From a virus, in the IMG/VR virus record IMGVR_UViG_3300021519_000039, positions 1 to 32,052 of that record: a stretch of DNA of 32,052 nucleotides. One strand, 5' to 3'. Positions 1 through 32,052 of this stretch are shown in pieces (within the stretch, counting starts at the first letter, position 1; each line of letters starts with the position of its first letter). The notes under the pieces were generated by a model, which was given only the letters and a program-made list of their open reading frames with translations, was not told where the DNA came from and did not search any database. The translations under genes and the position numbers were made by a program.

Positions 1-565
1 GCAGTACAGAGTATTTGTGTTCAATTAACTTTACTAGTTTTGCAGCAGATTCTACAGTAAAAGATTTACCTGAGGTATCAATAGGCCCTGTTGGACTTTG
101 TATAACATTTTGAGTAATTCCTCTGCCAAACGGTTGAAAAACTACTATTGGCTTATTTCTTTTGCTCTGCATGTCTTTAATAATACTAGCAGCAGTAATC
201 TTTTCTTCGTGGCTTAAATTTAGTACTGGATTTGGAAGTGCTTCATCTAGTGTACCGTTAATACAAATGTCAAATGCTTGTGAAATATTACACTTTTGAT
301 TATAATACTCCCAAACAGCATAGGGTTCTGGAACTACAACATTTCTATGCTGTACTTTGTCTCTAAACAAATGAGGACCATTAACAGGATATGCTCTACC
401 ATGTAGAGTTGGGTGACAAGTAAATGCTTCATATGCAAATTCTGAAAATATTATAAAATCATCGTGTGGATTGTTTCTATGAAATTTTTCTAGTGCAGGG
501 ATAGAACAGACGACCCTACCAATTCCACCATTGATATAAAACGCAGTATGTCTTGTATTACTCAT
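1..565 (-). CDS. GT-B glycosyltransferase-like protein (glycosyltransferase family 9-like), C-terminus outside window
   Basis: An open frame of 188 codons starts with ATG at 565 and runs to the window edge without a stop, so only the N-terminal part is present. The start overlaps the stop of the upstream oxygenase gene as ATGA, which indicates translational coupling. Near the N-terminus FYINGGIGRVVCSIPALEKF resembles the opening of GT-B enzymes such as heptosyltransferases, where a glycine-rich loop follows the first beta strand. Around residue 145, PIVVFQPFG resembles the start of the second Rossmann half of that fold. From family knowledge it would move a sugar from a nucleotide donor onto an acceptor that cannot be told from sequence. 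It is the last visible member of the cassette with the halogenase and two oxygenases. An NDP-sugar-binding protein of another class is possible. Confidence 0.6.
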   Translation of the reverse strand, partial: MSNTRHTAFYINGGIGRVVCSIPALEKFHRNNPHDDFIIFSEFAYEAFTCHPTLHGRAYPVNGPHLFRDKVQHRNVVVPEPYAVWEYYNQKCNISQAFDICINGTLDEALPNPVLNLSHEEKITAASIIKDMQSKRNKPIVVFQPFGRGITQNVIQSPTGPIDTSGKSFTVESAAKLVKLIEHKYSVL

Positions 566-1206
566 AGTTTTAACTCATTCAATGTTTGTTTATCTCCAAA
601 AGTACCTTTAACAAAACAATTAAAAGCTAAACTTATTCTATTTTTATCAGAAGCATTAGGGTTCACTTCATGTAAAGTTGTAGAAGGAAAATATATAATT
701 GCATTGTTTTTTACAGGAACTTGCCAAGAATTTGAATTAGCTATATTCCATTCTTTAGGATTAATTACTAAAGTAGGATTATTTGTAATTGTTGACGCAG
801 AGTTTGGTGTAAGGAAAGTTATACTAGCTGCATCATCTACATCTATATAATACACACCGCTAATAATAGCATTAGAATGATTATGTCGATGATGTGCAGT
901 TCCAGGCGGATTTATATTTAACCAGGACTGGGTGATATAAAATTCAAATCTTTCATCTATGCACAGCAGATCATTAACATATTCGTTTAAACCGTTTATA
1001 ATTCTATTTTTTATTTCTTTGTATGACTCTAATTCTAAAATATTACTTTCTGCAGATGAAAAATTTTGTTCTCTATTAAGAATTAGATCGGTTTGCTCGT
1101 TACTAGTATCGTGTATTCCACTTAGGCTGCAATATTCGTCATATATAAATACTGGTGTTCCAAACAATAACATAGTGTTTGTCCAAGCTCGTATAGGTTG
1201 TTTCAT
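562..1206 (-). CDS. 2OG-Fe(II) oxygenase-like protein (PF13759-type)
   Basis: This 214-residue protein shows the pattern of the small phage 2-oxoglutarate/Fe(II) oxygenase family. Residues 95-120 hold the run WLNINPPGTAHHRHNHSN followed by SGVYY, with H108 and H110 as likely metal-side histidines. Near the C-terminus LHEVNPNASDKNRISLAFN provides the distal H179 and R190, expected to bind iron and the 2-oxoglutarate carboxylate. The family is expected to hydroxylate a protein or small-molecule substrate using O2 and 2-oxoglutarate; the substrate is unknown. The start overlaps the upstream gene's stop by four bases (ATGA) and its own stop overlaps the next start in the same way, so it sits in a coupled operon. 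The Shine-Dalgarno sequence is weak, which fits coupling. Confidence 0.75.
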   Translation of the reverse strand: MKQPIRAWTNTMLLFGTPVFIYDEYCSLSGIHDTSNEQTDLILNREQNFSSAESNILELESYKEIKNRIINGLNEYVNDLLCIDERFEFYITQSWLNINPPGTAHHRHNHSNAIISGVYYIDVDDAASITFLTPNSASTITNNPTLVINPKEWNIANSNSWQVPVKNNAIIYFPSTTLHEVNPNASDKNRISLAFNCFVKGTFGDKQTLNELKL

Positions 1207-1901
1207 TTTTTTATCTCATTTTGTATTCTAATGTTACCAGAAATGCTTATTCTATAATCGTCTGATGTATAAAAAGGATTAACACCGTGTTTTAATTTTG
1301 AAGGAAATAACATCATAGTACCTTCCCAACCTTTGTCTATAGGTACTAGCGAAGGAACAATATCGCCTAATGTATTAGTGTAATAAAAACAAAATTTTGA
1401 AGTTGCTGCTTTAGACCTATCACCGTCAATTTCTGCTGATGTTGGTGGAAAATAATTTTCTTCATCTGTTAGGTTATAGGGAATTTTCATCCATATTACA
1501 AAACTAAGAACGCCAGCATGCTGATGCAGCGGATTAAATTCGTATTTTTTTTGTTTATTGACCCAAAGACTATCAAGATATATTCCGTACGGCGTATTCT
1601 TAGCTGCTTCTTCAAACGCTTCAACATATCCTGGATATGCATTTCTCCAAGAGTTAGCTACTGCTAGTATGTATTCGGCTATATCGTCTTTTATATGATT
1701 TAAAGAATACTCTTCTTGTAAATGTCCTAACAAGAGGTGATTGTATTCACCAGGTTTTTTATCAATTTCATTTATAGATTTTTCTAAAAAACAATACAAG
1801 TCAAAAGGTATTTTTGTTTGAACAACACCAAAATTATTAAAGTTTATTACTTTTGCTATAGATCCTATCGATCCATCTTGCGTATCTGATTGATTACTCA
1901 T
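1203..1901 (-). CDS. 2OG-Fe(II) oxygenase-like protein, second copy
   Basis: A second oxygenase-like protein, distantly similar in layout to its neighbour. Numbering from the chosen start, LHQHAGVLSFVIWMKIPY at about residues 125-142 carries H126 and H128, and LKHGVNPF followed by DYRISISGN carries H205 and R217, the usual distal His/Arg pair. I prefer ATG at 1901: GGAG lies 12 bases upstream (1914-1917). The longer alternative at 1922 (seven extra residues) has only AT-rich sequence before it. From 1901 the gene overlaps the halogenase stop by eight bases, and it ends in an ATGA overlap with the next gene. Role inferred: hydroxylation or another oxidative modification in the same pathway as the halogenase. 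The substrate is unknown, and loss of catalysis cannot be excluded without a structure model. Confidence 0.7.
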   Translation of the reverse strand: MSNQSDTQDGSIGSIAKVINFNNFGVVQTKIPFDLYCFLEKSINEIDKKPGEYNHLLLGHLQEEYSLNHIKDDIAEYILAVANSWRNAYPGYVEAFEEAAKNTPYGIYLDSLWVNKQKKYEFNPLHQHAGVLSFVIWMKIPYNLTDEENYFPPTSAEIDGDRSKAATSKFCFYYTNTLGDIVPSLVPIDKGWEGTMMLFPSKLKHGVNPFYTSDDYRISISGNIRIQNEIKK

Positions 1902-3483
1902 ACGAGTTGTTATCTCCATCATTATATATATTCTGTTTTAACCACTCGTATGCGCTAAGTTGGTTTTGAGCTGCGGCTGACCATTGTTTCATTTTTTCAT
2001 GTCTATCGTAAAGAAAATAGTTACATCTCTCTTTTAAATTTTCATTAGTACTCAGCCGCCTACGCGATGCATCAACTTCATTAAACACAGAATAGTTCAT
2101 TCCATTAGCAATGCATACTATTCCACCACGGCCGGTGTGCGCATGGTCTGTGGTGTGTCTGTTAAATAAATTATTGAATTCACCTCTGCTATTACTTAAA
2201 TTAGTACTGTATGTTCTTGCCCGATTTTTACGCCAATAATCGCTATCGCTTCTAATAGAAAGTGCATAGTGTAGCGCAACGAATTCTGCAAAACCATTAT
2301 AAAACTTCCTTATCTGTGCATTATATACATCACGATCCCATTGATTGACCACTGGCCTATCTATATGGCGACAAAATTCTAGCATAAATTCATGCACACT
2401 CATTAATCCGTTGCTTTCTAACGGCTCAATAAATGCTGCTGATAGGCCAATCGCTAGTACGTTTTTAACCCATGTTCTTTCGTAGATACCAGTTTTAAAG
2501 TTAATTTTATTAAATTTAAGATCATCAGTAACTCTGTTAGGGTTGTGTAACTTCATCTTATCTGAGTTGAGATAATCTTTAAATTCTTGTAGGGCGTCTT
2601 CGTCAGTGGTAAATTCGTCAGAGTATACGTAGCCGGTTCCTATCCTTGACCATAGCGGTATGTTCCAAACCCATCCGTTGGTTAATGCTGTGCAATTCGT
2701 ATATACTTCTAATTCTTTTTCTTTATCAGTATAGGGTATTTGGACTGCCCATGCTTTATTGTTGGGTAAAATATGTTTGTAGGACACATAGGGTTCATCT
2801 AGTGCTTCGCCTAACAGCAAGCTCTTAAAACCAGTACAATCAACATATAGATCTGCTGTTAATTCTTTTCCATTGTCTAGTATTATTTTAGATACGCCAT
2901 GTTCATCTGTTAAAATTTTATCAACAGTTCCAATTATATGATTAACACCGCGGGGAATACAATATCTCTCTTTAAGATATTTTGCAAAAAGTGCAGCATC
3001 AAAATGAAACGCAGTATCATAATCAAATCTAAAATTATCTAATTTACCGTCAACATTTGTTGCTATTTTGTTTTCATTTACTAGTGACATAATTGGCCAA
3101 AAGTTATCTGCAAAATCACTTGTAGGCGTTGCTGGATAATAAATCTTTTTAAGAAGCCAATCGTTATAATTAAAATTTTGATTTTCTACTGGATCGCCAA
3201 ACGGATAATGGAATGATCCCGAATCTTTATCGTAAAAATCAGTAAATTTAATGCTAAACTTGTAAGTACCGTTGGTATGCTTAAGAAAGTCAACATCGTT
3301 TATTCCAAGGTAATTGGTCCAGTCACGGATAAACGCCAGTGTGCTCTCACCAACTCCTATGCGGGGAATATCTGAACTTTCTACTAATGTAATATTTTTA
3401 TTTGGGAATTTTCTAATAAGAGTTGCCGCTGCCATCCATCCTGCTGAGCCGCCGCCAACTACTAGTATAGATTCAAATGCCAT
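1894..3483 (-). CDS. Flavin-dependent halogenase, tryptophan-halogenase family
   Basis: This 529-residue protein has the usual length and landmarks of the tryptophan halogenase family (PF04820). The FAD-binding loop GGGSAGW is at residues 10-16, and GVGEST at 43-48 is the second flavin contact. K75 in TYKFSIKF matches the catalytic lysine position known from PrnA and RebH (K79). W271-V-W273-N-I-P is the WxWxIP motif that separates halogenases from monooxygenases. IEPLESNG at 352-359 matches the conserved FAD/chloride-side segment. The family uses FADH2, O2 and halide to make HOCl or HOBr, which halogenates an aromatic ring. No flavin reductase lies next to it, so reduced flavin would come from the host. 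It heads the cassette and follows its own promoter. Its Shine-Dalgarno sequence, AAGGAG at 3493-3498, lies inside the arm of a 14-bp inverted repeat. The real substrate is unknown. Confidence 0.88.
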   Translation of the reverse strand: MAFESILVVGGGSAGWMAAATLIRKFPNKNITLVESSDIPRIGVGESTLAFIRDWTNYLGINDVDFLKHTNGTYKFSIKFTDFYDKDSGSFHYPFGDPVENQNFNYNDWLLKKIYYPATPTSDFADNFWPIMSLVNENKIATNVDGKLDNFRFDYDTAFHFDAALFAKYLKERYCIPRGVNHIIGTVDKILTDEHGVSKIILDNGKELTADLYVDCTGFKSLLLGEALDEPYVSYKHILPNNKAWAVQIPYTDKEKELEVYTNCTALTNGWVWNIPLWSRIGTGYVYSDEFTTDEDALQEFKDYLNSDKMKLHNPNRVTDDLKFNKINFKTGIYERTWVKNVLAIGLSAAFIEPLESNGLMSVHEFMLEFCRHIDRPVVNQWDRDVYNAQIRKFYNGFAEFVALHYALSIRSDSDYWRKNRARTYSTNLSNSRGEFNNLFNRHTTDHAHTGRGGIVCIANGMNYSVFNEVDASRRRLSTNENLKERCNYFLYDRHEKMKQWSAAAQNQLSAYEWLKQNIYNDGDNNSYE

Positions 3484-3487
3484 AATG

Positions 3488-3533
3488 AGATCTCCTTTGA
3501 TATTATATTTAATTATAACATCAAAGGAGATCT
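3488..3533 (-). promoter_or_regulatory. 14-bp inverted repeat hiding the halogenase ribosome site, with the promoter -10 between the arms
   Basis: The arms at 3488-3501 and 3520-3533 are perfect 14-base reverse complements (AGATCTCCTTTGAT / ATCAAAGGAGATCT). After one mismatch a further five pairs close a six-base loop. The downstream arm, read on the minus strand, contains the Shine-Dalgarno AAGGAG for the halogenase. RNA arriving from the upstream fibre genes would fold and hide it. RNA started at the local promoter would lack the first arm and leave it open. It could also act as a weak terminator or a processing site, but no T-run follows. Confidence 0.7.
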
Positions 3534-3539
3534 TGTCAA
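3512..3539 (-). promoter_or_regulatory. Sigma-70-type promoter of the halogenase cassette
   Basis: Read on the minus strand, TTGACA (3534-3539) is followed after 16 bases by TATAAT (3512-3517). Both hexamers match the bacterial sigma-70 consensus perfectly. The expected start of transcription is near 3504-3506, giving a leader of about 22 bases before the halogenase ATG at 3483. No other intergenic gap I looked at has such a sequence, so the cassette seems to be read by unmodified host polymerase while the structural genes carry late-type motifs. Confidence 0.75.
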
Positions 3540-3554
3540 GTTGATTTTACTAGA

Positions 3555-4082
3555 TTATTCTTCTGTAGGAAGCGGAGTACCTGGATCAGGTAGTGTGACT
3601 CCAGGAAGCAATGGCCAAACAATATCAGCACCGCTTGTTATTGTTTCCCAGTTTACTGTTGAGGGTAAATCTCTAAGAGCTTGTCTATACTCAGCCCATG
3701 CTGCTTTTTTTTCACTACTGAGTGGTGAATCAACTGCCTGTGTCCAATCACATTGATACAAAAGATTATGTCGTGTTCTATCCATAAATCGTACACGTTT
3801 TTCTGCTATAGAAATTTCGTTTTCTATCCAAAGCTGCGTAAATGTACCGTCGTCATTCTTTACAATTTCGCCCATTTCTCTATCAATGTTAGTTTCACCG
3901 TTGGGCGGGCCAGTCCATCTTGAGTTTAGTACTGGGGCGTAGCCTTGAGTAGTTAGTTCCTCGTTAGTAAAGTCCCATGTATTACCCATTACATGAAAAA
4001 TGTTAATTGGGTCTATAAATGCGTACTCGGGTATCGGATCTCCGTTTGCATCAATTTGTATGTAAAATTCAGTAAATTGCAT
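3555..4082 (-). CDS. Tail-fibre assembly chaperone-like protein (Tfa / tail assembly chaperone type)
   Basis: This 175-residue protein has two parts. The N-terminal part begins FTEFYIQIDANGDPIPEYAF, a beta-rich stretch like those of fibre-tip or chaperone proteins. The C-terminal part, LLYQCDWTQAVDSPLSSEKK followed by AAWAEYRQALRDLPS and a late WP, matches the conserved tail of phage tail-fibre assembly proteins (the pattern DWTQxxDSPLxxEKxxAWxxYRQxLRDL). These proteins help fibres trimerise or attach a tip, and in some phages they stay on the virion. It lies 18 bases after the glycine-rich adhesin gene, the same order as an adhesin with its helper. A GAGGAAC ribosome site precedes ATG at 4082. 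It is the last gene before the sigma-70-driven cassette. Confidence 0.75.
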   Translation of the reverse strand: MQFTEFYIQIDANGDPIPEYAFIDPINIFHVMGNTWDFTNEELTTQGYAPVLNSRWTGPPNGETNIDREMGEIVKNDDGTFTQLWIENEISIAEKRVRFMDRTRHNLLYQCDWTQAVDSPLSSEKKAAWAEYRQALRDLPSTVNWETITSGADIVWPLLPGVTLPDPGTPLPTEE

Positions 4083-4100
4083 TTCTGTTCCTCATTTATA

Positions 4101-5642
4101 TTATGGCAAGTTGTGTGTATTGCAGCATGGCCAGCAACGGTTTGAGCCCCAGATGATGCGCACCACACCTGGTCCACCCCAGCCGCCGCCATGTGACGTG
4201 CCGCCTCCGCCGCCACCGCCGCCAAATGATCCGCCACAGCCATAGCCGTTACCTTGACCGTTGCTCCATGGTTCACCAGGTTTTCCACAAGTGCCGCCGC
4301 TGCCTCCTTGGCCGCCGCTGCCTGCTTGATGGCTATAACCAGCATTACCGCAACATCCGCAACTGACAGGGCTTGTAGTGTAGCAGCACATACCGCATGA
4401 ACCTGTGCCGCCGCCACCGCCTGTTCCGTAAGTTGAACTATGGGCGGAAGTGCCTTGGCCGCCGCCGCCGCCGCAACCATATCCTACCGGTGAATTGTTT
4501 GAGCTAGCAGGTCCAGCACTGCAATAGCCAGCGCCTCCGCCGCCGCCGCCTGCGGTGCTGGTATGTGCTACCATTCCGTAACCGCCACAGCAGCTTGTTG
4601 CTCCGCCAGGGATGCCTGGAAAGCTGAAACATCCGCCATAGCACCCGCAGCAGCCACCACAGGCAACCATACCTGGCCAACAACTATCACCGCCTTGACT
4701 TCCGCTCCAGCAGCCGCCGCGCCCTACCAGCACTGTATAACTGCTGCCAGGAGTTACTGGAATATTGTTGGCCCAGACCATGCCGGCGCCGTGGCCGCCA
4801 CAGACTGCCCAGGAGTAGCATCCGCCGCCACCACCACCTATGGCCATAACGCTTACCGCAGTTACACCAGTAGGTGCGACCCAAGTAAACGAGCATTGGC
4901 CGCCGTTTTGTCCATAAGCACCTTCGTATTGTTGTTGTCCTACTGGAAGTAAAAAAGTAACGCTTTTACTAAATGCCTTAGTTCTATATGTAGCTGCTGG
5001 CATATTGGTATTGCGAACACCCAGCGTAAATGTGTATGTATTTTGGCCAGAGCCGGGCGTAGGAAAGGTCATTAACCCTGTACTACTAATAGTAACATCA
5101 CTAGGTAATGTTCCTCTAGTAGTTATCGCCCATTCAGTTGCAGTACCTGAGTTAGCAAACTGAACTGTTTTTGGTGTTGTTATAACAGCAATGTCAACGT
5201 TGGTATTGTCAGTTGTGATCGTTGGAAAATCATTGGTTGAACTAATGATTATGGATACATCTTCGTTATAAACGAACCCATATTTTGTATCTGTAACCAC
5301 AGTGTTCAATACAACAGTGGCTGGATTTCCTGCTGGGGGTGATGTTAGTGTACCACTTAATGCTCCGTTTGAAGCTAGTGTTAGTCCATACTGTGCGCCA
5401 CTGCGCCAAGCCCATGTAAATGTAGAAGTTGACAATGCGCCTTCCAGTGACAGTGTAGTTGATATCGCTTCGTTTGCATTGATGTAGTTTGGTTGACTAG
5501 TGGGATTAAGTACAGCACCGGCCGCCGCAATGTATTTTTCGCCATCACTGGTTAATATTTTACCAGCATTTGCATATGAAGCATCTTCAATAGCCTTTCC
5601 ACCTGCTGTTTTATTTTTTGATAAACCTACGAATCTTCCCAT
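4101..5642 (-). CDS. Cysteine- and glycine-rich tip adhesin with Ig-like domains
   Basis: This 513-residue protein starts with MGRFVGLSKNKTAGGKAIED, a fibre-type N-terminus. Residues about 55-135 and 136-232 look like two putative-Ig (He_PIG-like) domains, with LTLASNGALSGTLTS and VTISSTGLMTFPTPGSG as their signatures. From about residue 255 the chain is dominated by glycine runs up to nine long, then ends with GVVRIIWG and a short cysteine-rich tail. Glycine-rich tips of this kind in marine and T-even phages (the polyglycine sandwich of gp38-type adhesins) bind host surface receptors. The oddity is cysteine: none in the first 249 residues, then 25 between 250 and 509. A late-type motif at 5664-5670 precedes the gene, with AAGGAAA before ATG. 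The GCC/GGC-rich coding sequence also opens false frames on both strands. Confidence 0.75.
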   Translation of the reverse strand: MGRFVGLSKNKTAGGKAIEDASYANAGKILTSDGEKYIAAAGAVLNPTSQPNYINANEAISTTLSLEGALSTSTFTWAWRSGAQYGLTLASNGALSGTLTSPPAGNPATVVLNTVVTDTKYGFVYNEDVSIIISSTNDFPTITTDNTNVDIAVITTPKTVQFANSGTATEWAITTRGTLPSDVTISSTGLMTFPTPGSGQNTYTFTLGVRNTNMPAATYRTKAFSKSVTFLLPVGQQQYEGAYGQNGGQCSFTWVAPTGVTAVSVMAIGGGGGGCYSWAVCGGHGAGMVWANNIPVTPGSSYTVLVGRGGCWSGSQGGDSCWPGMVACGGCCGCYGGCFSFPGIPGGATSCCGGYGMVAHTSTAGGGGGGAGYCSAGPASSNNSPVGYGCGGGGGQGTSAHSSTYGTGGGGGTGSCGMCCYTTSPVSCGCCGNAGYSHQAGSGGQGGSGGTCGKPGEPWSNGQGNGYGCGGSFGGGGGGGGTSHGGGWGGPGVVRIIWGSNRCWPCCNTHNLP

Positions 5643-5663
5643 TATAGTTTCCTTTTATACGTC

Positions 5664-5670
5664 TATTTAT
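5664..5670 (-). promoter_or_regulatory. Late-promoter -10 motif before the adhesin gene
   Basis: The minus strand reads CATAAATAGACG, with ATAAATA at 5664-5670. This is the core of the T4 late promoter (TATAAATA). It lies 21 bases before the adhesin ATG and contains the TAA stop of the upstream 108-residue gene. The expected leader is about 16 bases with an AAGGAAA ribosome site. Confidence 0.5.
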
Positions 5671-5993
5671 GCAGCAGTTTCAATGCCATATATAACAGCA
5701 TTTATGTTCGCTAGACTAGATGTTACTACTAATTTATTACCTGCTGCTAACACTATTCCAGTTCGTTCTAAAATGTTCTTAGGAAGCAGGTCTGTTGTAA
5801 ATTCAAGGTATTCGCTAGTCGTAGGAGTATCAGAAGATGCTGTTAATGCCACACTGATTGCTGAAGTTCCTGATGTATTTCTATTGCATATTGTAAAACT
5901 TACCACAGCATAAGTACTAGCTGGGCATGTATATATTGTTTGTGTTTGGGCAGTTGATGCATAATTAACTGCTCCTAATCTTCCTGTAGCCAT
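5667..5993 (-). CDS. Small beta-structured virion protein (paralog group of three)
   Basis: A 108-residue protein with alternating hydrophobic residues throughout, suggesting a beta-sandwich. Recognisable points are TIYTCPASTYAVVSFTICN near residue 19, LTASSD near 51, and a closing segment IVLAAGNKLVVTSS followed by AVIYGIE. The same outline occurs in the 112-residue protein at 22824-23162 and the 109-residue protein at 16003-16332. I know of similar small proteins next to fibre genes in marine myoviruses but not of an assigned function; a fibre or baseplate connector or a decoration protein is possible. It lies between the 1597-residue giant and the adhesin. GGAG sits ten bases before ATG at 5993. 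Confidence 0.6.
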   Translation of the reverse strand: MATGRLGAVNYASTAQTQTIYTCPASTYAVVSFTICNRNTSGTSAISVALTASSDTPTTSEYLEFTTDLLPKNILERTGIVLAAGNKLVVTSSLANINAVIYGIETAA

Positions 5994-6008
5994 GTTATAT
6001 TTTCTCCA

Positions 6009-9000
6009 TTATGATAAAAAGTAATTCAATGCAACTGGAGCGCCTTTAACACCGCCAGTAAAGTTAATTTTCTGTAGTATATTTATCTGGTTACCAGTAG
6101 TGGTAGTGATCTGATTGGCAGATATCTGTAACTGTCCTGCGGTAATACTGTTAACATTAAGCTCACCTATGCCGCCACCAATCTGTGATTGGATGTAGGT
6201 TTTGATTGCTTTTTGTGTTGGAACAATATTATCACTGTTGGCTGTAAAAGTGCCGTCTGTACTGAATTCTGTAATAACAGCACCAGTACCACCCAGTGAT
6301 ACAGAACCCAGCTGTAGCTCTTGCAGTCCAGAAATACTAAATGCGTTGGCATTTAGCGTTGCGACACCTGTTGCTTGTTCAACGTTAAACAATCTACCAA
6401 CACGGAAGTTACCATCTTGGTCTGTTGAGGTATAGAACACTCTACCACCATTGTTGTTTACTGTTTCTTTGTTTGGATCAGCAGCAACAAGTGGTAATCC
6501 TGGATAGTTTGTATTAGCAATATTTCCAGTTCCGACATCTAGGAAGTCATGTCCTGTTAATCGTACTTGGCTGTATCGTCTGCGTACTTCTACAGATGAA
6601 GCATTCGCTGGTGCATTAGTAATTGTAAGTGCTGGGCTAACTTGTAGCTGTGCAGCATAATTACCTGTTGACCCTGTTAAATTACGCACAGATACTAACT
6701 TATAAAATGTTCCTGAAATAGCTCCAAATGTTACGTTTGAACCTGCTACTGGAATGGCAGTTAGCCCTGATACATTTATGTACTCACCAGGTTGATATAA
6801 GTCAGCATAACCAACACCTGTTACAGTAGCACTTGCTGTTGTAAAGGCAGTACCTCTGTTGCTCCAAGTGGGTTGTTTTAATACACCGTTGCCTATACGT
6901 ACCTGGGTAGGTGCATCTGCACCAATGTTGTTAGGATCTGTAATAGTTAGTGTTGGAGCAGATACATATCCTGTACCCGGATCCCAAATGTTAATTTGAG
7001 TAATTTTGCCATCTTTAACCACCGCTCTGCCTTTAGCAGTATCAGTATACAACGCCGATGCCGGAGCACTAAATGCTATTCTTGGCTCGATGGAATATGC
7101 TGTTGTAGCATTCAATGTGGTTTGAATTGCTAGTCCTGTAACATGATCCCATCCTGCTGTTCCTGTGCTGTGCTTGTATATTGTAGCAACCTTTGTACCG
7201 TTGTTGTATGCTTGGATATATCCATATTGTCCTGCGCCTCTGCCGCCAGTGATGTATACTGATAGTCCAACATACGCTGCATCTACAGTGTTTGGATCAG
7301 TGTTAGACAATGTAATAGCAGTGCTGGTTCCCTCTTGTGCGGTATTTTCTCTACCAATATAGCCTGACCCACCAAAATTAGCACCTGTTTCAAGCATTCT
7401 AACTTCAAAGACGCCACCAGTAGTGGTTACTTGTGAGCTAGCAATTACTGCTCCGTAACCTTCACCTGCTGGGCTAATTGTTGCGCCTGCTCCTGCGGTG
7501 TAACCAATACCAGCATTAGAATATTCTAAAGTTAAAATGTTATTGCCGTCAGTTAATACTCTTGCAACCAATGCTTCATTTGCATAGTTGTTAACTGTTG
7601 CAGTTGTAGCAGTTTCAGTACTATCTACACCTTCTGCTACAGTACCATAATCGCCGTATGAGCTGTTACCATTAGTAGCACGAATTTTGCCGCCAGCTTC
7701 TGCAAGATATCCAATGTGTGCATAGTAACTGAAAACAGATACAAGTTCTGCTCTGCCCAAGTTCGTAACCCAAGCTCCAATGCCATCGCTGATTACCTGT
7801 GTAAAGTCGTTGGCAACGATTGAGTCATTACCTCCTGAGTGCAAGTTTCCATCTACTTTTAGACCAATACAACCAGTACCAAATGTAGTTACGTTTTGTA
7901 CATACGGTGATTTGTTAATAATCCAAACATTTGTATCTGTTGTACTAAATCCTGGATCAAGACTCACATATGCGCCAGCAGTTGGGCGTTTTGTCCCGTA
8001 GGCATTTGCTGCTCCTAGTGAGCCTGTTAGTCCTATTGTGGTACAGTTTCTTAGGCCAGTACCATTGCGCATATAGAACATATCTTCAAGTACGGATCCG
8101 TTAACAGCATTTACATAATAACGTGCTGCTAACAATGATTTATAATTACCTGTGTAGATTAAATCGTATTTTAAAGCATCAATATATCGATCAACATCTC
8201 GCAAGCAATATGCTGCGTTGTATGTGTAACCCGAATAGGTAAATGCAATAAACGCTGTAATTTCATCTTTAATAAATTGGCGATTAGCTTCTAATACTTC
8301 ACACGCATATGTGTAGCCAGTTGAAGTTTCAGGAGTGTTAGTTCCTGTCATAGAAGGTAAGCTGCCTGCTGCATTAATTTTATAATTGATGTAGTTATAA
8401 ATGTTGGTTACTTTTGCTGCGGCTGCTGTTCCAGCAGGTGACGAGCCAGCGGGTCTAGTAGTAACCTGCGTTGATGTATTTCCTGTAGTTCTTGTAATTG
8501 CAATGTTCTGTATGATGTTAGACACAATTGCTTGTAGTCTGTTAATAGTACCCAGTGTTTTGGGTACATCTGTACCTGCAATCAAGCTACCTGCTGGTGA
8601 AATTTTAGTACCGCGCAATTCGTCACCTACAATAGCACAGTTTTCAGGCACAATGATAGGAAGTGTTTCGATAAATGTTCCTGTTTTAACAAAGATTGTA
8701 TCTTGTGCTTTAACCTCAGCAGGTATACCTGCATTAGAGTTAGCTGTAATTGCAGCAGTTATCACAGTGATCAATGATGTTATTACAGATTGTGCATCAG
8801 TTTCTTCTGGTATAGAAGTATCTGTAACTCTTGTTATAACTCCTTGATAACTAGCTGCTGGTGCAACATTAGATATTACTGCATCAATTACTGTGGCTAG
8901 ATAATTAATTGCTGCAACTGTTTGATTCTTTTCTGCTAAGATAGCAGCTAATAGTGTAATACCTGAGAAATATGATAGTGTCGCTGCTCTTGTACGTGCA

Positions 9001-10802
9001 TTACCACCATGTGAAATATCCCAAACAAGTGCGTCAATAATCTGACCCATGTCTCGTTCGCATTTTGTAGGACTTGGATTAGTAAATCCAGACCATATGC
9101 CTGTACCAGCTGTAATTTGAGCTGCTACCCATCCTTTAACTTCAGCTGCAATAAAACTTCTATTCTTTTCTAATAGTGTTCTTGCATTAGGACGCATTGC
9201 GCCTTTTAAAACCTGTTCAGTAGCATAGCGTACAGATTTCCAAGGACGGTCTAGTGTTTTACCGTAACCTGGTGCTGGTAGGTCTACACCTTCGCCTGTT
9301 GATACATAGTAAACATTGTTGATCTGACCAAAGTAGTCCCACTGCGGTGCATTACCAGCAGCATTTACTTTTAGAACCTGTCCTGGTGTTCCAATAGGCA
9401 ACCGTGTAGCGCCAGCGCCGCCGTAGTAAACCAAATCACCTAAAGTAGTTAAGTTTCCTGACTCAGCACCAGCAGTTAGTAGATTCCAATAAGTTCCTAC
9501 AACATCTTGATCTGGACGATTCTGCGCAACTACTTGGTCAGCAGTGTGTGCTAGTATACAGATATAACTGTTTACACCGTGTTTTACTGTATCTCCTGCG
9601 TCATAAACTGATGCATTGGCCCATGTATTTTTCCAATACATGCCGCTGTTTAGTCTTTCCCAGTAGCTAAGGTTAGGTGGACGGTATGCTGTTGAGTGAT
9701 CAGCAATACATAGATATGTATAACCATACAATCTTACTACTTCACCTACTTTGTACTGAGGTGTACTGCCGCTCCAATCACCTACAAATTTAAAACCAGT
9801 AGTAAATAAATCCCAATCAAGTGGATTAGATGACGGAGTTGATGCTAGGTTGTTGGTTACTGCTACATAGCTGTAACCACCATAGGTTACAAAGTCACCT
9901 GGTTGATATCTAACTGAGTTGCTCCAAGAATCTTCAAATTCTAAGCCTTCAACAAACTGCTCCCACTTTGCTTCATCTTGTGTAAAATATGTTTGGCTAG
10001 TATGGTATGTTTTACAAATCCAAATGCCGCCGCCATATTTAACAACATCATTTACTTTGTAGCGAACAGCCGGACCTGGTGAAGAACTTTGCCATTCACC
10101 TTTATACTCAATGCCTTTGTGCAAGTAATCCCACTTGCCTTGGTCGTCTTCAAGACCTAGTGCTGCTGATGCAGCACTAGTATGACCTGTGTTACAAACA
10201 TATAATTGTCCGCCATATCGAACTATATCATTCTTTCTATATCTATGATTTATTAGCCAATTGTTAGTCCAATAAAACCCTTCAGAGAAAGTGTTCCACT
10301 TGCTTTGATCTTGTTCAAGGCCATCAGAGTCAGTATTTGCAGTTGCGGCTGAGGTATGTTCTTCTGTACATATGAATACTGTACCGTTGTACTTAACGAT
10401 GTCATTTATTTTATATCTAAATTCAGTAGCCCAGTCTGCTTTGTAGTCAAATCCTTCGCAGAATAGATCCCACTTTTCTTGATCGTCTTCTAATCCTAAT
10501 GTAATTGAAACAGAGCTAGTATGTGCTTCATTAGCAATATAAAGATAGCCACCGTATTTAACAATGTCATTTACTTTATAATAAGTGCCTTGTGTCCAAT
10601 CGCTTTTCCACTCAGTGCCGTCTGAAATTTTATTCCAGTGCAGCTCTTGCTCTATAGTAAATAATGATGGAGCAGTATGGCCAGAAATACAAACATAGGT
10701 ATTTCCACCATTTCTTACGATATCATCTTTGTAATAGACCGTAGAAGTTGCCCAATTGCCCTTCCATATAAATCTAATTCTACCTAATTTAAATTCAGCC
10801 AT
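6009..10802 (-). CDS. Giant fibre/structural protein with eight chitin-binding-like repeats, beta-helix and two helical inserts
   Basis: This 1597-residue protein is a paralog of the next gene upstream. Residues 1-445 hold eight repeats of about 55 residues with the pattern W-x(6-10)-Y-x(3)-D-I-V-x-Y-G-G-x-x-Y-V-C-x(3)-H-T, like CBM5/12 (chitin-binding type 3) modules. A linker (LTTLGDLVYYGG, then LPIGTPGQVLKV) leads to a right-handed beta-helix starting at VYYVSTGEG (about 497). The beta-helix is broken by two alpha-helical inserts (541-697 and 746-902), each carrying CxRDxxxxIDALxxD. The shared module VFYTSTDQDGNFRVGRLF lies near the C-terminus. It is likely a virion fibre or whisker reaching for surface glycans; the helical inserts may trimerise or brace the helix. 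No signal peptide or membrane segment. A late-type motif and GGAG precede ATG at 10802. Confidence 0.8.
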   Translation of the reverse strand: MAEFKLGRIRFIWKGNWATSTVYYKDDIVRNGGNTYVCISGHTAPSLFTIEQELHWNKISDGTEWKSDWTQGTYYKVNDIVKYGGYLYIANEAHTSSVSITLGLEDDQEKWDLFCEGFDYKADWATEFRYKINDIVKYNGTVFICTEEHTSAATANTDSDGLEQDQSKWNTFSEGFYWTNNWLINHRYRKNDIVRYGGQLYVCNTGHTSAASAALGLEDDQGKWDYLHKGIEYKGEWQSSSPGPAVRYKVNDVVKYGGGIWICKTYHTSQTYFTQDEAKWEQFVEGLEFEDSWSNSVRYQPGDFVTYGGYSYVAVTNNLASTPSSNPLDWDLFTTGFKFVGDWSGSTPQYKVGEVVRLYGYTYLCIADHSTAYRPPNLSYWERLNSGMYWKNTWANASVYDAGDTVKHGVNSYICILAHTADQVVAQNRPDQDVVGTYWNLLTAGAESGNLTTLGDLVYYGGAGATRLPIGTPGQVLKVNAAGNAPQWDYFGQINNVYYVSTGEGVDLPAPGYGKTLDRPWKSVRYATEQVLKGAMRPNARTLLEKNRSFIAAEVKGWVAAQITAGTGIWSGFTNPSPTKCERDMGQIIDALVWDISHGGNARTRAATLSYFSGITLLAAILAEKNQTVAAINYLATVIDAVISNVAPAASYQGVITRVTDTSIPEETDAQSVITSLITVITAAITANSNAGIPAEVKAQDTIFVKTGTFIETLPIIVPENCAIVGDELRGTKISPAGSLIAGTDVPKTLGTINRLQAIVSNIIQNIAITRTTGNTSTQVTTRPAGSSPAGTAAAAKVTNIYNYINYKINAAGSLPSMTGTNTPETSTGYTYACEVLEANRQFIKDEITAFIAFTYSGYTYNAAYCLRDVDRYIDALKYDLIYTGNYKSLLAARYYVNAVNGSVLEDMFYMRNGTGLRNCTTIGLTGSLGAANAYGTKRPTAGAYVSLDPGFSTTDTNVWIINKSPYVQNVTTFGTGCIGLKVDGNLHSGGNDSIVANDFTQVISDGIGAWVTNLGRAELVSVFSYYAHIGYLAEAGGKIRATNGNSSYGDYGTVAEGVDSTETATTATVNNYANEALVARVLTDGNNILTLEYSNAGIGYTAGAGATISPAGEGYGAVIASSQVTTTGGVFEVRMLETGANFGGSGYIGRENTAQEGTSTAITLSNTDPNTVDAAYVGLSVYITGGRGAGQYGYIQAYNNGTKVATIYKHSTGTAGWDHVTGLAIQTTLNATTAYSIEPRIAFSAPASALYTDTAKGRAVVKDGKITQINIWDPGTGYVSAPTLTITDPNNIGADAPTQVRIGNGVLKQPTWSNRGTAFTTASATVTGVGYADLYQPGEYINVSGLTAIPVAGSNVTFGAISGTFYKLVSVRNLTGSTGNYAAQLQVSPALTITNAPANASSVEVRRRYSQVRLTGHDFLDVGTGNIANTNYPGLPLVAADPNKETVNNNGGRVFYTSTDQDGNFRVGRLFNVEQATGVATLNANAFSISGLQELQLGSVSLGGTGAVITEFSTDGTFTANSDNIVPTQKAIKTYIQSQIGGGIGELNVNSITAGQLQISANQITTTTGNQINILQKINFTGGVKGAPVALNYFLS
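7783..7820. repeat. 38-base block identical to 13535-13572
   Basis: A stretch of 38 identical bases shared by the two giant paralogs, encoding the SIVANDFTQVISDG segment of the beta-helix. Surrounding DNA is clearly diverged, including at synonymous positions. Confidence 0.8.
8096..8567 (-). other. Helical insert 2 in the 1597-residue protein
   Basis: This segment encodes residues about 746-902. It is alpha-helical by pattern (VLEANRQFIKDEITAF, then CLRDVDRYIDALKYDL) and is missing from the paralog at 10843-15603, where the beta-helix text runs straight from IQPADAYIASN to MFYVRNGSG. It carries the same CxRDxxxxIDALxxD signature as insert 1. Confidence 0.6.
8711..9182 (-). other. Helical insert 1 in the 1597-residue protein
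   Basis: This segment encodes residues about 541-697: LLEKNRSFIAAEVKGWVAAQ, then CERDMGQIIDALVWDI, then long aliphatic helices. It interrupts the beta-helix at a place where the paralog has only a short link before FVKTG. The same CxRDxxxxIDAL motif recurs in insert 2, so the two look like copies of one helical repeat. Confidence 0.6.
9465..10802 (-). repeat. Eight tandem chitin-binding-like protein repeats (first giant)
   Basis: These are the coding repeats of residues 1-445. Each has a Trp near the start, a Tyr, an acidic residue plus I/V-V, a Y/G-G turn, an aromatic-V/I-C strand, then HT and a closing KW. Repeats 6 and 7 have lost part of the C/HT end (VAVTNN and CIADHS). The DNA copies are diverged, so this is an old protein repeat rather than a recent tandem duplication. 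Confidence 0.7.
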
Positions 10803-10825
10803 TTAAAACTCCACTCCGTTATATG

Positions 10826-10832
10826 TATTTAT
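10826..10832 (-). promoter_or_regulatory. Late-promoter -10 motif before the 1597-residue gene
   Basis: The minus strand reads AATAAATACATATAACGG, with ATAAATA at 10826-10832. It lies 23 bases before ATG at 10802 and 10 bases after the stop of the upstream giant gene. GGAGTGGAG lies between motif and start as ribosome site. Confidence 0.5.
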
Positions 10833-10842
10833 TAAAACTTAA

Positions 10843-13800
10843 TTATCTAAGACCAGATGCTGCAAATGAAAAATACATTTGTGCTAGATAACTTCCGTCA
10901 ACTCCTTTAGACATGCTTACCAGCCTAGGAATCACTATTTCAAGACCTGATGTAGTAGTAATGTTGGTTGAATACATTCTTACTTGGCCAGCCTGCAATA
11001 TTGTAGTATTTGCATCAGATCCTCCGCCAGTTATCTTACTGTCCATATATTTTATAATAGCAGCCTGTGTTGGTACTATACTATTTGAATTAGCAACAAA
11101 TGTCGGTTCTTTACTAAATTCTGTAATTGTTACTGCTGATCCACCAACAGTAATTCCGCCTAAACTTAACTCTGTTAATCCGCTTAAATTAAAATAATCT
11201 GCATTAACTGATACAATGCCTGTAGTCTGTTGTACTTGGAATAGTTCACCAACTCGAAAGTTACCATCTTGATCAGTTGAAGTGTAGAATACTCTACCGC
11301 TATCAGCTTCTGTAACTTCGTTGTCTTGCTGTGGTTCATTTAAAGGACCTGAACCAGCAACATATAAACCTGGATAGTTAGTAGTTGTAGTGTTACCAGT
11401 TCCTACATCCAAAAAGTCGTGTCCAGTTAATCTTACTTGGCTATAGTTTTCTCTAATAATTAAACTAGTATTATCGTTTGGACTTTCTTCATTTGACATT
11501 GTAGGTGAAATTTTAATAGCAGCAGTGTAATTTGGTGCAGATCCAGAATAACTAGTAATTGCTACAACTCTATAAACAGCATCATTAATTCCTAATATTG
11601 ATAAACTTGCTCCTGGTCCAGGTAATCTTGTTATATTTTTTAAATTAATAGTATTACCTGTTTGATATATATCTGCAAACCCATCACCGCTGGTGGTAGC
11701 TGTAGCACTAACATATCCTATACCTCTATTTGCAAAATATGGTTGTGCTAATACTCCGCTGTTAACACGAGGCAATGTTTGAACTGCTACAGTGCGTTGT
11801 GAGTCAGTAATTGTCACAGTAGGAGTAGAAGTATAGTTACTACCAGGATCGTACATTGTAAACGCTGATATTCTACTTGATGTCACTGTTGCTCTTGCAA
11901 GCGCCCTTGCACCAGTTTGAACCTTATTCCAAGATGATCCACCATCGCTAACCGTAATCCATATGCCGGCATTGTTGTAGGCAGAATTAGTCCAAACTCT
12001 AGAAGCACTAGCTGCATACGCAACAGCGTCATCGCCTGCTGTTCTCCAAATTTTTCCTCCAGGTGATTTAGCAATTGCTGTTCCTGTTCCTGTTGCTAAG
12101 AATACACCGTCACCATATGTAACATAACTAAATGTTGATCCACTAGTAATAGTATTTTGATACCAAGTAATACCATCAAAACTGTATGCTGTCGTATTGC
12201 CTGTTGCAGTTATGGCAACAAATCTTCCGTTACCGTATGTGATACTGTTCCATGTTAGAGCACTTAATGCGCCTGCTGCTATTGTCCATGTTACACCATT
12301 GTTAGAGCTGTATGCTACTGCGCCAGATGATGGATCAATAGTAACAAACTTTCCAGAACCATAAGCAGCGATGGTCCAAGTTTGTGAAGTACCTGGAATA
12401 GTTGTGCTGGTCCAAGTATCACCATTGTTTGCACTATACAGTACTGTTTGAGAGTTATATCCAATCAGCACAACATTACCGCTAGAATTAGCAGCGATAC
12501 CTGACCAGCGACCTGCTGTAGGTAATGTTACTGTGGCCCATGTTTCACCGTTGCTTGATTGAAGAATTGTACTATGGGTCGCAGCTCCTTGTAATTCTCT
12601 TGCAACTAAAAATTTTGTTCCTGTGAATACTAAACCGCTAAGTGAATAGCCAGCGCCTAAACTTAAAGGAGAACTCCAACTAGTGCCATTATTAGTACTG
12701 TATGCTGAGCTTGGTGAGGCACCATTGTCTGATACTGCTACAAAATGTCCTAGACCGTAGGCAATAAATTTCCATGTATCCGTTGTAATCCCTGTAACAG
12801 CTGATGATGTTACTGCTGGTTCATTCACAACAACCCTTGGTTCAATTTTATATCTTGTAGTAGCATCTAATAAAGTTTCAATTGGCCAGCCAGAATATAT
12901 GTGATCCCACCCAAGATTACCGTCTGTTTCTCTTCTAATAGTAGCTATTTTGCTCACAGCATCATATGCAGAGATGTAACCGTATTGTCCAACACCTTTA
13001 CCAGAATCAATAAAAACACGCATGCCTAGATATTTAATGCTAGTTCCGGTTGTATCAGAAGCTGATATGGTAATACTAGTAGTATCGCCAGACTGTGCAT
13101 TATTAAATAAGTATTGATAATTTAATCCACCAGGGGTACTTGAATCTGCAGGATCTATTACACGAATTTGAGAAACTGCATTGTATCTAAATTCATTGAA
13201 TAATGCGCTGGCACTTATACCACTACCTACAATACTAGCTGTCGCAGAAGTATAACTCTGTCCTGCATGACTATATCCAAACGCTAGTATCTTATCTCCG
13301 TTGGTGTGTACTATGCTTACTTGGGCTTCTTTTGAACGGTTATCTACATTACCTGTAATAGGTACTTCAGTTAAGTCATATCCTTCTGCTCTTGATCCAT
13401 ATGTACCATAAGAGTTATTACCGTTGGTAGCTCTTAGTATTCCACCCATAGTTGCAAGATATCCAATATAACAATAATATGTGAATACACTTACAAGTTC
13501 TGAACGACCTAAGTTATCAGCCCAGTACCCAATACCATCGCTGATTACCTGTGTAAAGTCGTTGGCAACGATAGATTTGTTTCCGCCGTTGTGTAGCGCA
13601 CCATCAACTTTCATTCCAATACAACCAGTACCAAACGTAGTTACGTTCTGTATGTAAGGTGATTTAGTAGTAATCCATACATTAGCGTCACTTGGCCCTG
13701 TACCAGGGTCTAAACTCACAAATGCGCCTGCACTTGGACGACGTGAACCATAGGCATTTGCTGCGCCCAGGGTTCCGTATAGACCTTGCAATGTCATATT

Positions 13801-15603
13801 ACGAATACCTGAACCGTTGCGCACATAGAACATATTACTAGCTATATAAGCATCTGCTGGTTGAATAATGGTACTGCGAAGCTCATCTCCCACTAGTGCT
13901 ACGTTAGCTGGAATGCTGATTGGTAATATTTCTTGGTATACACCCGTTTTAACAAATACAGTAGCAGGTGCTCGACTAGCTAGATCAGCTTGAATATAAT
14001 CCATAGCATATTTGATAGTTTTAAACGGTGCTGATAAAGTCCTACCGTTGGTGGAAATATCAAGGCCTTCATTAGTTGCTACATAATAAACTTTATTAAT
14101 TGTACCAAAATTTAACCAATCAATACCTATATCGCTTGGTGATTTTAATACTTCACCTGGATTGCCGATGGGGTACCTTACAGTGCTTGTACCATTATGT
14201 GTTCTTAAATCACCACGAGTACTTAAAACATTACTGGTTACGCCTTGATTTAAAACGATCCAATAGGCGTTTGTTACATCTAAACTTGGTCTAGAAAGCG
14301 ATGTAGTTGAGATATGTCGTTGAACGCAATTATAAGTTATACCAGTATCAGTAACAACGTCACCTAAATTGTAATTTACTCCCGAAGCATCCCATGTATT
14401 TTTCCAATGTGATCCAGTTACTAGTTTCTTCCAAGAAGTTAATAAGTCTGGTTGTACATTTGTACTGTCGGCAGTAGCAACATATAGATACCCAGTATTT
14501 CTAATTACATCGCCTGTCTTGTATGCTGTAACAGAACTCCACTCACCTCGGTGTCTGTAACCTTCTTTTAACAGTTCCCAGTTGCCTGTATTTTGTACAA
14601 TTCCATTTACGCTTGGTAGAGAATTAAAATTATTCTGCAATGCTGTATATGCATAGCCACCATGTAATACTATATCACCCTTTTTATACTCAACTGATGC
14701 TGTCCATACATCTTCAAAGCCGGTTCCTGGTAACCATACTGTCCAGTTGCTCTCGTCAACTCTTAAGTTACTAGCACTTGATGTATGCTTAGTTGTACAA
14801 ATCCATAAGGTATGATTCCACTTAACAATATCTTGTAGTTTATATCGTGTATTAGGTGTCCAATCATCTTTATATTCAATACCTATTACAACAGGTTCCC
14901 AATTAGCTTGATCGGTTTCAAGGCCCAAATATGTTGGACTTGTATAGGTAGCAGATGTATGATGAGTTACACATCTATAAACTTTTCCACCGTATTTTAC
15001 AATATCGTCAACATTATATTTGTAGGTTGGTTGCCAATCTGCTAACCAATGATCAGAGCGAGTAACTATATCCCATTTTGCAAGATCAGCTTCTAATCCT
15101 GCGGCTGTAGAACTGTTTGCTCTATGTTTTAGTTTACATATATAAGTTATTCCGTTGTATCGAACAACATCACCAAGATCATAATAGGTATTAACAGTCC
15201 AAGTATTGAGCCAATTATAAGTTTTAGCAACAATAGTCCATTTTATTACATCTTGAGGAAGGCCTTGAGTAACACTTGCTCCAGATGTATGAGAAGTCTG
15301 GCATCGATAAACGTATCCTTTAAACTTTACAATTTCACCTTCACTATAAAAAGTATTATTCTGCCAGTCTTGTTTCCAAACAAAACCATCAAACATTAAT
15401 TCCCATTTATACTGTGTTTGTAATGTTGAGTCTTGATCAGTATCACGATCTACATAAAAGTTAACAGCATCTGATGTGTGACCAATCAAACATACATATG
15501 CTTTACCTTGATAGTAAACTATATCATCTTTGATATAAGAAGTTACAGTATCCCATTCACCTCTCCATCTAAATCTAATTCTATCTAAATTAAAATCTGC
15601 CAT
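10843..15603 (-). CDS. Giant fibre/structural protein with eight chitin-binding-like repeats, beta-helix and Asp-box propeller insert
   Basis: This 1586-residue protein is the paralog of the gene at 6009-10802 and shares its start (MADFNLDRIRFRWRGEW), eight N-terminal chitin-binding-like repeats, linker (YPIGNPGEVLKS), beta-helix (VYYVATNEGLDI onward) and C-terminal module VFYTSTDQDGNFRVGELF. It lacks the two helical inserts. Instead, between EPAVTSSAV and RALARATVTSS, it carries about 290 residues (936-1228) with seven Asp-box-like repeats of the form S-x-N/D-G-x-x-W, such as YSSNNGVTW and YSANNGDTW, expected to fold as a BNR/sialidase-type beta-propeller. Catalytic sialidase residues cannot be recognised, so sugar binding is more likely than cleavage. 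Likely a surface-exposed virion fibre. The start at 15603 has AGGAAT upstream, 18 bases after the preceding gene. Confidence 0.8.
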   Translation of the reverse strand: MADFNLDRIRFRWRGEWDTVTSYIKDDIVYYQGKAYVCLIGHTSDAVNFYVDRDTDQDSTLQTQYKWELMFDGFVWKQDWQNNTFYSEGEIVKFKGYVYRCQTSHTSGASVTQGLPQDVIKWTIVAKTYNWLNTWTVNTYYDLGDVVRYNGITYICKLKHRANSSTAAGLEADLAKWDIVTRSDHWLADWQPTYKYNVDDIVKYGGKVYRCVTHHTSATYTSPTYLGLETDQANWEPVVIGIEYKDDWTPNTRYKLQDIVKWNHTLWICTTKHTSSASNLRVDESNWTVWLPGTGFEDVWTASVEYKKGDIVLHGGYAYTALQNNFNSLPSVNGIVQNTGNWELLKEGYRHRGEWSSVTAYKTGDVIRNTGYLYVATADSTNVQPDLLTSWKKLVTGSHWKNTWDASGVNYNLGDVVTDTGITYNCVQRHISTTSLSRPSLDVTNAYWIVLNQGVTSNVLSTRGDLRTHNGTSTVRYPIGNPGEVLKSPSDIGIDWLNFGTINKVYYVATNEGLDISTNGRTLSAPFKTIKYAMDYIQADLASRAPATVFVKTGVYQEILPISIPANVALVGDELRSTIIQPADAYIASNMFYVRNGSGIRNMTLQGLYGTLGAANAYGSRRPSAGAFVSLDPGTGPSDANVWITTKSPYIQNVTTFGTGCIGMKVDGALHNGGNKSIVANDFTQVISDGIGYWADNLGRSELVSVFTYYCYIGYLATMGGILRATNGNNSYGTYGSRAEGYDLTEVPITGNVDNRSKEAQVSIVHTNGDKILAFGYSHAGQSYTSATASIVGSGISASALFNEFRYNAVSQIRVIDPADSSTPGGLNYQYLFNNAQSGDTTSITISASDTTGTSIKYLGMRVFIDSGKGVGQYGYISAYDAVSKIATIRRETDGNLGWDHIYSGWPIETLLDATTRYKIEPRVVVNEPAVTSSAVTGITTDTWKFIAYGLGHFVAVSDNGASPSSAYSTNNGTSWSSPLSLGAGYSLSGLVFTGTKFLVARELQGAATHSTILQSSNGETWATVTLPTAGRWSGIAANSSGNVVLIGYNSQTVLYSANNGDTWTSTTIPGTSQTWTIAAYGSGKFVTIDPSSGAVAYSSNNGVTWTIAAGALSALTWNSITYGNGRFVAITATGNTTAYSFDGITWYQNTITSGSTFSYVTYGDGVFLATGTGTAIAKSPGGKIWRTAGDDAVAYAASASRVWTNSAYNNAGIWITVSDGGSSWNKVQTGARALARATVTSSRISAFTMYDPGSNYTSTPTVTITDSQRTVAVQTLPRVNSGVLAQPYFANRGIGYVSATATTSGDGFADIYQTGNTINLKNITRLPGPGASLSILGINDAVYRVVAITSYSGSAPNYTAAIKISPTMSNEESPNDNTSLIIRENYSQVRLTGHDFLDVGTGNTTTTNYPGLYVAGSGPLNEPQQDNEVTEADSGRVFYTSTDQDGNFRVGELFQVQQTTGIVSVNADYFNLSGLTELSLGGITVGGSAVTITEFSKEPTFVANSNSIVPTQAAIIKYMDSKITGGGSDANTTILQAGQVRMYSTNITTTSGLEIVIPRLVSMSKGVDGSYLAQMYFSFAASGLR
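11920..12795 (-). other. Asp-box (BNR-like) beta-propeller domain insert
   Basis: The coding segment for residues about 936-1228 of the 1586-residue protein. Seven units share a SxNNGxxW-type turn (STNNGTSW, SSNGETW, SANNGDTW, SSNNGVTW, SFDGITW, SPGGKIW, SDGGSSW), spaced about 38-45 residues with YGxGxFVA-like strands between. Flanking text aligns to the paralog without it, so it is a clean domain insertion. Confidence 0.7.
13535..13572. repeat. 38-base block identical to 7783-7820
   Basis: The partner copy in the 1586-residue gene of the block in the 1597-residue gene. The two flanking bases differ on both sides. Confidence 0.8.
14260..15603 (-). repeat. Eight tandem chitin-binding-like protein repeats (second giant)
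   Basis: Residues 1 to about 445 repeat the pattern W-x(8)-Y-x(3)-D-I-V-x-Y-x-G-x-x-Y-x-C-x(3)-H-T eight times (for example DIVKYGGKVYRCVTHHT and DIVRYGGQLYVCNTGHT in the other giant). The order of the repeats matches the paralog one to one, so the array existed before the gene duplicated. Confidence 0.7.
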
Positions 15604-15621
15604 TTTCTATTCCTAAATCGT

Positions 15622-15993
15622 TTATAGACCGTTTGATGAATCGCCATCTGTATATGTGTGATTTTGATTTACTCTCAACACTAACTCGCCTTCATCATTT
15701 ATATAATATAATACATTTCTATCATCCCAACGAAACTGTTCATAATTTAAATTTTCATATACTAGATCATGAAACACATTTCTACCTTCGTAAAAATCTT
15801 GTCCTTCTTGGAAGTTAGGAAAATTTTCTGTTGGCTCTCCTGGTTTGTTAATGGTTAAAGTATCAGCGGCTTTTAGTTGGTCAACTTTACCTAAAAACAA
15901 TTCACCGTTGTCTGTTCTGCGCAGGCCGTAGAAATATCTGTTCTGCACTGCTGCATAAACTGATTCTGCTGATGTTCCAATATATGTTGACAT
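15622..15993 (-). CDS. Conserved marine-myovirus structural protein of unknown function
   Basis: A 123-residue acidic protein. Recognisable segments are YFYGLRRTDNGELFLGKVDQ (about residues 20-39), a stretch NFQEGQDFYEGRNV, and YEQFRWDDRNVLYYINDEGE followed by LVLRVNQNHTYT near the end. The text resembles small proteins next to fibre genes in T4-like marine phages, but I know of no assigned function. Its content of aromatic and acidic residues and repeated short strands suggests a compact beta-protein. It sits between a 109-residue beta-protein (nine bases upstream) and the 1586-residue giant (18 bases downstream), so a role as connector or assembly partner of that fibre is plausible. AAGGAT precedes ATG at 15993. 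Confidence 0.55.
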   Translation of the reverse strand: MSTYIGTSAESVYAAVQNRYFYGLRRTDNGELFLGKVDQLKAADTLTINKPGEPTENFPNFQEGQDFYEGRNVFHDLVYENLNYEQFRWDDRNVLYYINDEGELVLRVNQNHTYTDGDSSNGL

Positions 15994-16002
15994 AACTGAT
16001 CC

Positions 16003-16332
16003 TTATATAATATTTACATAACTTATTAACGCATCAACTGCATCGTTTCGATCTGCTTGGACGTACAGTTGATTATTTGGTGCGAGGATTAATTTTTCGC
16101 CGCCTAGCAATCCTCGCAAGCTGGTATTAGGTGGTACCATAACATCTTTTAAGAAGTATCCTGAAACGCTAGTATCATCATGGATTAATATGCTTGCAAA
16201 TACAGGAAACTCTGTAATATTTGCCAAACTTATTCCAATGATGGTTGAACGTGTACCACCATTTGTTTCAATTGCAAGTATAGGAACTTCTCCTACATCT
16301 TTAATTACTTTATTTAAAAACTCTGTTGCCAT
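16003..16332 (-). CDS. Small beta-structured virion protein (paralog group of three)
   Basis: A 109-residue protein with the same outline as those at 5667-5993 and 22824-23162. After an N-terminal strand pair comes IIGISLANITEFPVFASIL, then VMVPPNTSLRGLLGGEKLIL, then a closing NQLYVQADR and ALISYVNII. The fold looks like a small beta-sandwich. Function unknown; its place right after the 1107-residue fibre-like gene (four bases) and before the 123-residue gene suggests it acts with these fibres. AGGAT lies nine bases upstream of ATG at 16332. Confidence 0.55.
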   Translation of the reverse strand: MATEFLNKVIKDVGEVPILAIETNGGTRSTIIGISLANITEFPVFASILIHDDTSVSGYFLKDVMVPPNTSLRGLLGGEKLILAPNNQLYVQADRNDAVDALISYVNII

Positions 16333-16336
16333 ATCT

Positions 16337-19300
16337 TTATCCTAGTATTATCACGTATTCAATTGCTAAGTTTTCAGCAGCACCGTAAGTAATAGATCCC
16401 GATGTACCTGCTACAGAAACCCATGATGAACCATCAAAAATTTCTAAGTATTGCTGATCAGTATTAAATCGTATCAATCCTGTTTCTCTGTATGGAGGTA
16501 TTGGACGTTGTCCATCAGTTCCTACAGGTACTACAAACCCGCCTGTTCCTTCAACTTTAAAATAACCGTATCCTGTATTTCTAAAATTAGTAATGCTGTT
16601 GTTAACAGTGTTTGTAATCGTTGATCCCTTTATTAAAAAGTTATCAATTTGTACGCCGCCTGTTCCAGAACCAGCTAAAACTAAATTAGTATCAGTTGTT
16701 ATTGTACTTATCTGATTTCCGTCTATAGCAATACTGTCAACTTCTATTCTATCTGCTCTAAATCTAGTAGAATTTAAATCAGCAACCAGTGCAGCATCTG
16801 CATAAAATCTAATAGTATTATCGTTAGCACCTGGCGTTAATTCTGCTGTAATATAGGTATTTAGATCTAGATCATAAACACCATTTAATGCTCGCCAATT
16901 TCCGTCGTAGCCTTCAAATAAACTAGTTGTAGTATTATACCTTATCATACCCACCGCAGGTGTGGGTCTAGCTGCTGTAGTGCCAGTTGGCAAATTAAAT
17001 GCACCAGTTGAATCTAATCTTACAGTGCCGCTATTTGCAGCAAGAACAATATCTCCGGATACGCTAGAAATCGTATTGCCGCTGATGTGTAAGTTGCCAG
17101 TGTCTATTGTATCGCCAGTAATATAAGTAGAACTAGCTCCAGTTGTAACAGTTATACCATCATTGGTATTGATGTTGATCGTGCCAGATGTAAAGTTTAC
17201 TGCTCCTGTTTGTTGATCTACATGGAATAAATCACCAACTCTAAAATCACCTTTATGGTCTACTGAACTATAGCGAACTTTAGCACTGTTTAATTCTACA
17301 ATTTCGTTAGCTTGAATTGATAATACAGTATCGTTTGAAGAATCTAATCCCGAACCTACATAAGAAAAGTTATGGCTTATTAAGTATGCTAGTACACCAA
17401 CACCATCGCCATATACTCCGTAATTGCCGTATACGCAAGCACTACCGATTGAGCGCAGTTCTCCGGCAAACTCAGTAAAGTCTGCTAGGGTAATTTCTGT
17501 AGCGGTTGCGCCTCCACTAAATCTAATGTCTTGTACTACTTTTGTTTGATCAACAATGGTTGTTGATCCGTTAGTACCATCAAAATTTAATAGTAGCTTT
17601 GTGTACGAGTCATTAGTAAACGGAACAACAGATGGTACAAACCCCGCAGTATAACGTGCAATACCTTTTGAGATTCTTAAATCATCTAAGTATCCGCCGT
17701 ATGATGATGTTATAGTATTATTGCTACCAATAGTAAGTGCATAGTCAACACTGTAATTATTTGTATCAGTGTAAGTAGAACCTGCTTGGGTTCCATTAAC
17801 AAACAACTTTGTACTAGTACCTTGACGTGTAATGGCAACATGAGTCCAAGTATTTAATGCCAACGTAGTTCCTGTAATTACAGTACTACTATTGACCGCA
17901 TAGCGTAATACTCCAGTAGAACTTAAATTAAGTTGATGATAAGGAGTTGTACCACTAATAGGTCTAAAGTCTAGTATAGTTCCTAATGCAGTTACAGTTC
18001 TATAGGCCCAAAATTCAACAGTCCAGTTGCCTGTGCCAAATGCTAGCCCGTTTTTAGCTTGTACAAATGCATAGTCACCTGTGCCGTCTAATGCTAAACT
18101 TGCAGTGCCGTGTTTTTTAATCGCAGTTGATAGTGCAGCATTACCGTGGGCGGCAATTACTGCGGGATTGCGGTCTGATGTTGTTTGAAATCCTGATTGT
18201 TTTGAACTAATATAAAACTTACCATCAGTATCTTTAGCTGATATTGTGCCTGTTGCTAGTACCGTAGGATATGTTGAATAATAAGTTACAGTTTCGCCTG
18301 AAGTAAATGTTCCTGATAGTCCGCCTACTCGTAAACATGTACGTCCTGCACCATAAAGACCAGTTGGGCCGTCCAACATATAGATGCCCTTGTTAGCAAA
18401 GTATGTAAAACAGTTTAACCATTCAACGTGAGTACCGTTGGTTATTGTGACAGCATCAACACCTGGTGTAATAAATGTTACGTTAGAAAATAAGCAATAT
18501 GCTTTGTTAGAAATACTAGTAGCAACTGCGCCGTCTAGGTATGCACCCTTGCCTGCATCGCCTTGATTAAATCCTCTAGGATCTGCTCCGCTGGTAACTG
18601 ATCCTTTGGTAATTACGCTTACGTTTTTAATATAAGGACTGCGACTAGTTACTGTAAATCCAGGTGCAAATTTGAAAGCATGTCCAGGTGAGTAAAAATC
18701 TTTAACAGTAATGTCTTCAACTGTAGTTTCACCGTTGAGCAAAAATGCATCATTGTTTTGTGTGCCTACTGTAGGTTTAATGTTTACACTGCGTAAACTT
18801 TGTCCTCTAATTGTTACTCCTACAGGAATTGTAATAGGAAATATTTCAGTATAAGTTCCTGGATAAACATGCACAGTATCGCCAGCAGCAGCTACGCTTA
18901 GAGCATGTTTAACACTGCCAAACGGATCGTTAGGGTGATCGCCGCTGTATGCATCGTTGCCATTTTCTGCAACATAAAATATATTACCTTGTCTTAGTGC
19001 AAGATCAACGCCGTCTACAATTAGCGAACTAGTAGTAACTGTTCCGGCGTAAAAGTTGTTGGTCCATACATCTGCCCACTCTTTCCCGCCTGCTGCTGGA
19101 TCACTGCCCAAGCTATAGGTATTGTTAATGTTGGGTATAATATCACTGTTGATTTCTGCGTTGAATACAACATTATCTGTAGTAGCATTACCAATAGTAA
19201 TGTCACCGTCAGCTGTAATGTTTCCTGTTGCATGAATGTTTCCATGCACGTTTGTATTGGCAAAAATTTCTACAGTGCCAGAACCGTTGGGGATTAATTC

Positions 19301-19660
19301 TAAATTTTCATTAGATGTGTTGGTGCTGATAACATTGTTTTCAATGTTAATGCTGTCAACAGTTAACCGATTTTGATAAACAACAGTATCAGCAGTGCCT
19401 AATATAAGAGTAGGCTGATCTGTTAAAATAGTATTTCCGCTAAACGAGATATTTGCAATATTTGCAAAAGAACTTATTTCTAAGCCAGAGCTTTTTACAA
19501 TCCCGTTTACGTCTAAATCGTATTGAGGTGATGCAGTGTTAATACCGACACGGCCATTATTAACATCAAGATATAATAGGTCGGTCTCAAAGGCTAAATT
19601 AACACCTTCGCGTAGAAGGTTAGCCTTTAAGAGCGGGCCCGTAATACGACCAACAGCCAT
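16337..19660 (-). CDS. Long fibre-like structural protein with beta-helix and LamG-like insert
   Basis: This 1107-residue protein begins MAVGRITGPLLKANLLREGV and GRVGINTASPQYDLDVNG, typical of phage fibre shafts. A repeated-strand region (NVHGNIHATGNITADGD) leads to a beta-helix at GNIFYVAENGNDAYSGDHP (about 228). Residues about 505-705 form a concanavalin/LamG-like domain: GNWTVEFWAYR, then NTWTHVAITRQGTSTKLFVN, then YLDDLRISKGIARYT. After it come the shared module VDHKGDFRVGDLFHVDQQTG (about 800-820) and two copies of a GTxxxRPxPxxGxIRYNT module (near 900 and 1053). The gene pair at 19794-22288 is the same architecture without LamG, split in two. Likely a glycan-binding virion fibre. GAGGAG lies upstream of ATG at 19660. 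Confidence 0.8.
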   Translation of the reverse strand: MAVGRITGPLLKANLLREGVNLAFETDLLYLDVNNGRVGINTASPQYDLDVNGIVKSSGLEISSFANIANISFSGNTILTDQPTLILGTADTVVYQNRLTVDSINIENNVISTNTSNENLELIPNGSGTVEIFANTNVHGNIHATGNITADGDITIGNATTDNVVFNAEINSDIIPNINNTYSLGSDPAAGGKEWADVWTNNFYAGTVTTSSLIVDGVDLALRQGNIFYVAENGNDAYSGDHPNDPFGSVKHALSVAAAGDTVHVYPGTYTEIFPITIPVGVTIRGQSLRSVNIKPTVGTQNNDAFLLNGETTVEDITVKDFYSPGHAFKFAPGFTVTSRSPYIKNVSVITKGSVTSGADPRGFNQGDAGKGAYLDGAVATSISNKAYCLFSNVTFITPGVDAVTITNGTHVEWLNCFTYFANKGIYMLDGPTGLYGAGRTCLRVGGLSGTFTSGETVTYYSTYPTVLATGTISAKDTDGKFYISSKQSGFQTTSDRNPAVIAAHGNAALSTAIKKHGTASLALDGTGDYAFVQAKNGLAFGTGNWTVEFWAYRTVTALGTILDFRPISGTTPYHQLNLSSTGVLRYAVNSSTVITGTTLALNTWTHVAITRQGTSTKLFVNGTQAGSTYTDTNNYSVDYALTIGSNNTITSSYGGYLDDLRISKGIARYTAGFVPSVVPFTNDSYTKLLLNFDGTNGSTTIVDQTKVVQDIRFSGGATATEITLADFTEFAGELRSIGSACVYGNYGVYGDGVGVLAYLISHNFSYVGSGLDSSNDTVLSIQANEIVELNSAKVRYSSVDHKGDFRVGDLFHVDQQTGAVNFTSGTININTNDGITVTTGASSTYITGDTIDTGNLHISGNTISSVSGDIVLAANSGTVRLDSTGAFNLPTGTTAARPTPAVGMIRYNTTTSLFEGYDGNWRALNGVYDLDLNTYITAELTPGANDNTIRFYADAALVADLNSTRFRADRIEVDSIAIDGNQISTITTDTNLVLAGSGTGGVQIDNFLIKGSTITNTVNNSITNFRNTGYGYFKVEGTGGFVVPVGTDGQRPIPPYRETGLIRFNTDQQYLEIFDGSSWVSVAGTSGSITYGAAENLAIEYVIILG
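17530..18150 (-). other. LamG / concanavalin-like lectin domain insert
   Basis: Coding segment for residues about 505-705 of the 1107-residue protein. Key points are a hydrophobic GTGDYAFVQ strand, WTVEFWAYR, WTHVAITRQG, KLFVNGTQ and YLDDLRISKGIARY, the standard strand order of LamG-like jelly rolls. The split paralog lacks this segment, going directly from its LGLGSLGTKFGAEIRSV stretch into the shared C-terminal part. Confidence 0.7.
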
Positions 19661-19793
19661 CTCTTCTCCTCAATACGGGGATCCTGTCCCTCTAACCAAG
19701 TTCTCAGCCTTTCGGCTCTTTGCTGGTTAACCACAGTTTGAACCTGCTGGTGTTGGTCACACTAGCATTAATAATATTTATCGTTTTTTGGAT
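19661..19793 (-). promoter_or_regulatory. Long structured leader of the 1107-residue gene
   Basis: This 133-base gap is the longest in the fibre array. On the minus strand it opens with a late-type motif, then about 110 bases before a GAGGAG ribosome site. An inner hairpin AGCC-GAAA-GGCT (19706-19717, GNRA loop) sits inside an outer pair TAACCA/TGGTTA (19693-19698 with 19724-19729). A weaker GGGA/TCCC hairpin follows. I do not recognise a known riboswitch. A control or stability role for this leader is an inference. Confidence 0.4.
19775..19781 (-). promoter_or_regulatory. Late-promoter -10 motif ahead of the structured leader
   Basis: The minus strand reads GATAAATATTATTAATG, with ATAAATA at 19775-19781, 12 bases after the stop of the 456-residue gene and 114 bases before ATG at 19660. 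Transcription from here would include nearly the whole structured leader. Confidence 0.45.
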
Positions 19794-21164
19794 TTAACCT
19801 AGTACAAGGGTGTAGATATCAAGCAAATCATACATTACTGCTGTAGTAACTGATGATCCTGAACCTGCTGATCGTTGCCACCCAGTAGACGTATAAGTTT
19901 CAAGATACAGTTCTGTGCTGTTCCAACGGGTATCTCCAATTTCTGGTAATGCGGGTCTGTTTATACTGTTACCTACAGGAACAGCGATACCACGGGTAGT
20001 ATCAAATTTTAAATATCCCTGACCTGTGTGTACAATCCTAAGATCAGTTGCTGCTGTATTTTCAAATGTGTTATGACCTAATCTTAAATCGTATATTGCT
20101 GTATTACCTGCACCATTAGGAATAAGTTCTAAACTATTGTTTCCAATAGTGGTGCTGATAGTATTGCTGGTAAAATATATGTCTGCGTTGGTTAGGTTGT
20201 TAACTACAATTTTACCAGGAGATATTCTAGCAGCTTCTATGCTGTTGGTAGTAAACACAATATTGTTGTTTGTTGGTGCAGTTACCCGTGTGTTTCTGTC
20301 ATCACTATAGATGCCACTAAACGTTACATTAGCAGAACTAAACCCTTCAAATAAGTTAGTTTCTGTGTTGTATCTAAAATCTGACTCTTCTAATTTACGT
20401 TCAAAGGTTGTTCCTCTAGGAACGATAAAACCAGGGTTATTAGCAACATTAAGAAATCCAGTAATTGGGTTCCAAATTAAATCGCCCGTTGTTGTAGCAA
20501 GGGTATTGCCGCTAAATCTAATATTTCCAATGTTGATTTTTTCGCCGTCAATATATGTTATATTTCCGTTGGTGTTTATAAAGATAGCGTTGATGCCTGT
20601 AAAGTTAATTCCATTAGTATCAAAGCTAGTTGTTCCATTCTCAAAATTTACATAAAACGTATCGCCTACTCTAAACATTCCGCCAGCATCAATAGATGTA
20701 TAATATATTCTACCGTTGTTTAATTCAACTTTTTCTTGATCTTGTAATGTTAGTGTTTCATCATTTGAAGAATCTAATCCTGCACCTGTATAGGAAAAAT
20801 TATGTCCTATTAAGTACATGCGAGTGTCAGCGCCATCTGCTTCCGCAGCGACTGTTCCATAAACATTTGCAGAACTTACGCTACGAATTTCAGCACCAAA
20901 TTTAGTTCCTAAACTTCCTAATCCAAGAGTTCCCTGCGTGGCATATAGTCCCTTATTAGCAAAGTATGTAAAACAGTTTATCCATTCTACCTTTGCTCCG
21001 TTGGTCATAGTAAGACTGTCTGCGTCAGGTGTAATAAAAGTTACACTCTCAAACAGCATACTTGCTTGAGTGCTTGAACTGTGTACGTCGCTGCCGTCAA
21101 CTAGAGCTCCTTTGCCTGCGGTCAATGTAATTGGCGGGCCGCCACCTCCACCTGATACTGGCAT
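19794..21164 (-). CDS. Fibre-like structural protein, C-terminal half of a split paralog
   Basis: This 456-residue protein starts MPVSGGGGGPPITLTAGKGA, then FESVTFITPD and WINCFTYFANKG, which continue exactly where the upstream 374-residue protein stops when both are compared with the 1107-residue paralog. It carries the module YYTSIDAGGMFRVGDTFYV (about 150-170) and two copies of the GTxxxR-x-RYNT type module near 265 and 405. ATG at 21164 shares its A with the upstream TAA (TAATG). A consensus AGGAGG lies six bases before, so reinitiation on the same mRNA is expected. The glycine run at the new N-terminus has no match in the paralog. The two halves probably assemble into one beta-helical fibre. 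Confidence 0.75.
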   Translation of the reverse strand: MPVSGGGGGPPITLTAGKGALVDGSDVHSSSTQASMLFESVTFITPDADSLTMTNGAKVEWINCFTYFANKGLYATQGTLGLGSLGTKFGAEIRSVSSANVYGTVAAEADGADTRMYLIGHNFSYTGAGLDSSNDETLTLQDQEKVELNNGRIYYTSIDAGGMFRVGDTFYVNFENGTTSFDTNGINFTGINAIFINTNGNITYIDGEKINIGNIRFSGNTLATTTGDLIWNPITGFLNVANNPGFIVPRGTTFERKLEESDFRYNTETNLFEGFSSANVTFSGIYSDDRNTRVTAPTNNNIVFTTNSIEAARISPGKIVVNNLTNADIYFTSNTISTTIGNNSLELIPNGAGNTAIYDLRLGHNTFENTAATDLRIVHTGQGYLKFDTTRGIAVPVGNSINRPALPEIGDTRWNSTELYLETYTSTGWQRSAGSGSSVTTAVMYDLLDIYTLVLG

Positions 21165-22288
21165 TATATACCTCCTGTTATAACAGTTACATTACGTATG
21201 TAAGGTGACCTATCTACGATTAATGCATTAGGTGCAAAGCGAAAAGCATGTCCTGTATTGGCTATTTCATCATAAAAGAAATCCTTAACAGTTATATTTT
21301 CTACCATAGTATTTTGATTTAGATGAAATATGTCTTCGCTTATATAACTTATTGCAGGTTTTACTATAGTATTTCTTAAATCTTCTCCTGTAATAGTTGT
21401 ATTCTCAGGAACAACTAAAGGACAAATTTCTTCATACTCACCTGGATATATAAAAATAGTTACTGGTCCTGCTGTACTGCTGTCTGCTACAGCAAGTGCA
21501 TGTTCTATAGTTCTAAATGCACCATGCTGATGATCGCCAACATTAGTGTCGCTGCCTAGTGTACTAACATAGAATATATTACCTTGGCGGCGGGCTAAAC
21601 TGGTATTGTCAACAGCAAAAGCATCTACTTCTACTCGTTGCCCGTTTAATAGGTTACTGTAAATGTCTTTCCATTGTTTAGATGATGAACCTAAGCTAAA
21701 ACTATTGTTAACATTTGGAATGATGTTACTGTTTATGTCTGATTCAAAATCTACATTATCAGTGTTGCTGTCGCCAAATACAACATCACCGTCAAATGTA
21801 ATGTTACCAGTAGCATGTAGTGCTCCTGTAACATTTGTATTTGCATAAATTTCTAAAGTGCCAGTGCCGTCAGGTCTAATTTCTAAATTAGTATTAGGTG
21901 TTTCTGTTTTAATAGAATTAAAATTTATTTTTATATCGTCAGTTGCAATACTAGCAGCAATAATACTTGGAGGTTCGTGAGGTACTAGATAATGTACAGC
22001 ACTGCCTATATGTAAGTCGCCCAATGATACACTTATTTCACTATTTTCTATAGTAAAGCTAGCTACATTCAAGTAAGTTAGTGTTTCTAATCCAACACTT
22101 CTTATAGTACTAACTACTTCTAAATCAGTTGAAGGCGATTCAGTATTAATACCAATTCTATCAGAAGCAACCTTAAGTTGTAATAGAGCAATATCTGAAC
22201 TTTGATCTTTGAAATTTAAGTCTATGCCATTGCGTAGCAGATTATCTGCTAGAACGCCACCACTGATTCTGCCTACTTGCCCTGCCAT
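21164..22288 (-). CDS. Fibre-like structural protein, N-terminal half of a split paralog
   Basis: This 374-residue protein begins MAGQVGRISGGVLADNLLRN and has RIGINTESPSTDLEVV, matching the start of the 1107-residue protein. It continues with the strand region NVTGALHATGNITFDGDVVF and the beta-helix start GNIFYVSTLGSDTNVGDHQ (about 240). It ends at VTVITGGI, in the middle of the beta-helix text of its paralog. The stop TAA overlaps the ATG of the next gene by one base. Upstream a late-type motif lies in the loop of an 8-bp inverted repeat whose lower arm runs into the AAAGGAG ribosome site. It is likely the proximal half of a two-chain virion fibre. Confidence 0.75.
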   Translation of the reverse strand: MAGQVGRISGGVLADNLLRNGIDLNFKDQSSDIALLQLKVASDRIGINTESPSTDLEVVSTIRSVGLETLTYLNVASFTIENSEISVSLGDLHIGSAVHYLVPHEPPSIIAASIATDDIKINFNSIKTETPNTNLEIRPDGTGTLEIYANTNVTGALHATGNITFDGDVVFGDSNTDNVDFESDINSNIIPNVNNSFSLGSSSKQWKDIYSNLLNGQRVEVDAFAVDNTSLARRQGNIFYVSTLGSDTNVGDHQHGAFRTIEHALAVADSSTAGPVTIFIYPGEYEEICPLVVPENTTITGEDLRNTIVKPAISYISEDIFHLNQNTMVENITVKDFFYDEIANTGHAFRFAPNALIVDRSPYIRNVTVITGGI

Positions 22289-22297
22289 TTAGATCTC

Positions 22298-22325
22298 CTT
22301 TGACAGTAGTATTTATTTGTCAAAG
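22298..22325 (-). promoter_or_regulatory. 8-bp inverted repeat with late-promoter motif in its loop, touching the ribosome site
   Basis: The arms CTTTGACA (22298-22305) and TGTCAAAG (22318-22325) are perfect reverse complements around a 12-base loop. The loop holds the late -10 motif ATAAATA and the TAA stop of the preceding gene. On the minus strand the downstream arm ends in CAAAG, the first part of the AAAGGAG ribosome site for ATG at 22288. RNA from upstream could fold and cover part of that site. RNA started locally (near 22303) would lack the first arm. Confidence 0.55.
22310..22316 (-). promoter_or_regulatory. Late-promoter -10 motif before the 374-residue gene
   Basis: The minus strand reads AATAAATACTACTG, with ATAAATACT matching the extended T4 late consensus. 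It contains the TAA stop of the upstream 169-residue gene (22313-22315) and lies 21 bases before ATG at 22288. Confidence 0.55.
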
Positions 22326-22822
22326 TTATGTAGAACTGTTACGTCTTTTCCAAAAGGAACAGCAGTACCAAACTGAACATACCATCCCGAAGCCTTGGCT
22401 GGTGGATTTTGTACTAGTGTGTAGTTTGTTATAGGAATTTGAAAAACGTTTTCAACAAATACTAAAATATTTTTTTCTGTCGCTGGTATTGGATAATCAG
22501 CATCACCTGAATTAAGAATACCAAAAGTTGTTTCAACGCCATCAGCACCGGTAAATGTTTGTTGTGTTATACCTGGATTTTGATTAGGTTCTTTAAATCT
22601 TAATTTGCGCCAAGCAGTATTTTGATATACTTCAAACTCATTAACTGAGGTATTATAGCGTAAATGTCCGTTGACTGGATGTGCAGGTCTTTGTGCAGTT
22701 GTACCTTTTGGTACCAACATTACATTGTGTGAATCTAAAATAACTTGATCATGGACGTCATATTGAATTCCCTTACCAGAGATATTTCTCATGTTAGTAG
22801 TTTGACGTTTGATAAGTCTCAT
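22313..22822 (-). CDS. Small virion protein with the GTTAQRPxxPxxGxxRYNT module
   Basis: A 169-residue protein. Residues about 36-60 contain LVPKGTTAQRPAHPVNGHLR followed by YNTSVNEFEVYQNTAWR, the same module found twice in the 1107-residue protein and twice in the 456-residue protein. The second half (QQTFTGADGVETTFGI, then ILVFVENVFQIPITNYTL) looks like a separate small beta domain of the sort found in fibre-associated proteins. Function unknown; it probably supplies one repeat unit or cap of the same fibre system. It starts one base after the 112-residue gene ends (GGAAG upstream of ATG at 22822), and its stop lies inside the late-promoter motif of the next gene. Confidence 0.6.
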   Translation of the reverse strand: MRLIKRQTTNMRNISGKGIQYDVHDQVILDSHNVMLVPKGTTAQRPAHPVNGHLRYNTSVNEFEVYQNTAWRKLRFKEPNQNPGITQQTFTGADGVETTFGILNSGDADYPIPATEKNILVFVENVFQIPITNYTLVQNPPAKASGWYVQFGTAVPFGKDVTVLHNFDK

Positions 22823-22823
22823 A

Positions 22824-23162
22824 TTATACTTCCAAATAACTTACGGTTGCTGCTAGGTTTGTAGGTGACTCGCCTAAAAATGTAATTCTATCACCTTCAT
22901 CTAAAATAACTTTTTCGCTGTCAAATGTAAATGTTTCACCTGCAGGCAATTGTAAACTTCTAATTACCATGTTGGTATTACCTTTGGGTTGTCCGTTAGG
23001 TACAAAATGCATGTCAAAGTTTGTTATACCATCATACTCATCTGCAGGATTAGGTGTCCATGTATTACAAACCATTATTGTAGTAATGGCATATCTTTTA
23101 CCAACGGGTACTGTTAGTACAGTAGTGTCAGTATTTCCAATTAATGTATTAACTATTGCCAT
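22824..23162 (-). CDS. Small beta-structured virion protein (paralog group of three)
   Basis: A 112-residue protein, the most upstream of the three related small proteins. Shared points are a strand VLTVPVGKRYAITTIMVCNT near residue 16, a middle QLPAGETFTFDSEKVILDEG, and the closing RITFLGES followed by TVSYLEV. The pattern of alternating hydrophobic residues predicts a beta-sandwich. The function is not known to me; positions next to fibre-type genes suggest a connector or cap. AAGGAT lies upstream of ATG at 23162. It is followed after one base by the 169-residue gene, so the two are likely translated together. Confidence 0.6.
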   Translation of the reverse strand: MAIVNTLIGNTDTTVLTVPVGKRYAITTIMVCNTWTPNPADEYDGITNFDMHFVPNGQPKGNTNMVIRSLQLPAGETFTFDSEKVILDEGDRITFLGESPTNLAATVSYLEV

Positions 23163-23174
23163 TGTGTTTTATCC

Positions 23175-24149
23175 TTAAAATATCATACTATAAACTAATG
23201 ATCTATTATTGCTTATAACTTCGTCGCGTGTTTGTTCTGCGTTAACAAAGAATAAGCCGCTGCCGCCAGTTGATTGATCACTTACATAAATTTTTAAACC
23301 GTTTAATGGTGCAGTAGGCTCTACTGCACTATCATTAGAATTAGGAACACTGTTGATTTGTAGAGTATCTTCTATACGAATATGTCCAGTACCTGGCGAT
23401 GAAAGTATTAAATCAGTATCTGAAGTTAATGTTTCAATCTTAGTACCTATAATTCTTATATCATTAAATTCAAATCTATTTTTATAAATGTTAGCTACTA
23501 CAGTGTTGTCAATTGCGATTTCAACTCTACTTGCGCTGCCAGAAGTTTCAAAATCTATAGCCTTAACTGTAGTAGGAGTAATAGTGCCATCACCAATTTG
23601 TTTAATATCAGAAAGCGCAAACGCTGTACTGATTGCATCATCTACATATTTTTTATTTGTAATATGATCATCGTCAACAACGTTTAATTCATAGTTATTA
23701 GTACCTTCAACACTGATTACACCTGTGCCTGCGTTGATAAGAAACAAGTCGCCGCCGCCTGTACTGATACTGTTAGTACGTATACCCACTAGCGCAGATG
23801 CTTGATTTCTAAAAACAAATCCACCTGTTTTTGTAGTTTCAGTAATTGGATCTCTCCAAGTTATATTTTCATCAAATAGAAAATATCCGTCAGATAAGAC
23901 TCCTCGATCAAAACGCATACCAGCAATGTCTAATGTTATACCCGATCCAGTTTCACCAGAGTTTACAACAATTATATTATCTCTAACAGTTAGGTCTTCT
24001 GATTGAATTGTAGTGGTATTACCTTGTACTACTAAATTACCAGTAACGTATACCGTGCCTTCCTCATAGCCAGTATCAAGAGTAATACTGCCACCGTTTT
24101 GCACTTTGACTTTATAATCGCCGTTGGGTATATTTAAATATTTAGACAT
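23175..24149 (-). CDS. Fibre-like virion structural protein
   Basis: This 324-residue protein begins MSKYLNIPNGDYKVKVQNGG. It continues with TVYVTGNLVVQGNTTTIQSE and LTVRDNIIVVNSGETGSG, a fibre text that is common in marine T4-like phages. Later segments FVFRNQASALVGIRTN, NKKYVDDAISTAF and LSSPGTGHIRIEDTLQIN are short beta repeats typical of trimeric phage fibre shafts. No enzyme motif or membrane segment is visible. It is probably a virion fibre or head/tail appendage. It opens the fibre array after the 146-residue gene, with a 22-base hairpin in the gap. AGGAAT lies before ATG at 24149. Confidence 0.65.
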   Translation of the reverse strand: MSKYLNIPNGDYKVKVQNGGSITLDTGYEEGTVYVTGNLVVQGNTTTIQSEDLTVRDNIIVVNSGETGSGITLDIAGMRFDRGVLSDGYFLFDENITWRDPITETTKTGGFVFRNQASALVGIRTNSISTGGGDLFLINAGTGVISVEGTNNYELNVVDDDHITNKKYVDDAISTAFALSDIKQIGDGTITPTTVKAIDFETSGSASRVEIAIDNTVVANIYKNRFEFNDIRIIGTKIETLTSDTDLILSSPGTGHIRIEDTLQINSVPNSNDSAVEPTAPLNGLKIYVSDQSTGGSGLFFVNAEQTRDEVISNNRSLVYSMIF

Positions 24150-24165
24150 TCAGTATTCCTATATT

Positions 24166-24187
24166 GTAAGGGGATTTCTCCCCTTAC
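24166..24187 (-). other. Perfect 8-bp hairpin between structural genes
   Basis: The arms GTAAGGGG (24166-24173) and CCCCTTAC (24180-24187) flank a six-base loop, just after the stop of the 146-residue gene. No T-run follows on the minus strand, so I read it as an mRNA-end stabiliser or processing site rather than an intrinsic terminator. Confidence 0.45.
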
Positions 24188-24190
24188 TAA

Positions 24191-24631
24191 TTAGATAGCA
24201 GTTAAACGTAGTACTGTTACTGTAGAGTCATCTTGGATAGCCCAAGTATAACGAACATTGTTAAAGTCTCTACATGTACGGTTGTACAACTTCTTGATGG
24301 TTACTTGTCTGCCGCCGGGACTAATTGTACCCTGTATTGACATTTCATTAGCGCCTAAAGCAGCTGGAAGTGCGTCAACTAGTGTGCATACTCCAACATT
24401 GCCTGTTCCTGCTCCTGTTGAAAGTGTCTTAGCACCTGTTTTACTATCGTTAACTAAAAACTTGTTAGAACTACGTTGCTTTAGAATGTAGCTTTGTACT
24501 GAAACTGCATTGCTACCTACTTTTGCGTTTACTGTGATGTTGAAAAAAGTTTCTGTTGATGCTGGCGCAAAGCGTGTATCATCTGCATCTGCTAACCAAC
24601 CAAAGAATTTCTTATTAATTGGACGTCCCAT
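24191..24631 (-). CDS. Small virion protein following gp23 (possible capsid decoration)
   Basis: This 146-residue basic protein begins MGRPINKKFFGWLADADDTR. It has beta strands around FFNITVNAKVG and AVSVQSYILKQRSSNKFLVN, then GTISPGGRQVTIKKLYNRTC and a final RYTWAIQDDSTVTVLRL. I recognise the text as a common marine-phage structural protein, but no function is established that I know of. The gene has its own late-type promoter motif, a 5' hairpin, an 80-base leader and a strong AAGGAG ribosome site, and it directly follows the gp23 terminator. These point to high late expression, as expected of a decoration or cement protein. A fibre-base protein is the alternative. Confidence 0.55.
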   Translation of the reverse strand: MGRPINKKFFGWLADADDTRFAPASTETFFNITVNAKVGSNAVSVQSYILKQRSSNKFLVNDSKTGAKTLSTGAGTGNVGVCTLVDALPAALGANEMSIQGTISPGGRQVTIKKLYNRTCRDFNNVRYTWAIQDDSTVTVLRLTAI

Positions 24632-24692
24632 TTGTTTCTCCTTAAAATTGACGTTCTAGGTCTACGCGGCGGGTAACCGCATAATTCCTGAT

Positions 24693-24710
24693 CTAAAAGA
24701 TCTCTTTTAG
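24693..24710 (-). promoter_or_regulatory. Hairpin at the expected 5' end of the 146-residue gene's mRNA
   Basis: CTAAAAGA and TCTTTTAG form an 8-base inverted repeat with a two-base centre, folding as seven pairs with a four-base loop. Late transcription from the motif at 24717-24723 should start near 24711, so the stem would form the very 5' end of the RNA. Such terminal stems slow mRNA decay in bacteria. A second small stem, GCGG-GTAA-CCGC, lies at 24669-24680. Confidence 0.45.
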
Positions 24711-24716
24711 ACAAAG

Positions 24717-24723
24717 TATTTAT
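24717..24723 (-). promoter_or_regulatory. Late-promoter -10 motif after the gp23 terminator
   Basis: The minus strand reads GATAAATACTTTGTC, with ATAAATACT matching the extended T4 late consensus. It lies between the gp23 terminator and the 146-residue gene, so it restarts transcription for the fibre array. Confidence 0.55.
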
Positions 24724-24755
24724 CCTAAAAGATAAAAGCTAAACATCAAGTCATA

Positions 24756-24781
24756 AAAATAGGGCCTTGCGGCCCTATTTT
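24756..24781 (-). terminator. Intrinsic terminator of gp23
   Basis: Minus strand: an 11-bp stem AAAATAGGGCC / GGCCCTATTTT closes a GCAA tetraloop, and the T tract continues (TATTTTTATG). The GC-rich core with flanking A and T tracts would also work in the other direction. It lies 22 bases after the gp23 stop. Confidence 0.85.
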
Positions 24782-24803
24782 CATTTTGTTACCTAAGTAA
24801 CTA

Positions 24804-25976
24804 TTACTTGAAGCTTACGCTTGTATCAGTAATAGCAACGTTGGCTAGGTAGTCAGCTGCGTTACCAAGTGACGATGCTGTGTTGCTTAGTTCAACATAT
24901 CCGTAACGTGTCATAAAGCTGACAGTTGGTTCGAATGTTGCTGGATCTAGTACAACACCGCTTGACATCAATGGAATGTATGGGCAGTAGAATGCAGGAG
25001 CATCGCTTTCGCTGGCACCCTTGTAACCAACGATAACGTTAGCATTGTCAGCAGCATATGTATTCACATAAACCTTCATTGCATTGTTTAGTGTACCAAC
25101 TAACTTGGTGTTAGTAGGAGCTTCAAATGCGCCTTCAGTTGTACGTGCAAATGCTGATGTTGTAGCACTTTGTAGGATGGTCAATGCAAATGGGCTAACC
25201 ACTGCATAGTTACCAGCACCACGACGTGTACGCTGAGCAATCAAGTTAGCAGCACGGTTGATTAGAACAGCTAGAGCAGCGTGTTCGTCACCAACGAATG
25301 TAGCAGTACCTGATACTTGAGTCTGATTATAAGTCTCAACAGCAGTACCGCCTAGGCTGTTTAGAGAAGCAAGAACTTCTTGATCAATTTCAGCGGTAAT
25401 TTCTTGTGCCAAAGCAGCCATAATTTCTGCTTCAACGTCGATACCATGCATAGACTGTGCGTCTTGTGCAGCCTCAAAAGTCCAGCGAGCTGATAACTTA
25501 CGAGTCTTGGCTTCAACAGTTTGCTTCAAGATTTGAATGCTTAGTCTATTACCAGCGGCACCTTCTAAAGCTGCTGTTACAGCGGCCTTACCAGTTGTTG
25601 CGCCTGAATATGCTTCAGCAATCTTGAATGGTGAAAGAGCTTCTTCACCTGCTACTGCACCGCTGGCACCTGAGCCAGAAGTATCTGAGTAGCGTACTCT
25701 TAGTGTGTGGATCTGACCCACGGGACCTGTCATTGGCTGTACGCCAACAAGTTCGTTTGCAATGACCGTAGGCATTACACGACGAATAACGGGTAGAATA
25801 ACACGGTTTAGTGTTGCGACATTACCAGCAGAAGTAGCACCAGCAGTAGCAGTCTCAGCGAGATACTTACGAGTATTCTCTAGAGTGGTTGCCATTACTG
25901 TCTTTTTATTGCCTTGAAGGCCTTCGAGAAGTGCTGCTTTTGTGTCCTGCCAGCGACTTTCTAGTAGTTCTGACAT
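24804..25976 (-). CDS. gp23: Major capsid protein gp23
   Basis: This 390-residue protein forms the hexamers of the T4-type head (HK97 fold). The typical N-terminal part SELLESRWQDTKAALLEGL is followed by NTRKYLAETATAG and RVILPVIRRVMPTVIANELV; MTGPVGQIHTLRVRYS follows and is strongly conserved among T4-like gp23 proteins. The end has FEPTVSFMTRYGYVEL. It is much shorter than T4 gp23 (521 residues), so loops or the insertion domain are reduced, and it is short even for marine relatives as I remember them. The prohead protease, which prefers L/I-x-E, could cut after E41 (LAE). It follows gp22 by ten bases, with AAGGAGAT before ATG at 25976, and ends at a strong terminator. Confidence 0.93.
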   Translation of the reverse strand: MSELLESRWQDTKAALLEGLQGNKKTVMATTLENTRKYLAETATAGATSAGNVATLNRVILPVIRRVMPTVIANELVGVQPMTGPVGQIHTLRVRYSDTSGSGASGAVAGEEALSPFKIAEAYSGATTGKAAVTAALEGAAGNRLSIQILKQTVEAKTRKLSARWTFEAAQDAQSMHGIDVEAEIMAALAQEITAEIDQEVLASLNSLGGTAVETYNQTQVSGTATFVGDEHAALAVLINRAANLIAQRTRRGAGNYAVVSPFALTILQSATTSAFARTTEGAFEAPTNTKLVGTLNNAMKVYVNTYAADNANVIVGYKGASESDAPAFYCPYIPLMSSGVVLDPATFEPTVSFMTRYGYVELSNTASSLGNAADYLANVAITDTSVSFK

Positions 25977-25986
25977 TATTATCTCC

Positions 25987-27081
25987 TTAATTTAATCCGG
26001 CTAGGCGACGAATGTCAATTACATTGTCGACTGCTATACTACTTGTTTGTGATTTACTATCACGGTTGCCTGTTACTTCTTTGCCTTCTGTTAATGTTGC
26101 CTTCTGCTTTGCTGGAGTATTGCCGTCGATAACTGCCGGTAGATACTTGTCAAACTGTGAGCGTAGCTTTCCTGTTTGAACTGATTCCAGTAAGTCTGCC
26201 ATGATTTCGCGTTGATCTTTGCCTAGTGGCGCAATCAAATCGTTCATTATTTCTTTTCTATTTGCAGTTTCTATTAGGCGTTGCTTTTCAACTTCCTTAG
26301 ACTCTGCAAGTGCTTTTGCTTTTGTTGCAAATGCTTTTACTTCTGCAAGTTGCTTGTCCTTAGCGGCAAGTACTTTCATTAGTTTAGCGGTGTCTGACTT
26401 TTCGTTTAAGTAACTAGTGCCATACTCTGCCGCAAATGATTCAAAGATCTTACGACCAAAATCGTTTTGTCGTGCTGCATCAATATCTTCTTTAAGCGAG
26501 CTAATTTCCTTCTTAAGGCCCTTAGCTACTGTTTCTGATACTAGTGTAGCACTTCTTTCGATAAAGTTTTGTTTAACCTTAGCGAAGTGTGTCTTAGCTT
26601 CACGTACTAAACGTACTTTTGTTTCAGCTAAGTCTTTCTTATCTTCGTAAAATTCTGCAATTTCGTGTGATAGAGCTTCTACAACAAATTCTTCTAGCTT
26701 GGCATGTTGTTCAGCCATTGCTTTCTTATCTGCATGTAGTTCTTGAATTTCTTTTTGTAGTTGGTTAACTACAAAACCCTTTAGAAGATTTGTATTTTCA
26801 CGCATTGCAACAGCATACTTTGCTTTTGCTTCTGCTAGAGATTTGCGATCATCAGCAAATTCTGCAATTTCTTCTGCTAGGCGCTCTGATAACAATGCAT
26901 CAATGGCTTCTACCATTGAGTTCTTGTCATGCTCATACTTCTGAGCGAACTCTTCGCGAAGTTCAGCAACTGCTTGCTGCTTATTTTCACGAACTTTTGA
27001 GTTCCAAGCTTCTTCAATATCTGCTCTGATCTCTTCCGAAACAACATTGTTTTCAAAGAGTGTCTTCAGTGCATCTAACAT
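25987..27081 (-). CDS. gp22: Prohead scaffold protein gp22
   Basis: This 364-residue, highly charged and almost wholly helical protein is expected to form the internal core on which gp23 assembles; it is then digested by gp21. It starts MLDALKTLFENNVVSEEIRA, followed by long heptad-rich coiled coil with internal repeats of the type L-A-E-x-K-x-x-Y/L, each preceded by an E-I-A/Q-E-F/L-x-x-D-K/R-K segment (about residues 70-160). The C-terminal part PLGKDQREIMADLLESVQTG then SQFDKYLPAV matches T4-like scaffolds. The C-terminal tail is likely removed. It is longer than T4 gp22 (269 residues). It lies between gp21 and gp23 in the T4 order; TAGGAGAA precedes ATG at 27081. Confidence 0.92.
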   Translation of the reverse strand: MLDALKTLFENNVVSEEIRADIEEAWNSKVRENKQQAVAELREEFAQKYEHDKNSMVEAIDALLSERLAEEIAEFADDRKSLAEAKAKYAVAMRENTNLLKGFVVNQLQKEIQELHADKKAMAEQHAKLEEFVVEALSHEIAEFYEDKKDLAETKVRLVREAKTHFAKVKQNFIERSATLVSETVAKGLKKEISSLKEDIDAARQNDFGRKIFESFAAEYGTSYLNEKSDTAKLMKVLAAKDKQLAEVKAFATKAKALAESKEVEKQRLIETANRKEIMNDLIAPLGKDQREIMADLLESVQTGKLRSQFDKYLPAVIDGNTPAKQKATLTEGKEVTGNRDSKSQTSSIAVDNVIDIRRLAGLN

Positions 27082-27100
27082 ATTCTTCTCCTAGTCTCGT

Positions 27101-27724
27101 TTACTGGAGCTTGTTGATGAGACTCATCAACGATTCCTTGAGGTACTTCTGAGCCTTTACATCGCCTCTAACTTCTTGTGCTATTCTGTATGCCTGATAC
27201 CCGCCACGATTATTCATTAAATGTTCATAAATTGGTGTTGGGTATGCACCTGGTGCGCTGGGCTGTGCCACTACGTCCACTGTGATTATTTCAAAGTCGG
27301 AAACTTCTCCGCTTCCATCTTCTTTAACGTTGCCACTACCTCTTGAAGAGACACCTAGTTTAACTCCGCTTTCCAGCATTGTTTTAACTAGGTTCCCCAT
27401 CGGTGTTGGTAGGATTTTTAATTTTCCGTAACCGTTTGGACCGTCCATCCACATTTCTGAAATCATGTGACTTACACGGTCTAAGTTTATATTAAGGCCT
27501 TCTGGATGATCTACTTCTCCAAGAACTGAGTAACCTCCACCAATTTGATCATTGAGCGTCTTGACAGCCCTGCCGATTTCATTTACAGGATACACTCGCT
27601 GATTAGCGTTGCGGATGCCGCCTTGGATAACAATCCCTTTCATAAAAAGGTTCTTGCCATCGTCAACGGATTCTACAACAATCCTTGCTTGGTCAAAGCT
27701 CAAATTCTCTCGTAAGTTTATCAT
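27101..27724 (-). CDS. gp21: Prohead core protease gp21
   Basis: This 207-residue serine-type protease of the T4 prohead (MEROPS S80 family) matures scaffold, core and capsid proteins. Candidate catalytic residues are H73 in LGEVDHPEG and S126 or S127 in GVSSRGSG, in the order known for T4 gp21 (His85, Ser140). Conserved flanks are NQRVYP near 41 and VVAQPSAPGA near 151. The length is close to T4 gp21 (212). I place the start at ATG 27724: AAGGAA lies five bases before it, whereas an in-frame TTG one codon earlier would be too close. It follows the gp67-like gene and precedes gp22. Confidence 0.92.
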   Translation of the reverse strand: MINLRENLSFDQARIVVESVDDGKNLFMKGIVIQGGIRNANQRVYPVNEIGRAVKTLNDQIGGGYSVLGEVDHPEGLNINLDRVSHMISEMWMDGPNGYGKLKILPTPMGNLVKTMLESGVKLGVSSRGSGNVKEDGSGEVSDFEIITVDVVAQPSAPGAYPTPIYEHLMNNRGGYQAYRIAQEVRGDVKAQKYLKESLMSLINKLQ

Positions 27725-27736
27725 CAAACTTCCTTA

Positions 27737-28675
27737 TTACTTGCCGCCAATTATAGACTTCTTATTAGCAGCAGTGTCGCCTGCGCCCTTCTTTTCAGCG
27801 CCATGGCCTTTTGGCATAGGCTTGTTTGCTTTAGCTGCCTTGCCACCTGGTACGTTGATGTTCCCGGTACTCATGTCCTTCTCAGAACCCTTTAGCAAAC
27901 CATTGCCTTTTAACTGGCCTTTGTTTGCTTCTACAGGACTCTTTTCAGTTCCTGCTTGAGCTAAGTTCTTAGCAGTGCCACCCATATCATTCTTGCTAGC
28001 TACGGTTGACTTAGTATTAGCACCGTTGTCTCCCATTTTAGGGGATACTTTTTCAACGTATTCACGCATCTGTTCACCAGCGGATAGTGGAGTAATCTTT
28101 GCAGTGTAAGGAGCAGCAGTAGATTCTTCTTCTGGAGCTTCTTCTTCGTCACCGCCCATATCACCCATGTCGTCATCACCGCTCATGTCCATGTCGTCAT
28201 CACCACCCATGTCTTCGCCTTCTTCTCCAGCCATTAGCTTTTCAAATTCAGCTTTTAGATCTTCTAGGGCATCTTCTAGGTCTTCAACGCGATCTTCAAC
28301 ATCGCCTTCTCCACCCATATCGTCATCACCTTCTTCGTCGTCGCTACCAATATCGCTCATCATGTCGTCAGCTGGGTCGCCGCCCATGTCGGCCATTGGA
28401 TCTGCTTCTACTTCAAACTCATCAAGGTTAAAATCTTCGTTAGTTTCTTCGTCATCGTCTTCCTCTGAAGATTCGTCTACTTTATCTTCGTCTTCTTCTT
28501 CGTCTTTGGAAGCTTCGTCTACTTCATCGTCGATATCTTCGTCGTCTTCTAGTAGATTTTCATAAATTTCACGTGACTTTTCCACAACTAACTCGTGGAA
28601 TATAGCTTCAGCTCCGTCCTTATCTTCATTGATAAGACGTTCTAGCATTTCTTCAAACTTTTTACGATCGGCCAT
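27737..28675 (-). CDS. Acidic/basic prohead core protein, gp67-like
   Basis: A 312-residue protein of extreme composition. Residues 1-45 (MADRKKFEEMLERLINEDKD, then AEAIFHELVVEKSREIYENL) resemble the start of T4 gp67. Residues about 42-180 are dominated by Asp and Glu with MGGDDDM-type repeats, holding one short coiled coil (VEDLEDALEDLKAEFEKLM). From about 190 the charge turns basic: KVSPKMGDNGANTKSTVA and a Lys-rich end. Known family context: gp67 and gp68 are an acidic and a basic prohead-core protein of T4 between gp20 and gp21, and this gene sits in that place. It may combine both roles. TAGGAGAA precedes ATG at 28675. Confidence 0.65.
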   Translation of the reverse strand: MADRKKFEEMLERLINEDKDGAEAIFHELVVEKSREIYENLLEDDEDIDDEVDEASKDEEEDEDKVDESSEEDDDEETNEDFNLDEFEVEADPMADMGGDPADDMMSDIGSDDEEGDDDMGGEGDVEDRVEDLEDALEDLKAEFEKLMAGEEGEDMGGDDDMDMSGDDDMGDMGGDEEEAPEEESTAAPYTAKITPLSAGEQMREYVEKVSPKMGDNGANTKSTVASKNDMGGTAKNLAQAGTEKSPVEANKGQLKGNGLLKGSEKDMSTGNINVPGGKAAKANKPMPKGHGAEKKGAGDTAANKKSIIGGK

Positions 28676-28752
28676 TCTATTCTCCTATAAATGTTTGTAT
28701 ACCATACGGGATGGTAAGGCTGTCATTTTTATTTAGTGTTAATGCGAAAATA

Positions 28753-28792
28753 TGCGCACAAATAGGCTCAAAGTGAGTCAATTTGGTGCGCA
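28753..28792 (-). other. 40-base near-perfect hairpin at the stop of the DUF115-like gene
   Basis: The outer arms TGCGCA-CAAAT (28753-28763) and ATTTG-G-TGCGCA (28781-28792) pair with one bulge. An inner stem GGCTCA/TGAGTC (28765-28770 with 28774-28779, one G-U pair) closes a three-base loop. The TGA stop lies in the inner stem. On the minus strand it is followed by ATATTTTCG, a weak T tract, so a partial terminator or an mRNA processing/stability element is likely. Confidence 0.55.
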
Positions 28793-29385
28793 GCATCTAT
28801 AGTGGTGAATTTTTTATTAAATTCTGCCACGGTAATATGTTCTAAATTAGATAGTGTTTGAAAGTCTTTAGGTATAAAACTATCTTCCTCTACTACTCTT
28901 ATATATCTTTTTTTAGAAAATTTCTGTATTGTTGCTACTGTTTGTTTAAGCCAATTACCATAGTATGTAGCTTTTTCTTCTTTTCTTTTATAGTTGTCTG
29001 TACCAGCATATATGTTGTTAACTTGTTCTAATTCTCTTCCTACGCCTACATAATCAAACCCTAAGATATAAATTTCTTTATTTTTATGTTCTGAAGCTAA
29101 CCATAGTGCTGTAGGACCTGAACTCCATCCTTTACTAGGACTAAAGAAGTTTAATCCTGACATTTTATCAAACAATTTATTTTCATTAGTCCAAACAGGA
29201 ACTTTGTACTGATACCGTGCTTTATCTAATTCAATTATCATTTTTGAATCAACTGCGATTAAAAAATCAGGATCAAAATCTCTGTAAATCGCATTACAAG
29301 CGTAGATCTTTCCAAATTTTCTAAGAGGGTCTAGTGATATTGGAGAGCGACTTGTGCCGTTACCTAATACAAATGCTGTTGCCAA
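28768..29385 (-). CDS. DUF115/MptE-like Rossmann protein, possible sugar-transfer enzyme
   Basis: This 205-residue protein has AFVLGNGTSR at its start, a nucleotide-binding-type loop. IYACNAIYRDFDPDFLIAVD follows near residue 28, and then GWSSGPTALWLASEH with EIYILGFDYVG (about residues 86-115), which is the signature of the DUF115/MptE-like family (PF01973 type). Members of that family include motility-protein glycosylation enzymes and pterin diphosphokinases, so a phosphate- or sugar-transfer role is possible. It uses TTG at 29385 as start: a stop codon precedes it in frame and GGAG lies eight bases upstream. T4 has no such gene between gp20 and gp21. It may modify the virion or be an accessory gene. 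Confidence 0.55.
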   Translation of the reverse strand: MATAFVLGNGTSRSPISLDPLRKFGKIYACNAIYRDFDPDFLIAVDSKMIIELDKARYQYKVPVWTNENKLFDKMSGLNFFSPSKGWSSGPTALWLASEHKNKEIYILGFDYVGVGRELEQVNNIYAGTDNYKRKEEKATYYGNWLKQTVATIQKFSKKRYIRVVEEDSFIPKDFQTLSNLEHITVAEFNKKFTTIDAAHQIDSL

Positions 29386-29388
29386 TTA

Positions 29389-29637
29389 TCATACTCCGCC
29401 TTCGGTTGCATTGGCGGAAATGCCATACATTTGCTTAATAAAGTCAAGCTCTGCTGCTTTATCTTTGTTATGTAGTTCAGCACCTTTACGGATACGATTA
29501 ATTTGCATTAAAGTTAGGCGAGTCTTACGTGTATCATCAAAATCAACAGGAGACTGATCGTATTCTGGCTCATAACGATCGTCCTCAGTTGGCTCTACTG
29601 TTTCTTTATCAAAATAAAATAGTTCACGTAATATCAT
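29389..29637 (-). CDS. Small conserved protein between portal and core genes
   Basis: This 82-residue protein begins MILRELFYFDKETVEPTEDD, is acidic in the first half, then has a helix-rich RKTRLTLMQINRIRKGAELH and a closing LDFIKQMYGISA. A similar short protein follows gp20 in marine T4-like phages as I remember; by position it would correspond to the T4 gp67/gp68 slot. Its function is not established; a role in the prohead core or portal initiation is an inference. ATG at 29637 lies eight bases after the gp20 stop with no Shine-Dalgarno sequence. A late-type motif sits so close that its transcript would begin at the ATG. It ends three bases before the TTG-started gene. Confidence 0.6.
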   Translation of the reverse strand: MILRELFYFDKETVEPTEDDRYEPEYDQSPVDFDDTRKTRLTLMQINRIRKGAELHNKDKAAELDFIKQMYGISANATEGGV

Positions 29638-29642
29638 GTTAG

Positions 29643-29649
29643 TATTTAT
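29643..29649 (-). promoter_or_regulatory. Late-promoter -10 motif overlapping the gp20 stop
   Basis: The minus strand reads GCATAAATACTAACATG, with ATAAATACT matching the extended T4 late consensus and containing the gp20 TAA. Only five bases separate the motif from ATG at 29637, so transcripts would start at or very near the start codon. Confidence 0.45.
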
Positions 29650-31385
29650 GCCGTTGGTGCTGTAGCGGGTACTGCTGCTGCACCGCCTGTTGCTACTGCT
29701 GGTTCACCTCCACCAACACCTTCTGCTTCAGGAGATTGTATCTCAGCTGTGTCTTCTACGCCGCCAAGATCTTGATCTATACCTGCTGAACTAATACCTG
29801 CACTGCGCATTTCACCCGATGCGTCTGTTGCAGGCTGTTCTAGATTTTCATCATTCTCTTCTCTCCATAAACGTTCATTTTCAGCAAGCTCTTCATCAGT
29901 CATACCTAAGAAACGTTTCATAGCAAATCTATTTGATACGTATGGTATTGCTGACATCTGTGTATATGTTGGTACGCGAGCGTTATCAATTTCTGCCTGA
30001 CGATAGCTAGCAAAGTTTTGTGGTGGTTGAAATCTAAGATCAAACATGTTAGTATCAATGTTGACCCCTTTATCTAATAGATAGCGTTTAAACTCTGTAT
30101 CAAATTCGCTTGATACTAGCCCTTGAAGTCTTTCGCAATAGTTGTTAAAACGTAATTCTTGAATGTATGCTGTTCCTACACGCCCATCGTTATATTGTGC
30201 CGCACTGTCGTCTGCACCTGTGGGCAAATAACTACTAGGAATACGTAATCCACGTACTAGCTTATTAGTAAAGTAACGTAGATCATCAATCTCACCTAGG
30301 TTAGTACCGCCTGGTAGTGTTTCAACTTTACTGCCACGACCTTCTGCTGTTTGTGGAAAGAAGTAGTCTTCATTAATTGATAACGGATTATAAGCACTAT
30401 CAATTACGTTTGCGCCGCCGCCTGTTTGGCTTGGAATACGTCTTTGATGTATTTCAGTTTTTACTCGTTCAACAAATTTCATTGCCAAATGACTAGGCAT
30501 ATTACCAACATCAACGTAAAAAACGCGACGTTCAGGAGCTCGCTGTACACGGTATATAATAATCGCATCTTCTAGCAATTCCTTCTGCTTGTACACTTTA
30601 AAAATAATTTCAAGTAAACTATTTCCAAAAGGATAGTTGTTGTCTAATCCTTCGCTAAGACTCAAATGTACTACGTGTTTTGCATCTACTGTGATTTCAT
30701 TAATATCGTTTTGAAATCTTGAACCTGTTGATTGAGCATTAGTTACACCAACCATGCCTCTTACACCACCTGTAAGATATCCGTTGCCGCCGCCAGTAAC
30801 ATTACCATTTGTTTGGTAGGGAGTAGTTGCAACAGCTTCTATAAAGTTTAGATTAAAGTTTTTAACAACATACTGTTCAGGAGTTTTACCTTCTGATTCG
30901 TTAACAATAATTTTAGTTATGTTAGCAGGATCAACGTGAAACCATCTTTTAGTTTCAGGATCTCTAATAAAAAATTGATCACCATATTTAAAAACGTTGC
31001 GTAAGATTCTAAACATCTTTGTTTCAAAATCTTGTAACTTGTACCACTGCTGTAGGTACTGTTGAATAATAGTAATTTCTGTATTTGTAGCTTGATTCTT
31101 ATATTCAACAATAAAATTAGTTTTGTTTTGCTTATTGCTTTGTGTGCAAAATTCTGCTAGGATATCTAGGGCAGCATTAACTTCACTATCCATATCCATA
31201 ACATTGTATTGACCATAACGTTCGACACGATTTGGACTGCCAGTATAGACATCTGGTAAGAAACTTGAATAGTTTGTACGTGCAGGGCCAGGTTGTCCGC
31301 TAAATGAACGACTGCCTAGGGGAGAATAACTTCCGTTAGGATTGTCGCCTGTTGCTACTGGTGTGAAGAATTTTTTCCAACTCAT
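29646..31385 (-). CDS. gp20: Portal vertex protein gp20
   Basis: This 579-residue protein forms the dodecameric portal through which DNA is packaged and to which the neck attaches; in T4 it also starts head assembly. Typical gp20 text is YNVMDMDSEVNAALDILAEF (about residues 60-80), the stretch FRILRNVFKYGDQFF, LVRGLRIPSSYLPTGADDSA (about 380) and FASYRQAEIDNARVPTYTQM near 470, all regions conserved among T4-like portals. The last 75 residues are acidic and low in complexity, rich in Ala, Gly and Glu. Slightly longer than T4 gp20 (524). AAGGAA lies upstream of ATG at 31385, and its TAA is part of a late-promoter motif. Confidence 0.95.
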   Translation of the reverse strand: MSWKKFFTPVATGDNPNGSYSPLGSRSFSGQPGPARTNYSSFLPDVYTGSPNRVERYGQYNVMDMDSEVNAALDILAEFCTQSNKQNKTNFIVEYKNQATNTEITIIQQYLQQWYKLQDFETKMFRILRNVFKYGDQFFIRDPETKRWFHVDPANITKIIVNESEGKTPEQYVVKNFNLNFIEAVATTPYQTNGNVTGGGNGYLTGGVRGMVGVTNAQSTGSRFQNDINEITVDAKHVVHLSLSEGLDNNYPFGNSLLEIIFKVYKQKELLEDAIIIYRVQRAPERRVFYVDVGNMPSHLAMKFVERVKTEIHQRRIPSQTGGGANVIDSAYNPLSINEDYFFPQTAEGRGSKVETLPGGTNLGEIDDLRYFTNKLVRGLRIPSSYLPTGADDSAAQYNDGRVGTAYIQELRFNNYCERLQGLVSSEFDTEFKRYLLDKGVNIDTNMFDLRFQPPQNFASYRQAEIDNARVPTYTQMSAIPYVSNRFAMKRFLGMTDEELAENERLWREENDENLEQPATDASGEMRSAGISSAGIDQDLGGVEDTAEIQSPEAEGVGGGEPAVATGGAAAVPATAPTA

Positions 31386-31397
31386 AAGTTATTCCTT

Positions 31398-32052
31398 TTA
31401 CATAACAGTAACATTTCTACTTGAAATATCACTGCCCCCCATATTTTTAGTATTCTTTTCAATCTTGTCGTCAAGATCTTTCATTTGTCTTAAAACTTCT
31501 AATACTTGCGTCATTACACTATTAAGCTGATCTGTACTTCCAGCACCTGCACTTGTATTTACACTAATATTGCGTAATATATCTCCAGCATTGGTTCTTG
31601 GATCGCCTGATCCAAACATTCCACCTCTGTTTTGATTAGCTAGTTCTTTGTTTAAGTTTTCTAAGGTTCTAGTTAATTCTTTCAATGCATTATTATATGT
31701 TAATAATTTTGATGCGTCAAGTCCATTTAATGCTGTTAGTGTAGATGTTAAATTTTGGGTATTAGCAATTGCCTGCAGACCCTGTGCGGTTGCTGTTAAG
31801 CCTTCAGATCCAATTCTTCCAAATCTTTCTAAATTAGTTACAAGACTAGTTGGAACTTCAGGAAATCTACCGCTGGAACTACCGCCTTGGAATGCTGTAA
31901 TAGCATTGCCAAACGCTGTCATAGCTCTAGCATTTGATTCAACTGCTGGACCATTAATTCTTGCATTACCAAACTCAGCAACTTTGTCCCATGGCATTAT
32001 CTGACTACCACTAAAGAAGCTGGCTATTGCTCCCATTAGGCCGCCGCTGCGC
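31398..32052 (-). CDS. C-terminal part of an unknown coiled-coil structural protein, 5' end outside window
   Basis: The frame stays open to the right edge. An internal ATG at 32036 has no Shine-Dalgarno sequence and the codons upstream (RSGGL) continue the reading, so the true start is probably outside the window. The visible 217 residues begin with a glycine/hydrophobic stretch GAIASFFSGSQI, then AMTAFGNAITAFQGG. They contain helices LKELTRTLENLNKELANQN (about 118-136 from the internal Met) and end with LNSVMTQVLEVLRQMKDLDD and NTKNMGG, a coiled-coil tail. Such tails occur in tape-measure and other internal virion proteins. Gene order puts it where T4 has the tail tube gene, but the sequence does not look like gp19. 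Confidence 0.55.
   Translation of the reverse strand, partial: RSGGLMGAIASFFSGSQIMPWDKVAEFGNARINGPAVESNARAMTAFGNAITAFQGGSSSGRFPEVPTSLVTNLERFGRIGSEGLTATAQGLQAIANTQNLTSTLTALNGLDASKLLTYNNALKELTRTLENLNKELANQNRGGMFGSGDPRTNAGDILRNISVNTSAGAGSTDQLNSVMTQVLEVLRQMKDLDDKIEKNTKNMGGSDISSRNVTVM

Follow-up and report, generated by a model that had tools for sequence, protein, structure and literature searches.

The closest described systems come from bacteriophage T4 and from Bacillus subtilis. In T4 genes e, soc and 49 and in the I-TevI gene, RNA initiated upstream forms a helix over the Shine-Dalgarno (SD) sequence and/or the AUG, and each gene has an internal late promoter (PMC3014915, PMC2988022). The long transcripts of e give about 100-fold less lysozyme (PMC3014915, PMC2988022). 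In B. subtilis, a hairpin of 20 or more base pairs has been proposed to block the translation of sigG from RNA reading through from PspoIIG, and this hairpin cannot form in RNA from PsigG (PMC5942855). The logic by which read-through is blocked is thus known already, from the late promoters of the T4 set and from sigG. Here we consider an element before a halogenase gene in the window, by which we mean the whole stretch of DNA that was analysed (32,052 nucleotides, positions 1 to 32,052 of IMG/VR record IMGVR_UViG_3300021519_000039). The original prediction had given this element the logic of T4 e, soc and 49, with a sigma-70 rather than a late promoter as its distinguishing mark. The T4 precedents hold, with the qualification that a sigma-70-family case is known in sigG.

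The element heads a cassette encoded on the minus strand. Its first gene (1894..3483) specifies a flavin-dependent tryptophan halogenase of 529 residues (PF04820, E = 3.6e-103) and is followed by two 2OG-Fe(II) oxygenases, at 1203..1922 and 562..1206 (both minus strand and PF13759, with E = 2.1e-10 and 1.9e-20, respectively). Upstream and co-directional lies a tail assembly chaperone (3555..4082, minus strand; PF16778, E = 5.6e-16, and a tail fiber assembly PHROG), whose stop codon falls about 21 nt before the hairpin described below. An IMG/VR search with the halogenase retrieved eight contigs at 73-75% protein identity; a second search, with alignment, produced no additional close relatives. 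In all nine sequences the tail chaperone is separated from the co-directional halogenase by a gap of 63-72 nt. The gene order, all co-directional as far as each contig extends, is fibre, small tail protein, glycine-rich fibre, tail chaperone, hairpin-promoter, halogenase and two 2OG oxygenases. Further downstream, the cassette of L010 continues with a 318-residue protein without a Pfam match, a carbamoyltransferase and then more genes. Led by the halogenase, the cassette looks like a small-molecule or surface-modification pathway. It (window 1-3483; L010:8001-13685) lies among genes of phage tail and structural type. For the capsid protein, the nearest matches are from large T4-like phages, for example Sinorhizobium phage Phosso and Cronobacter phage GAP32.

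On the minus strand the element reads TTGACA-AGATCTCCTTTGATGT-TATAAT-TAAATATAAT-ATCAAAGGAGATCT-CATT-ATG, where ATG is the halogenase start codon, and from -35 to start codon it occupies about 56 nt. The -35 hexamer TTGACA (3534..3539) and the -10 hexamer TATAAT (3512..3517), the latter with TGT as an extended -10, are both exact and are separated by 16 nt. No other 12/12 sigma-70 match occurs in the first 16 kb, and an exact-consensus scan of the whole window finds this one alone; shuffled windows yielded 0.017 such promoters each. The 16-nt spacer is also the 5' arm of an inverted repeat. As had been claimed, the two arms of the repeat (3488-3501 and 3520-3533) complement each other perfectly over 14 bp and the downstream one contains the halogenase SD, AAGGAG (3492..3497), 8 nt before the ATG at 3483. 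No other repeat in the window has arms of at least 12 bp at a spacing of up to 40 nt, and inverted repeats with 14-bp arms were absent from 60 Markov-shuffled windows. Repeat and promoter are both beyond chance expectation.

In RNA, one G-U pair brings the stem to 20 uninterrupted base pairs, 3533-3514 with 3507-3488, closed by a 6-nt loop, AUUAAA (3508..3513). At this length the 5' arm, AGATCTCCTTTGATGTTATA (3514..3533), comprises the spacer and the first bases of the -10 hexamer, while the 3' arm, TATAATATCAAAGGAGATCT, occupies 3488..3507 as judged by pairing and fold. The original prediction of TTGACA-16-TATAAT over the upstream arm is thus matched exactly; its placement of the -10 between the arms is right for the perfect 14-bp arms, but the first bases of the hexamer enter the stem once G-U pairing is allowed. 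The exact arm sequence found no match in viral contigs, nor did a similarity search with the DNA of the gap in named phages. Elsewhere in the window, a gene start at 22289-22316 on the minus strand has the late motif ATAAATA and shares the SD stretch TCAAAGGAGATCT with the halogenase 3' arm, but lacks a 5' arm to pair with it.

The hairpin alone has a predicted energy of -26.7 kcal/mol. A 90-nt read-through RNA is predicted to fold at -28.6 kcal/mol (z = -6.0), with none of 200 shuffles as good. Transcription from the local promoter is predicted to start at 3505, 7 nt past the -10, in agreement with the start near this position expected at the outset. RNA from there lacks the 5' arm and its ribosome site should therefore be open. 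In the window the predicted cost of opening the SD is 13.7 kcal/mol for read-through RNA against 0.3 kcal/mol for local RNA starting at 3505. Across the relatives the corresponding ranges are 5.6-13.7 and 0.1-3.8 kcal/mol, the contrast being modest in two of them (5.6 against 3.8 in L004 and 7.8 against 2.3 kcal/mol in L003). These predicted costs lend support to the earlier claim that read-through would bury the ribosome site and that local RNA would leave it free.

We put the probability that the halogenase element is a self-insulating promoter, whose read-through RNA would be silent and whose local RNA would be translatable, at roughly 80%. This reading is based on the anatomy and predicted fold, on the covariation and sense-strand wobble bias described below, on the gene order and on the lack of an intervening predicted terminator. 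A polymerase arriving from the co-directional fibre and tail-chaperone genes would copy both arms, and the resulting RNA would form the 20-bp hairpin, bury the halogenase SD and yield little halogenase. The consensus sigma-70 promoter, having the 5' arm itself as its spacer, would begin RNA at around 3505 and so leave that arm out. We infer both this start and the translational block. Expression of the halogenase and of the downstream cassette would then depend on a host-type promoter rather than on late tail-gene transcription. An uninterrupted stem of 20 bp is also near the size used by double-strand-specific RNases, and a cut in the read-through stem could split the tail mRNA from the cassette. 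We regard such processing as very improbable, because the stems (16-20 bp, with G-U pairs or bulges) are on the short side and because cutting would not account for the constant match of the 3' arm to the SD and of the 5' arm to the promoter spacer.

The eight close relatives all retain an identical TTGACA, a spacer of 16 or 17 nt, TATAAT or TATACT as the -10, the pairing of spacer with SD, and the gene order. In none of the eight is one arm lost while the promoter and ribosome site stay. The arm sequences vary among them through compensatory changes that preserve pairing, so that the paired changes which the original prediction had proposed as a check are seen in all eight, though few of these changes are independent and all belong to one clade. 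Between the window and L007, four of 16 pairs differ on both sides and are still paired (GC to TA, AT to GC, TA to CG and TA to AT), three differ on one side through G-U exchange and none is broken. Native arm pairs have a mean energy of -23.0 kcal/mol compared with -13.5 kcal/mol when arms are swapped between relatives, a calculation that includes the devices of the kinase-like gene discussed below. The non-Watson-Crick positions in the stems of the clade comprise 12 G-U and no A-C, with an extension that scored G-T and A-C mismatches equally; an equal-scoring count over 23 families from other phages gives 19 G-T and two A-C. In hand-aligned stems of the clade, 12 of 16 G-U pairs lie outside the SD core. 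Within the core, SD conservation may account for some of the bias, and the contigs are not mutually independent.

Since a G-T position can be tolerated only where the folded molecule is the sense RNA, the selected object would be the RNA hairpin on the gene-carrying transcript: on the sequence evidence, the constraint acts on sense RNA and not on a DNA palindrome. This bears on whether the inverted repeat might be a site at which a repressor or activator covers the promoter. Symmetric repeats over the -35 and -10 are a common operator layout. However, the arms diverge widely among close relatives while their complementarity stays, leaving the half-site sequence unconserved; a DNA-binding protein would not require mismatches to be G-U only (12:0); and in every case the SD falls in the 3' arm. 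The chances of a DNA operator accordingly seem to us very slight, and the RNA hairpin of a self-insulating promoter remains the preferred explanation of the repeat.

The fibre genes in the window are preceded by ATAAATA, a T4-type late motif, which across the clade lies upstream of genes 47 times in forward orientation and six times in reverse. The instance upstream of the glycine-rich fibre gene (5664..5670, minus strand) is the expected source of read-through. From the late motif at 5670 to the promoter, a terminator scan detected no terminator-like site on the minus strand. A gp55-like late sigma factor (PHROG 12791, E = 8e-79) is encoded by a relative. Late read-through into the cassette is therefore expected. 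For the cassette itself we infer early or host-polymerase timing. The combination of upstream late motifs with a local sigma-70 promoter suggests, as far as sequence can indicate, an order opposite to that in T4, where a late gene lies on an early or middle transcript.

A late start within the element itself also deserves consideration. The loop overlaps TTAAATA (3512-3506), a sequence invariant in all nine sequences and one mismatch from the ATAAATA of the clade. It could serve as a late -10, so that the gene would be read by host sigma-70 polymerase and also by late polymerase starting in the 3' arm, an arrangement that could add to self-insulation, and T4 e has its late promoter, TATAAATA, in the loop at the same position. 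The T4-type TATAAATA is itself absent from the halogenase element, where TTAAATA is a near match only. Furthermore, TTAAATA occurs in the window mostly inside genes, its conservation follows in part from pairing with the -10, and it is missing from the device of the kinase-like gene. A dual promoter of this kind is, in our opinion, unlikely. The promoter core plus TTAAATA is not enough to define the device: it retrieves 62 stretches in viral contigs, and of the stretches analysed none but those of the halogenase has the hairpin.

Two relatives (L059:6610 and L066) have this architecture, with unrelated arms, before a kinase-like gene. These devices are positioned at L059:6556-6610 and at 4675 on the minus strand of L066, and the genes have weak deoxynucleoside kinase matches. 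In two further relatives such pairing at the kinase-like gene is weak or absent; the gene has a consensus -35 and almost no leader in G008 and weak pairing only in G006. Viral contigs were scanned blind for promoters with CTCC in the spacer and GGAG downstream, which left 67 loci after dereplication. Seven of these have a Watson-Crick helix of 11 bp or longer, compared with 0.15 (maximum 3) when spacers were permuted, and nine have duplexes of -20 kcal/mol or below, compared with 0.33 in permutations. Under a stricter pattern, CTCCT spacers gave 62 hits and the scrambled TCCCT, of the same composition, ten, both counts being inflated by related contigs and CTCCT possibly being commoner for other reasons. 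On a 51-kb contig (G013, L391-L393), at least seven consensus promoters nested in SD-hiding or terminator-like hairpins occupy one stretch. On a 91-kb contig (G009, L399:6781-13099), at least five cluster within about 7 kb, a region with genes for a DNA methyltransferase, a RecJ-like exonuclease and a DNA polymerase. A weaker device accompanies a phosphoesterase-like gene (MPSVFLVSDTHFGH...) in many related viral contigs (L150, L156, L203 and others), and in L150 (G011) there is a second device about 1.1 kb upstream of it.

That the device is a general property of strong promoters can be rejected. Among 326 unselected consensus promoters there is no bulk excess: below 12 bp, pairing of the spacer with downstream sequence shows no general excess over the upstream control, and at 12 bp or more there are four downstream cases against one in the control. 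The device is therefore lineage-specific. The SD-hiding form was absent from 75 further, more distant halogenase loci, and the halogenases of seven named phages start either in overlap with the preceding gene or within 40 nt of it. The presence of a co-directional upstream gene is uninformative as a discriminator (14 of 17 strong against 40 of 44 weak).

The wider set of examples raises the question of whether the hairpin is mainly a terminator with a promoter nested in it, ending or pausing upstream transcription, so that SD hiding would be secondary and local RNA would escape for want of the 5' arm. Between five and eight T directly follow the hairpin in L003, L004, L006 and L010. Among the blind-search families, 10 of 18 strong hairpins but only 2 of 49 weak ones have at least four consecutive T between the SD and the start codon, and in G013 (L391 minus strand, 271) and at the distant halogenase locus L338 a sigma-70 promoter in a hairpin is followed by U, with the SD outside. 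In the window, in contrast, the tail after the stem is CATT, without a U-tract, as is likewise true of L007, L008 and L009, and a terminator scan did not call the halogenase site. The SD pairing, moreover, is retained in nine of nine sequences and the U-tract in some only. We consider it improbable, then, that termination is the main role of the halogenase hairpin, and prefer to see it as the insulator of its own promoter. Two distant halogenases (L336 and L338, 50% identity) have a sigma-70 promoter in a hairpin without an SD, about 100 nt upstream; in L338 this hairpin is followed by U and then by a second hairpin. A single layout seems to serve both termination and SD hiding, of which the window has the latter alone. 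Literature searches on nested promoter-terminators in phages, with most subscription journals outside their coverage, returned nothing on point.

Opinion could fall equally on either side of the broader proposal that promoter-nested hairpins which terminate and/or silence read-through recur as a punctuation device in phage genomes and have evolved repeatedly, with the halogenase element as one covarying member. If this is true, the arrays would place each gene of a co-directional block under its own promoter alone. That the device recurs in unrelated phages suggests a wider occurrence of such silencing than the few textbook T4 cases. The halogenase element would allow an auxiliary metabolic cassette inside a late structural operon to retain an expression programme of its own with no need of a separate terminator, and provides a compact self-insulating promoter whose function may be read from covariation.

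What is new here, in relation to the known systems, is a sigma-70 version of the device before an auxiliary-gene cassette inside late genes, its second use before a kinase-like gene, and its recurrence in unrelated phages, sometimes in arrays and in about half of cases with a U-tract that makes the hairpin terminator-like. An intrinsic terminator with a nested promoter is approached by some relatives and other phages, which add the U-tract, and not by the window, which has none. In the fold-back protection of transposase genes such as that of IS10, transcription from outside likewise gives a hairpin hiding the ribosome site, which an internal promoter escapes. However, the IS10 arms are the ends of the element, and neither transposase nor terminal repeats are seen next to the halogenase element.

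The element also resembles T4 e, soc, 49 and I-TevI. In both, upstream-initiated RNA forms a stable helix, a predicted one at the halogenase, over the SD and/or AUG, the promoter is inside the element and local RNA, given the predicted start, is without the 5' strand; the present phage is also T4-like. Unlike the T4 set, in which the internal promoter is late (TATAAATA), the halogenase element has two hexamers of sigma-70 consensus and uses the whole 5' arm as the promoter spacer. The T4 elements silence early or middle read-through whereas the halogenase read-through probably comes from late tail genes. The genes are different and no sequence homology is claimed. What the halogenase element has in common with sigG is a sigma-70-family promoter nested in a hairpin; in read-through RNA this hairpin would cover the SD, and local RNA would be free of it. 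The likeness is one of architecture only, again with no claim of homology. There, the gene is a cellular sporulation gene at a single locus with a sigF/sigG promoter, whereas the present device is found in a covarying clade and at several unrelated genes and phages. The halogenase element would work like the T4 set and sigG, and is placed outside the T4 set by its type of promoter.
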